DNA of 64,000 bases from Rhizobium sp. C4 (GTDB lineage Bacteria; Pseudomonadota; Alphaproteobacteria; Rhizobiales; Rhizobiaceae), in contig NZ_JAJNCX010000005.1 in the NCBI RefSeq assembly GCF_021026315.1, positions 124,001 to 188,000 on the forward strand, written 5' to 3'. The notes below the pieces were generated by a model. The model was not told the origin of the DNA. It saw only the letters and a program-made list of their open reading frames with translations, and did no database searches. A program made the position numbers and the translations under genes. Below, piece by piece: positions 1 to 64,000 of the stretch (its first letter is position 1; the number at the start of each line of letters is the position of its first letter).

Positions 1-623
1 CCGCGTTCGGGCTCGACGAAGAGTGCCAGATGCGAGGCGGCGAGCGGCTTTCCGGCAAAGGCGCCGAAATGCATGTCGAGCCTGCTTCTCACGTCACTCC
101 TGTCGGCTTCCGGCACGGCGCCGGTCAGCGTCATGTGAAATCTGAATTCCTCGAAGACGTAGGGGTAGCCCCATTCGAGGACATATTGGCGCTGCCGTTC
201 GGGCAGCGCGTCGGGCTTGCGCCGCGCGATATCCACTTCACTCAAGGGTGCGCGGAAGGGTTCGAAGGTGCGAACACAGGCTTCCGCCAGCGCATTGATG
301 CCGGCATGCGCATCTTTGCCGGGGACGAGTGCGAAGAAGGGGCCGAGCTGGCCGATGACGATCTCCGGAATTTCGAAAGCCGGCGTCTCGGCGCAGAATT
401 CATCGAAGGCATCGAACAGGCTCGCAGCGTCAATGCCCTTGTGCAGATGAAACGGCGCTTTCAGCGTGCCGTGGAAGCCGTAGCGTGCCGGTTCGGCGAC
501 CAATTCCTCACGGCCGACGGCCGGGGGAACATCCTCGCCGAAGGCATCGCGGCCGAGCCACAGCGCGGCGGCCTCGGTCAACGGATGATCGGCTTCGGTC
601 GAAAAATAGATCGCGTAACGCAA
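1..623 (-). CDS. DUF1045 / 2H-phosphoesterase-type phosphonate metabolism protein (3' end outside window)
   Basis: At least 207 residues are visible and the C-terminus runs off the left edge. The two hallmark motifs of the 2H phosphoesterase superfamily are present: HGTLKAPF around residue 51 and FHMTLTG around residue 162. Proteins of this type (DUF1045, TIGR03223) are regularly encoded in C-P lyase loci beside phnM/phnN. Their exact substrate is uncertain; a cyclic or linear phosphodiester intermediate is an inference from the superfamily. The start is a TTG at 623, chosen because AGGAAG lies about seven bases upstream and the family typically begins with an RYAIYF-like sequence. It is the most promoter-distal gene seen of the leftward phn unit, 123 bp after phnE. 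Confidence 0.82.
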   Translation of the reverse strand, partial: MRYAIYFSTEADHPLTEAAALWLGRDAFGEDVPPAVGREELVAEPARYGFHGTLKAPFHLHKGIDAASLFDAFDEFCAETPAFEIPEIVIGQLGPFFALVPGKDAHAGINALAEACVRTFEPFRAPLSEVDIARRKPDALPERQRQYVLEWGYPYVFEEFRFHMTLTGAVPEADRSDVRSRLDMHFGAFAGKPLAASHLALFVEPER

Positions 624-746
624 GGCAGGCTTCCTTGGTTTCAAACTAAAGGGTTCTGGACTGGCAAACGGGGAATCGGCTTGGTGCTCTCAAGCCTCGC
701 AGATAGACCCGTATTATGACAGTCCTTTGGTCGAAAACCGGCATGG

Positions 747-2093
747 TCAGATCAACTTTTCGCCGACGATCGCGCTGCGCAGCTTGTTCGAAACCATGTC
801 GAAGAAATAGACCACGATGAGCAGCAGAAGCACCATGTAGGCGACGTTCTGCCAATTGTCGTTGGTACGCATGGCTTCCCAGATTTTCAGGCCGATACCG
901 CCCGCGCCGATGGCGCCGATGATGGTCGCTCCGCGGATATTCGATTCCCACTGATAGAGCGTCTGGCCGGCAAAGACCGGCATGACCTGTGGCAGGACGC
1001 CGTAGCGCTGGACGGCGATCGGCGATGCGCCCACCGAGCGGATGCCTTCGCGCGGCTTGTTGTCGATATTTTCGAGCGCCTCTGCATAGAGCTTGCCGAG
1101 CGAGCCGACTTCCATGAGGAAGATCGCGCCGCTGCCCGACAGCGGGCCGGGGCCGAAGGCGCGAGTGAGGAACAGGCCCCAGATCAGCATGTCGACGGAG
1201 CGCATGAAGTCGAAGAAGCGCTTGAGCGTGCTGTTCAGCAGCCGGTTCCGCGTGATGTTGCGCGCCGCCAGGAAGGCGAGCGGGAAGCCGACGATGGCGC
1301 CGAGCAATGTGCCGAGGAAGGCCATGACGATGGTCTGGAAGAGCTTGGTCCAGACGTCACCGTGCTGCCAGGTCATGTTGTTCCAGAAATTGTCGAAGGC
1401 CAGCGACAGGTTCGACTGGCTCGGATCGATCCGGTCGCCGGAAACGATCAGGCTCACGACCTCGCCGGTCGGCTTGCCGAAGAAGGGCGAGGTGGGGTCG
1501 AAAATGAAATTCGGCCAGCCGAAGAAGCGCTTCACCACCTTTACGCGGTTGGCATCGATGCTGAGCCGCCCGGACAGACCGAGATCGACCTGAACATTGT
1601 CTGGCGCGACACCGACCCAGGCAGGCGGCGCGCCGACGACCGTCGGAACATCGCCGGCAGTCTTGATCGTCACGCTCGTTCCATGCGCTGTGACGACCGT
1701 TTCGGTGCGGCCGATATGCACTCCGCCACCGATATCGATGGTGTAGGAGCCATCCGTCTCCGTCTTGATCCAGGCGGGTTGCTTCGGGTCATCGCCCAGC
1801 ACCGAGAAGCGCGGGTAGCGGATATCGATCGTGCCGTTGTCCTTGACGCGGAACTGCGGCTGCACGTCGTAGCTCACCCATTGCAGCAGATTGATGCCGA
1901 AGCGCTCCCAATGGGCTTCGGCGACCAGCTTCGGCAGGTTGAAGAACCAGACCGCATAAAGAACATAGAGCAGCGTTCCGATGATCACGAGCGGCGTGCC
2001 GAAGCGCTGCCAGCGCGTGCGGTGGAGAAGTTCGGGGAAGCGCGCTTCGATATCGCGGCGGTCAAAGGTGTTGATCATCGTCATCGTGGTCAT
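747..2093 (-). CDS. phnE: Phosphonate ABC transporter permease PhnE (second, long copy)
   Basis: Inner-membrane permease of the PhnCDE phosphonate importer. At about 448 residues it is much longer than the usual 260-320. It has one membrane segment near residues 32-51, a large extracytoplasmic region to about residue 250, then the binding-protein-dependent permease domain. The EAA-type coupling loop (ENIDNKPREGIRSVGAS) is visible near residue 345. Three in-frame ATGs occur within the first six codons (2093, 2084, 2078); GAGGGG at 2094-2099 is better spaced for 2084, so the true N-terminus may be three residues shorter. It follows the other phnE by 4 bp, so the two permeases probably form a heterodimer, as in other rhizobial phn loci. 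Confidence 0.9.
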   Translation of the reverse strand: MTTMTMINTFDRRDIEARFPELLHRTRWQRFGTPLVIIGTLLYVLYAVWFFNLPKLVAEAHWERFGINLLQWVSYDVQPQFRVKDNGTIDIRYPRFSVLGDDPKQPAWIKTETDGSYTIDIGGGVHIGRTETVVTAHGTSVTIKTAGDVPTVVGAPPAWVGVAPDNVQVDLGLSGRLSIDANRVKVVKRFFGWPNFIFDPTSPFFGKPTGEVVSLIVSGDRIDPSQSNLSLAFDNFWNNMTWQHGDVWTKLFQTIVMAFLGTLLGAIVGFPLAFLAARNITRNRLLNSTLKRFFDFMRSVDMLIWGLFLTRAFGPGPLSGSGAIFLMEVGSLGKLYAEALENIDNKPREGIRSVGASPIAVQRYGVLPQVMPVFAGQTLYQWESNIRGATIIGAIGAGGIGLKIWEAMRTNDNWQNVAYMVLLLLIVVYFFDMVSNKLRSAIVGEKLI

Positions 2094-2097
2094 CCCC

Positions 2098-3060
2098 TCA
2101 ATGCGCCAGCAGGAATTGATGTTCGCCGACGAGCTTCTTGCGCATCCAGGCGGAAAGCTGGTCGACCGCGATGATCGTCAGGAAAAGCAGCAGAAGCAGC
2201 GCCAGCGTCTTGGCGCCGAAGCCGCGCGAAATCGCCAGCCGCAGCTCTTCGCCGATGCCGCCGCCGCCGACGGCGCCGATGATGGTCGAGGCGCGGACAT
2301 TGATTTCAAGACGTAGCAGGCCATAGGAAATGAGATTGGGCAGGACCTGCGGCATCGCGGCAAAACGGATGCGCTCCAGCCGCGTGCCGCCGACGGACTG
2401 CACGCCCTCATCCGGCTTCATGTCGATATTTTCGATGATCTCGTAGAACAGCTTGCCCAGCGCGCCGATCGTGTGAAGCAGGATGGCGGCAATGGCCGGG
2501 ACAGGGCCTGCCGACAGCACTGCGGCAAAGAGCCCGGCGAAGACCAGTTCCGGAAAGGCCCGCAGGAATTCGCAGACGCGCCGGGCGCCGAAGCGGATGG
2601 CGGGCGATGGCGTGATGTTGCGGGCCGAAAGGAAGGCCAAAGGTACTGCAATGAGAAAGCCGAAGATGGTCGAAAGGACCGCAATGTTGAGCGTGGTGAT
2701 CATCAGCTCGAAATATTCGGGGATGTAGAAATCACCCCAGACATAGACGCGGCCGGCCGCAAAATCATAGGCCTCGCTGCCATTGTCGAGCGGGCTTGCG
2801 CGGTCGAAAAGTGCGCGCCAGACGTCAGTCCAGTCGCTCGGGATCAGCCATTGCAGAAAGTCGAAGAGATGCGGCAGGCGCTCGAAGAAATGGCCGGCAT
2901 TGGCCTCGTCCGCATACTGGACGGAACCGACAAAGCCGATAGCGATCAGGATGAGGCCGATGACCGTATAGAGCCGGCGGCTCGAAGTCGTCCTTTCCCA
3001 CGCGGTGACGATCTCGCGCGTGGTTTCTTTCAGGACCGGTTCGGTTTGGGCGACGCTCAT
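2098..3060 (-). CDS. phnE: Phosphonate ABC transporter permease PhnE (first copy)
   Basis: A 320-residue permease with an N-terminal membrane helix near residues 31-48, an extracytoplasmic stretch of about 80 residues, and a C-terminal permease domain. The coupling loop (ENIDMKPDEGVQSVGGT) closely parallels that of the neighbouring second permease. I chose the ATG at 3060 (MSVAQTEP) because GGAG lies five bases upstream; an upstream in-frame ATG at 3120 lies inside the inverted repeat after phnD and has no ribosome site. It is the third gene of the leftward phnC-phnD-phnE-phnE unit, about 100 bp downstream of phnD. Confidence 0.9.
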   Translation of the reverse strand: MSVAQTEPVLKETTREIVTAWERTTSSRRLYTVIGLILIAIGFVGSVQYADEANAGHFFERLPHLFDFLQWLIPSDWTDVWRALFDRASPLDNGSEAYDFAAGRVYVWGDFYIPEYFELMITTLNIAVLSTIFGFLIAVPLAFLSARNITPSPAIRFGARRVCEFLRAFPELVFAGLFAAVLSAGPVPAIAAILLHTIGALGKLFYEIIENIDMKPDEGVQSVGGTRLERIRFAAMPQVLPNLISYGLLRLEINVRASTIIGAVGGGGIGEELRLAISRGFGAKTLALLLLLFLTIIAVDQLSAWMRKKLVGEHQFLLAH

Positions 3061-3119
3061 CGTGGCTCCGTCAGATATTTCCGGGAGGGGGCAGTCAAAT
3101 GCTGAAATCAAACAAGACA

Positions 3120-3145
3120 ATGGGCGGCCCGAATGAGCCGCCCAT
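3120..3145 (-). terminator. Stem-loop after phnD (attenuator or processing hairpin)
   Basis: A perfect 9-bp GC-rich inverted repeat, ATGGGCGGC at 3120-3128 and GCCGCCCAT at 3137-3145 with an 8-base loop, sits between the phnD stop and the phnE start. Read leftward it is followed by a moderately T-rich stretch (TTGTCTTGTTTGA) but not a clean T-tract. It probably protects or partly terminates transcription after the binding-protein gene. Confidence 0.6.
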
Positions 3146-3163
3146 CTTCATGATGTCGGTCGA

Positions 3164-4069
3164 TCAGCCGCCGATCGCCTGCTTGCGAACGTCGATGATG
3201 GCCTTGTAGTTGTCGGCGGTCACCGGAACGTAGCCCGTAAAGTCGCCGCCTTCGATGGCGCTGAAGCACTTGGCATCCTTGGCCGGCAGTTCGGTGAAGA
3301 ACTTGGCAAGCTTTGCCTGCCATTCCTGGCCGAGTTCGTTGCGAACGACGAGCGGGCCGTTCGGGATAAGCGGCGAGCGCCAGACTTCGACGAGCTTGGA
3401 CGGATCGACCTTACCCTTGGCAACCAGCTTGTGGAACGTGCCGGAGGTGTAGCCGTCAGCGAAATCGCCGATGCCCGAGCTATCGTCCACTGCAACGTCG
3501 ACCTTGCCGTCATAGACGGCGAGCAGGTTGTTCTCATGGCCACCGTTGAACGACGTGGCGGAGAAGAACTTGTCGTTCGGGGCGCCCGTGTCCTTCGGGA
3601 TCTGCGTCAGCGGGATCAGGTAGCCGGAGGTGGAGTCCGGATCGGCATAGCCGAGCTTCTTGCCCTTGGCGTCCTGGATGTTCTTGATGCCGGAGGACTT
3701 GAGCGCGAGGCCGATCGAGAAGTAGCCCGTCGAGCCGTCCTTCTGCTGCGTCGTCAGGATCGGGGTCACGGCCTTGGCGTTCTTGAGGTAAACGTTGGCA
3801 AAGCCGGAAGCGCCGAGTTCGGCGAAGTCGAGCGTGCCGCCGAGGAGGCCCTGGATCACGCCGTCATAGTCGGCAGCCGGGAAGAGCGAGACCTTCTCGA
3901 AGCCGAATTCCTTCTTCAGGTGATCCTGAAGGCAGGCGTAGTTACGCAGGCGGTCCGTCTGGTTTTCACCGCCGAGGATGCCGACGCGGAATTCCTTGAG
4001 ATCGGCTGCGCCGGCATTGACGGCGAGCGCGAGAACCGCCGAAGCGGCAAGCAGGGCTTTCTTGAACAT
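3164..4069 (-). CDS. phnD: Phosphonate ABC transporter periplasmic binding protein PhnD
   Basis: A 301-residue periplasmic receptor that would deliver phosphonates (or phosphite/phosphate esters) to the PhnE permeases. It begins with a typical Sec signal peptide (MFKKALLAASAVLALAVNAGA) with likely cleavage near residue 21. It continues as a type II periplasmic fold, with the DLDFAELGAS-like and DVAVDDSSG segments expected for PhnD. GGAG lies six bases before the ATG. It follows phnC by about 85 bp and is followed by a stem-loop, consistent with the usual excess of binding protein over permease. Confidence 0.93.
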   Translation of the reverse strand: MFKKALLAASAVLALAVNAGAADLKEFRVGILGGENQTDRLRNYACLQDHLKKEFGFEKVSLFPAADYDGVIQGLLGGTLDFAELGASGFANVYLKNAKAVTPILTTQQKDGSTGYFSIGLALKSSGIKNIQDAKGKKLGYADPDSTSGYLIPLTQIPKDTGAPNDKFFSATSFNGGHENNLLAVYDGKVDVAVDDSSGIGDFADGYTSGTFHKLVAKGKVDPSKLVEVWRSPLIPNGPLVVRNELGQEWQAKLAKFFTELPAKDAKCFSAIEGGDFTGYVPVTADNYKAIIDVRKQAIGG

Positions 4070-4155
4070 GGTTTTCTCCAGTGAAACCGGCGAAATGCCG
4101 GGAGGTCTTCAAACTGCGACGGGTGCCTTTGACGCGGGCGGGCGAAGGGTTGCCG

Positions 4156-4983
4156 TCAGGATGCGGCAGGCATGAGCGCGCCGGCGGGGGCGGGCTTGTA
4201 GGCCGGGATGGGGTTGATGGCGGTCGAGGTCATGCTCTCGTCGATCGCGCCCTCGGCGCCATAGATGCGGTTGACGGCTTCGGTCGTCAGTTCCGCCGGC
4301 GTGCCGTCGAAGACGACGCGGCCACCGGCCATGCCGATGATGCGCTGGCAATAGGCGCGCGCCGTGTCGAGCGTATGCAGGTTGGTGATGACCGTGATGC
4401 CCTCGCGCTCGTTGATGTCGCGCAGCGCGTCCATGACGATCTTGGCGTTCATCGGATCGAGCGAGGCAATCGGCTCGTCAGCAAGCAGAACCTTCGGCTG
4501 CTGCATGAGAGCACGGGCAATCGCCACACGCTGCTGCTGGCCGCCCGACAGCGTGCCGGCCGGCTGAAGCGCCGTCTGTTCGATGCCGAGACGCTCAAGG
4601 GCAGCAATCGCCATGATCCGCTCTTCGCGGGTGAAGAGGCCCAGCACGCTCATGGCGGTGGAGCGGTGGTTCAGGCGGCCGAGCATCACATTGGTCAGCA
4701 CGTCGAGGCGGGGGACGAGGTTGAACTGCTGGAAGATCATCGCGCAATCGCGATGCCAGCGGCGCAGTGCCGCGCCCTTCAGAGCCGAGACTTCCTGACC
4801 GTCAAAGACGATCGAGCCGGAGGTCGGGTCCGAAAGCCGGTTGAGCATCCGCATCAAGGTGGACTTGCCAGCACCCGAACGACCGATGACGCCGACCATC
4901 TGGCCGGACGGAATCGAGAAGCTGACGGAATCGACGGCCGTCTTGCGACCAAACACGCGGCTCACTTGCTTGAGCTCGAACAT
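4156..4983 (-). CDS. phnC: Phosphonate ABC transporter ATP-binding protein PhnC
   Basis: A 275-residue ABC ATPase that energises phosphonate import. The Walker A motif GRSGAGKS is at residues 34-41, the signature [10 protein letters not shown] and the Walker B VLLADEP follow, then the switch His in the NLHTLD context. The start at 4983 gives MFELKQV, preceded by AGGGA at good spacing. It is the first gene of the phnCDEE block. The 127-bp gap upstream holds a Pho-box-like element, so this block probably has its own phosphate-starvation promoter as well as any read-through from the phnG block. Confidence 0.94.
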
Positions 4984-5045
4984 GAACCAAGTCCCTGTTT
5001 CATTTTTTGTTAGGAAAAACGCTATCGCCCGAGCTTGAAGCCGCG

Positions 5046-5063
5046 ATGTCAGTTTTATTGCAG
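5046..5063 (-). promoter_or_regulatory. Candidate Pho box upstream of phnC
   Basis: On the minus strand two heptamers, CTGCAAT and CTGACAT, are separated by AAAA, giving the 11-base period of a PhoB-binding Pho box (consensus CTGTCAT-N4-CTGTCAT). The matches are 5/7 and 6/7. The element lies 63-80 bp upstream of the phnC start. PhoB control is inferred. Confidence 0.5.
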
Positions 5064-5110
5064 TTTCTTGAATTTCATTTTGCAATTTTGTGACGGCTTT
5101 TGTGACGCCG

Positions 5111-5722
5111 TCATTCGTATTTCGCCAGGAAGGCCTCGGCGTCGAGCGCACGGAAATCTTCCAGCGCGCCCCGCAGTGCGTCGTGCTCCCAATCCCACCA
5201 GGCAAGCGCTTCGAAACGCTCGACTATTTCTTTCGGGAAACGTTCGCGGATCGGTGCTGCCGGCACGCCGCCGACGATGGTGTATGGGGCGACATCCTTC
5301 GAGACAACCGCGCCTGCGCCGATGACAGCGCCATTGCCGATTGTGACACCGGGAAGAAGGATCGCGCCGTGGCCGATCCATGTATCATGACCGACTGTGA
5401 CACGATTTTCGCGGCGCCAGGAGAAGAAGTCCTTCTCATCCTCCGCATCCGGCCAGTAATCGCCGGCGCGATAGGTGAAGTGGTGGAGCGTTGCCCGCCA
5501 CATCGGATGCTTGGTGGCATTGATGCGGACATCGGCGGCGATATTGGCGAACTTGCCGATCGTCGCGCACCAGACCATGCTGCCGCGCTCGATATAGGAA
5601 TAGTCTCCCAGTTCCGTTTCGCTGACGCGGCAGAGTTCGGCGATCTCGGTATAACGGCCGAGGGTGCAGTCCTTCACCTTGGCGGTCGGATCGATCAAGG
5701 GGGCGATGGAAAGCTTGGTCAT
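5111..5722 (-). CDS. Hexapeptide-repeat acetyltransferase of phosphonate loci
   Basis: A 203-residue left-handed beta-helix protein of the xenobiotic/chloramphenicol acetyltransferase type (TIGR03308-like). Repeated hexapeptide turns are visible early ([18 protein letters not shown]) and again around residues 110-150 ([18 protein letters not shown]), and the His of the NATKHPMWR segment is in the expected catalytic region. Members are found almost only in C-P lyase clusters, where an acetyl-transfer step on aminoalkylphosphonates, as with E. coli PhnO, is a plausible but unproven role. Three bases separate it from phnL, so it is the last gene of the phnG-to-phnL transcription unit before the phnC promoter region. 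Confidence 0.85.
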
Positions 5723-5725
5723 GGA

Positions 5726-6430
5726 TCAGGCAGCCTTTCGCGCGGAGAAACCGGAAACGTCGATGATGCGGTCGGCGACGCGCTCGCGCACATCCTCGTC
5801 ATGGAAGATGCCGAGAAGCGCCACGCCCGCCTGCTTTTTCTCCTCGATCATGGCGATGACAACCTCGCGGTTCTTCGCGTCGAGCGAGGCGGTCGGTTCG
5901 TCGAGAAGCAGGATCGGATGGTCGGTGATGAAGCCGCGCGCTATGTTGACGCGCTGCTGCTCGCCACCGGAGAAGGTGGCCGGCGGCAGCGACCAGAGTT
6001 CGCGCGGCAGGTTGAGTGCGGAAAGCAGCTCTTCGGCGCGGGCGCGGGCAGCCTCGATGGGCGTTCCGCGTGCGGCAAGCGGTTCGGCGACGATATCGAC
6101 CGCAGAGACGCGCGGCACGACGCGCAGGAACTGGCTGACATAGCCGATGGTCTTGCGGCGGACATCGATCACGGTGCGCGGATCAGCGCTGGCGAGATCG
6201 ATGACACGGTCCTCATGCTTGACGAGGATCTGGCCGCAATCGACCCCATAATTGCCAAACAGCATCTTGAGGATCGAGCTCTTGCCGGCACCCGAGGGGC
6301 CGCCGAGCACGACGCATTCGCCGGCCTTCACCGAAAAGTTGACGTCCTGGATGACGGGAAGCAGCGTTCCGCCACGCAAATGCATGGTGAAGGATTTGGC
6401 GACTTCGGAAACGACGAGAGGCGTTGCCAT
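5726..6430 (-). CDS. phnL: C-P lyase complex ABC-type subunit PhnL
   Basis: A 234-residue ABC ATPase homologue. The Walker A motif (GPSGAGKSS) is at residues 44-52, followed by the signature FSGGEQQRVNIARG and Walker B LLLDEPTASLD. PhnL has no cognate membrane partner; in E. coli PhnK and PhnL associate with the PhnGHIJ core and participate in forming the ribose triphosphate phosphonate intermediate. AAAGGA precedes the ATG at 6430. The gene is separated from phnK by 71 bp that carry a nested inverted repeat. Confidence 0.93.
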   Translation of the reverse strand: MATPLVVSEVAKSFTMHLRGGTLLPVIQDVNFSVKAGECVVLGGPSGAGKSSILKMLFGNYGVDCGQILVKHEDRVIDLASADPRTVIDVRRKTIGYVSQFLRVVPRVSAVDIVAEPLAARGTPIEAARARAEELLSALNLPRELWSLPPATFSGGEQQRVNIARGFITDHPILLLDEPTASLDAKNREVVIAMIEEKKQAGVALLGIFHDEDVRERVADRIIDVSGFSARKAA

Positions 6431-6455
6431 AATATGTCCTTTCTCTTTGTTTGAC

Positions 6456-6499
6456 GCAATTCCGGACGCGAAACCGGCGTCCGCTTAAGCTGGAATTGC
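6456..6499. repeat. Nested inverted repeat between phnK and phnL, resembling a rhizobial palindromic intergenic element
   Basis: Outer arms GCAATTCC (6456-6463) and GGAATTGC (6492-6499) enclose inner arms GGACGC (6464-6469) and GCGTCC (6477-6482). The CAATTCCGGACG core resembles short palindromic elements that I recall as scattered through intergenic regions of Rhizobiaceae, but I cannot search to confirm this. In the phn transcript it would fold into a long hairpin between two cistrons. Confidence 0.6.
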
Positions 6500-6501
6500 G
6501 C

Positions 6502-7278
6502 TCAGACCTGAAGGATCGAGGAGACGAGAAGCTGGGTATAGGGTTCGCGCGGATCGTCGAGGACGCGATCGGTGAGCCCCTGTTCGATCACGAGGCCGTT
6601 CTTCATCACCATCATGCGATGCGACAGAAGACGGGCGACGGCGAGGTCGTGCGTGACCACGATGACGGCAAGGCCGAGATCCTGCACGAGGCCGCGGATG
6701 AGATCGAGCAGGCGCGCCTGAACCGACACGTCGAGACCGCCGGTCGGCTCGTCCATGAAGACAAGGCGCGGAGAGGTCACGAGATTGCGGGCGATCTGCA
6801 GGCGCTGGCGCATGCCGCCGGAAAAGGCGCGCGGCTGATCATCCATGCGGTCAAGACCGATTTCGACGCGGCCGAGCCAGTCGCCGGCGGTTTCGCGGAT
6901 GCGGCCATAATGCCGCTCGCCGACCGCCATCAGCCGTTCGCCGACATTGGCGCCGGCCGAAACCGTCATGCGTAGCCCGTCGGCCGGGTTCTGGTGGACG
7001 AAGCCCCAGTCCGTACGCATGAGGAAGCGCCGCTCGGCCTCCGGCATGGTCGCCAGATTACGATACTGTCCGTCACGCATCAGATATTCGACCGAGCCGA
7101 CATCGGCCGTCAGCCGTGTCGACAGGCAATTGAGCAGCGTCGTCTTGCCAGAGCCGGATTCGCCGACAATGGCCAGCACTTCGCCCGGCCAGAGATCAAA
7201 GCTCACATCGCGGCAGCCGATGCGCGCGCCGTAGAATTTCGACAATTCGTGAACTTTCAGAAGCGGTTGCTCGCTCAT
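6502..7278 (-). CDS. phnK: C-P lyase complex ABC-type subunit PhnK
   Basis: A 258-residue ABC ATPase homologue of the C-P lyase machinery. Walker A GESGSGKTT is at residues 39-47, the signature is FSGGMRQRLQIARN, and Walker B is LVFMDEPTGGLD. In E. coli PhnK docks on the PhnJ subunits of the core complex. I chose the ATG at 7278 (MSEQPLLKV) because it overlaps the phnJ stop in an ATGA arrangement, which indicates translational coupling with phnJ. Confidence 0.94.
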   Translation of the reverse strand: MSEQPLLKVHELSKFYGARIGCRDVSFDLWPGEVLAIVGESGSGKTTLLNCLSTRLTADVGSVEYLMRDGQYRNLATMPEAERRFLMRTDWGFVHQNPADGLRMTVSAGANVGERLMAVGERHYGRIRETAGDWLGRVEIGLDRMDDQPRAFSGGMRQRLQIARNLVTSPRLVFMDEPTGGLDVSVQARLLDLIRGLVQDLGLAVIVVTHDLAVARLLSHRMMVMKNGLVIEQGLTDRVLDDPREPYTQLLVSSILQV

Positions 7279-8156
7279 TCCGCAGCCTCCTTGTTGGCCA
7301 CACCCAGTTCGCCGACATGGCCGGCCTCGCGGCGTTCCTCGCAAAAATCGGTGTCGGAGCAGACGAACATGCGCCCGCCCTTGTCATCCAGGATGACCTC
7401 GTCGAGATAGACGCCATGCGCGCCGCAAAGCGCACAGGGCTTGGCGAATTTCTGGATCTCGAAGGGGTGATCCTCGAAGTCGAGGCTGACGACCTTGGTG
7501 TGCGGCGGGATCGCGTAGATGCGCTTTTCGCGGCCGGCGCCGAAGAGCTGAAGCGCCTCCGACATATGCATTTTCGGATTGTCGAATTTCGGGATCGGCG
7601 AGGGGTCCATGACATAGCGGCCCTCAACCTTGACCGGATAGGCATAGGTCGTGGCGATATGGCCGTTGCGGGCGATATCCTCGTAGAGCTTCACATGCAT
7701 GAGGCCGTATTCTTCCAGCGCATGCATCTTGCGCGTTTCGGTCTCGCGCGGCTCGAGGAAGCGCAAGGGTTCCGGGATCGGAACCTGATAGACCAGCACC
7801 TGGCCTTCCGTGAGTTGCTCTTCCGGAATGCGGTGGCGGGTCTGGATGACCGTCGCCTCGCGCGTCTTCGTGGTCACGGCGACATTGGCGACCTTCTGGA
7901 AGAAGGCGCGGATGGAGACCGCATTCGTCGTGTCGTCGGCGCCCTGGTCGATGACCTTCAGCGTGTCTTCCGGCCCGATGACGGCGGCCGTCACCTGCAC
8001 GCCTCCCGTGCCCCAGCCATAAGGCATGGGCATTTCACGCGAGGCAAAGGGGACCTGATAGCCGGGAATGGCGATCGCCTTGAGGATCGCCCGGCGGATC
8101 ATTCGCTTGGTCTGTTCGTCGAGATAGGCAAAATTGTAGGTTGCGAGTTCGCTCAT
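7275..8156 (-). CDS. phnJ: Alpha-D-ribose 1-methylphosphonate 5-phosphate C-P lyase PhnJ
   Basis: The radical-SAM enzyme that breaks the carbon-phosphorus bond. The 293-residue protein has the four conserved cysteines at positions 241, 244, 266 and 272, the numbering reported for E. coli PhnJ: three bind the 4Fe-4S cluster, and Cys272 is reported to form the thiyl radical. Gly32, in the IAIPGYQ context, matches the reported glycyl-radical residue. No catalytic residue appears lost. The start at 8156 has GAGG about ten bases upstream. It overlaps phnK by four bases, and the gap before it (8157-8373) holds a small opposite-strand gene. Confidence 0.96.
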   Translation of the reverse strand: MSELATYNFAYLDEQTKRMIRRAILKAIAIPGYQVPFASREMPMPYGWGTGGVQVTAAVIGPEDTLKVIDQGADDTTNAVSIRAFFQKVANVAVTTKTREATVIQTRHRIPEEQLTEGQVLVYQVPIPEPLRFLEPRETETRKMHALEEYGLMHVKLYEDIARNGHIATTYAYPVKVEGRYVMDPSPIPKFDNPKMHMSEALQLFGAGREKRIYAIPPHTKVVSLDFEDHPFEIQKFAKPCALCGAHGVYLDEVILDDKGGRMFVCSDTDFCEERREAGHVGELGVANKEAAE

Positions 8157-8206
8157 TGGGCCATACCTCTTTCAAGTGTGGGACGGGCGGACATGAGGGG
8201 CGTGTG

Positions 8207-8362
8207 ATGCGATGGATTTTCTATGCCATTTTTGCGAGCGTCACCCTCGCAGTCGTGCTGCTGCGAAAGCCGGGCGGCAAGTCGGGCGACGGCTCTGGCA
8301 TCTTCGGCAGCTTTGACGGCGACGGAGACGGCGACGGCGGGGGAGATGGCGGAGGGGACTGA
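8207..8362 (+). CDS. Small membrane protein with Gly/Asp-rich tail, antisense inside the phn locus
   Basis: A 51-residue reading frame on the plus strand in the gap between phnI and phnJ. It starts MRWIFY, has one hydrophobic helix (about residues 3-20), a short basic patch (RKPGGK), then a Gly/Asp-rich tail of repeated GDGDG units. GAGG lies six bases upstream of the ATG at 8207, which supports translation. The helix plus acidic glycine tail resembles tiny uncharacterised rhizobial membrane proteins. The opposite-strand frame over the same region has no such pattern. No function can be assigned; the acidic repeat could bind divalent cations, but that is speculation. Confidence 0.55.
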   Translation: MRWIFYAIFASVTLAVVLLRKPGGKSGDGSGIFGSFDGDGDGDGGGDGGGD

Positions 8363-8373
8363 GAGGCTAATGC

Positions 8374-9480
8374 TCATTCCGCAGCCTCCTTCATCTCTTC
8401 AACGATCTCTTGGGCGGCGTCATATTCGCGGCGCATGCGGCGGACGAGGTCGAGTTCGGCCTGGAAGTCCACGTAATGCGGCAGTTTCAGGTGTTCGACA
8501 AAGCCGGTCGCCTGGACATTGTCCGAATGCGAGATGACGAATTCCTCGTCCTGCGCAGGAGCAACGATATCCTCGCCGAATTCTTCAGCGCGTAGCGCCC
8601 GGTCGACCAGCGACATGGCCATGGCCTTGCGCTCCGACTGGCCGAAGACGAGGCCGTAGCCGCGCGTGAACTGCGGCGGCTGCTTGGCCGAACCCTTGAA
8701 CTGGTTGACCATCTGGCATTCCGTGACCTGAACACGGCCAAGCGACACGGCAAAACCGAGCTCGGGAATGTCGATTTCCACCTCGACCTGACCGATGCGG
8801 ATTTCACCGGCGAAGGGATGGGTGCGGGCATAGCCACGCTGCGTCGAATAGGCGAGCGCGAGAAGGAAGCCTTCGTCGCCACGTGCCAGGGCCTGAAGAC
8901 GCTCGTCGCGGCCAAGCGGGAATTCCAGCGGCTCGCGGGTGATGTCGCCGGGGAGCGTGTCGGTCTCGTCAGGCTCTTCCATCTCGATCAGGCTTTCGCC
9001 GGCGAGAATGTCGGAGACGCGCATGACGGGCTCCGTGCCCGGCTCGCGCTGGACGCCTTCTGCAACCGCATGGTCGCCAAGCAGCGACGGGTCGAGCAGG
9101 CGGTGGGTATAGTCGAAGGTCGGTCCGAGCAACTGCCCGCCGGGTAGATCCTTGTAGGTCGCCGAAATGCGGCGCTCGACCAGCATCGTGCCGGTATCGA
9201 CGGCGCAGGAATAGCCGAAGCGCGGCAGCGTGGTGCGATAGGCGCGCAGGATGAAGATCGCCTCGATCATGTCGCCACGGGACTGACGCATCGCAAGGGC
9301 CGCCAGCGTGCGGTCATAAAGCGAGGCTTCGGCCATGATGCGGTCGACGCCGAGCGCGAGCTGCGCGACGATCTGGTCGATGGAAAGCGCTGGAAGCGAG
9401 CGGTCGCCCCGGCGGCGGTCGGCCAGAAGCCGATGCGCATTGGAAATGGCGGCTTCGCCGCCCTTCACGGCTACATACAT
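8374..9480 (-). CDS. phnI: C-P lyase core subunit PhnI (purine ribosyl triphosphate synthase)
   Basis: A 368-residue PhnI, part of the PhnGHIJ core. With PhnG, PhnH and PhnL it couples a phosphonate to the ribose C1 of ATP and releases adenine; PhnI alone has nucleosidase activity in E. coli. The characteristic start (MYVAVKGGEAAI) and the AYSTQRGYARTHPF segment are clear. The start at 9480 follows the phnH stop by one base. Length and conservation look normal. Downstream, the operon is interrupted by about 217 bp before phnJ, unusually long for this cluster. Confidence 0.95.
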   Translation of the reverse strand: MYVAVKGGEAAISNAHRLLADRRRGDRSLPALSIDQIVAQLALGVDRIMAEASLYDRTLAALAMRQSRGDMIEAIFILRAYRTTLPRFGYSCAVDTGTMLVERRISATYKDLPGGQLLGPTFDYTHRLLDPSLLGDHAVAEGVQREPGTEPVMRVSDILAGESLIEMEEPDETDTLPGDITREPLEFPLGRDERLQALARGDEGFLLALAYSTQRGYARTHPFAGEIRIGQVEVEIDIPELGFAVSLGRVQVTECQMVNQFKGSAKQPPQFTRGYGLVFGQSERKAMAMSLVDRALRAEEFGEDIVAPAQDEEFVISHSDNVQATGFVEHLKLPHYVDFQAELDLVRRMRREYDAAQEIVEEMKEAAE

Positions 9481-9481
9481 G

Positions 9482-10090
9482 TCAGCCTCCCAAGGCTTGA
9501 AGGTCGGTGGAACGCGGCAGGGCCATGAGGTCCGAGCCGGCGGTGAAAATCAGGTCGATCCCGCGCGGGAAGAAGCCGCGATTGACGCGCCAGCGATGCA
9601 GGAAGTCGCCGGGCAGGCCCTGAAGGGCGATCTGCGTGCTGATCTTGATGCCGGGGCCGGTTGCCAGGAATTGCGGACCGCCTGTCAGCGACGGCAGTTC
9701 AATCACGAGCGTGGCGGAGCGGTCCGGATAGTCCTGGCTGCCAGCGGCAAAGCCGAGGAAATCCGGGATCGGCTCGCCGCTCGCGAGGAAGGCGAAGCGG
9801 GCATGCGCCGGCGAGGCGACGATTTCCGCGCCCGTGTGGAAGCCGACCCAGCCCTTGAGCGTGGCATTGGCGAGCATCGGCGAGAGCCAGACGGGCGTGT
9901 CGTGATCGGCCAGCGTCAGGGCAACAGCGCCTTGCGCAACACCGAGCGGATGCGGCGGGGCTGCGTCAGTGCCGAGCGTGTGGATCGTGCCGGGGCGGGA
10001 CATGGCGTCCATCAGAGCGCGGAAGGTGGCCTGCGCGCCGAGAACGGGATTGGCGAAACCGCCTTCAAGTGCTTCTGTGTGCAAGGACAT
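9482..10090 (-). CDS. phnH: C-P lyase core subunit PhnH
   Basis: A 202-residue protein of the PhnH family, a non-catalytic but essential component of the C-P lyase core that adopts a PLP-transferase-like fold without the cofactor lysine. The family N-terminus (GFANPVLGAQATFRALMDAM) with its SRPG continuation is plain. The ATG at 10090 shares one base with the phnG stop (TGATG), indicating coupled translation; an in-frame TTG one codon upstream is less likely. Confidence 0.94.
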   Translation of the reverse strand: MSLHTEALEGGFANPVLGAQATFRALMDAMSRPGTIHTLGTDAAPPHPLGVAQGAVALTLADHDTPVWLSPMLANATLKGWVGFHTGAEIVASPAHARFAFLASGEPIPDFLGFAAGSQDYPDRSATLVIELPSLTGGPQFLATGPGIKISTQIALQGLPGDFLHRWRVNRGFFPRGIDLIFTAGSDLMALPRSTDLQALGG

Positions 10091-10572
10091 CAATCGTCTC
10101 CCCGGACCATGGTGAAGAAATCAACCCGCGTGGCGGCAGTTTCGGCGGCGCGTTTCCCATCTTCCATTTCGATGCGAACGGCGACTGCGGCGCAGAGTGT
10201 TTCGACCGCTGTCCGATGCGCCGGCATTTCGCCAAGTGCGTCGAGAATGGCCGAAAGTCGGGCTGCATGTTTGTCGCCGCCGAGGCGCTGGCCGTGACCG
10301 ACCGCGCCGCTTGCAAGCCGTACCGTGGCGCGGGTGACTGTGGCCTCACCCAGATTGAAGAGAGATCCCGTGCCGCCCATGCGGCCGCGGATCATCACGA
10401 GGCCCGTTTCGGGGCCGCGCAGGTTCACGGCGTCCGGGGTGCCGCCTATGGCGCCCAGCGCCTGAACCATTTCATCGACGGTGGCGCGGGCGAGGCGCTC
10501 GATGCGGAGTTTGCGCGCCTCATCGGCGGCGCTCAGCGACGTCTCCGGATTTGTCCTTGCTGCGGTCTGCAT
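10090..10572 (-). CDS. phnG: C-P lyase core subunit PhnG
   Basis: A 160-residue PhnG, first gene of the phnGHIJKL unit. Conserved features are the RGPETGLVMIRGRMGGTG stretch and the GEATVTRATVRL segment that follows. The start at 10572 (MQTAART) has GAGG six bases upstream; the frame stays open further upstream but without a credible ribosome site, and it would run through the regulatory region. The gene faces phnF across an 85-bp gap that holds a Pho-box-like repeat and a GntR-type dyad, so it is likely controlled by phosphate and possibly by PhnF. Confidence 0.94.
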   Translation of the reverse strand: MQTAARTNPETSLSAADEARKLRIERLARATVDEMVQALGAIGGTPDAVNLRGPETGLVMIRGRMGGTGSLFNLGEATVTRATVRLASGAVGHGQRLGGDKHAARLSAILDALGEMPAHRTAVETLCAAVAVRIEMEDGKRAAETAATRVDFFTMVRGDD

Positions 10573-10592
10573 TTGAACCTCAAATGTATATT

Positions 10593-10602
10593 TATCTAGA
10601 CA
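10593..10602. promoter_or_regulatory. Candidate PhnF (GntR/HutC) operator
   Basis: TATCTAGACA is a nearly perfect palindrome around TCTAGA, 21 bp upstream of phnG. HutC-subfamily regulators bind dyads of the GTCTAGAC type (for example DasR), so this is a reasonable target for the adjacent phnF product. The assignment rests on position and shape only. Confidence 0.4.
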
Positions 10603-10635
10603 ATTAAACCTAGGCCATGTTAGTAGCATTGTCGA

Positions 10636-10653
10636 GTGACATTTGGGTGACAT
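10636..10653. promoter_or_regulatory. Candidate Pho box between phnG and phnF
   Basis: Two identical heptamers GTGACAT are separated by TTGG, exactly the 11-base period of a Pho box; on the other strand the half-site reads ATGTCAC, keeping the TGTCA core in both halves. It lies 64-81 bp upstream of the phnG start, a normal activator distance, but ends only four bases before the phnF ATG. Confidence 0.6.
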
Positions 10654-10657
10654 CTTC

Positions 10658-11413
10658 ATGACTGGAACGAAGCAGGCAGGGGTTGACCGGACGAGCGGCG
10701 TGGCGCTCTGGCGGCAGATCGCCGACGATATCCGCGTCGCCATTGGCGCGGGCGAATTCCGCGAGGCCGGCAAGCTGCCGGGGGAAATGGCGCTGGCCGA
10801 GCGCTTCGGCGTCAACCGTCATACGGTGCGCGCGGCAATCGCGGCGCTTCAGACCGAGGGGATCGTCAAGGCAAAGGCGGGCAGGGGCACGGAAATCCTG
10901 TCCGATATCCGCTTGAAAATGCCGATCTCCCGGCGCACGCGCTTCTCGTCAGGCCTTGGCGGACAGGCACGGCGGCCGGAAACGGCCTATATAGCCTCGG
11001 GCGAGGCCGAAGCTTCGGAGGAGGTTGCGGCAGCGCTTCGCATCGCACCCGGCACGCCCTGCGTGACGCTGGAAACGCTCGGTCTTGCCGATGGCATTCC
11101 GGTGTCACTTGCCTTCCACACGTTTCCGGCCGCGCGCTTTGCCGGGATCGATGAGCATTTCCGTCGCGAGCGCTCGGTCACGCGCTCCTTTGCGGCCATG
11201 GGGCTTGCCGATTACGTCCGCATTTCCACCGACATTTCCGCCCGCCACGCCGACGAGCGTGAGCGCGAATGGCTTCGGCTGACGCCCGGCGGCATTGTTC
11301 TGGAGGCACTGGCAATCAATGCCGATCTGGAAGGCGTGCCGGTGCAATATTCGCGCACGCTCTTCTCCGCCGGCCGCGTCAGCCTGCATGTCGGGACCGA
11401 TGTGGAGCTTTGA
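10658..11413 (+). CDS. phnF: GntR-family (HutC subfamily) transcriptional regulator PhnF
   Basis: A 251-residue regulator. The N-terminal winged helix-turn-helix spans about residues 17-80 (LPGEMALAERFGVNRHTVRA), and the C-terminal part is a UTRA ligand-binding domain. PhnF proteins repress phn genes and sense an unknown phosphonate-related ligand. The chosen ATG at 10658 has no clear Shine-Dalgarno sequence, because a Pho-box-like repeat occupies the bases just before it; a TTG at 10643 is in frame but lies inside that repeat. Translation may be leaderless or weak. It is divergent from phnG. Confidence 0.9.
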   Translation: MTGTKQAGVDRTSGVALWRQIADDIRVAIGAGEFREAGKLPGEMALAERFGVNRHTVRAAIAALQTEGIVKAKAGRGTEILSDIRLKMPISRRTRFSSGLGGQARRPETAYIASGEAEASEEVAAALRIAPGTPCVTLETLGLADGIPVSLAFHTFPAARFAGIDEHFRRERSVTRSFAAMGLADYVRISTDISARHADEREREWLRLTPGGIVLEALAINADLEGVPVQYSRTLFSAGRVSLHVGTDVEL

Positions 11414-11548
11414 GCGACCCTTGAAGCCGGAGCGCTTCGGGCGCGGGAAGGGTACAGGGTAGGAAAGCTGTTGTTTGGTACTGCCCAGCCTTGTCTTGCG
11501 CCCGCGGATGAGGGAATTTGCGACCTTCAAACTCTCGGCAGGAACATC

Positions 11549-12187
11549 ATGACACGCAAGGTCGCAACGCTCGAAACGCTCGTCTCCGCAATCCTGGGCA
11601 AGGGCGATGGGGGCAACCGTGTGATTGCCGCCATTGCCGGCCCGCCGGGTGCCGGCAAGTCGACGCTGGCGGAGAAGATCGTTGACGCATTGAACGATGT
11701 GGCACCCGGTTCGGCCGCTATTCTGCCGATGGACGGCTACCATTATGATGACATGCTGCTTGTTCCGCGCGGCCTGAGACCCCGCAAGGGTGCGCCCGAG
11801 ACCTTCGATGCGGCCGGTTTTGCCCATATGCTCATGCGCCTGCGCCAGAACGCCGAACCGGAGATTGCCGTCCCGGTGTTTGACCGCTCCATCGAAATCG
11901 CGCGGGCAGGGGCGCGCATGATACCCCAATCGGTCCGCTACATCATCGCGGAGGGAAACTACCTTCTTCTCGATGAAGGGCGCTGGCGGGAACTGCATCC
12001 GCATTACGATCTGACTGTCATGATCGATGAGCCGGAGGACGTGCTTCGGGCAAGGCTTGAGGAGCGCTGGAAGGATCTCTCGCCGGAGGATCGCGCCTGG
12101 AAGCTTGACGGCAACGACCTGCCAAATGGCAGACGTGTTACGCAGGGCAGCACAGAGCCCGATTTCGTCATTCGCGCGGCTGAATAG
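11549..12187 (+). CDS. P-loop kinase of the uridine kinase/phosphoribulokinase/PanK superfamily
   Basis: A 212-residue cytoplasmic kinase-like protein with Walker A GPPGAGKST at residues 31-39 and, downstream, a MDGYHYDD motif typical of this superfamily where the Asp binds substrate or metal. It resembles proteins annotated in rhizobia as FrcK (fructose transport kinase) and YggC-like kinases, whose substrates are poorly established; a sugar or nucleoside is likely. The ATG at 11549 has AGGA five bases upstream. It stands alone after phnF with a 135-bp gap, so there is no operon context to fix the substrate. Confidence 0.75.
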   Translation: MTRKVATLETLVSAILGKGDGGNRVIAAIAGPPGAGKSTLAEKIVDALNDVAPGSAAILPMDGYHYDDMLLVPRGLRPRKGAPETFDAAGFAHMLMRLRQNAEPEIAVPVFDRSIEIARAGARMIPQSVRYIIAEGNYLLLDEGRWRELHPHYDLTVMIDEPEDVLRARLEERWKDLSPEDRAWKLDGNDLPNGRRVTQGSTEPDFVIRAAE

Positions 12188-12271
12188 AAAGACTGTGTCT
12201 TAAAGCACTTCGCCGGCGCCTTACTGGGGCGCCGCACTGGCTTCAGAGTGGTCAGTTGCGACCGCCTTCGC

Positions 12272-12478
12272 TCACGAATTGCTGTCGTTCGGCAACGCGG
12301 TGAAGTTCACGGTTTCGCGCTTTTCGATCCCGAGACGTTGCTTGATGTGCAGATTCGGCATCACGCCGGTTTTCTGCGCCGTGTGATATCCATGCCTCGC
12401 GGCCATGAAGAAACCGCCCCAGGAAATGAGGCTCACGAGCAAAAAGATCAATAAAAGCTGAAACTTCACGTCCTGCAT
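12272..12478 (-). CDS. Small single-pass membrane protein, unknown
   Basis: A 68-residue frame starting MQDVKFQ, with one strong hydrophobic helix at about residues 7-27 and a basic, then Ser/Asn-rich cytoplasmic tail. The hydrophobic pattern supports a real protein, but the ribosome site before the ATG is weak. It converges on the P-loop kinase gene, with an 84-bp gap. I do not recognise the family. Confidence 0.5.
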   Translation of the reverse strand: MQDVKFQLLLIFLLVSLISWGGFFMAARHGYHTAQKTGVMPNLHIKQRLGIEKRETVNFTALPNDSNS

Positions 12479-12977
12479 CCACCCATCTGCAGTTGGTGCC
12501 TAAAACCAAGAACTCCCCTTGGCGTGGATATTAAAGTATTAAACTGCATCTGCAAGAGGATTTGAGCTGGCGTTGCTACTTATCCTGTAAATTAGGTTTG
12601 CTTAATATAAAGCTTTGAGCACTGTTGCTCGTTCGTCTTCTGCCAACTTCCGCGATGTAGCTGCCTGTTTCTACAGTTCAATTCTGCTGAAGGGGCCATG
12701 TCCGGCCTTCGCTTTCCCACATCTCTCCTTTCATTCTGTCTGAGAAGACTACTGGCCCGAAGCGCACAGCTTTCGAACATTGCTGCAATAAAAGGTTCGC
12801 GAGCCTCGGATAGTCGTGGGCATCCAAGGCTCGCAGGTCGCCATCGGCATGTAACGAATCATCCGTTCCGAGCGCCACCCAAGGGACATGTCTGACTGTT
12901 GCGCCATTGGAAGATCGTCCGTCTCACGCGCGCCTTTTGCATGGCCTGCCTGGGAGCACGCAAAAGGATGGAATGCG
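12479..12977. other. 499-bp region without a supported gene
   Basis: The stretch between the small membrane-protein gene and ugd is visibly more AT-rich than its surroundings in its first 250 bases. Short frames on the minus strand (for example 12678-12878, encoding a 66-residue peptide) have no recognisable family and no ribosome site. The right end holds the leader of ugd with an inverted repeat over the ribosome-binding site. It may be a remnant of lost genes or a long leader. Confidence 0.5.
12933..12967 (+). promoter_or_regulatory. Inverted repeat covering the ugd ribosome-binding site
   Basis: CCTTTTGC (12933-12940) can pair perfectly with GCAAAAGG (12960-12967) across a 19-base loop. 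The right arm contains the AAAAGG that serves as the Shine-Dalgarno sequence for the ATG at 12978, so folding would hide it. This could make ugd translation conditional. Confidence 0.4.
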
Positions 12978-14144
12978 ATGAAGATTGCGGTTGTCGGCAC
13001 CGGATATGTCGGTCTCTCCAATGCGGTTCTGATGGCGCAGCGGCACGAGGTGGTGGCTCTCGACATCGCCGCCGAGCGCGTTGATCTCGTCAATCAGCGA
13101 AAGAGCCCATTTACGGACACGGAGCTCGAGTCATTCCTGGCAACGAGGCCACTGCGGCTCAGGGCCACCTTGTCGAAGCAGGACGCCTTCGAGGGCGCTG
13201 ACTTTGTCGTCATCGCCACGCCGACGAATTACGACCCCGTCACCCATCATTTCGATACCACATCGATCGAAGCCGTCGTCCGCGATGTCCTGGCGCTCAA
13301 TCCCGATGCCGTGATGATCATCAAGTCGACGGTGCCAGTCGGCTACACGAGCAGGATCAGGAAGGAACTGGGCTGCCAGAACCTGATTTTTTCTCCGGAA
13401 TTCCTGCGCGAGGGCAAGGCCCTCTACGACAACCTGCACCCCTCGCGCATCGTCGTCGGGGAACAGTCCGATCGCGCTCGTGTCTTCGCGGAGATACTGC
13501 GGAGTTGCTCGGAGAAGAACAATGTGCCCGTTTTGCTCACCGACTCCACCGAGGCGGAGGCCATCAAGCTCTTCGCAAACACCTATCTCGCCATGCGCGT
13601 TGCCTATTTCAACGAACTGGACACGTTTGCCGCCACGCATGGTCTCAACACCCGCCAGATCATCGACGGCGTTGGCCTCGATCCTCGCATCGGAGCGCAT
13701 TATAACAATCCTTCCTTCGGCTATGGCGGCTATTGCCTGCCCAAGGACACAAGGCAGCTCCTCGCCAACTATCGGGATGTTCCGCAAAACCTCATCAATG
13801 CGATCGTGACCTCGAACTCCACCCGAAAGGATTTCGTCGCCGAAGACATCCTGCGCCGCCAACCTGCAACGGTCGGCGTCTATCGGCTTATCATGAAGGC
13901 AGGGTCGGACAATTTCCGCTCCTCCAGCATCCAGGGAGTCATGAAGCGGATCAAGGCGAGGGGCGTCCCCATGATCGTCTACGAGCCGACGTTTGACGAG
14001 ACGACATTCTTCGGCTCGACGGTTTATCGGGATCTCGATGCATTCAAGGCGGAGGCGAGCCTCATCCTTTCAAACCGCATGGCGCCTGACCTCTCGGATG
14101 TCGCCGACAAGGTCTACACCCGCGATCTCTTCGGAAATGACTGA
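12978..14144 (+). CDS. ugd: UDP-glucose 6-dehydrogenase
   Basis: Oxidises UDP-glucose to UDP-glucuronate with two NAD+, a precursor for acidic exopolysaccharide, capsule or lipid A modification. The product is 388 residues, the size of the E. coli/Klebsiella short type rather than the 430-440-residue form common in alphaproteobacteria. The Rossmann motif GTGYVGLS is at residues 8-15, the catalytic cysteine is Cys253 in GYCLPKDT, and the STVPVGYT and [10 protein letters not shown] motifs are intact. The start at 12978 gives MKIAVVGTG with AAAAGG ten bases upstream; upstream in-frame starts lack this. No polysaccharide genes flank it, and with the AT-rich DNA upstream it may be an acquired copy. 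Confidence 0.93.
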
Positions 14145-14318
14145 CATCACGTCAATCGGTCGCGGATAACATGGACCGGCCCGCAGCTTATGCTTTAGGC
14201 GATCGCAGCTTTGCCGACATTGATGTCTTTGGGATGTTGTAAGGTGGAGGCACGTGCGCTGGATTCGTACTCCTTTCAAGGATGAGAACTGACGCCGCTG
14301 AGCGATGGCCCAAAGAAT

Positions 14319-15254
14319 TTAACGGCTTAGTTGCAGAATGCAAACAAGCGGCTTGTGGTCTGACCCAAGGTTCGGACCTGTGTGGCAATCTGAGAAAATA
14401 TTGCTGCCATTTGTCAGGAGGTGGTCGATCGGTGCGCCGATGAAGGGCACGCCTTTGCGGACCGCCATGCGCGTCAGAGGCGCCAGCAAGGCCGGTTCTT
14501 CATGCAATTCGCCGGCAGCAACGATCGCGCGGAAGCCCGGATCCCAGCGGGTCGCGTTGAAGTCACCCAGCATTAGGACGGGCTCTGTTTCACGCGCGGC
14601 GTAGTAGGCAATATCGGAGAGGTAGTGATCCCTCGCCTTAAGTTCCTGCGGTTCCTTCAGTGTCGCGGGATGGATGCCCCACACGACGAGCAGGCGGTTC
14701 TTGACGTTAATTTCCGCGCGGACCATCGAATTCCAGTCGAGCGATTTGTTCGTCTGCTTGATGATCGGATATTTCGAGAGGATCAGCACATCCGGAACGG
14801 GTGTCGTATGATAGGGAAAGAGGCTGAAGAGCGCAGTCGTACCCTTCTCCTGCTCTGTGAACTCCTGGATGGCGACAATATCCGGGTCCTCATGCTTGAG
14901 CCAGGCATAGATGTCTGACCTGTCTCGTTCGTCCAGAAGCCAGTTGTAGGAAATCACCTTCAGCACCGGCCCAGTGGCGGGTCCAGCGTTTCTGTCCCAA
15001 TTGACGAGCGTAGGGGAGAGGAATTCCGCGCAAACCACGACGGCTGCAAGCAGGGCTGCGATGCGAACCTTCCTGAAAAGTGCGGCAAGAGCGAGCAGTA
15101 CGACCATGCTTGCGACAAGCATATAGTCCCAGAACAGATAGCCCATGGACAAGAGATGGCCGAGTTCAAGCTGGTATCGACCGGCAACAAGCAGGAGCGC
15201 AACGACGATGGCTGCTCGCGCATGTGTGATAATTTTCCAGATGCTGCCTATCAT
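14319..15254 (-). CDS. Membrane-anchored endonuclease/exonuclease/phosphatase (EEP) family protein
   Basis: About 311 residues. Three hydrophobic segments occupy roughly residues 10-85, followed by an EEP (DNase I-like) domain: VISYNWLL, IVAIQEFTE (metal-binding Glu), LMLGDFNAT and the terminal GSDHKPLV are all in order, so the catalytic Glu, Asp, Asn and His appear present. Related membrane EEP proteins are common in rhizobia and may be phosphodiesterases or nucleases at the periplasmic face; the substrate is unknown. I start at the ATG at 15254 (MIGSIWK) because GGGGA precedes it at a usable distance; an ATG at 15287 lacks a site. Confidence 0.8.
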   Translation of the reverse strand: MIGSIWKIITHARAAIVVALLLVAGRYQLELGHLLSMGYLFWDYMLVASMVVLLALAALFRKVRIAALLAAVVVCAEFLSPTLVNWDRNAGPATGPVLKVISYNWLLDERDRSDIYAWLKHEDPDIVAIQEFTEQEKGTTALFSLFPYHTTPVPDVLILSKYPIIKQTNKSLDWNSMVRAEINVKNRLLVVWGIHPATLKEPQELKARDHYLSDIAYYAARETEPVLMLGDFNATRWDPGFRAIVAAGELHEEPALLAPLTRMAVRKGVPFIGAPIDHLLTNGSNIFSDCHTGPNLGSDHKPLVCILQLSR

Positions 15255-15449
15255 TAAGGGTCCCCGATTTCCTTGGCTATTTAGCATGCAAACAAGTCGA
15301 TTTCCTTCACCGCCAGATTTAAATTTCCGCGCCGCTATCATCCGTTCATTGGCTTGGTGTGACGCGCTTGAACGTCGCCGACGATTTGACATCGGGATTT
15401 TTGAGGGCGACAAGTCGGTCTCGGCGCGAGATCTTAAGGGGAGAGACGA

Positions 15450-16217
15450 ATGGCTGACGTTGATGCGAAGGGAATTGCACTCGTGACGGGGGGAGGGACT
15501 GGCGTGGGCAAGGCCATGGTTCGGGCGCTTGCCGACACGGGATGGACCGTCGTCATTGCGGGACGCCGGCTCGAGGTTCTGGACGAGGCGATCCGTGAAT
15601 TCGGCCCGGAATCCTCCGCGAAGGTCCATGCGATCGTTGCCGATGTCGGCATTCCCGGCTCTGTTCGCGCGCTTTTCGAGGAGGTCGAAAGCCGCTTCGG
15701 CAGGCTCGACTTGCTCGTCAACAATGCCGGCTCGGGCGCCCCGGCCGTTCCACTGGATGAGCTGGATGTCGAGGACTGGAACCGTGTCGTTGCCGCCAAT
15801 CTGACGGGCGCGTTCCTCTGCACCCAGCAGGCGTTCCGCATCATGAAGGCGCAGACGCCGCGTGGTGGCCGCATCATCAACAACGGGTCGATTTCCGCCA
15901 CGACGCCGCGGCCCAATTCGGCGCCGTATACCGCGACGAAGCATGCCATCACAGGTCTGACGAAATCCTGCGCTCTCGATGGCCGCGCCTTCGATATTGC
16001 CTGCGGGCAGATCGATATCGGCAACGCGGCAACCGACATGACCGAAAGGATGCGCGCCGGCATCGTCCAGCCGAATGGGGAAACAATGGTCGAACCGACG
16101 ATCGATCCCAAGCTGGTGGCGGATGCCGTCGTCTACATGGCGGGCCTGCCGCTGGATGCAAATGTCCTGACGATGACCGTCATGGCGACGAAAATGCCCT
16201 TCGTGGGGCGTGGCTAA
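15450..16217 (+). CDS. Short-chain dehydrogenase/reductase
   Basis: A 255-residue classical SDR. The cofactor motif TGGGTGVG is at residues 13-20, NNAG near 91-94, and the catalytic Tyr160 and Lys164 lie in the YTATK motif with a Ser at 147 or 149. An arginine pair after the second strand (AGRR) suggests NADP(H) preference. AGGGGAGA lies six to ten bases before the ATG. It stands between two leftward genes with no operon partner, so the substrate is unknown. Confidence 0.85.
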
Positions 16218-16227
16218 CCGGGGTGGA

Positions 16228-17352
16228 CTAAAGGACGCCCCACGCCCGATAGCGCCCGCGGCCGGTCATTTCGCGCAGGTTCAGCTCCTTGGTTAGCACA
16301 AGGGCCCCCTGCGGTGTTATGTCGAGCTCCTGGGCGATTAGGCTGGCTGATACGACAGGTCTTGCAATCACCAGATCGACCAGTTGCGGCAGACGCGAAT
16401 GACCGCGGCGGTTGGCGGTGCGACGCTCAAGCTGGGCGCGGGCCGCCAGCAGCCGGTCGTGTTCCTTCAAGCCGGTCGCGGCCGTTTCCTCGATGCTTTC
16501 CAAGATTGCCAGCAGCCGCGTCATGCGGCTCGGTGACCGCCGCCGGTCGATCTTGATTGCTTTCAGCCCGACATTGAGCGGTGGGAGGTGAGCGCGGGCC
16601 ACGCCTTCCTGGCGGAGCAGTGCTGCGGCAAGCTGTCGGCCGAGCTCGGCCCTGTGCTGCAGCACCTGGAGCTGGTTCCAGGCGTCGAGTGCAATCGCGG
16701 CCTTGAGGACAGGCGGAAGCGCATCGGCGGCGCGAAGGATCTGCATCCATTCGTCAAGCCGCGCATCTTCGTCCCAATCGGCATCATAGATCAGCGGGTC
16801 GCGGTCGGGCGCGCGTTTGGCCGCGGGACGATTGTTGAGCGTATCGTCAATCAGCGCGCTGCTGCGGCTCAGCAGCGCATCGATTTCGGCAAATTCATCG
16901 CCTGCGTCCTCCAATGCCAGATCGTCGTCTTCCGGAGAGCCTTCGGGAATGCTGGAGACTTGGGTCGGCGAGGGGGGCTGAAGTGGGCTATGAGCGTCCG
17001 CCTCCCGGGCTTCGCCGCGCAGGCGGGCGAGGCCGGCGTTGCTCAGGGCCCAATCGGCCGGGTGGCTCCCGATTTGGCGCCGGCTGCGGAGCACGGAATG
17101 CGCGATGGTCAGTTCGTGCGTCGGCGTGCGGGCATCGCGGCGTGCATCATGGAGGACCAGATCCTCGACGTGAACGAGCTCGCCGTCGACCCACATCGAA
17201 GACACTGCGTCGGCGAAATCCTGTCTTTCGAGAAAACCTTCGCGGATCGTCGAGCGGGCAATGCACTCGTCCAGTCGCGCCAGAGCATCCGTCGCCCGGC
17301 ACACGGGCCCGAACAGCGCCGGCAGATCGATTCGCTTGAGGTCATAGGACAT
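16228..17352 (-). CDS. DUF1612 and helix-turn-helix protein (rhizobial RHE_PE00001-type family)
   Basis: A 374-residue protein of a family largely confined to Rhizobiales, found on chromosomes and plasmids. The N-terminal part (LPALFGPVCRATDALARLDE) is the DUF1612 region; an acidic linker follows around residues 130-180, and the last 60 residues contain a predicted helix-turn-helix (SLIAQELDITPQGALVL) like that of DNA-binding proteins. The role is unknown; DNA binding is an inference. It converges on the SDR gene with a 10-bp gap. The ribosome site at 17352 is weak. Confidence 0.8.
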   Translation of the reverse strand: MSYDLKRIDLPALFGPVCRATDALARLDECIARSTIREGFLERQDFADAVSSMWVDGELVHVEDLVLHDARRDARTPTHELTIAHSVLRSRRQIGSHPADWALSNAGLARLRGEAREADAHSPLQPPSPTQVSSIPEGSPEDDDLALEDAGDEFAEIDALLSRSSALIDDTLNNRPAAKRAPDRDPLIYDADWDEDARLDEWMQILRAADALPPVLKAAIALDAWNQLQVLQHRAELGRQLAAALLRQEGVARAHLPPLNVGLKAIKIDRRRSPSRMTRLLAILESIEETAATGLKEHDRLLAARAQLERRTANRRGHSRLPQLVDLVIARPVVSASLIAQELDITPQGALVLTKELNLREMTGRGRYRAWGVL

Positions 17353-17399
17353 GCTCTGAAGGGTAGGCGATTCAGCGGCTGTTGCCTATCGCCTGATCC

Positions 17400-18203
17400 T
17401 TATGCCTGTCGGCGTCCCCAGCAAATGAAGTCGGCATTGGCAAAATCGCTGTCAGTCGGCTGGTTTCGCTTGCCGTAGGACAGCGGATTCCCGTCCGGAC
17501 CAACGGTCGAGCCACCCGCTGCGCGCACGACGGCGTCGCCGGCGGCCGTGTCCCATTCCATCGTCCGGCCGAAGCGCGGATAGATATCTGCCTCGCCCTC
17601 GGCGATCAGACAGAATTTCAGCGAAGAACCGACGGAGCGGTAGTCGTGGACACCCTCCTTTTCAAGGAAGGCGAGTGTTTCGGGGCTGTTGTGCGAGCGG
17701 CTTGCGACTGCAACCGGCTTTTCGGGGCAGGCGCGGACGCCGATCGTATGTCGGGAGACGAGCCTGCCTCCTTCGCCGATGACGAGTTTTTCGGCACCCT
17801 GCGCATCGCCGCGGTAAAGCACGCCCTTGGCCGGCGCGTAGACGACGCCTGCGACGGGGCGGCCTTCAACGATCAAGGCGATGTTGACGGTGAAGTCTTC
17901 GCTCTTGTTGATGAATTCCTTCGTGCCATCGAGAGGGTCGACGAGGAAGAAGCGCCCCGAACCGGTCGCCGGCATGTGTCCGGCAGCACAGGCCTCTTCG
18001 GCCACGAGCGGAATGTCGGGATAGGCCTTTGTCAGAATGCCGGCGATGATGGCCTCGGCCTTCTCGTCAGCAATGGTGACCGGGGACTGATCGCATTTGA
18101 TCCGGACTTCCGGGCCCGCACGAAACACGGTCATGATCACGGCGCCTGCCTCGATGGCGGCAGCCGTGAAAATCTCAAGCATGGGGTCGTTGGTTATCAT
18201 CAT
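17400..18203 (-). CDS. cysQ: 3'(2'),5'-bisphosphate nucleotidase CysQ (inositol monophosphatase family)
   Basis: Hydrolyses 3'-phosphoadenosine 5'-phosphate, a by-product of sulfate assimilation, to AMP. The 267-residue protein has the metal-binding residues of the FIG/IMPase family: Glu69/Glu70 in VAEE, the DPLDGT motif at residues 89-94, and a second Asp in the WDTAAGDAV motif near residue 215. Length is typical of alphaproteobacterial CysQ. The start is the first of two adjacent ATGs at 18203 and 18200; the ribosome site is poor for both. No sulfate-assimilation genes flank it. Confidence 0.88.
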   Translation of the reverse strand: MMITNDPMLEIFTAAAIEAGAVIMTVFRAGPEVRIKCDQSPVTIADEKAEAIIAGILTKAYPDIPLVAEEACAAGHMPATGSGRFFLVDPLDGTKEFINKSEDFTVNIALIVEGRPVAGVVYAPAKGVLYRGDAQGAEKLVIGEGGRLVSRHTIGVRACPEKPVAVASRSHNSPETLAFLEKEGVHDYRSVGSSLKFCLIAEGEADIYPRFGRTMEWDTAAGDAVVRAAGGSTVGPDGNPLSYGKRNQPTDSDFANADFICWGRRQA

Positions 18204-18311
18204 GGTTCTCGCGTCGACAAGGCGTTGCCGACGCATGCGCATATACGTTCGACGGACCTTCGCCGCAAGCCGTCGTCCCTAGTGTTCACCAGCCTGTTGA
18301 TGGGCCGGCAC

Positions 18312-19280
18312 TCAGGGTTCAAGAACTATTTTGCCTGAAACACCGCGTTCCATCAACTGTGTCAGAACTTTTGGTGCCTCCGACAGGGGATGACGTGCGC
18401 TGATCAGCGGCTTCACCTTGCCCTGCTGATGCCAGCCGAAGAGCTCGCGGACATTCTCCGCATAGGCTGCCGGTTCATGCTGGGTGAATGCGCCCCAGAA
18501 AACGCCGACGAGGGAGAATTCCTTCACAAGGGCCAGGTTGACGGGAAGCTGTGGAATGCGACCGCCGGCAAAGCCGACGACGAGATAGCGCCCGTTGCGG
18601 CCCATGGAACGAACCAGCGTGTCGAACGTGTCGCCACCGACCGGATCGAAGATCACATCCACGCCCTTTTTGCCGGCCAGCTCGCGCATGGTTTCCTTGA
18701 GATTATCGTAACCGATGACATGATCTGCGCCGGCCTGTCTGGCGGCCTCGCGCTTCTCATCCGTCGAGGCAATGGCGATGACATTGGCACCCATAGCCTT
18801 GCCGATCTGCACGGCGGCGAGACCCGTGGCACCTGCCGCACCGGCAACGACGAGTGTTTCGCCCGGCTTCAGTGTGCCGCGTTGCTTCAGGGCATGATGC
18901 GAGGTGCCGAAACCACACATGAGTGCGCAGGCGTCGGCGTCATCGACGCCGTCGGGAAGGGGAATGCATTGCGCTTCGGCAAAGACGCCCTTCTGCGCAA
19001 AGGCGCCGGTGCCGGCGGTGGCGACGACGCGCATGCCGGGTTTCAGATGTTTCACATCAGGGCCGGTGCTCTCGACAACACCCGCCATTTCCATGCCGGG
19101 TATGAAGGGCAGCTCGGGCTTGGCCTGATAAAGCCCCTGGACGAGAAGCCCATCCGGATAGTTGACCCCGATGGCCTTCGCCTTGATCACAACCTGAGAG
19201 CCGGTCGCTTCCGGCTCCGGCAGGTCTGAAAAGGCCAGGCCGTCAATCGGGCCGTAGGCATTGCAGAGGATCGCCTTCAT
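18312..19280 (-). CDS. NADPH:quinone oxidoreductase-type medium-chain dehydrogenase
   Basis: A 322-residue zinc-independent MDR protein. The GroES-like N-terminal half begins MKAILCNAYG; the NADP-binding motif AGAAGATGLAAVQIG is in the middle and the quinone reductase-type VGGDTFD segment follows. In vertebrate and bacterial relatives the activity is reduction of quinones, enones or enoyl-CoAs. The ATG at 19280 overlaps the acyl-CoA dehydrogenase stop (ATGA), and AGGAG precedes it, so it is co-translated with that gene. That context suggests an enoyl-thioester or unsaturated carbonyl substrate in a fatty- or hydroxy-acid pathway. Confidence 0.87.
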   Translation of the reverse strand: MKAILCNAYGPIDGLAFSDLPEPEATGSQVVIKAKAIGVNYPDGLLVQGLYQAKPELPFIPGMEMAGVVESTGPDVKHLKPGMRVVATAGTGAFAQKGVFAEAQCIPLPDGVDDADACALMCGFGTSHHALKQRGTLKPGETLVVAGAAGATGLAAVQIGKAMGANVIAIASTDEKREAARQAGADHVIGYDNLKETMRELAGKKGVDVIFDPVGGDTFDTLVRSMGRNGRYLVVGFAGGRIPQLPVNLALVKEFSLVGVFWGAFTQHEPAAYAENVRELFGWHQQGKVKPLISARHPLSEAPKVLTQLMERGVSGKIVLEP

Positions 19281-20548
19281 CAGACTTTCTCCTGCGTATA
19301 GCGCTTGAGCTCTTCGCGCGCGATCTGGCGACGATGGACGGCATCGGGGCCGTCGGCGAAGCGAAGGGTGCGGACATTGGTCCACGAGCGCGCCAGCGGC
19401 GTGTCCTGGCTGATGCCCATCCCGCCATGCATCTGCATGGATTCGTCGATGATCTTCAGCGCCATGCGGGGCGCTGCCACCTTGATCTGGCTGATCCAGA
19501 CAGCGGCTTCCTTCGGATTACCGCGATCGATCATCCAGGCGGCCTTCAGGCAGAGGAGGCGGGTCATTTCAATCTCGATGCGGGCCTCGGCGATGATGTC
19601 GAAATTCGCACCCAGTTCCGCGAGCTTCTTGCCGAAGGCTTCGCGGCGCAGCGCCCGCTGGCAAAGCCGCTCCAGCGCCATCTCGGCATGGCCGATGGCG
19701 CGCATGGTGTGATGGATGCGCCCGCCACCAAGTCGGCCTTGCGCAATCTCGAAGCCACGGCCTTCGCTGAGCAGAAGATTGGAGGCCGGCACGCGGACGT
19801 TTTCCAGCTTCATATGGAAATGCCCGTGCGGTGCGTCGTCATCGCCGAAGACTTCCATCGGACGGAGCTTGGTGATGCCGGGCGTGTCGGCAGGAACGAG
19901 GATCATGGAATGCTGCTCGTGCTTGCGCCGTTCCGTGCTCGGCGAATGCACCATGACGATATAGATCTTGCAGCGCGGATCGCCGGCGCCTGACGACCAC
20001 CATTTCTCGCCATTGAGCACATAGTCATCGCCGTCGCGCTCGCAGCGCATGGAAATGTTGGTGGCGTCAGACGAAGCGACGTCCGGTTCCGTCATCAGGA
20101 AGGCGGAACGGATTTCGCCGTTCAGCAGCGGCTTCAGCCACTTTTCCTTGTGTTCGGGTGAGCCATAACGTTCGAGCACTTCCATGTTGCCGGTATCGGG
20201 CGCCGAGCAGTTGAAGACCTCGGCGGCGAGGAAGGACTTGCCCATTTCCTCGGCCAGATAGGCATATTCGACGGTGTTGAGGCCAAAGCCGTTCTTGGAA
20301 TTCGTCAGCCAGAAGTTCCAGAGACCGCGTTCCTTGGCTTTTTTCTTGAGGCTTTCCAGGATCTCGGTCTGCCGCGCGGTGAAGGCGAACCGGTTGCCGC
20401 CTTCCGCCTTGCCAACTTCGGCGAGGTATTCCTCGTCGAGCGGCATGATCTCGTTGCGGATCATGTCGCGAACTTTGGCGTGGATGGGTTTCAGACGCTC
20501 TGTCATGCCAAGCGGCATGCTGTCAGCCCCGGCGACGATATCGGACAT
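19280..20548 (-). CDS. Acyl-CoA dehydrogenase, ACAD10/11-like
   Basis: A 422-residue FAD-dependent dehydrogenase. The substrate/FAD loop AFLMTEPDVASSDATN, the GEKWWSSGAGDPRC segment and the C-terminal MQMHGGMGISQDTPLARSW stretch match the subfamily that includes the dehydrogenase domain of human ACAD10/ACAD11 and bacterial LvaC. In those systems it acts on a 4-phosphorylated acyl-CoA after a kinase step. GGAGGA precedes the ATG at 20548. It heads the leftward pair and faces the APH-type kinase gene across a 153-bp region with a perfect dyad. Confidence 0.9.
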   Translation of the reverse strand: MSDIVAGADSMPLGMTERLKPIHAKVRDMIRNEIMPLDEEYLAEVGKAEGGNRFAFTARQTEILESLKKKAKERGLWNFWLTNSKNGFGLNTVEYAYLAEEMGKSFLAAEVFNCSAPDTGNMEVLERYGSPEHKEKWLKPLLNGEIRSAFLMTEPDVASSDATNISMRCERDGDDYVLNGEKWWSSGAGDPRCKIYIVMVHSPSTERRKHEQHSMILVPADTPGITKLRPMEVFGDDDAPHGHFHMKLENVRVPASNLLLSEGRGFEIAQGRLGGGRIHHTMRAIGHAEMALERLCQRALRREAFGKKLAELGANFDIIAEARIEIEMTRLLCLKAAWMIDRGNPKEAAVWISQIKVAAPRMALKIIDESMQMHGGMGISQDTPLARSWTNVRTLRFADGPDAVHRRQIAREELKRYTQEKV

Positions 20549-20631
20549 GGCTTCCTCCGTTGCGTCCGACCGGAGCCTCTTGCTCCGCCTCCATCGGACG
20601 AAAAATTCTGGTTGTAATGCTGCATCAGGTG

Positions 20632-20651
20632 AACATACTACCGAGTATGTT
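20632..20651. promoter_or_regulatory. Perfect dyad between divergent acyl-CoA dehydrogenase and kinase genes
   Basis: AACATACT (20632-20639) and AGTATGTT (20644-20651) form 8-bp arms around ACCG. This size and symmetry are typical of TetR-family operators, and the site lies between divergent genes. No regulator gene is adjacent. Confidence 0.6.
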
Positions 20652-20701
20652 GTCAATTGTCCCCGAATGCGGCAATGATATTTCATATGGGAGGAATTCA
20701 A

Positions 20702-21745
20702 ATGACAGATCAGCATCAGGGGTCACATCTCCTGGACCTTGCTGCGCTCGGGGAGGAGCTCGGGCAGGCCATTCCAGGTTTCGGCGTGCTGCAGTCGGCG
20801 ACGAAATTCTCCGACGGACAGTCGAACCCGACCTACCTTTTGACCGCAGACGGCAAGCGTTATGTGCTGCGCGCCAAGCCGCCGGGGCAGCTGCTGGCCT
20901 CGGCTCATCAGGTGGACCGGGAGTTTCGGGTGCTGCGCGCGCTGCATGGCAGCGCCGTTCCGGTCCCTGACGCGCTCTATCTGTCGCCGGAACAGTCGTC
21001 GATCGGGCGCATGTTCTATGTGATGAGCCATGTGGAAGGACGGATTCTCTGGGATCCGGCGCTTCCCGGTGAAACGGTGGAGAGCCGGAGTGCGATCTAT
21101 GATGCGATGAACAGGGTTCTCGCCGCACTCCACAGCGTCGATGTGAATGCCGTGGGCTTGAGCGATTTCGGCAAGCCGGGCAGCTATTTCGAGCGTCAGA
21201 TCGGTCGCTGGGCGAAGCAATATCGGGCCAGCGAGACGGAAAAACTTGAAGACATGGACTGGCTGATCGACTGGCTGGAAAAGCACGACGCCGGCGACGA
21301 CGGGCAGGTGGCGCTGGTCCATGGCGACTACCGCATCGACAACATGATCTTTTCCGAGGGCGGCGCGGATGTGCTGGCGCTGCTCGACTGGGAACTCTCG
21401 ACGCTCGGCCATCCTCTGGCGGATCTCGCCTATCAATGCATGCAGTGGCGCTTGCCGAACCAGGGCAATTTCCGCGGCATTGGCGGCCTGGACCGCGAGG
21501 CGCTCGGCCTGCCGCTGGAGGCGGACTATGTGCGGATATATTGCGAACGGCGCGGCATCGACATTCCGAAGAACTGGGTCTTCGCGCTTGCCTTTTCCTT
21601 CTTCCGGATCGGGGCGATCATCCAGGGTGTTGTCAAGCGCGCGCTCGACGGCAACGCGTCGAACCCGGAAAAGGCGCGCCAGCTTGCCGCTGCTGTCCCG
21701 CTTGTGGCGCGCATGGCGCGCGATCTCGTGAACAAGGGAGAATGA
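20702..21745 (+). CDS. Aminoglycoside-phosphotransferase-fold kinase (ACAD10/LvaA-like acyl-CoA kinase)
   Basis: A 347-residue kinase of the APH/choline kinase fold. The nucleotide-positioning segment KFSDGQSNPTYLL is near residue 38, the catalytic Brenner motif HGDYRIDN near residue 205, and the metal-binding LLDWELSTLG near 225. This subgroup equates to the kinase domain of human ACAD10/11 and to Pseudomonas LvaA, which phosphorylate the 4-hydroxyl of 4-hydroxyacyl-CoAs. The ATG at 20702 has GGGAGGAA upstream. The SDR gene follows after 2 bp. Confidence 0.88.
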   Translation: MTDQHQGSHLLDLAALGEELGQAIPGFGVLQSATKFSDGQSNPTYLLTADGKRYVLRAKPPGQLLASAHQVDREFRVLRALHGSAVPVPDALYLSPEQSSIGRMFYVMSHVEGRILWDPALPGETVESRSAIYDAMNRVLAALHSVDVNAVGLSDFGKPGSYFERQIGRWAKQYRASETEKLEDMDWLIDWLEKHDAGDDGQVALVHGDYRIDNMIFSEGGADVLALLDWELSTLGHPLADLAYQCMQWRLPNQGNFRGIGGLDREALGLPLEADYVRIYCERRGIDIPKNWVFALAFSFFRIGAIIQGVVKRALDGNASNPEKARQLAAAVPLVARMARDLVNKGE

Positions 21746-21747
21746 CA

Positions 21748-22539
21748 ATGAAGCAGTTCGATGGGCTCACGGTTCTGATCACCGGTGCAACGGGAGGATT
21801 TGGCGAGGCTGCGGCGGATCGCTTCTATCAGGAGGGCGCCAATCTCGTCCTTTCCGATCTGACGGAGGAGGCGGTCGATCGCATTGCGAGCCGCTACGAC
21901 TCGGCGCGTGTCGCCACGCTTGCGGGCTCGGTGGCAGAGGAGAAGCTGTCCGAGGATCTTGTGCAGCTGGCGCTGGACAGTTTCGGTTCGCTCGACGTTG
22001 CCGTCAACAATGCCGGCATTGCGCATCCGCTGATGAAATTGCCGCAGATCGACAGCGAGCTGGCGCGGCGCGTCATCGATATCGACCTGATGGGCGTCTT
22101 TTATGCCCTCAAGCATCAGCTTCCGGTGATGGAGAAGCAGTATCGCGAGCGCGGTCGCAAGGCTGCCATCGTCAATGTCGCCTCGGTTGCCGGCGTGGCC
22201 GGTGCGGCGACGGCAAGCGTTTATGCCGCTGCAAAGCATGGGGTCGTCGGCCTGACGAAGTCCGCGGCGCTCGAATATGTCCGGCGCGGCATCCGCATCA
22301 ATGCGCTCTGCCCGTCCTTCGCCAGAACGCCGATGGTTACGAAAATGCTGGATGCCCAGGTCGCCAGCGGTCAGGCGACTCGGGACGAGGCGGAAGCGCA
22401 TCTCACACGCGGCATCCCTGCTAGGCGCCTCGGCGAGGTCTCGGAGATCATCGAGGCACTGATCTTTGCCGCATCGCCGGCCAATTCGTTCTACACCGGC
22501 CAGACGATCCAGGTCGACGGTGGCATGACTGCCACCTGA
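21748..22539 (+). CDS. Short-chain dehydrogenase of the 4-hydroxyacyl-CoA-type module
   Basis: A 263-residue classical SDR with TGATGGFG at residues 12-19, NNAG in the middle, and the catalytic Tyr and Lys in VYAAAKH. The C-terminus TIQVDGGMTAT is typical of FabG-like 3-hydroxyacyl dehydrogenases. The ATG at 21748 is preferred because GGAG lies seven bases upstream; an ATG at 21742 overlaps the preceding stop but is too close to that site. Tight coupling with the kinase suggests it oxidises the 3-hydroxyacyl product made after phosphate removal and hydration. Confidence 0.87.
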   Translation: MKQFDGLTVLITGATGGFGEAAADRFYQEGANLVLSDLTEEAVDRIASRYDSARVATLAGSVAEEKLSEDLVQLALDSFGSLDVAVNNAGIAHPLMKLPQIDSELARRVIDIDLMGVFYALKHQLPVMEKQYRERGRKAAIVNVASVAGVAGAATASVYAAAKHGVVGLTKSAALEYVRRGIRINALCPSFARTPMVTKMLDAQVASGQATRDEAEAHLTRGIPARRLGEVSEIIEALIFAASPANSFYTGQTIQVDGGMTAT

Positions 22540-22545
22540 CAGGGA

Positions 22546-23736
22546 TCAGGATGCCTTCTGCAAGGCATCGAAATTGTCGCGGGCCTCATAGATGGCGCAG
22601 AGGATGTGATAGAAGGTGCTTGCAGGTGCCGGCTCGTCGACCAGCCGGCCATCGGGCAGCCTCTTGTCATACCAGAGCCCGCGGACCGGCGTTCTCAGAA
22701 ACTCCAGAAACGCGTCCGCGGCTTGGGTCGCGGAGGCGACATAATGCGCGCGCTTTTGGGGACTTCCGACGACCGCAAGCTTGGTGGCGGCCTTCAGCCA
22801 CTCGGTTTGCGGCCACATGCGTGCGACGGCATCATGCACCGAGAAGTCGTCATAGAGGCTCATGACCGCCACTTTCCCATCTGCGGACATGCCGTAGGAA
22901 ATGCCGATTTCGAAGAGCCTTTCCGCTTTAGCGATCGCCGCCGCATTGTTTCGCAACGCACCCCAGCGCGCCAGAAGCCACGCCCATTCGAACTGATGAC
23001 CGGGCTCCATGATCCGGCCTTGCTCGGAGGGGTGCGGGTTCCAGTCGTGGTCGAAGAACTCCCGCAGCCCGCCAGATTGTGCGTCGATGAATTTCGTGAG
23101 CGCGAGGTTTGCGATTTCGTCGGCAAGCTCGGTCCAGACCTGCGGACGTTCGGCAAGCGCCTCCCAGGCAAGCGCCGCCTCGAAGAGATGCATGTGCGGA
23201 TTGGAGCAGAGCGGCAGGCTCGGCGGATCGGAATGTTCGAAGCCCGCGGACGGATGCTTGTGATGGGTCGTCAGCAAACGCAGCAGTTCGACCGCCTTTT
23301 CTTCCATGCGCATCGTCGCGTCAGGAAAGCTTGCGGCGACCTGCGAGAACGAGAAGAGCGCGAAGGCCTGATTGTAGAGATCGTAGTCCGGATTGATCAG
23401 TTCGCCCTGCGGGCTGGCAAGCGCGCCATAAAGTCCGTCATGCTTGCGGAACGTGTGCTCGAAATAGGTGAGGCCATTCCTGACGATCGTATCCCAGTCG
23501 CCCGGAAGGCTGCGCAGATGGGCGGCGCTGAAGCAATAGAGCTGGCGTGGCTGCACGCGGGCCCGGCGATTGTCGGCGACGACGGGCTGGCCGTCCTGTC
23601 CGATCCGCTCATGGAAGCCGCCCGTCGTGCTCTCGACCCCTGCGGAGCTCCACAGCGGCAGCGCAGCGCTCTCCAGCCAGTCGGTGAGGTTTGCAAGCGC
23701 CTTTTCGAGGCGTGACGTCGTTTCAGCGTTTGACAT
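22546..23736 (-). CDS. AGE-family sugar epimerase/isomerase (mannose isomerase type)
   Basis: A 396-residue (alpha/alpha)6-barrel protein of the N-acylglucosamine 2-epimerase family. Recognisable segments are GGFHERIGQDG near the N-terminus, ARVQPRQLYCFSAAH, NPHMHLFEAALAW with its catalytic-region His, and MEPGHQFEWAWLLARW. Alphaproteobacterial members interconvert mannose and fructose, or their 6-phosphates. The start at 23736 (MSNAETT) is favoured over an upstream ATG at 23775 on family length, although the ribosome site is not strong. It converges with the SDR gene at a 6-bp gap. Confidence 0.85.
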   Translation of the reverse strand: MSNAETTSRLEKALANLTDWLESAALPLWSSAGVESTTGGFHERIGQDGQPVVADNRRARVQPRQLYCFSAAHLRSLPGDWDTIVRNGLTYFEHTFRKHDGLYGALASPQGELINPDYDLYNQAFALFSFSQVAASFPDATMRMEEKAVELLRLLTTHHKHPSAGFEHSDPPSLPLCSNPHMHLFEAALAWEALAERPQVWTELADEIANLALTKFIDAQSGGLREFFDHDWNPHPSEQGRIMEPGHQFEWAWLLARWGALRNNAAAIAKAERLFEIGISYGMSADGKVAVMSLYDDFSVHDAVARMWPQTEWLKAATKLAVVGSPQKRAHYVASATQAADAFLEFLRTPVRGLWYDKRLPDGRLVDEPAPASTFYHILCAIYEARDNFDALQKAS

Positions 23737-23857
23737 GCGGATTAAATGATCCTGATCCAATGAGATAGGCAACAAACAAGCGGAATTCAGCTCTGTTCCC
23801 GGAGAGTATGCAGGCGAGGTGGCTGGTCAAGCGTTTTAGGCCGCCAGGGTAAAGATC

Positions 23858-24256
23858 TCAGCGGCCGTCATACTGCGCATCGGTGACATGTTCGAGCCAG
23901 TCGACGGTTTTTCCATCGAGCGCCTCCTGGATGGCGATATGCGTCATCGCATGGGTCTCTGCCGCTCCGTGCCAATGCCGTTCGCCCGGTTCGAACCAGA
24001 CGACATCGCCGACGCGGATTTCTTCGACCGGGCCACCCTCGCGCTGAACGCGTCCGATGCCGGCCGTCACGATCAGCGTCTGTCCGAGCGGATGCGTGTG
24101 CCAAGCCGTGCGCGCACCCGGCTGGAACGTCACCGAGGCGGATGCGACGCGGGCAGGGGGCTCTGTCTGGATCAGAGGCTCGACCCGAACCTGACCGGTA
24201 AACCAGTCGGAGGGGCCGGGGTTCGAGCTTCGCTGTTCGAGGCGGTTGATTTTCAT
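23858..24256 (-). CDS. Cupin of the (R)-mandelonitrile lyase / GtHNL type
   Basis: A 132-residue single-domain cupin. It closely resembles the manganese-dependent bacterial cupin hydroxynitrile lyase from Granulicella tundricola, with the metal ligands at the same numbers: His53, His55, Gln59 in AWHTHPLGQ and His94 in GERHWHG. That agreement supports the start at 24256 (MKINRLEQ), which has GGAG seven bases upstream; another ATG lies one codon earlier. The natural substrate of such cupins is not known, and lyase activity may be incidental. It lies between the sugar isomerase and kinase genes, on the same strand. Confidence 0.83.
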
Positions 24257-24315
24257 CATCGATCTCCCTTGGGTGCCCATATCGCATCAATCGCGTTGCA
24301 GTGGCAACGGTGCGC

Positions 24316-25233
24316 CTATCGAACAAGTTCCGCCATGGGGAGAAGTGCGCCGCGATGCATGATCACCTGCAGCGAGACAGAGTGGCCGCGCGCTATCGCC
24401 TCGTCCGGCTTGGCGCCGGTGACGAGGGCCGAGAGAAAGCCGCCGTTGAAACTGTCCCCGGCGCCCGTTGTGTCGACCGGCTTCACCCGTTCGATCGCAC
24501 TCGTCAGGTAGCGCTCCTGGGGCTCCGCAAGCAGCATCGGCCCGCCGCCATTCTTGACGAGAACCATCTTGGCTCCCGCCGCCAGATACCGGTCTGCGCA
24601 GGCATCGAGATCGGCATCGCCAAAGGTTGCGGCCTCATCGTCGAAGCTTGGCAGGAGGAAGTCGGAAACGCCGGCCGCCTGCATCGTCACGGCGCGCATT
24701 TCTTCCGGTGACGTCCAGAGGCGCGGACGAAGATTGGGATCGAAGACGATCGTCTTGCCATTCGAGCGGGCGGTGATCATCTCTTCAAGGAGATTGGCCC
24801 GGCCGGCTTCGGGGAGGATTGCCATGGTGATGCCTGAGAAATAGATCACGTCGGCGCCGGCAAAAGCCTCGGAGAGCGCGCGCCTGTCATCTGCCAAGGT
24901 CTTGGCCGCAGACTGATCCCGCCAGTAGGTAAAGCTGCGCTCGCCATCGGTGATCTCGATCATGTAGAGCCCGGGGCGACGGGTCGGATGAACGCCGATA
25001 AGGCTGGTGTCGATGCCGTTCTGCTGGAAGAAAGCCAGCATCTTCCTGGAATAGACGTCTTCGCCGAGGCGGGTGTAATACGAGACCTTCCAGTCGTCCC
25101 TGGGCAGGCAGGCGCGGGCATACCAGGCGGTGTTCATGGTGTCGCCGGCAAAGCCGAGACGGAAATCCGAGCCGCCAAGCGATGCCATTTCGATCATGCA
25201 TTCGCCCACGGAAAGAAATGTCTTCCTGCCCAT
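24316..25233 (-). CDS. kdgK: PfkB-family sugar kinase, 2-keto-3-deoxygluconate kinase type
   Basis: A 305-residue ribokinase-like enzyme. The N-terminal part (FLSVGECMIEM) and GFAGDTMNTAWYARACLP match KdgK proteins, and the C-terminal PfkB signature DTTGAGDSFNGGF carries the catalytic Asp. KdgK phosphorylates 2-keto-3-deoxy-D-gluconate to enter the Entner-Doudoroff route. GGAGGAG lies about nine bases before the ATG at 25233. It shares strand with the cupin and AGE-isomerase genes (gaps 59 and 121 bp), suggesting a loose sugar/uronate unit. Substrate assignment is from family resemblance. Confidence 0.83.
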   Translation of the reverse strand: MGRKTFLSVGECMIEMASLGGSDFRLGFAGDTMNTAWYARACLPRDDWKVSYYTRLGEDVYSRKMLAFFQQNGIDTSLIGVHPTRRPGLYMIEITDGERSFTYWRDQSAAKTLADDRRALSEAFAGADVIYFSGITMAILPEAGRANLLEEMITARSNGKTIVFDPNLRPRLWTSPEEMRAVTMQAAGVSDFLLPSFDDEAATFGDADLDACADRYLAAGAKMVLVKNGGGPMLLAEPQERYLTSAIERVKPVDTTGAGDSFNGGFLSALVTGAKPDEAIARGHSVSLQVIMHRGALLPMAELVR

Positions 25234-25497
25234 TCTCGCATTCTCCTCCTGCTGCTTCCATGTCGTCTCGCACAGGCCGTCAAGCTGCGCAAGGATGCGG
25301 TGGCGGAGCGGGCGCTGCCCAGCGATTGAATCCCCGAACAAGTCTCCGCGCAGTCCTTTCCATCATCCACCTGAATGTGGGGTGAGGCCATTGCAGTTTT
25401 GGATGTGGTTGATACACTCTGTTCAGCATTGAACTGATTTCGCGCGCGCCGCGATGGATTGCCGGTACGAGGATGCCGGTTTGGGAGAGAGACGAGA

Positions 25498-26277
25498 ATG
25501 ACTGATCTGTTCGACCTGTCTGGCCAGACGGCCCTGATTACCGGTGGCTCGCGCGGGCTTGGCCTGCAGATTGCCGAAGTCCTTTCCGATCATGGTGCAA
25601 GAGTGATCCTCACGGCACGAAAGCAGGCCGAGCTTGACGAGGCCGTGGCCCATATCTCTGCGCGCGGCGGCAAGGCGATCGGCATCGCAGGCGACCTGTC
25701 GAAGACAGACGATATCCCCGATTTCGCCGCCAAGGTTCTCGATGCCAGCGGCTCGGGCGTGCAGATCCTCGTCAACAATGCGGGTGCGACCTGGGGTGCG
25801 CCTGCGGAAGACTATCCGATCGAAGCCTGGAACAAGGTGATGAACCTCAACGTCACGTCGATCTTCATGCTCAGCCGCGAGATCGGCCGGCTCTCGATGA
25901 TCCCTGCCAAATATGGGCGCATTCTCAACATCGCTTCCGTCGCAGGCCTCGGCGGCAATCGCGCTGATCTGAACATGAAGACGATCGCCTACAACACGTC
26001 CAAGGGAGCCGTCATCAACTTCACCAAGACGCTGGCCGTCGAGTGGGGGCATCACGGCATCACCGTCAACGCGCTTTGCCCGGGCTTCTTCCCGACCAAG
26101 ATGGCAAAGGGCCTGATGGACCAGATGGGTGCCGCCCTGCTGCCGTCTGTCCCCAATGGCCGTTTCGGCGGTCCCGAAGACCTGAAGGCGCCGGCGCTCA
26201 TGTTCTGCTCCAAGGCAGCCGGTCATATGTCAGGTCAGTGGCTCGCCGTTGATGGCGGGATGACTGCATCGGGGTGA
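25498..26277 (+). CDS. Short-chain dehydrogenase (FabG/gluconate dehydrogenase-like)
   Basis: A 259-residue classical SDR: cofactor motif TGGSRGLG at residues 15-22, NNAGATWG near 95, and the catalytic AYNTSKG with Tyr and Lys. The start FDLSGQTALITGGSRG is like that of gluconate 5-dehydrogenases and of 3-oxoacyl reductases. GGGAGAGAGA precedes the ATG. It is divergent from the KdgK-type kinase, so oxidation of a sugar or sugar acid is plausible but not proven. A 7-bp inverted repeat just after the stop (26280-26286 with 26301-26307) may be a weak terminator towards the convergent OMP gene. Confidence 0.85.
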   Translation: MTDLFDLSGQTALITGGSRGLGLQIAEVLSDHGARVILTARKQAELDEAVAHISARGGKAIGIAGDLSKTDDIPDFAAKVLDASGSGVQILVNNAGATWGAPAEDYPIEAWNKVMNLNVTSIFMLSREIGRLSMIPAKYGRILNIASVAGLGGNRADLNMKTIAYNTSKGAVINFTKTLAVEWGHHGITVNALCPGFFPTKMAKGLMDQMGAALLPSVPNGRFGGPEDLKAPALMFCSKAAGHMSGQWLAVDGGMTASG

Positions 26278-26321
26278 GAGAGGTCCGGCGGGCGGATCAT
26301 GGACCTCCGCATGGGGCGGCT

Positions 26322-26903
26322 CTAGAAACGCACACCAAGCCCGACATTCAAGACATGTTGCCGGAAGCCGACCGACGAGCCGCCACCGCTCAGCGTTTCA
26401 AACTGGTTGAACCGGTATTCGCCGCGGGCGAAGATGTTTTCGGTAATCTTGAAATCTGCGCCTGCGCCAACTGTATAGCCATTGATCCACTGGTTGGCGC
26501 TGCCGAGGCCAGTGACCTTGGCAAATACATTCGTGCCAGTCCAGCCACCGGCCAGGAACAGATTGGCCGGGCCGAGGTCGTAACCGACCTTGCCACGAAC
26601 GCTTGCGCCGAAATCCGTGCCGACGCTACCGGTGAAGCCGCCCGACGTTGCCGTAAGGGCATTCCAGTCATAGGAAATGTCGCCTTCGAGCCCGATCAGC
26701 CAGCCTTGGCCAATCAGGAAATCTGCACCGGCGAACCCGCCAAGTCTTCCGCCGTTCAGGTCGGTGCTTCCGGATGCACCGCTGACGGTTGCGCTGGCGT
26801 GGACTGATCCGTAGCCACCGAAAGCCCCGATATAGAAGTTGTCACCAGCCGCCGCAGCAAATGGAACAGCTGAAAACGCCATTGCGAGAACAAGTTTCCG
26901 CAT
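26322..26903 (-). CDS. Outer-membrane beta-barrel protein (Omp25/OmpA-like porin family)
   Basis: A 193-residue protein with a signal peptide (MRKLVLAMAFSAVPFAAAA) and alternating beta-strand pattern of an 8-stranded barrel, ending in the C-terminal Phe (VGLGVRF) needed for outer-membrane assembly. Gly-rich strands such as LGGFAGADFLIGQGW are typical of rhizobial and Brucella Omp25/31-like proteins. GGGAG lies six bases before the ATG at 26903. It is probably a structural or surface protein; no specific transport role can be seen. Confidence 0.87.
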   Translation of the reverse strand: MRKLVLAMAFSAVPFAAAAGDNFYIGAFGGYGSVHASATVSGASGSTDLNGGRLGGFAGADFLIGQGWLIGLEGDISYDWNALTATSGGFTGSVGTDFGASVRGKVGYDLGPANLFLAGGWTGTNVFAKVTGLGSANQWINGYTVGAGADFKITENIFARGEYRFNQFETLSGGGSSVGFRQHVLNVGLGVRF

Positions 26904-27043
26904 ATGTCTCTCCCGTTTTAGGTGAGAAATATGAAAGCACGACCTTGTGGTGCTGTCTATCAGGTTTTTCTAAGATGGACGTCCGGGTATGGTTGGCAGC
27001 TAGAGCACCCTCTGTCATGGGAGGGGGACGTGATGAGGCATGC

Positions 27044-27949
27044 CTACGCCAGTCCAGCCGCCTCGACCTCTGCGCTGAGCCAGTCCGAAAGCCGCTTTGC
27101 TGCGGGGTGCGGCTGTCTGTTGGCCGGCGTGACGAAATAGTAGCTGCTGCGGCTTTCGATCGCGCGGTCGATTGCCTTGACAAGTGTTCCCTCCTGCAAC
27201 TCTGCCTGGATCAGGAAGAGCGGCATAAGGGCAACGCCGAGACCGGCGATGCAGGCCTGCGAGACATGCATGAACTGCTCGAAGCGCATGCCCTCGCGAT
27301 GGGATCGCTTGACGCCGAGCGTCGAGAACCAGTGCTGCCAGGCCTCGGGCCGCGAGGCCATTTCCAGAAGCGGCATGGAGATCAGCGCCTCCGGTGTCCG
27401 CACCGGATTTTCTTTCAGGAATTGCGGGCTGCAGACCGGCACGACATGCTCGCGCATCAGAAAGCGGAAGTGACTGTCCGGCCAGTCGGGCTTGCCGACA
27501 TGGATGGCCGCATCCAGCCGTTCCTGGTCGAAATCGACCCGGCCGATGCGGGTCGCGAAATTGACGGTAAGGCCCGGGTTCTGCTTCAGGAAGGCAGGCA
27601 TTCGCGGCATCAGCCATCGTGTGCCGAATGTCGGCAGGATGGCGAGCCCGAAGACGGCCGAGGCGTTGTCGGACATCGCCTCCAGCGACAGCAGTCGAAG
27701 GTTTCTGAGAAGCGCATCCGCGCCTTCCGCAAACCGGCGGCCCTTGTCCGTCAGTTCGACGCCGCGGTTCGTGCGGTTGATGAGCGCCACGCCGAGCTGT
27801 TCTTCGAGAAGAGCGACATGACGGCTGATGGCGCCGGGCGTCAGGTTGAGGGCGGCGGCGGCGGCGCTCATGCTGCCGAGCCTTGCCACCGCATCGAAGG
27901 CGGAGAGGGCGGCGGTCGAGGGCAGGAGGCGGCGCTGTGTTGGTTCCAT
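27044..27949 (-). CDS. LysR-family regulator (GcvA-like), likely controlling the glutaryl-CoA operon
   Basis: A 301-residue LysR regulator. The helix-turn-helix is near residues 15-60 (AFDAVARLGSMSAAAAALNL followed by TPGAISRHVALLE), and the rest is the periplasmic-binding-like effector domain. The GcvA/AmpR-like start (RRLLPSTAALSAFDA) is clear. It is divergent from gcdH across 99 bp that hold a 21-bp dyad with a T-N11-A core, so it most likely regulates gcdH and downstream genes in response to glutarate or a related acid. The start at 27949 has a weak ribosome site. Confidence 0.9.
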   Translation of the reverse strand: MEPTQRRLLPSTAALSAFDAVARLGSMSAAAAALNLTPGAISRHVALLEEQLGVALINRTNRGVELTDKGRRFAEGADALLRNLRLLSLEAMSDNASAVFGLAILPTFGTRWLMPRMPAFLKQNPGLTVNFATRIGRVDFDQERLDAAIHVGKPDWPDSHFRFLMREHVVPVCSPQFLKENPVRTPEALISMPLLEMASRPEAWQHWFSTLGVKRSHREGMRFEQFMHVSQACIAGLGVALMPLFLIQAELQEGTLVKAIDRAIESRSSYYFVTPANRQPHPAAKRLSDWLSAEVEAAGLA

Positions 27950-27951
27950 CT

Positions 27952-27972
27952 GCTTTGAGTAAAGCTCAAAGC
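27952..27972. promoter_or_regulatory. LysR-type operator dyad between the regulator and gcdH
   Basis: GCTTTGAG and CTCAAAGC form perfect 8-bp arms around TAAAG, containing a T-N11-A core (27956 to 27968). It starts two bases upstream of the LysR start codon and 77 bp upstream of gcdH, a normal place for autorepression plus activation. Confidence 0.65.
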
Positions 27973-28048
27973 GACGAAAGTAAATATGATTTGCGCCGGA
28001 GGGTGAATCTGGGGAAAGTGGCTTCAACAATCGAGGAGCCGCATCACC

Positions 28049-29230
28049 ATGTCATCGAGTTTTTCCTGGAACGATCCCTTTCTCCTGGACGACCAGCTTT
28101 CCGACGAAGAGCGCATGATCCGCGACAGCGCGGCCGCCTTCGCGGAGGCCGAGCTTCTTCCGCGTGTCAACGAGGCCTATCTTCACGAGACACCTGCGCC
28201 TGAGCTCTTCCCACTGATGGGCAAGGCTGGTCTTCTCGGCGTGACGCTGCCGGAGAAGTATGGCGCCGCCGATGCGAACTACGTCTCCTATGGCCTGGTT
28301 GCCCGTGAGGTCGAGCGTATCGACAGCGGCTATCGCTCGATGATGAGCGTTCAGTCCTCGCTCGTCATTCATCCGATCAACGCCTATGGCTCGGAAGAGC
28401 AGAAGGACAAGTATCTGCCGGGTCTCGTCTCCGGCGAGTTGATCGGCTGCTTTGGCCTCACCGAGCCGGATGCCGGTTCCGACCCGGCCGGCATGAAGAC
28501 GCGCGCTGAGAAGATTTCCGGCGGCTATCGCCTCAAGGGCGCGAAGATGTGGATCTCGAATTCGCCTTTCGCCGATGTCTTCGTCGTCTGGGCGAAATCG
28601 GAAGCGCATGATGGCCAGATCCGTGGCTTCATTCTCGAAAAGGGCATGAAGGGCCTTTCTGCGCCGGCGATCAAGGGCAAGCTCTCGCTGCGCGCATCGA
28701 CGACGGGCGAAATCGTTCTCGACGGCGTTGAAGTCGGCGAAGACGCGCTGCTTCCGAATGTTTCGGGTCTCAAGGGTCCGTTCGGCTGCCTCAATCGTGC
28801 GCGCTACGGCATTTCCTGGGGCGCGATGGGCGCTGCCGAGGACTGCTGGTTCCGTGCTCGCCAATACGGTCTCGACCGTCACCAGTTCGGCAAGCCGCTG
28901 GCCGGCACGCAGCTTTTCCAGAAGAAGCTCGCCGACATGCAGACCGAGATCGCACTTGGCCTGCAGGCCAGCTTGCGCGTCGGCCGCCTGATGGACGATC
29001 ACAAGTTCTCTCCGGAAATGATCTCCATCATCAAGCGTAACAATTGCGGCAAGGCACTCGATATCGCGCGCCAGGCCCGCGACATGCATGGCGGCAACGG
29101 CATCCAGATCGAGTATCACATCATGCGCCACGCGCAGAACCTCGAAACGGTCAACACGTATGAGGGCACACATGACGTTCATGCGCTGATCCTTGGGCGT
29201 GCCCAGACCGGCATTCAGGCATTCTTCTGA
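28049..29230 (+). CDS. gcdH: Glutaryl-CoA dehydrogenase
   Basis: FAD enzyme that oxidises and decarboxylates glutaryl-CoA to crotonyl-CoA in lysine, tryptophan and glutarate degradation. The 393-residue protein has [32 protein letters not shown] and, near the end, [20 protein letters not shown] with the catalytic Glu at about 372. The Arg of [12 protein letters not shown] near residue 95 suits binding of the gamma-carboxylate, as in human GCDH. GAGGAG is about ten bases upstream of the ATG. It is first in a three-gene unit with a membrane protein and a CoA-transferase. Confidence 0.95.
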
Positions 29231-29658
29231 TGATGTCAGAAGCGGTCGTCGCCGTTCGCCTTTCGGCAATCGTTGCTGCGACCGTTTTCGCTGCCGGCTT
29301 TGCGTTCGGAATTCTGCGCATCTGGGTTGTCGCACCCCTGCTGGGACCGTTGACTGCTGTCGTTTTGGAAGTGCCCCTCATGCTGCTCATTGCCTGGGGC
29401 GTGATCTTGTGGCTCGACGCTGCGCGGATATTGGCCCCATCCAGTGCAATCCTGATGGGGGTGAGCGCGTTTATCCTTCTGCAGGCCGGAGAAACGTTGT
29501 TTTCCGGCCTTCTCGGACCGGGCAACGCCTTTGCGGCCAATGTTCAGGTCTACTGGGCCGATCGGTCTCCGGAACGCTGGGTCGGTTTCTTGGGGCAGGT
29601 GCTCTTTTCCACTCTTCCATATATCCAAGTCGTGAGGTTCAGACGCCATGAACGCTAA
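29230..29658 (+). CDS. Four-helix membrane protein in the glutaryl-CoA operon, unknown
   Basis: A 142-residue hydrophobic protein with four likely membrane helices (about residues 10-30, 35-60, 67-85 and 110-130) and an Arg/His-rich end. Its start codon overlaps the gcdH stop (TGATG) and its end overlaps the CoA-transferase start by 11 bp, so it is translationally locked between two enzymes of one pathway. I do not recognise a family function. The position suggests a membrane role linked to glutarate use, such as uptake or anchoring, but nothing in the sequence proves it. Confidence 0.78.
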   Translation: MMSEAVVAVRLSAIVAATVFAAGFAFGILRIWVVAPLLGPLTAVVLEVPLMLLIAWGVILWLDAARILAPSSAILMGVSAFILLQAGETLFSGLLGPGNAFAANVQVYWADRSPERWVGFLGQVLFSTLPYIQVVRFRRHER

Positions 29659-30799
29659 TTCGCCGCTTTCGGGCCTCAAGGTTATCGAGCTTGCCCGCAT
29701 TCTGGCCGGTCCTTGGATCGGCCAGACGCTGGCCGATCTCGGGGCCGATGTCATCAAGGTCGAAAGCCCCGAGGGCGACGACACGCGCGGCTGGGGACCG
29801 CCCTTCATCGAAATCGATGGCGAGAAATCGGCCGCCTATTTTCATGCCTGCAATCGCGGCAAGCGTTCGGTCATTGCCGATTTCGGCAAGCCGGAAGACC
29901 GCGATTTCGTGCTGGCGCTGCTCAAGGATGCCGATGTCGTCATCGAGAATTTCAAGGTCGGCGGCCTGAAAAAGTTCGGTCTCGACTATGAAAGCCTGCA
30001 AGCGCTCAACCCGCGCCTCATCTATTGCTCGGTCACCGGCTTCGGCCAGAGCGGGCCTTATGCTGCGCGCGCCGGCTACGATTTCATGATCCAGGGGATG
30101 AGCGGCTTTATGGATCTGACGGGCGAGCCGGACGGGCCGCCGGAAAAGATTGGTGTGGCTCTTGCCGACATCATGACCGGTCTTTACGGCACGATCGCCA
30201 TTCAGGCGGCGCTGGCGCAGCGGCAAGTCACCGGGCGGGGACAGCTTGTCGATATGGCGCTTTTCGATACGATGACCGGGGTTCTGGCCAACCAGGCCAT
30301 GAATTTCCTGGCCTCGGGCGTCGCACCGCGGCGGCTGGGCAATGCGCATCCGAATATCGTGCCGTACCAGACCTTTCCGGTGAGCGATGGTCATATCATC
30401 ATCGCCTGCGGCAACGACCGGCAGTTTGCGGCAATCTGCGATATTCTGGGCTTAGAAGGCATCGCGAGCGACGAGCGGTATGCGACCAACCGCGCCCGCG
30501 TCGAAAACCGCGCCGAGGTCGCCGGCATGATCGAGGCGAAGACGCGGAGCTTTGCGCGCGACGAATTGCTGGCGCTGCTTGAGGCGAAATCGGTTCCGGC
30601 AGGACCGATCAACACGGTCGCCGATGTGTTCGCCGACCCGCAATTTCAGCATCGTGGCATGCGGATCGATCCGGAAGGCATTCCCGGCATTCGCTCGCCG
30701 ATGGTGTTTTCGGACAGCGAACTGCAGCTGACACGGCGCGCGCCGAAGCGGGGCGAACATGATGCGGAGATCAGGGAAGGGCTGAAGAGCCGCTCCTGA
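29648..30799 (+). CDS. Class III (CaiB/BaiF) CoA-transferase, glutarate/succinyl-CoA type
   Basis: A 383-residue family III CoA-transferase. The family start (LSGLKVIELARILAGPW), the catalytic Asp174 in the ALADIMTGLYG motif, and the RRLGNAHPNIVPYQTF segment are intact. Closest in style to human SUGCT, which moves CoA from succinyl-CoA to glutarate. Being co-transcribed with gcdH, it probably makes glutaryl-CoA for that enzyme, giving a complete entry of glutarate into crotonyl-CoA. It overlaps the preceding membrane-protein gene. Confidence 0.9.
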   Translation: MNANSPLSGLKVIELARILAGPWIGQTLADLGADVIKVESPEGDDTRGWGPPFIEIDGEKSAAYFHACNRGKRSVIADFGKPEDRDFVLALLKDADVVIENFKVGGLKKFGLDYESLQALNPRLIYCSVTGFGQSGPYAARAGYDFMIQGMSGFMDLTGEPDGPPEKIGVALADIMTGLYGTIAIQAALAQRQVTGRGQLVDMALFDTMTGVLANQAMNFLASGVAPRRLGNAHPNIVPYQTFPVSDGHIIIACGNDRQFAAICDILGLEGIASDERYATNRARVENRAEVAGMIEAKTRSFARDELLALLEAKSVPAGPINTVADVFADPQFQHRGMRIDPEGIPGIRSPMVFSDSELQLTRRAPKRGEHDAEIREGLKSRS

Positions 30800-30816
30800 G
30801 GGATTTTACGGCAGCG

Positions 30817-32010
30817 TCAGGCGCTTTTCGGGAGTGTTTCCGTCTGCCCCTTGGCGATGCGGATGCAGTTTCTGCCGGCCGCCTTTGCCGCGTAAAGTGC
30901 GCGGTCCGCGTCGGCAAACAGTTCCGAGGCCGAGAGCTGCTTGCCCTCGTCGACGCAGATACCCACAGACAGCGTGACATTGTTCATGTCGCCGGCCGGG
31001 TTTCTCAGCGTCTTCATGTTTCGCTGCAGCGTGATTGCATAGTGCATGAGGCGCGTGGCACACTCCGGGCCTGAGGCGATGATGGCGAATTCGTCGCCGC
31101 CCAGACGAATGGGCGTGAGGCCCTCGCTGGCATTGTCGAGCATGAAAAGCGCCAGCGAACACAGGATCTGGTCGCCCGCGGCATGCCCCTCGTTGTCGTT
31201 GACCGCCTTGAACTGGTCGATATCGACAAGTGCAAGCGAAACAGGCGCACCGGCGTGGATAAGCCCTGCCAGCATCTGGTTGAACACCGAGCGGTTCGGC
31301 AGACCGGTCAGAGGATCGGTCGTTGCCAGTCGCTTCAACGTCTCGTTTGCCTTCTGAACTTCCTCGTTTGCATGCTGCAGTGATGCGGCGAGTTCGGTCG
31401 CCTGAAGCGTCGTTGTATGATTGATCCGGAACTTGGCTTCACTCATGATAGCGCTGCGGATCAGCATGGCCATCAGCAGAAACACGTTTGAAGCGACGAC
31501 CAGGTCAACCGTGTGGCCCTGCATCAGGAGCTTTATGATGGTCGAGAGAAGAATGGGGCCGCCAAAGGCCACAGAAATCCGCCAGTAGGCCAGGCTCTGG
31601 ATGATTGCGCCGGTGGTGATGCCGGCCATGATGAAGACGATGTAGGCGCTCGTGCGGCTTTCAATCGTATCGAGGAAATAGATCGGCAGTGGAGCCCATG
31701 AGGCGCCGGCGATGAAGGCCAGGATTGTCAGATTTCGCAAAGCCTTGCCGGGGGCAAGGTGGGAGGCCATGCGCAGCTGCTTCAATCCGTAGATCATCCG
31801 CAGCACATTCAAGATGACGGTTCCGGCGAGCCAGGCAAAGACGAGGCCGCCGCGGCGCTCGTCGTATATCAGGAGAGCAGCAGAGCTTGCGATGAAGCAA
31901 TTGGCTGCCAGGGATACGGGCAGGTTCGAAAGCACGCTCTGAAGTTGCGCCCTTTTGACTTCCTCTGAACCGTATTCGCCGCTGACTGCTTCCACCAATT
32001 CTGCCTTCAA
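30817..32010 (-). CDS. Membrane diguanylate cyclase (GGDEF)
   Basis: A 397-residue protein with about six membrane helices in residues 30-190, a coiled-coil linker (LQHANEEVQKANETLKRLA), and a C-terminal GGDEF domain. The active-site motif GGDEF is intact at residues 304-308, so it should make cyclic di-GMP from GTP. The RxxD inhibitory site normally located five residues before GGDEF is absent, so product inhibition at that site is not expected. The first helices resemble a MASE-type sensor. The start is uncertain: the frame opens with a TTG at 32010 that has no clear ribosome site, and a GTG lies five codons inside. Confidence 0.85.
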   Translation of the reverse strand: MKAELVEAVSGEYGSEEVKRAQLQSVLSNLPVSLAANCFIASSAALLIYDERRGGLVFAWLAGTVILNVLRMIYGLKQLRMASHLAPGKALRNLTILAFIAGASWAPLPIYFLDTIESRTSAYIVFIMAGITTGAIIQSLAYWRISVAFGGPILLSTIIKLLMQGHTVDLVVASNVFLLMAMLIRSAIMSEAKFRINHTTTLQATELAASLQHANEEVQKANETLKRLATTDPLTGLPNRSVFNQMLAGLIHAGAPVSLALVDIDQFKAVNDNEGHAAGDQILCSLALFMLDNASEGLTPIRLGGDEFAIIASGPECATRLMHYAITLQRNMKTLRNPAGDMNNVTLSVGICVDEGKQLSASELFADADRALYAAKAAGRNCIRIAKGQTETLPKSA

Positions 32011-32172
32011 CTGATCAAAGTGTCGACATTCTATATTCCTTATATCTTTTAGACATGAAGCGTTTCAAAATGCTTGAAGAGCGTCACGCGATTTTAACGA
32101 AACCGCGAGATTTGGCCATCTGACTGTTCTGATTTGGGAATTTTGCCGATTTTGGCTGATCGGAGCGTGCAA

Positions 32173-34041
32173 CTACCACACGATAGGGTGTGTCGCTCCG
32201 GTCTGAACGTTAACGAAACCTTCCGGTGCTCGTTCGTTGGGGGCGACGAGAACCCAGCGCCAGGGCGCGCAGGTCAGTGTCGCAAAGGCCAGCCGCTCGG
32301 GGAAGCCGGGCCACCAGCGGGGCGAAAATGTCGGTTCATACATCCAGTCAATGGCTTCGCCGGCCTTGTAGAGCGCCTGCATTTCCTCGTGCAGTGCTTC
32401 CGGCGGGCGGCAGGTCATGAGGCCGCCGACTTCGTAGCGGACAGTGGCGGTCACCTTGCCGCGATCGACCAGCGCCCAGCCGCCCTGCATCCCGGCAATC
32501 GTATTGACCGCGAGAGCCATGGCGGCGTCCGATGAGCCGACTGCCCAGATATTGTGCTTGTCATGCCCCATGGAGCAGGCCAGCGCGCAGTCGGGTGTCG
32601 AAGGGCCGGTGCCGAGCCAGAACATCTTGCCGACATTCGTCCGGCCCGAGAAGCGATCGACAACCGCGAATTTGGTGACGTTTCGGCTCGTATCGCGCTG
32701 GACCTCGCCGTTTTCGACGGGAAGTTCCATGCTGATGAAGTCGTCATGCCAATGGAACGGGCGAAGCAGGGCCGCGTTCATGGTCTCACGGCCGGGCTCG
32801 GCGGCGATCGCAAAATCGGCAGCCGTCAGGCCGTCGCCGATCTTGACGGTCTGCCGCGCCCAGTCCGGCCAGTCGATCTTCGGGATCGCAGGCAGGTAGG
32901 TCTTGCCGTCCGACACTTGGTCGCCATCGGCCCACACCTTGGCAATCGACAGCGTCTGAACGTCATCGAGCAGCACGATATCGGCGAAACGGCCAGGCGC
33001 GATCGATCCGACCCACGGCGTCAGGCGCATGTGCCGCGCCGGATTGATCGTGACGCACTGGATTGCGATCTCCGGCGGCAGGCCATTTTCGATCGCGAGG
33101 CGAACATTGTAGTCGGTCGCGCCGAGCTTCAGCGTATCCGAGCAGGAGCGGTCATCCGTGCAGAAGGCGAATTGCGACCAGTCCGACTGCCCGCGCGCCA
33201 GCAGCGCCTTGATGATCTCGGGGAGGGAATGCGGCCGGATCTCGACGAACAGGCCGCGGCGAAGCTTGTCCAGAACCTCTTCCGGCGTCCAGGCTTCGTG
33301 ATCGGAGGCCATTCCCGCGGCGGCAAAGGCGTTGATCTCCGGCAGGGCGCGCATGCCCGCCGCATGGCCTTCGACCACGCCCCGCTGTTCGAACGTGGCG
33401 CGGATCATGCCCCAAAGCCGGTCATAGGACGGGTTTTCCGGATTCCAGACGGAGGGCCAGTCCATGACCTCGTCAAGCCCTGCGACCATCAGGCTTTCCC
33501 GCAGGAAACTCTGCTGCTCGGCATGACCGAAATAGCCGCCGCCGAACTCATAGGCCGTTGGCGGCACGGCGGAGCCGGGAAGGGGGAAGATCTTCAGCGG
33601 CGATCCGTGGCGTCGCGCCGTCATCCAGAATTCGAGATTGTGCGGCCCATCGACATTGGAAAATTCGTGGCTGGCTTCGCAGGTCCAGGTATTGCCGCGC
33701 GGCAGAACCATGGCCGCCTCGTATTCCGGGGTCAGGTGAGAGCTCTCGATGTGCTTGTGCACCTCGCCGAAGCCCGGAACGGCGGAGAGGGCGGGTTCAT
33801 GCACCTCTTCTGCGGCTTCGCCGGGCCAGGAGCCTGCCGGCCCGACATAGGCGATCCGCCGACCTGAGATGACGATTTCCTGGTCGTCGAGCCATTCGCG
33901 ACCATGCACATCAAGCAGGCGTCCGACCCGGAGTTTCCGGTCGGCCGGGCGTTTGCCGAGCGCGACAAGCGTCAAATGCTGACGAATACGGGTTTCTCCC
34001 TCTCCCGTGACGAAGAGGTCGTCGGCAGCACGCTCATTCAT
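32173..34041 (-). CDS. ade: Adenine deaminase family amidohydrolase
   Basis: A 622-residue metal-dependent amidohydrolase that would convert adenine to hypoxanthine. The metal motif reads PGFGEVHKHIESSH at about residues 89-102, a variant of the usual PGFIDxHxHIESS but retaining HxHIESS. Downstream are EGHAAGM, the CTDDRSCSD segment with the metal Asp, and the C-terminal domain with SMGHDKHNIWAVGSSD, a deaminase hallmark. The length matches alphaproteobacterial adenine deaminases. It follows a small membrane-protein gene by 24 bp. Substrate is inferred from family; other aminopurines are possible. Confidence 0.85.
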   Translation of the reverse strand: MNERAADDLFVTGEGETRIRQHLTLVALGKRPADRKLRVGRLLDVHGREWLDDQEIVISGRRIAYVGPAGSWPGEAAEEVHEPALSAVPGFGEVHKHIESSHLTPEYEAAMVLPRGNTWTCEASHEFSNVDGPHNLEFWMTARRHGSPLKIFPLPGSAVPPTAYEFGGGYFGHAEQQSFLRESLMVAGLDEVMDWPSVWNPENPSYDRLWGMIRATFEQRGVVEGHAAGMRALPEINAFAAAGMASDHEAWTPEEVLDKLRRGLFVEIRPHSLPEIIKALLARGQSDWSQFAFCTDDRSCSDTLKLGATDYNVRLAIENGLPPEIAIQCVTINPARHMRLTPWVGSIAPGRFADIVLLDDVQTLSIAKVWADGDQVSDGKTYLPAIPKIDWPDWARQTVKIGDGLTAADFAIAAEPGRETMNAALLRPFHWHDDFISMELPVENGEVQRDTSRNVTKFAVVDRFSGRTNVGKMFWLGTGPSTPDCALACSMGHDKHNIWAVGSSDAAMALAVNTIAGMQGGWALVDRGKVTATVRYEVGGLMTCRPPEALHEEMQALYKAGEAIDWMYEPTFSPRWWPGFPERLAFATLTCAPWRWVLVAPNERAPEGFVNVQTGATHPIVW

Positions 34042-34065
34042 GACAATGTCCGGATTTTAGAAGCT

Positions 34066-34305
34066 TCAGAGGAAGCGTTTGCGCAGGTCGAGGAGGGAAA
34101 ACAGGCCGAGGATAGACATGAGAAAGGCCGTGCCGCCGGCAACGACAACACGCTCGCCGAGCCCCATGGCTGCAGCGGCGGGCTTCGAGGCTTCATCCGG
34201 CCTGACCGCATTCTCCATCAAATGACGGGTCAGACGTGCGTTGATCGACGCGTCGACATCGTCAGTTTCGGGTCGGTTTTCAGCTTTTTCCGGTTGGATG
34301 CCCAA
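34066..34305 (-). CDS. Small C-terminally membrane-anchored protein upstream of adenine deaminase
   Basis: A 79-residue protein with a polar, acidic N-terminal half (about residues 1-40) and one hydrophobic helix near residues 53-73, followed by a basic end (RKRFL). It starts at a TTG (34305); GGAG lies eight bases upstream, and no in-frame ATG or GTG precedes it before a stop. Its position 24 bp ahead of the adenine deaminase gene suggests one transcript. I do not recognise the family. Confidence 0.6.
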   Translation of the reverse strand: MGIQPEKAENRPETDDVDASINARLTRHLMENAVRPDEASKPAAAAMGLGERVVVAGGTAFLMSILGLFSLLDLRKRFL

Positions 34306-34498
34306 GAAGCCAGCTCCATCTCTCGCATCAATGCGTAAACTTCACAATGAGTTAACGATATTAGCAACTGATCCGTTTGGCAACCGCCCCGCGCCTGTTG
34401 CCGGATCAAACTGCAACATTGCAGTGGGAAACGGGCCATCGCGAGTGAAGGGGGGCAACGTGCCACGCCTGCGACAGGGACTTTGACTGGCGAAATCT

Positions 34499-35440
34499 CT
34501 ATTCGCGATGGCGGCCGCTTGCCAGTCCGGCAAAGACCAGTTCGCGCAGGCGGGTGGCGAGCGGGCTCATCAGTTGATGCTTGCGGGAGATCAGGTGATA
34601 GGGCGTGACGACGACCGAGTCGGTCACATCAAGGGCTGCCACCCGTCCGCCGAAAACCTTCGGTCCGAGCAGCTCCACCACTTCCTGCGTGATCGGCGCA
34701 ATCGCGTCCGAGGTTGTCAGATAGGATATCATGACGAGCATCGACGTGGTGTTGACGGTTTCCTGCGGAGAGGGGAGGCCCTGGCTCAGAAACGCTTCCT
34801 CGATCGCGTGGCGCATAGGCGTGCGCGGTGCCTGCATGAGCCATTCATAATCGGAGAGGTCCCCCAGCCGCAGCTTCTTCCGACCTGCGAGAGGGTGGCC
34901 TTCGCGGACCAGAAAGCGAATGATTTCAACGCGTCCAGTCAGGATATTGAACTGTCTGGAATCGGTTCCGGGCGGCAGTCGCGAGAGGACGAAATCATAT
35001 TCGCCGTCAATCAGCCCCTGGATCAGAACGTCGCTCGGCGCAACATCGACGTAAATGTCAGCCGAGCCGGTATTCGCCTTCAGCTTCTGGATGGCCGGCA
35101 CGACGAAGGCGACGGCTCCACCGGTCACCGATCCGACGCGCACGCTTCCCGACTTCCCGGAAGTCACAGCCGTGACCTCCTGCAGTGTCTGCTCCAGCCC
35201 GTTCAAGAGACCCGCCGCATTGCGCGCCAGGATCTCGCCTGCTGGCGTTGCCGTCATACCTTTCGGATGGCGCACGAAAAGGGTCATGCCCACCATCCGC
35301 TCTATGCTTGCCAGCATGCGAGAGGCCGCCGGCTGCGTCAGCGACATGCGCTCGGCGGCGATGGCCAATTGCCCGGTTTCATAGATGGCGCGGATGAGAC
35401 GGAAATCTTTGAGCTGAAGTCGGTTCTGGAGAACTTGCAC
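34499..35440 (-). CDS. gbpR: LysR-family regulator GbpR (controls chvE)
   Basis: A 313-residue LysR regulator. The helix-turn-helix covers about residues 11-60 ([20 protein letters not shown] followed by [12 protein letters not shown]). It is divergent from chvE, the same arrangement as A. tumefaciens gbpR, whose product activates or represses chvE according to sugar availability. The start is a GTG at 35440 with only a weak ribosome site. A 19-bp dyad lies 21 bp upstream. Identification rests on family plus this conserved neighbourhood. Confidence 0.85.
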
Positions 35441-35460
35441 GGATCACTTACCAAATTTGT

Positions 35461-35479
35461 TATGCAGATTGTCTGCATA
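35461..35479. promoter_or_regulatory. Candidate GbpR operator
   Basis: TATGCAGA and TCTGCATA form perfect 8-bp arms around TTG in the gbpR-chvE intergenic region. The size and symmetry suit a LysR-type recognition site. It is 125 bp upstream of the chvE start and 21 bp upstream of gbpR. Confidence 0.55.
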
Positions 35480-35603
35480 TGCAATTGAAAGTCAAGTTGC
35501 GACTTTTCTAATTGGTGCGGGATCAAATGAGGTCTCAAGGGACTCGCCATCGTATTGTTTTGAAAGCGATCATGGCGCTGTCGTATCAATCCGGGAGGAT
35601 TTA

Positions 35604-36674
35604 ATGAGAAAACTAATTTCCGCTCTGGCGTCGATTGCACTCGGCGCTGGTCTGATGACCGCTCCTGCCTTCTCTGCCGACAAGGGCATGGTTGGCATCT
35701 CGATGCCGACGAAGTCGTCCACGCGCTGGATCTCCGACGGCGAGAGCATGGTCAAGAGCTTCAAGGATCTCGGCTACACGGCTGACCTTCAGTTCGCTGA
35801 AGACGATATCCCGAACCAGCTCGCCCAGATCGAAAACATGGTCACCAAGGGTGCCAAGGTTCTCGTCATCGGCGCCATCGACGGAACGACGCTGTCCGAC
35901 ATTCTCGCCAAGGCTCACACGGCCGGCGTGAAGGTCTTCGCATATGACCGCCTGATCCGCGAAACGCCGAATGTCGACTACTATGCGACCTTCGACAACT
36001 TCAAGGTTGGCGTTCTGCAGGCAGAATCGCTCGTGAAGGGCCTCAAGGAGCGCTTCCCGAACGTGAAGCCCTGGAACGTTGAACTCTTCGGCGGTTCTCC
36101 GGACGACAACAACGCCTTCTTCTTCTATGATGGCGCCATGAGCGTTCTGAAGCCGATGATCGACAAGGGCGAAATTGCCGTTGTTTCCGGTCAGATGGGC
36201 ATGGACAAGGTCGGTACGCTCCGTTGGGACGGCGCTGTTGCGCAGGCTCGCATGGACAACCTTCTGTCGGCAAACTACACCTCCAAGAAGGTCAACGGCG
36301 TTCTGTCTCCCTATGATGGTCTGTCGCGCGGCATCATCTCCTCGCTCAAGGGCGTTGGCTATGATCCGGCTGGCAAGGAATTCCCGATCGTAACCGGTCA
36401 GGATGCCGAGCTTGCTTCCGTCAAGGGCATGATTGCTGGCGAACAGTATTCGACGATCTTCAAGGACACCCGCGACCTCGCTGCAACGACCGCCAAGATG
36501 GTTGATGCCGTGATGCAGGGCAAGACACCGGAAGTGAACGACTCCAAGACCTACAACAATGGCGTCAAGGTTGTTCCGTCGATGCTTCTCTCGCCCCATG
36601 TTGTCTACAAGGACGACATCGAGAAGGTTCTCGTTGGTTCCGGCTATTACACCAAGGACCAGATTGCCAAGTAA
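35604..36674 (+). CDS. chvE: Periplasmic sugar-binding protein ChvE
   Basis: A 356-residue type I periplasmic receptor, matching the size of A. tumefaciens ChvE, which binds galactose, arabinose, glucose, xylose and some sugar acids. The signal peptide is [20 protein letters not shown] with cleavage after the PAFSA segment; the mature part starts [19 protein letters not shown]. Motifs of the family, such as [20 protein letters not shown] and [12 protein letters not shown], are intact. GGGAGGA precedes the ATG at 35604. In Agrobacterium, ChvE also interacts with the VirA sensor; no vir genes are in this window, so only the transport role is supported here. Confidence 0.94.
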
Positions 36675-36691
36675 TCTTGGTTGAACAGTCA

Positions 36692-36719
36692 GGGAAGTCC
36701 GGTTTTAGCCGGGCTTCCC
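36692..36719 (+). terminator. Stem-loop after chvE
   Basis: GGGAAGTCCGG (36692-36702) pairs with CCGGGCTTCCC (36709-36719) with one G-U pair and a 6-base loop. No T-tract follows, so it is more likely a processing or partial-termination hairpin between chvE and gguA than a full stop. Confidence 0.65.
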
Positions 36720-36907
36720 ATCCTGGAATGCCTGCCGTGATCCATGAAAATGGCGGCCCCTGCCGCATGGGGGTCTGGTCAGCCGGAAGGGCAGGAAAGA
36801 GTGCGGCGGTCCTTAATGACGCGACCGGCTCCTGATAAAAAGAACAACGCCCGCATCAAGCCTGCGACAAGTCTCGCAAATATGCTACGATGCGCCGGGG
36901 GAGTGAA

Positions 36908-38428
<1,521 letters not shown>

Positions 38429-38437
38429 GAGAGAAAC

Positions 38438-39643
38438 ATGGCCCAGGCGACGGAAACATCGCGGGATAAGACCGATATTCTGCATTTTGTGAAGGCAAAC
38501 ATTCGCGACTACGCGCTGTTGATCTCCCTTCTCATCATCATGGCCTATTTCCAGTATTCGACCAATGGCACGCTGTTCATGCCGGTCAATATGACGAACA
38601 TCATCCTGCAGAACAGCTACATCGTCATCATGGCGCTGGGCATGCTGCTGATCATCGTGGCGGGTCATATCGATCTGTCAGTGGGCTCTGTCTCGGGCTT
38701 TATCGGTGCGGTTGCGGCCGTGTTCATGGTGCAGTGGAAGATGGACACGGCGCTTGCTGTCGTTCTCTGTATTGCGCTGGGTGGCGTTATCGGTGCGATG
38801 CAGGGCTTCTTCGTGGCCTTCTATCGGATCCCGGCCTTCATCGTGACGCTTGCAGGCATGCTGGTGTTCAAGGGGCTGGCGCTGACCGTTCTCGGCGGTG
38901 CCTCTGTCGGTCCGTTCCCGAAGGAGTTCCAGCTCCTGTCTTCGGGCTATGTGCCCGACTTCACGACCTTCCAGCTTTTCGGTCAGCCCTTCAACGTGCT
39001 GGCCATGGCCATCGGTGTCGTCGTGACCGCGCTGATCATCCGCGCAAACTTCAAGGAGCGCAGCAATCAGCTTCAGCACTCCATGGCTGAAGAACCGAAC
39101 GTCATCTTCTTCGGTCGCAACATTCTGATTGCGATCGGTTTCCTCGGCTTCACCTATCTGATGGCCCGCTATCGTGGTCTGCCGAACGTGCTGGTCGTGA
39201 TGTTTGCCCTTATCGTGCTCTTCACCTTCATCACCACGCGCACGACCTTCGGTCGCCGCATCTATGCGCTCGGTGGTAACGAGAAGGCTGCAAAGCTCTC
39301 GGGTATCAATACCGAGCGCCTGATCCTTCTGACCTTCACCATCATGGGTGCGCTTGCTGGTCTTGCCGGCCTGATCTTCGCGGCTCGTCTGAACGTCGCA
39401 ACCCCGAAGGCCGGTCTCGGCTTCGAGCTCGACGTGATCGCGGCCTGCTTCATCGGCGGTGCGGCCACAACCGGCGGCGTCGGCAAGGTCGTCGGCGCGG
39501 TCATCGGCGCCTTCATCATGGGTGTGATGAACAACGGCATGTCGATCATGGGTATCGGCATTGACTGGCAGCAGGTCATCAAGGGCGTCGTTCTGATGCT
39601 CGCGGTGTTCCTGGACGTTTACTACAAGCAGAAGCAGGGCTGA
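38438..39643 (+). CDS. gguB: Multiple-sugar ABC transporter permease GguB
   Basis: A 401-residue permease of the XylH/AraH type with about ten hydrophobic helices. Family motifs include [16 protein letters not shown] near residue 78, the RIPAFIVTLAGMLVFKGL segment, and TTFGRRIYALGGNEKAAKLSG in the coupling region. It forms the membrane channel with GguA and receives sugar from ChvE. Its stop codon lies within a hairpin (39636-39655), after which the catabolic genes follow. Confidence 0.93.
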   Translation: MAQATETSRDKTDILHFVKANIRDYALLISLLIIMAYFQYSTNGTLFMPVNMTNIILQNSYIVIMALGMLLIIVAGHIDLSVGSVSGFIGAVAAVFMVQWKMDTALAVVLCIALGGVIGAMQGFFVAFYRIPAFIVTLAGMLVFKGLALTVLGGASVGPFPKEFQLLSSGYVPDFTTFQLFGQPFNVLAMAIGVVVTALIIRANFKERSNQLQHSMAEEPNVIFFGRNILIAIGFLGFTYLMARYRGLPNVLVVMFALIVLFTFITTRTTFGRRIYALGGNEKAAKLSGINTERLILLTFTIMGALAGLAGLIFAARLNVATPKAGLGFELDVIAACFIGGAATTGGVGKVVGAVIGAFIMGVMNNGMSIMGIGIDWQQVIKGVVLMLAVFLDVYYKQKQG

Positions 39644-39655
39644 TTTTTCAGCCCT
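39636..39655 (+). terminator. Hairpin at the end of gguB
   Basis: AGGGCTGA pairs perfectly with TCAGCCCT around a TTTT loop; the left arm includes the gguB stop codon. No T-tract follows, so partial termination or RNA processing between the transporter and enzyme genes is more likely than full termination. Confidence 0.5.
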
Positions 39656-39703
39656 CACTGACCTCGCGTCCCCTTACGAAACATAACCTTTTAAAGGTGC
39701 CCT

Positions 39704-41446
39704 ATGACTTTCAAGCCTGCTCAATGGCCTAGAAAACTGCGTTCTCAAGAATGGTTCGGCGGCAACGGGCGCGACCAGATCTATCACCGCGGCTGGATGA
39801 AGAACCAGGGCCTGCCGCACCACATGTTCGACGGTCGCCCGGTCATCGGCATCCTGAACACGTGGTCGGAACTGACGCCCTGCAACGCGCATCTGCGCGA
39901 TCTCGCTGAAAAGGTGAAGTACGGCGTCTATGAAGCCGGTGGCTTCCCGGTCGAAGTGCCGGTCTTCTCGGCCTCGGAAAGCGCCTTCCGCCCGACCGCG
40001 ATGATGTTCCGCAACCTCGCCGCTCTCGCGGTCGAAGAAGCGATCCGTGGCCAACCGATGGATGGCTGTGTGCTGCTCGTCGGCTGTGACAAGACCACGC
40101 CGTCGCTCCTCATGGGGGCTGCATCTTGCGACCTGCCGACGATCATGGTCTCCGGCGGTCCGATGCTGAACGGCTATTTCCGTGGCGAGCGCGTCGGTTC
40201 CGGCACGCATCTGTGGAAGTTCTCCGAAGCCGTGAAGGCCGGTGAGATGACGCAAGCCGAGTTTGCCCAGGCAGAAGCCTCCATGTCGCGTTCGCCGGGC
40301 TCGTGCAACACGATGGGCACTGCGTCCACCATGGCCTCCATGATGGAATCGCTCGGCATGACTTTGTCCGGCAATGCCGCGATCCCGGCCGTCGACAGCC
40401 GCCGCCGCGTGATGGCGCACATGACCGGTATGCGGATCGTCCAGATGGTCAAGGACGACCTGAAGCCTTCCGACATCCTGAAGAAGGAAAACTTCGAGAA
40501 CGCCATCCGCACCAATGGCGCGATCGGCGGCTCGACCAATGCCGTGATCCATCTTCTGGCGATCGCCGGCCGCGTCGGCATCGACCTGACGCTTGACGAC
40601 TGGGATCGTTGCGGTCGCGAGGTCTCGACCATCGTCAACCTCATGCCGTCGGGCAAGTACCTGATGGAAGAGTTCTTCTATGCCGGCGGCCTGCCGGTCG
40701 TCATCAAGCGCCTGGGCGAAGCTGGACTCCTGAACAAGGATGCGCTGACGGTCGCCGGCAGCTCGATCTGGGACGAAGTGAAGGATGTCGTCAACTACAA
40801 TGAAGACGTCATCCTGCCAGCTGACAGGCCGCTGACGGTTCACGGTGGTATCGCGGTCCTCAAGGGCAACCTTGCCCCGAACGGCGCTGTCCTGAAGCCG
40901 TCTGCCGCCTCCGCGCATCTCCTGAAGCATCGCGGCCGCGCCGTGGTCTTCGAAGACATCGACGACTACAAGGCCAAGATCAACGACGAAAACCTCGATA
41001 TCGACGAGACCTGCGTCATGGTCATGAAGAACTGTGGTCCGAAGGGCTATCCGGGCATGGCCGAAGTCGGCAACATGGGCCTGCCGCCCAAGGTGCTCCG
41101 CAAGGGCATCACCGACATGGTTCGCATTTCGGATGCGCGCATGTCCGGTACCGCCTATGGCACCGTTGTCCTGCACACCTCGCCGGAAGCCGCCGCAGGT
41201 GGTCCGCTTGCCGTTGTCCGCAATGGCGACATGATCGAGCTCGACGTCGAGGCACGCCGCATCCATCTCGATATTTCCGATGCCGAGCTGCAGGCCCGTC
41301 TTGCCGAGTGGAAGCCGCTGCCGGATCAGCCGGAGTCGGGTTACGCCTGGCTGCACCAGACCCATGTCATGGGTGCTGACACCGGCGCCGACCTTGACTT
41401 CCTCAAGGGCTGCCGTGGCGCCCCGGTCGGAAAGGACTCGCACTGA
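39704..41446 (+). CDS. L-arabinonate-type dehydratase (IlvD/Edd family)
   Basis: A 580-residue Fe-S dehydratase that would convert a sugar acid such as L-arabinonate (or D-galactonate/D-fuconate) to its 2-keto-3-deoxy form. The three cluster cysteines are at Cys60, Cys128 and Cys201, and the carbamylated Lys at 130 in the GCDKTT motif; these match the residues described for Rhizobium leguminosarum L-arabinonate dehydratase with a one-residue shift. It equates to AraC of Azospirillum brasilense. It follows gguB by 60 bp, and its stop overlaps the next gene's start (TGATG). Confidence 0.92.
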   Translation: MTFKPAQWPRKLRSQEWFGGNGRDQIYHRGWMKNQGLPHHMFDGRPVIGILNTWSELTPCNAHLRDLAEKVKYGVYEAGGFPVEVPVFSASESAFRPTAMMFRNLAALAVEEAIRGQPMDGCVLLVGCDKTTPSLLMGAASCDLPTIMVSGGPMLNGYFRGERVGSGTHLWKFSEAVKAGEMTQAEFAQAEASMSRSPGSCNTMGTASTMASMMESLGMTLSGNAAIPAVDSRRRVMAHMTGMRIVQMVKDDLKPSDILKKENFENAIRTNGAIGGSTNAVIHLLAIAGRVGIDLTLDDWDRCGREVSTIVNLMPSGKYLMEEFFYAGGLPVVIKRLGEAGLLNKDALTVAGSSIWDEVKDVVNYNEDVILPADRPLTVHGGIAVLKGNLAPNGAVLKPSAASAHLLKHRGRAVVFEDIDDYKAKINDENLDIDETCVMVMKNCGPKGYPGMAEVGNMGLPPKVLRKGITDMVRISDARMSGTAYGTVVLHTSPEAAAGGPLAVVRNGDMIELDVEARRIHLDISDAELQARLAEWKPLPDQPESGYAWLHQTHVMGADTGADLDFLKGCRGAPVGKDSH

Positions 41447-42384
41447 TGGCCATGAAGCTTGCCCTTGTCGGCATCGGCAAGATTGCGGTCGACCAGCACG
41501 TTCCGGCGCTGAAGGCGTCGTCGGACTGGGAACTCGCCGCAACCGTGTCGCGCCATGGAGCTGTGGAGGGCGTTGAGGCATTCGACGACTTCCACAAGAT
41601 GCTCGCAGCCCGGCCGGATATCGAAACCGTGTCGCTCTGCCTGCCGCCGGTTCCGCGCTTTGAATATGCGAAGGCCGCCATCGAGGCCGGGCGTCATGTG
41701 ATGCTTGAAAAGCCGCCGGGTGCGACCGTTTCCGAATGCCATGCGCTGGAAGCACTTGCCCGCAAGGCAGGCGTTTCGATTTACGCGACCTGGCATTCGT
41801 GCGAGGCGGAAGGCGTGGCGGCTGCCAAGTCCTGGCTCAAGGACAAGGCACTGAAGTCGCTGAAGGTGACGTGGAAGGAAGACGTTCGTCGCTGGCATCC
41901 GGGCCAGGCCTGGATCTGGCAGGCAGGCGGACTGGGCGTCTTCGATCCCGGCATCAACGCGCTGTCGATCGTGACCGAGATTCTCCCGGTTCCGATCCAC
42001 CTGAAGGCAGCTGAATTGTCCTTCCCGTCCAACTGCGAGACGCCGATTGCGGCTGACCTGCAGTTCTTCCACCCGCAGGGTGCCGATGTCTCGGCCGTGT
42101 TCGACTTCCGTCAGGAAGGCGAACAGACCTGGTCGATCGACGTAGAGACGGAAGAGGGCAAGCTCAGCCTGACCGATGGTGGCGCGAACCTCTTCATCAA
42201 TGGCGAGCGCCAGGCGGCGCTGGAAGGTGGACTGACCCTGTCAGGGGAATATCCGCGCCTCTATGCCAAGATGGCTGCGCTGGTTAAGGCTGGCGCCATT
42301 CACATGGATATCTCGCCGATGGCGCATGTTGCCGATGCCTTCCTGCTTGGCAAGCGCGTGACCGTCGAACCGTTTTACGAATAA
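41446..42384 (+). CDS. Gfo/Idh/MocA sugar 1-dehydrogenase (L-arabinose/D-galactose type)
   Basis: A 312-residue NAD(P) dehydrogenase. The Rossmann motif GIGKIAVDQHVPAL starts near residue 9 and the EKPPGATVSE motif carries the conserved Lys of the family. It resembles D-galactose 1-dehydrogenase and A. brasilense L-arabinose 1-dehydrogenase (AraA), which oxidise the anomeric carbon to a lactone. The start overlaps the dehydratase stop. A lactonase gene, needed in principle for the next step, is not seen in this cluster; the lactone may open spontaneously or the gene may lie elsewhere. Confidence 0.88.
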   Translation: MAMKLALVGIGKIAVDQHVPALKASSDWELAATVSRHGAVEGVEAFDDFHKMLAARPDIETVSLCLPPVPRFEYAKAAIEAGRHVMLEKPPGATVSECHALEALARKAGVSIYATWHSCEAEGVAAAKSWLKDKALKSLKVTWKEDVRRWHPGQAWIWQAGGLGVFDPGINALSIVTEILPVPIHLKAAELSFPSNCETPIAADLQFFHPQGADVSAVFDFRQEGEQTWSIDVETEEGKLSLTDGGANLFINGERQAALEGGLTLSGEYPRLYAKMAALVKAGAIHMDISPMAHVADAFLLGKRVTVEPFYE

Positions 42385-42396
42385 GGTGCTTCGATT

Positions 42397-43314
42397 ATGA
42401 AACATGTTTTGACCGGCATTCTGCCCGTTGCCCCGACGCCGTTTACGGCGGACGGTCGCGTTGACGAAGACGGCATGCGCCGTGTGCTCGATTGCATGAT
42501 CGACCAGGGTGTCGATGCGATCTGCATTCTGGCCAACTATTCCGAACAGTTCGTTCTGTCGGACGAAGAACGCGCGCTGCTGACAAAGCTCTCTGTCGAG
42601 CATGTGGCCGGCCGCGTTCCGGTCATCGTCACCATCAGCCACTTTGCAACGCATATCGTGGTCGAGCGTGCCAAGTATGCGCAGAGCCTCGGCGCCTCGA
42701 TGGTCATGATGATGCCGCCCTATCACGGTGTCGGCCTGGTGCCGGCTCCGCTCGGCATCTATGAGCACTTCAAGGCCGTGTCCGATGCGATCTCGATCCC
42801 GATCATGATCCAGGATGCTCCGATCTCCGGTGCGTCGCTGCCGGTGGACATGCTGGTGAAGATGGCCAAGGAGATCGAAAACGTCTCCTACTTCAAGATC
42901 GAAGTGCCGTTTGCAGCCGACAAGCTGGCGGCCCTGATTGAAGCAGGCGGCCCCGAGATTCTCGGTCCGTTCGACGGCGAGGAAGCAGTGACCCTGCTGG
43001 CGGACCTCGACGCCGGCGCAACGGGCACGATGACCTCGGCCATGTTCCCGGAAAAGATCCGTCCGATCGTGATCGATTATCGCGCCGGCCGGCTTGATGC
43101 GGCGCTGGCCCAGTGGCAGCGTTGCCTGCCGCTCGTCAACCATGAGAACCGTCAATGCGGCCTGCGCGCGGCGAAGACCGTGATGATGGAAGGCGGCGTG
43201 ATCAAGAGCGATTATGTCCGCCATCCGCTGAAGCCGATGTCGGATCGCACCAAGCAGCGCCTGCTGTCACTGGCGCGTGACCTTGATGTGCTTGCCCTGA
43301 AATGGGGCAAGTAA
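42397..43314 (+). CDS. DHDPS-family L-2-keto-3-deoxyarabonate dehydratase or aldolase
   Basis: A 305-residue (beta/alpha)8 enzyme of the dihydrodipicolinate synthase/N-acetylneuraminate lyase family. The Schiff-base Lys lies in YFKIEVPF near residue 168. In A. brasilense the equivalent AraD dehydrates L-2-keto-3-deoxyarabonate to alpha-ketoglutaric semialdehyde; aldolase members of the same family split KDG-type acids instead. The presence of a semialdehyde dehydrogenase next door favours the dehydratase function. It lies 12 bp after the dehydrogenase gene. Confidence 0.88.
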   Translation: MKHVLTGILPVAPTPFTADGRVDEDGMRRVLDCMIDQGVDAICILANYSEQFVLSDEERALLTKLSVEHVAGRVPVIVTISHFATHIVVERAKYAQSLGASMVMMMPPYHGVGLVPAPLGIYEHFKAVSDAISIPIMIQDAPISGASLPVDMLVKMAKEIENVSYFKIEVPFAADKLAALIEAGGPEILGPFDGEEAVTLLADLDAGATGTMTSAMFPEKIRPIVIDYRAGRLDAALAQWQRCLPLVNHENRQCGLRAAKTVMMEGGVIKSDYVRHPLKPMSDRTKQRLLSLARDLDVLALKWGK

Positions 43315-43349
43315 GCCGGTTGAATGCCGGCGGATAGTAACCTAGATCA

Positions 43350-43372
43350 GTGGCGAGCGGCCCGCTCGCCAC
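43350..43372 (+). terminator. Perfect hairpin before the semialdehyde dehydrogenase gene
   Basis: GTGGCGAGCG and CGCTCGCCAC form a 10-bp GC-rich stem around a GCC loop, followed by TTTCC. It sits 36 bp after the DHDPS-family gene and 28 bp before the next ATG, so it may lower expression of the last gene or mark an RNA end. Confidence 0.55.
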
Positions 43373-43400
43373 TTTCCATTTGACCGCAAGGAGTAAGACG

Positions 43401-44906
43401 ATGCTGACTGGCAAACACCTGATCGCTGGCGAATGGGTCAGTTCTGAAAAGACCTTCAAGTCCGCCCCGGCCAAGGGCGAATCCCGCACCTATTCTGATG
43501 GCGGAGCCGCCGAAGTCGATCGCGCCGTGCAAGCTGCCGAAGAGGCCTTCTGGTCCTATGGCTATTCCACCCGCGCCGAGCGCGCCGCTTTCCTCAACAA
43601 GATCGCTGACGAGATCGAGGCGCGTGCCGACGCAATCACCGAAATCGGCTCGTCCGAAACCGGTCTGCCGGAAGCCCGCCTTCAGGGCGAGCGCGGCCGC
43701 ACCACCGGCCAGCTGCGCCTTTTCGCCAGCCATATCGAGAAGGGCGACTATCTCGACCGCCGCTACGATCCGGCCCTGCCGGACCGCCAGCCGCTGCCGC
43801 GCCCGGATATCCGCCTGATTGAACGTCCCGTTGGCCCGGTCGCCGTCTTCGGTGCCTCCAACTTCCCGCTCGCCTTCTCGACTGCCGGCGGTGACACTGC
43901 GGCCGCACTGGCTGCCGGTTGCCCGGTCGTCGTCAAGGGCCACCAGGCGCATCCCGGCACGGGTGAAATCATTGCCCAGGCGATCGATGCAGCCATTAAG
44001 GCCTGCGGCATTCATCCGGGCGTCTTCTCGCTCGTTCAGGGCGTTACGCGCGAGCTCGGCGCCGCCGTCGTTCAGCATCCGCTGATCAAGGCCATCGGCT
44101 TCACCGGTTCCCTCGGTGGCGGCAAGGCTCTGTTTGATCTCTGCATGGCCCGTCCGGAACCCATCCCGTTCTTCGGCGAGCTCGGTTCCGTCAACCCCAT
44201 GTTCGTCATGCCGAACGCCGCGAACGCGCGCGCTGAAGCCATCGGCAAGGGCTGGGCTGGCTCGCTCACCATGGGGGCAGGGCAGTTCTGCACCAATCCC
44301 GGCATTTCGATCGTGGTGAAGGGCGAAAGCGCCGACACTTACATCGACGCCGCGGTGAAGGGCCTTGAGCCTGTCGGTGCGCAGACCATGCTGTCGGACG
44401 GCATTGCCGAAGCATTCCGGCGTGGCCGCGACCGCGTTCGCGCAACAGCTGGTGTCCGTGAAGTGCTGACGTCGGTTTGTGATCTGCGCAACGCGACGCC
44501 TTACCTCTACGTGACGACGGGTGAGGATTGGCTGGGCAACCATGTCTTGAGCGAAGAAGTGTTCGGTCCGCTGGGCATGGTCGTTGTCGTCAATGATCTC
44601 GACGAGATGCGCAAGCTGGCTCTCAGCTTTGCCGGCCAGCTGACGGCGACCATCCACATGGACGCGGCCGACACGGCGGATGCGCAGAAGCTGATGCCGA
44701 TCCTGGAGCGCAAGGCCGGCCGCATCTTGGTCAACGGCTATCCGACCGGCGTCGAGGTCTGCGACGCAATGGTTCATGGCGGTCCGTATCCGGCAACGAC
44801 AAACTTCGGTGCGACCTCTGTCGGCACGCTGTCGATCCGTCGCTTCCTGCGTCCGGTGTCCTATCAGAACATGCCCGCCGACCTTCTGCCGGCCGATCTG
44901 CGCTGA
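43401..44906 (+). CDS. Alpha-ketoglutaric semialdehyde (2,5-dioxovalerate) dehydrogenase
   Basis: A 501-residue aldehyde dehydrogenase that would produce 2-oxoglutarate. The substrate-binding FGASNFPLAFSTAGGDTA motif, the catalytic Glu in FFGELGSVNP and the catalytic Cys in GQFCTNPG are all present. The C-terminal part is typical of the KGSADH subfamily (AraE in A. brasilense). The start at 43401 (MLTGKHLIAGEW) has AAGGAG at good spacing; a longer in-frame start would run through the hairpin. It is the last gene of the chvE operon, ending at a terminator-like hairpin. Confidence 0.91.
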   Translation: MLTGKHLIAGEWVSSEKTFKSAPAKGESRTYSDGGAAEVDRAVQAAEEAFWSYGYSTRAERAAFLNKIADEIEARADAITEIGSSETGLPEARLQGERGRTTGQLRLFASHIEKGDYLDRRYDPALPDRQPLPRPDIRLIERPVGPVAVFGASNFPLAFSTAGGDTAAALAAGCPVVVKGHQAHPGTGEIIAQAIDAAIKACGIHPGVFSLVQGVTRELGAAVVQHPLIKAIGFTGSLGGGKALFDLCMARPEPIPFFGELGSVNPMFVMPNAANARAEAIGKGWAGSLTMGAGQFCTNPGISIVVKGESADTYIDAAVKGLEPVGAQTMLSDGIAEAFRRGRDRVRATAGVREVLTSVCDLRNATPYLYVTTGEDWLGNHVLSEEVFGPLGMVVVVNDLDEMRKLALSFAGQLTATIHMDAADTADAQKLMPILERKAGRILVNGYPTGVEVCDAMVHGGPYPATTNFGATSVGTLSIRRFLRPVSYQNMPADLLPADLR

Positions 44907-44931
44907 GATCTGAGACCTGTAAATGCATGAG

Positions 44932-44960
44932 AAGGCGGGGCGGCAACGTCCCGCCTTTGT
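44932..44960 (+). terminator. Terminator after the sugar-oxidation operon
   Basis: AAGGCGGG (44932-44939) pairs with CCCGCCTT (44950-44957) across a 10-base loop, followed by TGTCGTCTT. Position between the operon end and purU fits an intrinsic terminator, although the T-tract is short. Confidence 0.6.
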
Positions 44961-45146
44961 CGTCTTGAGGCCAAATCGTCTCTTTTGCGACAGTCTGAAT
45001 GCGCCAAACGGTGTCGGACGCGGAAGAGCCAGAGAAGGCCAGCGGACGATACGAATTAGCCATGCCGACCGGAGACACGAAAGACCTTGCAGTCTGCGTT
45101 GTTCCGGGTAGAGAAGATCGGCGGAGATGAAGAGGGGCTCTCGGAT

Positions 45147-46031
45147 ATGAACAATTACGTTCTCACCGTTTCGTGCAAATCAACCAGGGGGATTGTTGCC
45201 GCGATCTCGGGCTATCTGGCTGACAAAGACTGCAACATTATCGACAGCTCCCAATTCGATGCGCTCGACACCGGCAAGTTCTTCATGCGCGTGTCCTTCG
45301 TTTCCGAGGGGGGCATCAGCGGCGATGACTTGCGCAGCGGTTTCGAGCCTGTGGCAGAGAAATTCGCCATGGATTGGGAAATCCACAGCCCGGATCAGCG
45401 CGTCAAGGTGCTGCTGATGGTCTCGCGCTTTGGCCATTGCCTCAACGATCTTCTCTATCGTTGGAAGATTGGCGCACTGCCAATTGACATTGCGGGCGTT
45501 GTATCTAACCATTTTGAATACCAGAAGGTCGTCGTCAACCACGATATTCCCTTCCACCACATCAAGGTGACGAAGGAGAACAAGCCGCAAGCTGAGGCGC
45601 AGCTGATGCAGGTGGTGGAGCAGTCCGGCACCGAGCTGATCGTTCTGGCGCGCTACATGCAGGTGCTTTCCGACGATCTCTGCAAGAAGATGTCGGGCAA
45701 GATCATCAACATCCACCACTCCTTCCTGCCGTCCTTCAAGGGCGCCAACCCCTACAAGCAGGCCTATGAGCGCGGCGTGAAGCTGATCGGCGCAACGGCG
45801 CATTATGTCACGGCGGACCTTGACGAAGGCCCGATCATTGAGCAGGACATTGTCCGCATCACGCATGCCCAGAGCGCGGACGACTACGTGTCGCTGGGCC
45901 GCGATGTGGAAAGCCAGGTGCTGGCACGGGCCATCCATGCCCATATCCATCACCGCACCTTCATCAACGGCAACCGGACTGTCGTTTTCCCGGCTAGCCC
46001 CGGGTCTTACGCGTCTGAAAGAATGGGCTGA
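45147..46031 (+). CDS. purU: Formyltetrahydrofolate deformylase PurU
   Basis: Hydrolyses 10-formyl-THF to THF and formate, adjusting the one-carbon pool. The 294-residue protein has an N-terminal ACT-type regulatory domain (about residues 1-85) and a formyltransferase-like catalytic domain with the conserved IINIHHSFLPSFKGANPY region and a DEGPIIEQD motif. The start at 45147 (MNNYVLTVSC) has GAGGGG eleven bases upstream, rather far. It is followed by folD after 6 bp, a pairing seen in methyl- or formaldehyde-handling loci. Confidence 0.93.
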   Translation: MNNYVLTVSCKSTRGIVAAISGYLADKDCNIIDSSQFDALDTGKFFMRVSFVSEGGISGDDLRSGFEPVAEKFAMDWEIHSPDQRVKVLLMVSRFGHCLNDLLYRWKIGALPIDIAGVVSNHFEYQKVVVNHDIPFHHIKVTKENKPQAEAQLMQVVEQSGTELIVLARYMQVLSDDLCKKMSGKIINIHHSFLPSFKGANPYKQAYERGVKLIGATAHYVTADLDEGPIIEQDIVRITHAQSADDYVSLGRDVESQVLARAIHAHIHHRTFINGNRTVVFPASPGSYASERMG

Positions 46032-46037
46032 TTTCAA

Positions 46038-46946
46038 ATGGTTCGACGGATCGAGGGAAAGCCGACGGCGGCGGCTGTCATTGAGAAGGTGAAGGCGGAA
46101 GCGGCGCGCCTGGAGCACGATCATAGCGTAAAGCCCGGCCTTGCCGTCGTCATCGTCGGGGAAGATCCCGCGAGCCAGACCTATGTCGCCTCGAAGTCGC
46201 GCACGGCCAAGGAATGCGGCTTTCACTCGGTTCAGCATTCGCTGCCTGAGGCAACGACGCAAGCTGAGCTTGCGGCTTTGGTGGACAGTCTGAACTCCGA
46301 TTCCGCCATTCATGGCGTTCTCGTCCAGCTGCCGCTGCCCAAGGGTCTGGATTCAGAGCCGATCATTCAGTCGATCAAGCCTGAAAAGGATGTTGACGGT
46401 CTTCATGTCGTCAATGCCGGCAAGCTTGCAACCGGCGACCTCAAGACAGGCCTGATTTCCTGCACGCCGGCGGGTGCTATGATCATGGTTCGCATGGTGC
46501 ATGGACAGGACCTCTCGGGTCTTCATGCCGTTGTCGTCGGCCGCTCGAACCTGTTTGGCAAGCCGATGGGGCAGCTGCTTCTCAATGCCAATGCAACCGT
46601 TACCATGGCGCATTCGCGCACAAAGGACCTCGCATCCATTTGCCGAATGGCCGATATTCTTGTCGTTGCTGTCGGACGGCAGCAGATGGTTCGCGGCGAT
46701 TGGGTGAAGCCCGGCGCGACTGTGATCGATGTCGGTATCAACCGGATTGATGCGCCGGAGCGCGGTGAGGGGAGAACACGCCTTGTTGGCGACGTGAACT
46801 ATCCGGAAGCCGCGGAAGTCGCCGGCGCGATTACGCCCGTCCCGGGCGGCGTTGGCCTGATGACCATTGCTATGCTGATGGCGAATACGGTGACGGCCGC
46901 CTATCAGCAGTCCGGACTGTCTGCTCCGGATTTCGGCGCCCTTTAA
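46038..46946 (+). CDS. folD: FolD-type methylenetetrahydrofolate dehydrogenase/cyclohydrolase
   Basis: Interconverts methylene-, methenyl- and formyl-THF. The 302-residue protein keeps Tyr49 and Lys53 in the [14 protein letters not shown] region (the usual catalytic pair) and the DVDG loop. Two signatures deviate: [10 protein letters not shown] instead of GRSxIVGxP, and PGGVGLMT where PGGVGPMT is almost invariant. These differences, with the link to purU, suggest a specialised second FolD rather than the housekeeping copy. Whether both activities are kept cannot be told from sequence alone. There is no obvious ribosome site in the 6-bp gap, so coupling to purU is likely. Confidence 0.9.
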
Positions 46947-46964
46947 CCAGACCCGTCTGTCCAG

Positions 46965-46991
46965 ACCGCGCGCCACGGTTTGTGCGCGGTC
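46965..46991 (+). terminator. Hairpin after folD
   Basis: GACCGCGCGC (46965-46974) pairs with GTGCGCGGTC (46982-46991), a 10-bp GC-rich stem with one G-U pair and a 7-base loop. There is no T-tract. It ends just before the 27-bp palindrome upstream of the amidohydrolase gene. Confidence 0.5.
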
Positions 46992-46994
46992 GCG

Positions 46995-47021
46995 CATATA
47001 GTTATTGACTATAACTATATG
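46995..47021. promoter_or_regulatory. 27-bp palindrome upstream of the amidohydrolase gene
   Basis: CATATAGTTAT (46995-47005) and ATAACTATATG (47011-47021) are perfect 11-bp arms around TGACT. It overlaps a possible -35 box (TTGACT, 47005-47010) 50-60 bp upstream of the amidohydrolase start. The AT-rich symmetry is typical of MarR- or GntR-family operators. No regulator gene is adjacent. Confidence 0.65.
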
Positions 47022-47059
47022 GCCTCCTAAAACCGATGCGTCGAACTCGGGAGGATGCC

Positions 47060-47932
47060 ATGATCGATCTCGCCAAAATCCGCGCCATTGATTTTCACAC
47101 CCATGCTGAAGAGGCCTGCGGTTGTCATGCCGATGACGGATATGACGAGCTGCAGACAACGATGGCGCGCTATTTCCGCGCCGCCTGGGAGCACCCGCCG
47201 ACAGTACCGGAAACGGCCGAGCATTATCGCAAGCAGAATGTCGCTGCGGTGATTTTCCCGGTCGATGCCGAGCACGAGACCGGCTACCGCCGCTACAGCA
47301 ATGAGGAAGTTGCCGAGCTCGCGGCCGAGTATAACGACGTCCTCATTCCCTTTTCCTCGATCGATCCCCACAAGGGCAAGATGGGCGTGCGCGAAGCCCG
47401 CCGTATGATCGAGCATTATGGGGTCAAGGGCTTCAAGTTCCATCCGACCTATCAGGGCTTCTATCCGAACGATCGGCTCGCCTATCCGCTTTATGAAGTT
47501 CTGGCGGAATACGGCGCGATCGCGCTGTTTCACACCGGCCAGACGGGCGTCGGGTCCGGTATGCGTGGCGGCAACGGCATGCGCCTGAAGTTTTCCAACC
47601 CCATCCATCTCGATGATGTTGCGGTCGACTTTCCGGATATGCCCATCGTCATGGCCCACCCGTCCTTCCCCTGGCAGGAAGAGGCGCTGGCGGTGGCGAC
47701 ACACAAGCCGAACGTCTATATCGACATGTCCGGCTGGTCTCCAAAGTATTTCCCGCCGCTTCTGGTGCGTTATGCCAATACACTTCTGAAGGACAAGATG
47801 TTGTTCGGCTCTGACTGGCCGATGATCTCGCCGGAGCGCTGGCTGGCGGACTTCGAAAAGATCGACATCAAGGACGAAGTGCGGCCTCTCATCCTTAAGG
47901 ACAACGCGGCTAAACTCCTCAAGCTGGCCTGA
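47060..47932 (+). CDS. Amidohydrolase-family (Amidohydro_2) enzyme
   Basis: A 290-residue metal-dependent hydrolase or decarboxylase. The metal motif is IDFHTHAEE near residue 11; later come GFKFHPTYQGF, LFHTGQTG, VMAHPSFPW and the final FGSDWPM with the catalytic Asp. The family includes lactonases of aromatic catabolism and non-oxidative decarboxylases. The exact substrate is unknown. GGGAGGA lies five bases before the ATG at 47060. It starts a new unit behind a strong palindrome, just after purU-folD, so a formaldehyde- or methyl-linked substrate is possible but speculative. Confidence 0.82.
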   Translation: MIDLAKIRAIDFHTHAEEACGCHADDGYDELQTTMARYFRAAWEHPPTVPETAEHYRKQNVAAVIFPVDAEHETGYRRYSNEEVAELAAEYNDVLIPFSSIDPHKGKMGVREARRMIEHYGVKGFKFHPTYQGFYPNDRLAYPLYEVLAEYGAIALFHTGQTGVGSGMRGGNGMRLKFSNPIHLDDVAVDFPDMPIVMAHPSFPWQEEALAVATHKPNVYIDMSGWSPKYFPPLLVRYANTLLKDKMLFGSDWPMISPERWLADFEKIDIKDEVRPLILKDNAAKLLKLA

Positions 47933-47997
47933 AGTTCCGTCTTTTTTGAAAAATATATTGCTTGCCTCATCCTGCTCTCGCGGGCAGACTTTTGGGC

Positions 47998-49536
47998 ATG
48001 TACGCATCGCACGGATTTCTGAGATCGGACATTGGTGACGTCGACGTGATCTTTCACGACGGGCTCTATCACCTCTTTCACCTTGTCCTGCCCAATCACG
48101 ACTTCATCGCACATGCGGTGAGCAGCGACGGCATGTCATGGCGTCGCGTGAAGAACGCGCTTTTCGTCGGCGATCCCGGCAGCTGGGACGACGACATGCT
48201 ATGGACCATGCATGTCACCGCTGACCCGGATCGACCAGGGGAGTGGCGCATGTTCTACACCGGGCTCTCGCGGGCGGAGTTCGGCCGCGTGCAGCGCGTA
48301 GGCCTCGCGCGTTCCAAGGATCTCTATCATTGGGAACGTTGCGCCGAGGGGAACTATCCGCTCGAAATTCGTGGTCCCTATTACGAGTCGAGCGTCGACG
48401 AAGGTCGGCAATGGGTCAGTTTCCGCGATCCCTTCTTCTATATCGATGAGAAGACCGGCGCGCGCCTGTTGCTCGCCTCAGGACGCGTCAAGAACGGGCC
48501 GGTGATCCGGCGCGGCTGCGTCGCCATGGCGCGGGAGATTGCGCCGGACACATTCGAATTCCTCTCTCCGCTGCACAAGCCCGGCCTTTACGACGACGTC
48601 GAGGTTCCCAACCTCTTCTGGCTCGGCGATCGCTATTATCTGATCGGCTCGATCCGTGAAGACATCAAGATCCACTATTGGTATTCCGAGCGTCTTGAAG
48701 GGCCTTACGAGAACTTCTTCGAAAATGTTCTTCTGCCATTTGGCAACTATGCAGGGCGCGTCTGCCAGAATGGTGGTCGGCCACTCCTGTTCTGCTTCTT
48801 TGCGCGGACGGAGATGATCAATGGTCGTGAGGTGACCAAGAAGGTTCTGCCACCACCGAAGGAGCTGGTGCAGGGGCAGGGGGGCCGGTTGAGGCTGAAA
48901 TCCTCCGGCGCATTCAATGGATTGGTCACAGGTGCGGAGAAAATTACCACCGCTTCACAATGTCGTTTTCTCTACGGAAACTCGCATGCGAGCCTGAGCG
49001 ACCAGGAAGGTGGTTTGAGCTTCGCGTGTCGGAGTGGTTACGAGGCCGTTCTGCTGCCGGGCCGGCACGATGATTTCCGGCTGCGATGCGTCATGACACT
49101 CCATGGATCTGGAAAGTGCGGCCTGGTCCTTCGGACCAACGAAGACGGCGACGGCTACTATCTCGCGCTGGATCTGGTGAAAGGCGTGGCGCAGATCCGG
49201 GCGTGGGGAGCCAATCCGACCCCGGTGTTTGAGCATTCCTTCCGCTACGATCCGCTTCAGGATGCGCATTTTCAGGAAGAGCAGCGGGAAAGCTGGTTGG
49301 TCGAAGTTGTCGCCCATGGCATGTATCTTGAGGTCTCGATCGGTGGCTATGTCGTTCTCAGCCTTGTGGACGAGACATATGCCGAGGGTGCGGTGGGGTT
49401 CTACGCCGAATCTGCCGCTCTTGGCATTGCCGAGCTGCAGATCGAGAGCCTGGCGCGGCCCGTCTCGGAACATGCGTCCGAGATGGTTTACACGGCAACG
49501 CGCCCGGACAACACGGACCGCGAGGCGGTGCGCTGA
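47998..49536 (+). CDS. Clan GH-J-like glycosidase (GH32/GH68/GH43-type five-bladed propeller) of the mannosylfructose locus
   Basis: A 512-residue protein with an N-terminal beta-propeller (about 1-300) and a C-terminal beta-sandwich-like part (about 330-490). Catalytic landmarks of fructoside hydrolases are suggested: Asp14 or Asp16 in the DIGDVDVIFHDG segment, RDP at residues 143-145, and Glu202 in VEVPNLFW. No signal peptide is visible, so it should act in the cytoplasm. Its stop overlaps the phosphatase start (TGATG). Cleavage or transfer on mannosylfructose or a related beta-fructofuranoside is the best inference. The start at 47998 is chosen on homology style; its ribosome site is poor and an in-frame TTG lies at 47962. 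Confidence 0.75.
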   Translation: MYASHGFLRSDIGDVDVIFHDGLYHLFHLVLPNHDFIAHAVSSDGMSWRRVKNALFVGDPGSWDDDMLWTMHVTADPDRPGEWRMFYTGLSRAEFGRVQRVGLARSKDLYHWERCAEGNYPLEIRGPYYESSVDEGRQWVSFRDPFFYIDEKTGARLLLASGRVKNGPVIRRGCVAMAREIAPDTFEFLSPLHKPGLYDDVEVPNLFWLGDRYYLIGSIREDIKIHYWYSERLEGPYENFFENVLLPFGNYAGRVCQNGGRPLLFCFFARTEMINGREVTKKVLPPPKELVQGQGGRLRLKSSGAFNGLVTGAEKITTASQCRFLYGNSHASLSDQEGGLSFACRSGYEAVLLPGRHDDFRLRCVMTLHGSGKCGLVLRTNEDGDGYYLALDLVKGVAQIRAWGANPTPVFEHSFRYDPLQDAHFQEEQRESWLVEVVAHGMYLEVSIGGYVVLSLVDETYAEGAVGFYAESAALGIAELQIESLARPVSEHASEMVYTATRPDNTDREAVR

Positions 49537-50270
49537 TGTCCGCCCCGGAGGAAGGCAAGTGGCTGATCGTCAGCGATATTGACGATACCCTGACAGGTGA
49601 CAGAGAGGCGCTGGAAAGTCTCTGGCTGGCGGTGCGTCGGCAACGAATGACGGTCTGCCTGGCGCTGAACTCCAGTCGGCCGGCCGAGAGCGTCGACAGG
49701 ACAATTCGGTCGTATTTTCCGAGTGATTTCACGCCGCGCGCGATCATTACCGGCCTTGGAACCGAGATCCGGATTGACGGCCAGTTTGTCCCCGAATGGG
49801 CACATCGCTTCGCGGCGTGGCCGCGGCAGGAGATCGTTGATGTCGTGCGGCGGTTCGGCCATCAGGCGCATGCCGACGAGTTTCAGACGCCGGGGAAGGC
49901 CAGTTTCTCCGTGCCTGACCGGGCTTCTGTCGAGGCCGTGCTCGCTGAGCTTTCCGCGCGCCGACTTCCGGCGCAGGCGCTTTATACCGGCAAAAGCGAT
50001 CTCGATCTGATTGCTCCGGAGGCGGGAAAGGATCTGGCGCTGCTATTCCTGGCGCGGCAGTTGCGGATCCCGGCGGGAAGGGTGATTGCTGCCGGGGATT
50101 CCGGCAACGATCTTGCCATGTTCGAAGCTGCCGATCGCGCCATCGCTGTCGGCAATGCGCGACCGGAGCTGGTTCATACGGCGCCCAGATACAAGACGTA
50201 TTTTGCCCGGGCTCCGCATGCCGCTGGCGTGTTGGAAGGCCTGCAGGCTTACGGCGTGCTCGCGTCGTAA
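49536..50270 (+). CDS. mfppA: Mannosylfructose-6-phosphate phosphatase (sucrose-phosphatase-like HAD)
   Basis: A 244-residue HAD enzyme of the sucrose-phosphate phosphatase type. Motif I is SDIDDTLTG with nucleophile Asp14 and acid/base Asp16; the Ser of NSSRP is motif II, Lys lies in YTGKSDLD, and motif IV is AAGDSGNDLAMF. In A. tumefaciens the homologous pair MfpsA/MfppA makes mannosylfructose, a compatible solute. Translation is coupled to the glycosidase gene by TGATG, and the synthase gene follows after 78 bp. Confidence 0.9.
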   Translation: MSAPEEGKWLIVSDIDDTLTGDREALESLWLAVRRQRMTVCLALNSSRPAESVDRTIRSYFPSDFTPRAIITGLGTEIRIDGQFVPEWAHRFAAWPRQEIVDVVRRFGHQAHADEFQTPGKASFSVPDRASVEAVLAELSARRLPAQALYTGKSDLDLIAPEAGKDLALLFLARQLRIPAGRVIAAGDSGNDLAMFEAADRAIAVGNARPELVHTAPRYKTYFARAPHAAGVLEGLQAYGVLAS

Positions 50271-50348
50271 CCTTCTGTTTCGGAACCTTGCCATCTGACA
50301 GGCGTTAAAACTTCAAGTCTCAGCTGTTGAACAAGAGGGAAAACGACC

Positions 50349-51650
50349 ATGGCCGGACAACATGTCGGTTCGCTTCTGATGATTTCGCTGCATGGATATG
50401 TGGCGGGTTCACCTGAATTGGGAAAGCCGGACACGGGAGGGCAGGTGGTCTTCGTGCTCGAACTGGCCAAGCGCTTTTCGCGTCTCGGCTACCGGGTCGA
50501 CGTCATGACCCGTCGCTTCGAGGACCAGCCGGCAGAGGACGAGATCAATGACAATCTGAAGATCATTCGCATCCCGTTCGGCGGCCGCCACTTCATTCGC
50601 AAGGAGGACATGCACGACTGGTACGGCGACTTCGTCACCAATGCGCTCGCCTATATCCGCAAACGCAAGCTCCACTACGATGTGATCAACTCCCACTATT
50701 GGGATGCCGGTGTCAGCGGACAGAAGATCGCCGAAGAGCTCCAGATCCCGCATGTCCACACGCCGCATTCGCTTGGCTGGTGGAAGCAGCATGACATGGT
50801 CGGCGCCGATCCGGACGAAATTACCGGCTATCGCTTCGATGAGCGTATTCGCCGCGAATTCGTTCTCTACCGCAGCTGCGATCATGTGATCGCGACCAGC
50901 GAGCAGCAGGTCGATCTGATTGCGGAACAATACGAGCTACCCCGCGACCACATCACGATGATCCCGCCGGGGATTGATGAGGGTCGCTTCACGCCCGCGA
51001 CGCCGGATATGGTGCGCCGGGCACGCGACAGGCTCGGCATGTCGGAAAAGGACATCTACATCGTCGGTCGTGCGGCCGAAAACAAGGGTTACGACCTCGC
51101 CATTCACGCCATGGCACATCTGAAGACCCTGCAGCCGGAGGCGCGTCTTGTCCTGGCCGCGGGCGCAAACTCGGACAGTGATATAGCGCTTCTCGATCAA
51201 TACAAGGCGATCGCCACCGAAATCGGGGTCGAGGACCGGATCGACTGGCGTGGCTATGTCGAGGACAAGGATCTCGCCGACTGCTATCGCGCGCCCGGCG
51301 TCTTCGCATTGCCGTCGCGCTACGAGCCTTTTGGCATGACGGCGGTCGAGGCGATGGCCTGTGGCACGCCGACAGTGATGACCGTCCATGGCGGGCTTCA
51401 CGAGCAGATCGAATTCGGCCGTCACGCGCTGGTCGCCGATCCGAAACGGGCAGAGGAATTTGCGGCAGTGCTGAACCTGCCGCTGCAATACCCCTGGATG
51501 CGGGAAACCCTGTCGGTTGAGGGCGCACGCTTTGCCCGCCGCGCCTTTGGCTGGACGGGCATTGCGCGTCGGACCATCAATCTGTTTGAACATTTCCGAG
51601 GACGGTACGATGCCTATCAGGCAGAAGATCTGGCATCGCCGGCGGCATAA
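50349..51650 (+). CDS. mfpsA: Mannosylfructose-phosphate synthase (GT4)
   Basis: A 433-residue GT-B glycosyltransferase of the sucrose-phosphate synthase group that would join mannose from GDP-mannose to fructose 6-phosphate. The glycine-rich N-terminal loop is KPDTGGQVVFVLELA; the HTPHSLGWWK segment and the E-x7-E motif (EPFGMTAVE) in SRYEPFGMTAVEAMACGTP are intact. The length is about that of A. tumefaciens MfpsA. GAGGG precedes the ATG at 50349. The gene ends at a strong bidirectional terminator facing the sugar transporter operon. Confidence 0.92.
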   Translation: MAGQHVGSLLMISLHGYVAGSPELGKPDTGGQVVFVLELAKRFSRLGYRVDVMTRRFEDQPAEDEINDNLKIIRIPFGGRHFIRKEDMHDWYGDFVTNALAYIRKRKLHYDVINSHYWDAGVSGQKIAEELQIPHVHTPHSLGWWKQHDMVGADPDEITGYRFDERIRREFVLYRSCDHVIATSEQQVDLIAEQYELPRDHITMIPPGIDEGRFTPATPDMVRRARDRLGMSEKDIYIVGRAAENKGYDLAIHAMAHLKTLQPEARLVLAAGANSDSDIALLDQYKAIATEIGVEDRIDWRGYVEDKDLADCYRAPGVFALPSRYEPFGMTAVEAMACGTPTVMTVHGGLHEQIEFGRHALVADPKRAEEFAAVLNLPLQYPWMRETLSVEGARFARRAFGWTGIARRTINLFEHFRGRYDAYQAEDLASPAA

Positions 51651-51656
51651 AGCAAG

Positions 51657-51695
51657 AAATCATTCGATAATAAAGCTATTATTATCGAATGATTT
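51657..51695. terminator. Bidirectional intrinsic terminator between mfpsA and the sugar-transporter ATPase gene
   Basis: A 17-bp perfect stem (51657-51673 with 51679-51695) and a 5-base loop lies between two converging genes. The stem is AT-rich, with A-runs on one side and T-runs on the other, so it can work for both strands. Confidence 0.85.
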
Positions 51696-51712
51696 TGCCT
51701 TCTGGTCCGTAC

Positions 51713-52513
51713 TCAGTCGATCGCACCGGGTCCGCGGATGGCGTTCGGAGGGCATTTGCCAAGAATGATCATGCCGAGCACCTCGTCCTTTGTGACTTCG
51801 GTCGTCTTGGCATAGCCAACAACCTGGCCGTTCTTCATCACGGCGACGCGATCGGCGAGATCGAAGACGTCGTGGATGTCGTGGCTGATCAGGAAGATCC
51901 CGATGCCGTCCTTTTTCAGTTCCTTGATCAGCTCGCCGACCTGTGCGGTTTCGTGCGGGCCGAGAGCAGCTGTCGGCTCATCCATGATGAGGATGCGCGC
52001 ATTGAACAGGATGGCGCGGGCAATCGCCACCGACTGGCGCTGACCACCGGAAAGCGCCTTCACCGGCTCCTTGAAACGGCGGAAGTTCGGGTTGAGCCGA
52101 CCCATGACCTTGCGGGCCTCGGCCTCCATGGCCGCGTCGTCCAGCGTTCCCCAGCTTGTCAGCAGTTCGCGGCCCAGGAACAGATTGGCGGCGGCATCGA
52201 CATTGTCTGCCAGCGCGAGCGTCTGGTAGATCGTTTCGATCCCATAGGCCTTGGCGTCGCGCGGGTTGCCGATCTGCACTTCCTCGCCATTGATCCGGAT
52301 CTGGCCGGAATCGCGCGGATAGGCGCCGGAGAGGATCTTGATCAGGGTCGACTTGCCGGCGCCGTTGTGGCCGAGGAGGCCAACGACTTCGCCCGGGAAG
52401 AGGTCGACACTCGCGTGGTCGACGGCCTTGATGCCGCCGAATGCAATCGAGATGTCGCGCATCTCGACAAGCGGCGTCGCACCATTGTGAGGATTTCCGA
52501 TGTTGGCGTTCAT
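51713..52513 (-). CDS. Sugar ABC transporter ATP-binding protein (single-domain, XylG-like)
   Basis: A 266-residue ABC ATPase of the carbohydrate uptake CUT2 type, but with only one nucleotide-binding domain where XylG/GguA have two. Walker [10 protein letters not shown] is at residues 48-56; the signature is [14 protein letters not shown] and Walker [13 protein letters not shown]. It presumably works as a homodimer, as in the FrcA-type transporters of rhizobia. The ATG at 52513 is preferred because AAGGAGG lies six bases upstream; the ATG at 52519 lies directly against that site. Confidence 0.87.
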
Positions 52514-52524
52514 GTTCATCCTCC

Positions 52525-53853
52525 TTACTTGATGCGACGGCGATAGACGGTGTCGAGCCAGACGGCGACGACGAGCACGCCGCCAACCACCATTTGCTGC
52601 ATGGCAGCCTCGAACCCGATCAGGACCATGCCAGACTGCAGCGACTGCATGACGAGCGCGCCGAGCATGGCGCCCCAGATGGTGCCGGAGCCGCCGGCGA
52701 GCGACGTGCCGCCGATGACGGCTGCTGCGATGACGTAGAGTTCATCGACCTTGCCGAGGTCGGCTGTCGCCGAATTGAGGCGGGCCGAGGCGATGATCGC
52801 GGAAATGCCGACCAGTGTGCCCATAAGCGCGAAGACCATGACGGTCATGCGCTTGGTATTGATGCCGGCGAGTTCCGCCGCTTCCGGATTGCCACCGATG
52901 GCGAAGACATAGCGGCCAAAGCGGGTGCGGTTGGCAATGAAGGTCATGACGATCAGAACGGCGCCGGCAATGAGAACCGGAATGGCGAAACCGTGACCGA
53001 TGAAGAGACCACCTGGTGGAACGGGGATGTTGTGGCTGGTCGCATATTCCTTCACGATGCCCGCAGGCCACGGATAATTGTTTGCAATGTAGGCCGCGCC
53101 AAGGACGAGAACGGAGCCGAGCACGGCGATGAACACCTCTGCCCAGACCGGACGCAGCGGGAAGCCGAAGCGCTGGCGCTGCCTGCGGCCGGCAATCAGC
53201 GAGAGAATGATCAGAACGCAGACGACAATGGCCACGACCCAGCTCGCGGTCACGCCGATCGCGCCATAGGGTCCGCCACCGATCAGCTTGAAATTGGGGT
53301 CGAGCGGCGAAATCGTCTCGCCGCGCGTGACCCACCAGGCAGCGCCGCGCCAGACGAGCATGCCGCCGAGGGTCACGATGAAAGAGGGGATCTGCAGATA
53401 GGCAACCAGCAAGCCCTGGAAGGCGCCGATGGCGGTTGCAACGACGAGCGCAACGATGACGGCGAGAATCCAGATCATCGGATGCCCTAGGCCGAGGCCG
53501 AGAACCTTCGGGAAGATCCAGACCTGCGCGGCGCCGGTGATCATGGCGGTCACGCCGAGAACGGAGCCGACCGACAGGTCGATATGGCGCGTGACGATGA
53601 TCAGAACCATGCCGGTCGCCATGACGGCGATCGACGCAGTCTGTACCGAGAGGTTCCAGAGGTTTCGGTAGGTGAGGAAGGCACCGTTATTGTTGAATAT
53701 CGCGCCGTATTCATGGAAACCGACCCAGATGAGGATCAGCGCGCCGAACATGCCGAGCATGCGCGCGTCGATTTCGGTGGCCCGGAGGAAGGCGGTCAAA
53801 AGGCCTTCCTTGCCTTGTGTCTGTGTCGTTACGGCGGTCTGAGTCTGTGTCAC
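52525..53853 (-). CDS. xylH: Sugar ABC transporter permease, XylH-like
   Basis: A 442-residue permease of the XylH/RbsC class. Family motifs are [16 protein letters not shown], the [20 protein letters not shown] segment, [19 protein letters not shown] and [16 protein letters not shown]. It is longer than E. coli XylH because of an extended loop around residues 240-310. The start is a GTG at 53853 with AGAGG eight bases upstream. It follows the binding-protein gene after 172 bp with an intrinsic terminator in between, and precedes the ATPase gene by 11 bp. The xylose symbol is by resemblance. Confidence 0.85.
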
Positions 53854-53968
53854 TGCCCCTGCCTCTCAAGCTTATCGTTCTTGTGATGGAATTGCTGTCG
53901 CATCCGGGCGCGATATGCCCGATCTGGCATCCATTTCGGGCGAGCCGCCAGCAAACGTCTCTGCCTTC

Positions 53969-53999
53969 AAAAAACCGCGCCGCTGGAGCGACGCGGTTT
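53969..53999 (-). terminator. Intrinsic terminator/attenuator after the XylF-like gene
   Basis: Read leftward, AAACCGCG (53999-53992) and CGCGGTTT (53979-53972) form a stem with inner GCT/AGC pairing, followed directly by a run of six T (53974-53969). This is a textbook intrinsic terminator inside the operon, so only part of the transcripts should reach the permease and ATPase genes. Confidence 0.8.
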
Positions 54000-54025
54000 C
54001 CGATCATGACGATCGTTTCAGGCGA

Positions 54026-55066
54026 TCAATCGCAAGCCTTAACGGTGCCGGCCTTGACGCCTGCGCAGGCGGTTGCCTTGTCGATCCAGCCAGCCTTGAT
54101 GACGTCGCCCAGCGTGTCCCTGGTAACGGCGAAGGGCTTGAGGAGAACAGCGTTCATCTCAACCTTGTGTGCGCCGTCCTTGAACTTCTGAACGTTCGGA
54201 ACGGACGAGGCATCCTTGCCGTCGGCAAGCATGAGGGCTGCTTCTGCTGCGGCCTTGCCGAGTTCGCGCGAGTCCTTCCAGATCGAGACGAGCTGGGTGC
54301 CGAGCGCAACGCGGTTGATGGCGGCTGCGTCGCCGTCCTGGCCGGTGACCGGAACGGAGCCAGCGAGGCCCTGGGCAGACAGCGCTGCCACAACACCACC
54401 GGCCATGCCGTCGTTCTGCGACAGAACGGCGTCAACCTTGTTGTTGTTGGCGGTGAGGATCTGCTCCATGTTCTTCTGGGCGTTTTCCGGCTTCCAGCCA
54501 TCCGAGGAGGCTTCGCCGACGATCTTGATCGCACCGGAGTCAACCTTCGGCTTGATGACTTCCATCATGCCCTTCAGCAGGAACGCGGAGTTCGGGTCGC
54601 CCTGGTCGCCCTTGATGATGGCGAAGTTGCCCTTGTCCTTCACCTTGACGACTTCCTCGGCCATCATCTTGCCGACGCCGACATTGTTGAAGGTCATGTA
54701 GAGAACGCTCGGATCTTCGATCTGAACGTCATAGGCAATCGTCGGAATGCCTTCGTCCTTGGCCTTCTGGACGGCCGGCATGATGGCTTCAGAGTCCCAC
54801 GGAACAACCAGCAGAACGTTGGCACCCTGCGAAATCAGGGATTCGATGTCCGTCAGCTGCTTGGCAGCAGACCCCTGCGCGTCGGCGGAAATGTACTTGT
54901 CGCCAGCGGCTTCGACGATCTTCTTGATGACGGCTTCGTCGCGCTTCCAGCGTTCTTCCTGGAAGATCTTCCAGGATACGGCGATGGTCTTGCCAGCGGC
55001 GAAAACCGGGCTTGCCGCAGACATGACAAACACTGCGCCTGCAAGCGCAGCAGCAAACTTCTTCAT
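54026..55066 (-). CDS. xylF: Periplasmic sugar-binding protein, XylF-like
   Basis: A 346-residue type I periplasmic receptor. The signal peptide is MKKFAAALAGAVFVMSAASP with cleavage after PVFAA. The mature protein matches XylF in layout: ERWKRDEAVIKK near the start, VLLVVPWDSEAI, AYDVQIEDPSVLYMTFDN-like strand, TANNNKVDAVLSQNDGMAGG and VPVTGQDGD. It differs clearly from FrcB, so xylose or a related aldose is a better guess than fructose, but mannosylfructose-derived sugars cannot be ruled out given the neighbouring genes. GGAGG lies five bases before the ATG at 55066. Confidence 0.88.
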   Translation of the reverse strand: MKKFAAALAGAVFVMSAASPVFAAGKTIAVSWKIFQEERWKRDEAVIKKIVEAAGDKYISADAQGSAAKQLTDIESLISQGANVLLVVPWDSEAIMPAVQKAKDEGIPTIAYDVQIEDPSVLYMTFNNVGVGKMMAEEVVKVKDKGNFAIIKGDQGDPNSAFLLKGMMEVIKPKVDSGAIKIVGEASSDGWKPENAQKNMEQILTANNNKVDAVLSQNDGMAGGVVAALSAQGLAGSVPVTGQDGDAAAINRVALGTQLVSIWKDSRELGKAAAEAALMLADGKDASSVPNVQKFKDGAHKVEMNAVLLKPFAVTRDTLGDVIKAGWIDKATACAGVKAGTVKACD

Positions 55067-55159
55067 GACGTCCTCCCAAATGCTCTCAAGCATCAAAAGC
55101 AAGAATGGCACAGGGACTCCCGACCCCGGCCTTCGCAGAGACTTTTTTTTAGCCTCAAA

Positions 55160-55182
55160 AAAATAAGTGACACGCTTATTTT
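55160..55182. promoter_or_regulatory. Candidate ROK-regulator operator, site 1
   Basis: AAAATAAG and CTTATTTT form perfect 8-bp arms around a 7-base spacer, about 95 bp upstream of the XylF-like gene. AT-rich dyads of this form are usual for ROK repressors such as Mlc, NagC and XylR. Confidence 0.5.
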
Positions 55183-55219
55183 GGTATGTCAAGATAAAAA
55201 CACAACTCGCTAAGTTGCT

Positions 55220-55244
55220 GCAATGCAATAGATTTTTGCATTGC
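55220..55244. promoter_or_regulatory. Candidate ROK-regulator operator, site 2
   Basis: GCAATGCAA and TTGCATTGC form perfect 9-bp arms around a 7-base spacer, 58 bp upstream of the ROK regulator start. It has the same spacer length as site 1, with centres about 61 bp apart, which would suit looping or autoregulation. Confidence 0.5.
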
Positions 55245-55301
55245 GAGAGCTTCTGGCGCTTGGGGGAGGAGCGGCCCTTGGAGGGCTGCTCGGAGGAAAG
55301 C

Positions 55302-56549
55302 ATGTCGAGCATTGTACGCCAGGACGACGTCCGGCGGCTGAATCAATTCGGAATTCTGCGGGCGCTCAGGCGGCACGGGCCGCTGTCGCGAACCGCGCTC
55401 AGTTCCCTGACCGGTCTTTCGCCGTCGACTGTCACTGTCATCACAAACAGCCTGATCGAGCGCGGTGTGCTGACCGACCGGCTGCCGGAGACGTCCACCG
55501 TCAACAAGCGCGGGCGGCCGCAGGTGTTGATTGCGCCGAATGGCAAGCATGCGACAGTTGCCACCATTCGCCTGGCGCGCGGTCTGGTGGAGGCAACACT
55601 GTTTGACTATGCCGGTCGCGAACTGGGCCGGCGCGAGCTGCGCCGCCGGACGCTGTCGCTGGCGCCCGAGAGCATTGTGCGGCTGATGGTGGAGTTGATA
55701 GACGGGCTGGGCGAGGAGACAGGGCGCAGCCGCGCCTCGATCGTGCGGATTGCCGTTGCCGTCGAGGGGATCGTCGATAGCGCCGGGAGGCTTTTGCTGA
55801 GCACGCCGTTTGCTGATGTCCACGAAATGGACATAGCCTCGCTGCTGGAGGCGGAGTTTGGTGCCAGCGCGGAAGTCATGAACGACTGCAATGCCGTCGC
55901 CGAAGGTCTGACATGGACCGCTCCAGAAGCTTCGGGAGAGAATTTCGCAGCCTTGCTGATGGCCAATGGCGTCGGCCTCGGGTTGGCGATCAATGGCAAG
56001 ATGCTTTCGGGTCCCAAGTCCTCCGGCATGGAATTTGGGCATATGATCTACAAGCCGGGTGGGGCGCTGTGTCGCTGCGGCCGCCGTGGCTGCGTGGAGG
56101 CCTATGCGGGCATCTATGCGATCCGCCGCGCGGTTGCGGGCGAGGACCCCAATATCGTCATCGAGGATGTTCCGGAAAACGACACGCTGGTCGACATCGT
56201 CGAAAAGGCGCGGCGGGTGGACGGGCCGGAGCGGGAAGCCTTGAGGGAAGCGGGCCGGGCGCTTGGCAACGGGCTCGTCAATCTCTTCACGCTCTTCGAC
56301 AGTGTACCGCTCATCATGGCCGGTGCTTCGACGATTGCGCTCGAGTTCATGATGGACGAGATCCGGGCGGCGTTTGCCAATCAGAGCTTTGGACGCCGGG
56401 TGGAACCCGATATCGTCGATGTCTACCCGGATGCCCCCAAACTGATGCGTCAGGGGGCCGTTTTGAAGGCACTGGCAGCCTATGACATGTCTTTGCCGGA
56501 CCAGGAGGAACTGGTGCAGGAAGAGGTTGTTTCTGCCGGGCGGGCATAG
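55302..56549 (+). CDS. ROK-family transcriptional regulator of the sugar transporter
   Basis: A 415-residue ROK repressor. The N-terminal winged helix-turn-helix is near residues 10-75 (LSRTALSSLTGLSPSTVTVI), and the C-terminal sugar kinase-like domain carries the ROK zinc-binding motif CRCGRRGCVEAY and the GMEFGHMI signature. The kinase-type Asp (MNDCNAVAEG) is retained in the ligand pocket. Divergent position suggests it controls the XylF-H-G operon in response to the transported sugar. GGAGGAAAGC lies just before the ATG at 55302. Confidence 0.9.
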   Translation: MSSIVRQDDVRRLNQFGILRALRRHGPLSRTALSSLTGLSPSTVTVITNSLIERGVLTDRLPETSTVNKRGRPQVLIAPNGKHATVATIRLARGLVEATLFDYAGRELGRRELRRRTLSLAPESIVRLMVELIDGLGEETGRSRASIVRIAVAVEGIVDSAGRLLLSTPFADVHEMDIASLLEAEFGASAEVMNDCNAVAEGLTWTAPEASGENFAALLMANGVGLGLAINGKMLSGPKSSGMEFGHMIYKPGGALCRCGRRGCVEAYAGIYAIRRAVAGEDPNIVIEDVPENDTLVDIVEKARRVDGPEREALREAGRALGNGLVNLFTLFDSVPLIMAGASTIALEFMMDEIRAAFANQSFGRRVEPDIVDVYPDAPKLMRQGAVLKALAAYDMSLPDQEELVQEEVVSAGRA

Positions 56550-56641
56550 TCCAGATGCCCTCAAGTGCCGCGGTTTGGCATATATTGCCATCAAAGTTGC
56601 CAAATGACATGACGAAAGTCAGTTTCGATGGGAGGAAGACA

Positions 56642-57658
56642 TTGAAGATCATTTACGATCCGGCGCCACGGACGGCAGCGGAGATGTTCAGCCCGGAGGA
56701 TTACGCAGCGTTCGTCAAGAATCATGATGTCGCGATCTATGACGGCGGCGACCGGGATGCCTTCTATGACCGGCACCTGCCGGATTGCGAAATCCTGATG
56801 AGTCAGCAACCGATGGATACGGAACGTCTTGCTAAGGCTGGCAGGCTGAAGGCAATCTTCAATGTCGAGACGAACTTCCTGCCCAATATTGATTACGACA
56901 TCTGTTTCCAGCGCGGCATTCATGTTCTGGCGCCGAGCGGCGTCTTTGCCCTGGCGGTGGCAGAGATGGGCCTCGGAATGGCGATCAGTCTCGCGCGAGG
57001 GATCCACAGCGAGCATGCCCGCTTTCTGCACGGAACTGAACGCTATGGCCTTGATGGCAACCTTGATGCCGAGCTTTTGACTGGCTCGACATTCGGCTTT
57101 ATCGGCTTCGGGGATCTGGGACGCGCACTGAATGCGTTGCTACCCGGATTTCGTCCCAAGGCCGTCAGGGTCTTCGACCCATGGTTGCCAAATGGACATC
57201 TAGAGCGCCTAAGCGTCCAGCCGGCATCGCTTGAAGAGGTGCTTTCTGAGAGCCGGATTGTCTTTGTCGTGGCATCGATCACGACTGAAAACCGGCACCT
57301 GCTCAATCGCGACAATCTGAAACTGATGCAGCCCGGCGCGTCCCTGGTTCTCCTGAGCCGTGCTGCGGTTCTGGATTTTGACGCATTGAAGGAGATTGCA
57401 CCGACTGGCCGGATCCGGTTTGCGACTGACGTCTTCCCGGAAGAGCCTGTGGCCGCCGCTGATCCCATCCGCGCATTGCCGAATGTTCTGTTCTCTCCAC
57501 ATCGAGCCGGTGCCCTGACATCTGCCCTTCAGGAGATCGGGAAGCGGGTGCTGGAGGACGTCGACCTGATCGGGCGCGGTTTGCCGCCGGTGGCCTGCCG
57601 GCGGGCGGAGCGCGAGACCGTCAAGCGCATGCGCAGCAAGCCGATCGACAAGACCTGA
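56642..57658 (+). CDS. D-isomer-specific 2-hydroxyacid dehydrogenase family protein
   Basis: A 338-residue NAD(P)-dependent oxidoreductase. The Rossmann motif GFIGFGDLGRAL and the catalytic set are visible: Arg in LLSRAAVLD, Glu in the DVFPEEP motif, and His in FSPHRAG. The substrate might be a sugar-derived hydroxy acid, given the neighbouring sugar transporter. The start is a TTG at 56642 (MKIIYDPAP once formylated): GGAGG lies six bases upstream and the family usually begins here, whereas upstream ATGs at 56555 and 56609 lack a site. It converges with the GNAT gene with no bases between stops. Confidence 0.87.
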   Translation: MKIIYDPAPRTAAEMFSPEDYAAFVKNHDVAIYDGGDRDAFYDRHLPDCEILMSQQPMDTERLAKAGRLKAIFNVETNFLPNIDYDICFQRGIHVLAPSGVFALAVAEMGLGMAISLARGIHSEHARFLHGTERYGLDGNLDAELLTGSTFGFIGFGDLGRALNALLPGFRPKAVRVFDPWLPNGHLERLSVQPASLEEVLSESRIVFVVASITTENRHLLNRDNLKLMQPGASLVLLSRAAVLDFDALKEIAPTGRIRFATDVFPEEPVAAADPIRALPNVLFSPHRAGALTSALQEIGKRVLEDVDLIGRGLPPVACRRAERETVKRMRSKPIDKT

Positions 57659-58498
57659 TCAGCCGAGTTCCAGCGTCGTTGCCGCGAAGACGCCGGTCAT
57701 GTCCACGGCCGGCGGCAATCCCAGATACATGCGGGCCGTCTCGAATCCGCTCCGGAAACCGAGTTCTCTCAGGTGATCGATGAGGTCTGCCTGGGAGTCC
57801 GGAACATCGAGATGAACCTGTGCGCCGGCCGCCGCCTCGCCGCATGACTTGAACAGGTCGATGGCGGTGGAGGCGTTCTCAGCGAAAAGGGGACCAACCT
57901 TCAGGCCATCCAGACACTCCCGCATCACACCATAGCCGGTGACGCGCCCATCTTGCCTGGCGACAAACGCGGTGCGTGGTGAAGACAGCCAGAAGTCCAG
58001 AAATTCTAGGCGTGCGCTTGGAAAGTATATGCGGTCAAATTGCATGATTTCAGCGCGCTCATGCAATTCGGCTACCCCAATGTTCCCTTTCGGCCCTGTT
58101 CTCGGCAGAAAGCCGCTCCAGCGCCTGCTTCCGTAGGCGCGGCGAAAGCCCATCGTCTCGTAGTTGGCCTGCTGCGCGGGAACACCGTCGAGCCCTACCG
58201 TCTTGCCGGAAAGTCGTGCGAGACCTGCATCCCACACGCTCAGGCCGTAGCCTTTGCCACGGAGATCGGGCCGCGTGATATAGAGCCCGATGAAGCCGAA
58301 CGTGTCGCTATAGGAAACCGCGGAAATGCCGGCGGCAAGTTCACCGTCCACAAAGCAGCCGATGAACCCTTGCGGGTCGGCAGCGTAAAAGGCGTTTGCA
58401 TCGTTTGGCGAGGGATTCCAGCCTTCTTTGCCGGCCCATTCAATCAGTCGACCGGTCTCTTGCAGTGTCAGGTTTCTGACATCGACATGCTGGGTCAT
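57659..58498 (-). CDS. Two-domain GNAT-family acetyltransferase
   Basis: A 279-residue protein with an N-terminal GNAT domain; the acetyl-CoA loop is DLRGKGYGLSVWDAG near residue 80. A second GNAT-like C-terminal domain covers about residues 150-279. Similar tandem proteins occur widely in bacteria with no assigned substrate. Its ATG overlaps the racemase stop (ATGA), tying it to the transporter operon, so an amine or amino-acid derivative is a plausible acceptor. The stop abuts the stop of the converging dehydrogenase gene. Confidence 0.82.
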   Translation of the reverse strand: MTQHVDVRNLTLQETGRLIEWAGKEGWNPSPNDANAFYAADPQGFIGCFVDGELAAGISAVSYSDTFGFIGLYITRPDLRGKGYGLSVWDAGLARLSGKTVGLDGVPAQQANYETMGFRRAYGSRRWSGFLPRTGPKGNIGVAELHERAEIMQFDRIYFPSARLEFLDFWLSSPRTAFVARQDGRVTGYGVMRECLDGLKVGPLFAENASTAIDLFKSCGEAAAGAQVHLDVPDSQADLIDHLRELGFRSGFETARMYLGLPPAVDMTGVFAATTLELG

Positions 58499-59241
58499 CT
58501 GGCGAGAAGATCCTGAGGCGCGAAGGTCGAGAGGGTTCCGGTATAGGGCTTTTGAACGGGCGTGGCATAGGCTCCACGTTTGGCGGTGCTGAGGCCGAGT
58601 GCAACCAGCCCCTCCGCCTGCTTGACGGCGGCAGCGACGCCGTCAACGATGGGGATGCCAAATTCGCGGCGCAGGTCCATCGTCAGGTCTGCCATGCCGG
58701 CGCAGCCGAGCACGATGGCTTCCGACTTGTCTTCGCGCAGGGCCGCGGCAATTTCGTTGCGCAGACGGTCTCTCGCGTTGGACTGCGGGTCCTCCAGCGA
58801 CAGGACCGGAATGTCGGCCGCGCGGACATTGCAGCGACCCGCCATGCCATAGCGATGAACCAGTGCCTCCAGCGGCAGGCGCGACCGCTCCATGGTCGTC
58901 ACGATCGTGAAGCGCTGGGCGATGAAGGCTGTGGCGGAGAGGGCTGCTTCGCAGATGCCAAGCACGGGAATATGCGCCAGCGCTCTTGCAGCATCGAGCC
59001 CGGTGTCGTCGAAACAGGCGATGATGGCAGCGCTTGCACCCGCCTTTTCACCCTTGGCAATTTCGAGCAGCAGGCCGGGAAGGGCAAGTGCCTCGTCATA
59101 ATAGCCTTCGATGGAGGCAGGCCCCATGCTGGACGTCACGGCGACAATGTCGGTTGCGGTATTGCGAACGCGATTGGCGGCGTCCGCGATCTTTTCGGTC
59201 ATCGAGACCGTCGTGTTGGGATTGACGACGAGGAGTTTCAT
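58495..59241 (-). CDS. Asp/Glu/hydantoin racemase family protein
   Basis: A 248-residue racemase-fold enzyme. The family start MKLLVVNPNT, with two catalytic cysteines at Cys76 in IACFDDTG and Cys180 in VLGCAGMADL, match hydantoin and aspartate/glutamate racemases. Allantoin racemase is a close relative. The gene lies 10 bp downstream of the transporter permease gene and overlaps the GNAT gene, so its substrate is probably what the transporter imports: a hydantoin, a purine breakdown product or a D-amino-acid derivative. No hydantoinase or carbamoylase gene is visible in the window. Confidence 0.85.
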   Translation of the reverse strand: MKLLVVNPNTTVSMTEKIADAANRVRNTATDIVAVTSSMGPASIEGYYDEALALPGLLLEIAKGEKAGASAAIIACFDDTGLDAARALAHIPVLGICEAALSATAFIAQRFTIVTTMERSRLPLEALVHRYGMAGRCNVRAADIPVLSLEDPQSNARDRLRNEIAAALREDKSEAIVLGCAGMADLTMDLRREFGIPIVDGVAAAVKQAEGLVALGLSTAKRGAYATPVQKPYTGTLSTFAPQDLLAR

Positions 59242-59251
59242 GCGTGGCCTG

Positions 59252-60070
59252 TCATGCGTTGCCGCGACGGCGGTTTATGAAGACGATGATGCCCACCGCG
59301 CTGCCGATGATGATGAAGGAGAAAAGCGTGGTCAGCGTGCCGAGCGCGTAAAGAACCGGCGTCGTCACATTGGTTGTCATGCCGTAGATTTCGAGCGGAA
59401 GTGTATTGTAGGTGCCGGCCGTCATCAGCGTGCGTGCGAATTCGTCATAGGAAAGAGTGAAGCCGAAGAGACCGACGCCGATGAGGCTTGGCAGGATCAT
59501 AGGCAGGACGACGAAGCGGAAGGTCTGCCACGAGGTGGCGCCCAGGTCCCGCGCGGCCTCCTCATAGGACGGAGAAAACCGGTTGAAGATCGCGAACATG
59601 ATCAGCACGCCGAAGGGCAGCGTCCAGGTGAGGTGCGCGCCGAAGCCGGACGTGTACCATGCTGGCGCAAAGCCCAGCTGCTGGAAGAGGACGCCGATAC
59701 CGAGGCTGATGATGATTGACGGCACGACCAGGCTTGCGACGGCGAGATAGAAGAGCGCCGTTGCGCCATAGAACTTCCGCCGGAAGGCGAGGCCGGCCAG
59801 AAGCGAAACAACGACGGTCACGATCATGACCATGAAGCTCAGCGTGAACGAACGCTGGAACGCCCCGCCGAAATCGCCGACCGCCTGGGTTTCGAAGAGA
59901 TTGCCGAACCAGTGCAGCGATGTGCCGTTCATCGGGAAGGTCAGGCCGCCATTGGGCCCCTGGAAGGAGAGGATGAAGATTGCCGACATCGGGCCATAAA
60001 GGAAGAGCACGAAGACGGTGAAGAAGGCTGCTAGGATGTAGAATTCGCGCGGGCGCTTTTCGGTGTGCAT
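59252..60070 (-). CDS. ABC transporter permease, spermidine/putrescine (PotC) type
   Basis: A 272-residue inner-membrane permease with six predicted helices. The EAA coupling loop EEAARDLGATSWQTFRFVVLP is plain near residue 165, and the first helix (FYILAAFFTVFVLFLYGP) is typical of the PotC/YdcV group. It pairs with the PotB-like permease 3 bp upstream. The substrate is not determined; the PotABCD-like group carries polyamines, opines, gamma-aminobutyrate and other cationic or amino-acid-like solutes. Confidence 0.88.
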   Translation of the reverse strand: MHTEKRPREFYILAAFFTVFVLFLYGPMSAIFILSFQGPNGGLTFPMNGTSLHWFGNLFETQAVGDFGGAFQRSFTLSFMVMIVTVVVSLLAGLAFRRKFYGATALFYLAVASLVVPSIIISLGIGVLFQQLGFAPAWYTSGFGAHLTWTLPFGVLIMFAIFNRFSPSYEEAARDLGATSWQTFRFVVLPMILPSLIGVGLFGFTLSYDEFARTLMTAGTYNTLPLEIYGMTTNVTTPVLYALGTLTTLFSFIIIGSAVGIIVFINRRRGNA

Positions 60071-60073
60071 GGC

Positions 60074-60979
60074 TCAGAGCTCCTTGCGAATGTCGACGAC
60101 GCGCAGGATCGCCGCAACCATGAGGAGCACGACAACCAGCAGGACCGCGGCGTTGGCGGCGGCGGCCGGATATTGCAGCAGCGACATCTGGTTCTTCATC
60201 ATCAGCGCCACCGAGGCGCTCTGGCCGCCGGACATGACCTGAACGGTTGAGAAATCCGCCATGACCAGCGTGACGACGAAGATCGTGCCGATTGCCATTC
60301 CGGGCTTTGCAAGCGGAATAATGACATTTGTCAGCGTCTGCCAACCGGACGCACCGCCGTCCCGGGCGGCCTCGATCAGCGATTTGTCGATACGCATCAG
60401 CGTGTTGAAGATCGGGGTCACCATGAAGAGCGTGTAGAGATGCACCATGGCGAGCACGACGGCGAAATCGGAATAGAGCAGCCATTCGATCGGCTGCGGC
60501 ACGATTCCTGCCTTCACAAGGGCGGTGTTCACGAGGCCGTTGCGGCCGAGTACGGGGATCCACGAAATCATGCGGATGATGTTCGATGTCATGAACGGGA
60601 CGGTGCAGATAAGGAAAAGCACCATCTGCATGGCGGCTGTCCGGACATGGAAGGCCAGGAAATAGGCCACCCAGAAGCCGATCACGAGGGTCAGCAGCCA
60701 GACGATGGCCGCAAATTTCAGCGTATTGAGATAGGTCTTCCAGGTCACCCAGGAACCCAGCGTGTCAACATAGTTCATGCTGACGAAATCGGGATACATC
60801 TGCGCGAAATCGTAGTCCCAGAAGCTCACCACGATGATCATCAGGATCGGCAGGAGGAGGAAACCACCCAGGATGAGGGCCAGCGGCGTGGCCTGCAGAT
60901 AGGGTGGCAGCCAGCCGGGCAGGCGTATCTCCCGCTTGGGCTTGCCGTCGCCTGCGCCTATCAGCCTCACAGTCACCAT
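60074..60979 (-). CDS. ABC transporter permease, spermidine/putrescine (PotB) type
   Basis: A 301-residue permease with six helices. The coupling loop is LIEAARDGGASGWQTLTNVIIP and the first helix TPLALILGGFLLLPILMIIVVSFW. A cytoplasmic N-terminal extension of about 28 residues is basic. It sits 72 bp downstream of the binding-protein gene, beyond a GC-rich hairpin, and 3 bp ahead of its partner permease. Confidence 0.88.
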   Translation of the reverse strand: MVTVRLIGAGDGKPKREIRLPGWLPPYLQATPLALILGGFLLLPILMIIVVSFWDYDFAQMYPDFVSMNYVDTLGSWVTWKTYLNTLKFAAIVWLLTLVIGFWVAYFLAFHVRTAAMQMVLFLICTVPFMTSNIIRMISWIPVLGRNGLVNTALVKAGIVPQPIEWLLYSDFAVVLAMVHLYTLFMVTPIFNTLMRIDKSLIEAARDGGASGWQTLTNVIIPLAKPGMAIGTIFVVTLVMADFSTVQVMSGGQSASVALMMKNQMSLLQYPAAAANAAVLLVVVLLMVAAILRVVDIRKEL

Positions 60980-61015
60980 GGTTGCCGAACTCCGGTTTTG
61001 TCCGCGTAGGAAGAT

Positions 61016-61043
61016 GCGCCGCCCCCGATGGTGAGGGCGGCGC
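61016..61043 (-). terminator. Stem-loop after the PotD-like binding-protein gene
   Basis: GCGCCGCCC (61016-61024) pairs perfectly with GGGCGGCGC (61035-61043) around a 10-base loop. No T-tract follows in the leftward direction, so it is likely a processing or partial-termination hairpin between the binding protein and permease genes. Confidence 0.65.
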
Positions 61044-61051
61044 GGATAGCA

Positions 61052-62332
61052 TCAGGCAGCGATGAATTCGTTCCAGCGCTTCACCATGTAGCGGTCTTCA
61101 TCCATGACCGAGTTCCAGCAGGCGACCTTGCCCATGCGGTCGTCGAACGAGCCCCCGTCGCGCACGGCGCCGGCCTTCTCCATGACCTTGCCTTCCGGAG
61201 ACATGATGTCACCCTTGGCCGGCTTGCCTTCGATCCAGTAGCCCCATTCATCTTCGGTCATGAACTGCTTGGCGGTTTCCATGCAGGCCGAGTAGTAGCC
61301 CTGGCGGTTGAGATAGCCGCCGACCCAACCCGACGTGTACCAGTTGATGTATTCGTAGGCCGCGTCGAGTTCAGCGCCCTTGAGGTGTGCGGCAAGGCCG
61401 AGACCGCCGCCCCACGAACGATAGCCTTCCTTCAGCGGCTGATACTTGCAGGCGATGCCCTTGGAGCGGACGGCGGCAACGGCCGGCGACCACATGGACT
61501 GGATGACGACTTCGCCCGAGGCCATCAGGTTGACGGACTCGTCGAACGACTTCCAGAAGGCGCGGAACTGCCCGGCCTTCTTGGTTTCGATGAGGAAATC
61601 GATCGTCTTGTCGATCTCGGCCTTCGTCATGTTGCCCTTGTCGGCATATTTCAGCTTGCCGGCCGCTTCCATGATCATGGCGGCGTCCATGATGCCGATC
61701 GACGGGATGTTAAGGATCGACGTCTTGCCCTTGAAGGCCGGGTCGAGAATGTCGGCCCAGGAGGAGATTTCGCGACCGACGAGGTCAGGGCGGATGCCGA
61801 GCGTATCTGCGTTGTAGATGGTCGGAACCATCGTGAACCACTCGGTCGGAGCTTTGGCGAACTTCTTGTCGCCGGGCTTTTCGACGAAGCCGACGGTATG
61901 CGGTGCCGTGCCCTGTGCAATCACGCTATCCGGCTTCAGCTTGCCGGTGATGAAGAGCGGCACGATCTTGTCGAAATATTTCAGCTTCTTGGTGTTCATC
62001 GGCTGGATGACACCGGCCGGGTAGACCTTCTTGAGGATCCAGTATTCGATGTCGGCGATGTCGTAGGAGTTCGGCTGCGTGACGGTGCGCTGGGCTGCGG
62101 CGTCGGAGTCCAGAGCCGTCATTTCCAGTGTGATGCCGAGGTCCGCCTTGCACTTTTCGGCAATCGCATTGATATTCGAAACGCCCGTGCCGATCTGCCG
62201 GAGCGTGATCGGGTTCTTCGCCCAGATCGTCGGGAAACCGGTGATCACGCCCGTGCCTGCTGCCAGACCGGTGGCTGCCGCGCCGGTCTTCAACAGCGTA
62301 CGCCGCGTAATTCCTTGAGACTTCGTGGTCAT
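61052..62332 (-). CDS. ABC transporter substrate-binding protein, PotD-like, Tat-exported
   Basis: A 426-residue periplasmic binding protein of the extracellular solute-binding family 1/8. The twin-arginine signal ITRRTLLKTGAAATG at about residues 8-22 predicts Tat export, less usual for this class than Sec. The rest is the PotD type (YDIADIEYWILKK, MVPTIYNADTLGI, GEVVIQSMWSPAVAAV). The start at 62332 (MTTKSQG) has AAGGAG eight bases upstream; the frame is open to an upstream ATG at 62365. It lies between the ATPase and permease genes. Confidence 0.88.
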   Translation of the reverse strand: MTTKSQGITRRTLLKTGAAATGLAAGTGVITGFPTIWAKNPITLRQIGTGVSNINAIAEKCKADLGITLEMTALDSDAAAQRTVTQPNSYDIADIEYWILKKVYPAGVIQPMNTKKLKYFDKIVPLFITGKLKPDSVIAQGTAPHTVGFVEKPGDKKFAKAPTEWFTMVPTIYNADTLGIRPDLVGREISSWADILDPAFKGKTSILNIPSIGIMDAAMIMEAAGKLKYADKGNMTKAEIDKTIDFLIETKKAGQFRAFWKSFDESVNLMASGEVVIQSMWSPAVAAVRSKGIACKYQPLKEGYRSWGGGLGLAAHLKGAELDAAYEYINWYTSGWVGGYLNRQGYYSACMETAKQFMTEDEWGYWIEGKPAKGDIMSPEGKVMEKAGAVRDGGSFDDRMGKVACWNSVMDEDRYMVKRWNEFIAA

Positions 62333-62388
62333 GCTGAGTTCTCCTTCAGAGGTTTGTTTGGTCATGATTTTTCATCATTTTCTTGTTG

Positions 62389-63477
62389 TTACTTCGGGAC
62401 GCGTCCCAGAATGATCGCATCGTCCTTGCCCCATGACAGCGGCACGGCATCGCCCGCCTTGACCGGACTGCGGTAAAAATCGGCGTCTCGAAGGACGACG
62501 GTGAATTCCTCGACACCAGCCCCCGCCACGCTCAGTTTCACACTCGCGCCGAGGTCCTCGACGTTCTGGACAACGGCCGTGAAGCCGAAGCCGGACGTGT
62601 CAGATGCAGCCATGCGGATATGGTCGGTGCGCAACGCGAAATCGGCATGCGTATCCTCGTGCTCGGGAACGCCGACGGCGCTGAAGCGCCCGCCACCATT
62701 TACTTCAATGGTCGTGAGATCACCCGAGCGTTCGACAATGCGCCCGGAAATCACGTTGTGATTGCCCATGAACTGCGCGACGAAGGCGGTGGCCGGCCGT
62801 TCGAAAACCGTGCGCGGGTTCGCCGCCTGTTCGATCCGTCCGTCATTCATCACGACGATCAGGTCTGCCAGCGCCATGGCCTCGTCCTGGCTGTGCGTCA
62901 CATGCACGAAGGTCATGCCGAGCGACGTCTGCAGGCTCTTCAGTTCTGCCCGCATCCGGATCTTGAGGAAGGGATCGAGCGCGGAAAGCGGCTCATCGAG
63001 CAGAAGTGCCTGCGGCCGGGTAATCAGCGCGCGGGCCAGCGCGACGCGCTGCTGCTGACCGCCGGACAACTGCGCGGGCCGCCGTGTGGCATAGGGCTCG
63101 AGCTGCATGCGCTTCAGCATCGCAAGAGCAGCGTTGCGTCGCTCCGTCTTGTCGACGCCCTGCATCTTCAGGCTGAAGGCGACATTGTCGACGAGATCGA
63201 GATGGGGGAAGAGCGCGTAGGATTGAAACATCATGGCCGTGCCGCGCCGGGCGGGCGGCAGATCATTCACGATCGTGTTGCCGAGCAGAATGTCTCCCTC
63301 GGAAACTGTCTCGTGACCGGCGATCATCCGCAGCGTCGACGTCTTGCCGCAGCCAGAAGGGCCCAGAAAGCAGCAATAGCTGCCGGCGGGGATCTTGAGG
63401 CTGATTGCATGCACGGCGGTGGTCGTTCCGTAGACTTTGGAAACGGAAGCGAGTTCAATTTCTGCGGCTTGTGACAT
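62389..63477 (-). CDS. ABC transporter ATP-binding protein, PotA-like
   Basis: A 362-residue ATPase. Walker A GPSGCGKTST lies at residues 39-48, the signature is [14 protein letters not shown] and Walker B LLLDEPLSALD; the last 90 residues form the TOBE-type regulatory domain of PotA/UgpC proteins. GAGG lies seven bases before the ATG at 63477. It is the first gene of the leftward transporter unit and divergent from a GntR regulator gene. Confidence 0.92.
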   Translation of the reverse strand: MSQAAEIELASVSKVYGTTTAVHAISLKIPAGSYCCFLGPSGCGKTSTLRMIAGHETVSEGDILLGNTIVNDLPPARRGTAMMFQSYALFPHLDLVDNVAFSLKMQGVDKTERRNAALAMLKRMQLEPYATRRPAQLSGGQQQRVALARALITRPQALLLDEPLSALDPFLKIRMRAELKSLQTSLGMTFVHVTHSQDEAMALADLIVVMNDGRIEQAANPRTVFERPATAFVAQFMGNHNVISGRIVERSGDLTTIEVNGGGRFSAVGVPEHEDTHADFALRTDHIRMAASDTSGFGFTAVVQNVEDLGASVKLSVAGAGVEEFTVVLRDADFYRSPVKAGDAVPLSWGKDDAIILGRVPK

Positions 63478-63603
63478 GCATCATCCTCGTTCGTGGATGC
63501 GAACATGAATGCATGCTTCGTGCCAGTTCCGGGTGCGCGCCGCTAACAATCTGGATTCGCTTGCGAATATCTTGGTATGCTGAATCGAGGAGCTGCTTCA
63601 ATT

Positions 63604-63613
63604 TCATGCATGA
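63604..63613. promoter_or_regulatory. Short palindrome in the transporter-GntR divergent region
   Basis: TCATGCATGA is a perfect 10-bp palindrome between the PotA-like gene and the GntR gene (63478-63742). It may be a GntR operator, but palindromes this short arise by chance. Confidence 0.25.
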
Positions 63614-63742
63614 TTAAAAAATAGGCTAGTGTATGCAATCTGGCTGCAATTTTGTGCGCTAAAATTCGGTAGCCTGACTTCGTGACGCTATTTTCTTTCC
63701 GGCAGGCAGGCGCTACAACATGAGGTAACAGGAAGCTTCATC

Positions 63743-64000
63743 ATGACACTGTCCGCCAAGTCTGCACTCACCATGGATGCCAATCAGGAAGATCGTGCCA
63801 AGGCCATTCGCGATGCGCTGCGCGATGCCATCGTCGACAGGCGCCTGGCGCCGGGTACGAAGCTCTCGGAAGCCGAAGTCGGTACGCTTTTTGATGTCAG
63901 CCGCACGGTCGTTCGCTATGCGCTGCAGATGCTGGCATTCGAAGGTCTGGTGCATAGTGAACGAAATAGGGGTGCTTTTGTATCCAATCCGACACCGGAA
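63743..64000 (+). CDS. GntR-family regulator (FadR/FCD type), 3' end outside window
   Basis: The first 86 residues are seen. They contain the GntR winged helix-turn-helix (about residues 20-75: IVDRRLAPGTKLSEAEVG, then TLFDVSRTVVRYALQML and the wing), with the FadR-type ending RGAFVSNPT. The ligand domain lies beyond the edge. AGGA lies about nine bases before the ATG at 63743. It is divergent from the PotA-like transporter genes and most likely controls them. Confidence 0.85.
   Translation, partial: MTLSAKSALTMDANQEDRAKAIRDALRDAIVDRRLAPGTKLSEAEVGTLFDVSRTVVRYALQMLAFEGLVHSERNRGAFVSNPTPE

Follow-up and report, generated by a model that had tools for sequence, protein, structure and literature searches.

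The window analysed here, a 64-kb stretch of Rhizobium sp. C4 DNA (64,000 nucleotides), carries an uncharacterised gene, given the working name GHx, next to genes for a phosphatase and a glycosyltransferase, and the question it raises is what a glycosidase-like enzyme does when made together with enzymes of disaccharide synthesis. The original prediction was of a cytoplasmic clan GH-J-like enzyme that turns over mannosylfructose. The reading preferred here, at a probability of roughly 0.65, makes GHx an intracellular beta-fructofuranosidase that takes the cleavage slot in sucrose or mannosylfructose operons.

Gene arrangement

The features of the locus are collected in Table 1. The GHx reading frame is intact (512 codons), and its TGA (49534-49536) shares bases with the phosphatase ATG at 49536, as originally described; an overlap of the ATGA or TGATG type between these two genes was present in 33 of 42 GHx-phosphatase-GT4 loci of relatives, where ORFs in GC-rich loci were called by a simple ORF script and shadow ORFs were included. 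GHx and its neighbours are probably carried on one transcript. The inverted repeat after the GT4 gene gave a folding energy of -20.5 kcal/mol (z -6.25, 56-nt stretch folded) and may be terminator-like.

Table 1. Features of the GHx locus (positions within the window)
Feature	Position	Strand	Remarks
GHx, cytoplasmic GH32-like (clan GH-J) enzyme, 512 aa	47998..49536	+	Asp14 probable nucleophile, Asp144 of RDP, Glu202 probable acid/base
TGATG stop/start overlap, GHx/phosphatase gene	49534..49538	+	Overlap recurs in relatives
HAD phosphatase, sucrose-6F-phosphate phosphohydrolase type	49536..50270	+	PF05116
GT4 synthase, MshA/SPS/MFPS-like	50349..51650	+	Pfam/NCBIfam, identity, tree
Inverted repeat, strong hairpin	51652..51698	.	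Between GT4 gene and convergent ABC-transporter operon

The synthase/phosphatase pair

The mfpsA and mfppA genes form the mannosylfructose pathway of Agrobacterium, and the window pair had been named accordingly. This name was not confirmed, Pfam and NCBIfam giving family-level matches only (S6PP-type HAD phosphatase, MshA/SPS-type GT4): no cut-off for a named synthase was reached, and the sucrose-phosphate synthase model TIGR02472 scored 193.5 bits on the window GT4 against a curated cut-off of 576 bits. The window phosphatase is 27-36% identical to those of the GT4-phosphatase pairs of other Rhizobiaceae, which we take to be the likely mfpsA/mfppA, and the mannosylfructose label is weakened because the window synthase is only 46-51% identical to its counterparts. 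In a GT4 tree that returned long-branch warnings (24 loci left out as near-copies), the window synthase formed a clade separate from these pairs within the same larger group, and a plasmid search for the Agrobacterium C58 synthase recovered a single Paracoccus copy at E<=1e-60. The solute made in the window could be either mannosylfructose or sucrose; mannosucrose is itself given as a beta-fructofuranoside in an excerpt of PMC2918589.

Fold and family of GHx

The AF2 model of GHx (pLDDT 88.5) has the two-domain GH32 fold, a propeller with a C-terminal beta-sandwich, and its top structural matches cover both domains. The best PDB match was 7znr (Foldseek E 4e-22; VIA Z 32.1, 435 residues aligned), Thermotoga maritima invertase 1uyp reached Z 30.7, and the best 29 structural matches listed were all GH32-type enzymes aligned over both domains. 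The Pfam GH32 model PF00251 scored 30 bits on GHx (gathering score 22.1) and the GH43 model PF04616 13.8 bits (gathering score 32.2); the GH32 N-terminal model matched 52/52 members of the clade at E<=0.01. A search of the PDB with the single GHx sequence gave no match, but a profile search did. GH68 is a single-domain fold, and membership of that family was rejected on account of the additional sandwich of GHx, the GH68 chains listed aligning over 279-293 residues.

GHx is best explained as belonging to a deep, uncharacterised GH32-like clade. Its loci bear the labels of ten phyla (20 near-copies were omitted from the GHx tree), and its one annotated close homologue is named 'hypothetical protein'. 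Distant GHx-like proteins at two loci (L007 and L008, ~25% identity), with sugar-import surroundings, were set aside as another family.

The N-terminus of GHx is MYASHGFLRSDIGDVDV, and the alignment with relatives begins at the same residue; the first predicted strand starts at residue 11, and no signal peptide was seen on inspection of this region, so that the cytoplasmic location originally proposed holds at that level.

Active site

Asp14, Asp144 (of RDP 143-145) and Glu202 were invariant in 81/81 sequences. The Asp/RDP/Glu set of the original prediction thus stands for these residues but not for Asp16, which is not conserved among the 81 sequences and so is no conserved candidate for catalysis. 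In the profile alignment the RDP of GHx fell on the FRDP of GH32 and Glu202 on the Glu replaced by Ala in 6r3u (E221A), and this placement was repeated by hhalign against four GH32 proteins (E 1.4e-7). The nucleophilic Asp of GH32 lies within WMNDPNG, a motif used to define the family; it is invariant in the four GH32 proteins compared and absent from GHx. At the ends of the structural alignments, model residue 8 or 7 pairs with chain residue 35, so that without gaps residue 14 would fall on 41 or 42. By this pairing and its invariance, Asp14 may correspond to the GH32 nucleophile; Glu202 is the probable acid/base. The clan GH-J-like label holds because the predicted two-domain GH32 fold, the position of RDP and Glu202 on GH32 catalytic residues and the invariance of Asp14, Asp144 and Glu202 agree; more exactly, GHx is GH32-like without WMNDPNG.

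Partners across relatives

Partners were surveyed in 80 of 186 relatives. A synthase (GT4 or fused) lay within 1.6 kb of GHx in 73/80 loci, with a phosphatase gene or domain beside it in 72 of these 73 (the exception being L086), and the predicted coupling of GHx to a disaccharide synthase/phosphatase was borne out. Seven of the 80 loci had no adjacent synthase, and for one of these (L102) none was found anywhere in the genome. Outside the window's clade, the partner in 29/38 loci (29/80 overall) was a fused sucrose-phosphate-synthase-like/phosphatase protein. All eight fused ORFs tested matched both TIGR02472 and TIGR02471, with one of eight over the 576-bit cut-off of the former (range 490-582 bits) and six of eight over that of the latter.

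GHx is therefore not tied to one synthase/phosphatase pair, and a particular link to mannosylfructose was rejected in view of these fused sucrose-type partners; 12 of 18 Rhizobiaceae genomes with a GT4 of the window type also lack GHx. Frequent occurrence without an mfpsA/mfppA-like pair had been named beforehand as a possible refutation, and GHx was indeed often found without one.

Sugar kinases of the PfkB or ROK family lie next to GHx modules at six loci (L076, L078, L082, L086, L116 and L174), without reaching any NCBIfam cut-off. No sugar kinase was found in most loci, and these counts are lower bounds because the queries were only two PfkB, one ROK and one ManC sequence. At L171, in a genome that carries GHx elsewhere, a GH100-like domain is fused to the phosphatase that neighbours a window-type GT4.

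Replacement of sucrose synthase in Bacteroidota

In an independent sample of 197 Bacteroidota genomes, not counting the seed and with up to 8 and 7 candidates scored per genome in the two scorings, the fused synthase was present in 16 and GHx in 7. Every one of the 7 also had the fused synthase (Fisher p 5.6e-9, kinship ignored). Of the 9 genomes with the synthase but no GHx, 8 had sucrose synthase directly beside it, whereas sucrose synthase occurred in 0/7 of those with GHx (Fisher p 0.0014, kinship ignored). This replacement is not strict, since two gammaproteobacterial genomes carry both GHx and sucrose synthase. None of the 7 GHx-linked synthases was over the TIGR02472 cut-off, unlike the synthases without GHx (9/9), so that by this measure the product of the GHx-linked fused synthases may be other than plain sucrose. 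A separate product class is kept only as a caution, because the sucrose-synthase-linked synthases were placed among the GHx-linked ones in the GT4 tree, for which long-branch warnings were given; a filtering step also dropped the sucrose synthase of L162.

Proposed function

In the proposed mechanism, the neighbouring GT4 would join a hexosyl group to fructose-6-phosphate and the phosphatase would take off the phosphate, leaving a non-reducing alpha-hexosyl-(1,2)-beta-fructofuranoside, either sucrose or mannosylfructose. GHx would bind the fructosyl end and form a fructosyl-enzyme on Asp14, with Glu202 serving as acid/base while Asp144 holds the fructose; it would then release free hexose and fructose, which kinases would feed back to metabolism. 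It would so occupy the slot held by sucrose synthase or amylosucrase in other sucrose operons. The idea of a turnover enzyme gains support from these results, its role in solute turnover being a presumed one; coupling a hydrolase to the synthase of its own substrate would set up a futile cycle unless regulated.

A rather unlikely alternative is that GHx is a biosynthetic transfructosylase, using the sucrose or mannosylfructose of its neighbours as fructosyl donor for a trisaccharide or other fructoside, an undescribed solute. The tight linkage to the synthase would suit a biosynthetic step, the fold is one that fructosyltransferases also have (3ugf and 4ffh among the matches) and the GHx-linked fused synthases fall mostly below the TIGR02472 cut-off; the replacement of sucrose synthase and the GH100-like fusion nevertheless point to cleavage, and the kinases beside some modules fit free-sugar release. 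That GHx represents a class of cytoplasmic fructosyl enzymes, so far unrecognised, which convert newly made sucrose or mannosylfructose to further fructosylated, undescribed solutes in many phyla is likewise a doubtful proposition. There is little to recommend a GH43-, GH68- or GH130-like enzyme that acts on some other substrate and stands by the synthase incidentally: the GH43 and GH68 Pfam models match 35/52 and 26/52 members and GH43 chains reach up to Z 27.6 (the first, over 269 residues), but the GH32 model matches every member, the best matches listed are GH32-type over both domains, and the partner statistics (Fisher, kinship ignored) make chance placing very unlikely. That GHx hydrolyses hexosyl-fructose-6F-phosphate, the phosphorylated intermediate, to bypass or proof-read the pathway would suit the overlap with the phosphatase gene and the several invariant Arg and Lys of GHx, but is scarcely credible with a phosphatase beside nearly every adjacent synthase and no phosphate site identified in GHx.

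As a beta-fructofuranosidase, GHx would give a function to an uncharacterised protein clade and a possible route by which sucrose-type protectants are recovered in bacteria without sucrose synthase. It is also a candidate mannosylfructose-degrading enzyme, none being described among the titles and abstracts listed, a literature largely outside subscription journals. The suggested rule, which is testable, is that each sucrose-type synthesis operon includes a cleaving enzyme, which may be any of several unrelated kinds.

Comparison with known systems

The window resembles the Agrobacterium mfpsA/mfppA system in its GT4 and S6PP-type phosphatase, but differs from the likely mfpsA/mfppA pairs in its reversed gene order and the addition of GHx. 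With the GH32 beta-fructofuranosidases and levanases (BT1760, 7znr/6r3r; T. maritima invertase, 1uyp) GHx shares the propeller and beta-sandwich and the aligned RDP and catalytic Glu; it differs in its low identity (~17%), its lack of WMNDPNG and of a visible signal peptide, and its tie to disaccharide synthesis. No report of a GH32 enzyme beside a bacterial sucrose-phosphate synthase was present among the matches listed (titles and abstract openings). The spsA-sppA-frkA-amsA operon, as set out in an excerpt of PMC11046441, combines sucrose synthesis genes with amylosucrase; GHx operons would resemble it in placing synthesis genes together with a sugar kinase and an enzyme that cleaves sucrose, but their presumed cleaving enzyme is GH32-like and not a sucrose synthase or amylosucrase.

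Gene set and its surroundings

The GH32-like glycosidase-type protein (GHx, 512 aa) was found with the features in the table below. As noted earlier, the stop codon of GHx and the start codon of the phosphatase gene overlap (TGATG); among loci with this gene order, 33 of 42 likewise have a start codon that overlaps the end of GHx. GHx was the sole match to PF00251 (E ≤ 0.01) in its genome. The hairpin of the inverted repeat (-20.5 kcal/mol, z -6.25, 56-nt stretch folded) is likely a two-way terminator between the convergent operons. The binding protein and permease of the importer were both under NCBIfam cut-offs.

Features of the window and of selected surveyed loci
Feature	Position	Strand	Remarks
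GHx	47998-49536	+	first gene of three-gene set
S6PP-type HAD phosphatase	49536-50270	+	second gene
GT4 synthase	50349-51650	+	third gene
Near-perfect inverted repeat	51652-51698		between three-gene set and convergent sugar ABC-transporter operon; folds as strong hairpin
Sugar ABC importer	51713-56549		XylF-like binding protein, GguB-like permease, ROK/NagC-like regulator
Cluster in Woeseiaceae bin	L082:7542-14811		GMP_PMI, ScrK-like ROK kinase, GHx, S6PP phosphatase, 590-aa GT4
S6PP phosphatase fused to GH100-like glycosidase domain	L171:5530-7605		beside window-type GT4; Anaerolineaceae genome, same as that of L088
Distant GH32-like proteins	L030:9110-10594; L031:6811-8349		~25% identity to GHx; among sugar-import genes

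Fold and active site of GHx

No PDB entry was found with the single GHx sequence; a profile from 52 relatives ranked GH32 enzymes first (E 2.7e-6), pairing the GHx RDP (143-145) with the GH32 FRDP and Glu202 with the catalytic Glu (replaced by Ala in 6r3u, an E221A chain). Both pairings were the same in hhalign against four typical GH32 proteins from the family to which the window belongs (E 1.4e-7). An AlphaFold2 model of GHx (pLDDT 88.5, pTM 0.88) matched GH32-type enzymes across both domains (7znr, Foldseek E 4e-22). In structure comparison with this predicted model, the best match was again 7znr (VIA Z 32.1, rmsd 3.2, 435 aligned, 17% identity), 1uyp gave Z 30.7, and rows 1-29 were all enzymes of GH32 type, judged partly by their titles. 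The first GH43 chain stood at row 30 (Z 27.6, 269 residues aligned), and GH68 chains aligned over 279-293 residues. The clan GH-J-like fold of the original prediction is thus borne out. Its proposed Asp/RDP/Glu set stands for Asp14, Asp144 and Glu202, invariant in 81/81 sequences, and fails for Asp16, which varies. GHx lacks the WMNDPNG motif of ordinary GH32 proteins. Asp14 is a candidate nucleophile because no other acid is invariant within residues 1-34; structural alignment ends fit this placement within one residue.

Survey of GHx loci

A genome-contig scan yielded 186 GHx relatives, the best 80 of which were surveyed. In 73 of these 80, GHx lay ≤1.6 kb from a GT4 or fused synthase; at split loci the phosphatase intervenes, or a ROK kinase in L086, where no phosphatase was found at the locus. 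Four of the seven loci without an adjacent synthase have contig ends near GHx (L080, L087, L097, L115), leaving L081, L088 and L102 as true misses; Chloroflexota and Krumholzibacteriota are among the seven. A synthase-like gene lies elsewhere in six of the seven genomes, and none was found anywhere in the L102 genome. Outside the window-type set, 29 of 38 loci among the best 80 carry a single fused ORF of 719-774 aa; all eight tested match TIGR02472 and TIGR02471 (sucrose-phosphate synthase and phosphatase), with only one passing the TIGR02472 cut-off. Labels on the GHx tree span ten phyla, several represented by metagenome bins only, and the split-synthase label needs three changes.

PfkB or ROK kinases adjoin the module in at least L076, L078, L082, L086 and L116 (best 80 of 186 loci); those compared with NCBIfam matched fructokinase, ribokinase and related models, passing no cut-off. 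The L082 GMP_PMI gene (TIGR01479, 636 bits) would fit a GDP-mannose donor, and a GDP-mannose-based pathway is possible there. The GH100-like domain of L171 scored 65.6 bits to PF12899 (cut-off 23.6) and 52 bits to GDE_C.

GT4-phosphatase pairs of the window's family

Named relatives place the window's family as Rhizobiaceae. A GT4 was present at E ≤ 1e-110 in 18 of 151 genomes of this family. Five, the window's included, belong to the window type: they share 74-100% identity and lie next to GHx. In the remaining 13 genomes the GT4 shows 46-51% identity to that of the window, precedes its phosphatase (27-36% identical to the window's) and has no adjoining GHx; the two types form separate clades of one group, away from fused sucrose-phosphate synthases. 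The characterised Agrobacterium pair presumably has the GT4-then-phosphatase arrangement. The window pair, earlier assigned to mannosylfructose synthesis, is a putative mfpsA/mfppA. One genome (G061) combines a solitary GHx (72%) with a GT4-then-phosphatase pair elsewhere. All six close GHx genomes have one or other GT4, versus 12/145 of the rest (p 1.2e-6); three further genomes hold distant GHx-like matches only. The distant L030 protein scored 115 bits to PF00251. Two GHx loci per genome were seen in Ectorhizobium quercum BDR2-2 (L054, L060) and Maritimibacter bin NAT7 (L072, L075).

Sucrose synthase in Bacteroidota

Of 198 genomes drawn independently from Bacteroidota, the phylum to which G802 belongs as a Cyclobacteriaceae bin, 16 contained a fused synthase and 8 contained GHx. 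With the seed excluded, 7/7 GHx genomes fall among the 16/197 with fused synthase (p 5.6e-9, Fisher, kinship ignored). Of nine synthase genomes without GHx, eight have a sucrose synthase adjoining the synthase (all TIGR02470, 1023-1066 bits); at E ≤ 1e-120, none was found in the seven GHx genomes. G835, though a synthase genome, has neither. PfkB kinases occur at 8/9 loci without GHx and at least 2/7 with it (G975, G830). The TIGR02472 cut-off separates these synthases (L136-L151) exactly, 9/9 without GHx above and 7/7 with GHx below. Together with the single pass among the eight fused ORFs tested in the survey, this pattern would allow a product that differs from plain sucrose.

Proposed function

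A beta-fructofuranosyl end is common to sucrose and mannosucrose, according to PMC2918589. The GH32-like site of GHx would recognise this end, which would explain one enzyme travelling with both synthase types. From the shared end and the cleavage slot it occupies, GHx is read as probably an intracellular beta-fructofuranosidase for turnover (probability about 0.65), although two gammaproteobacterial genomes retain sucrose synthase and GHx together and the 13 pairs of the window's family do without an adjoining GHx. Such an enzyme would need regulation if futile cycling is to be avoided. A transferase rather than a hydrolase is the less probable alternative, made slightly more likely by the TIGR02472 cut-off pattern. 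That slot is the one held in sucrose operons by sucrose synthase or amylosucrase: PMC4463540 describes a sucrose synthesis set with sucrose synthase and fructokinase, and PMC11046441 one with amylosucrase.
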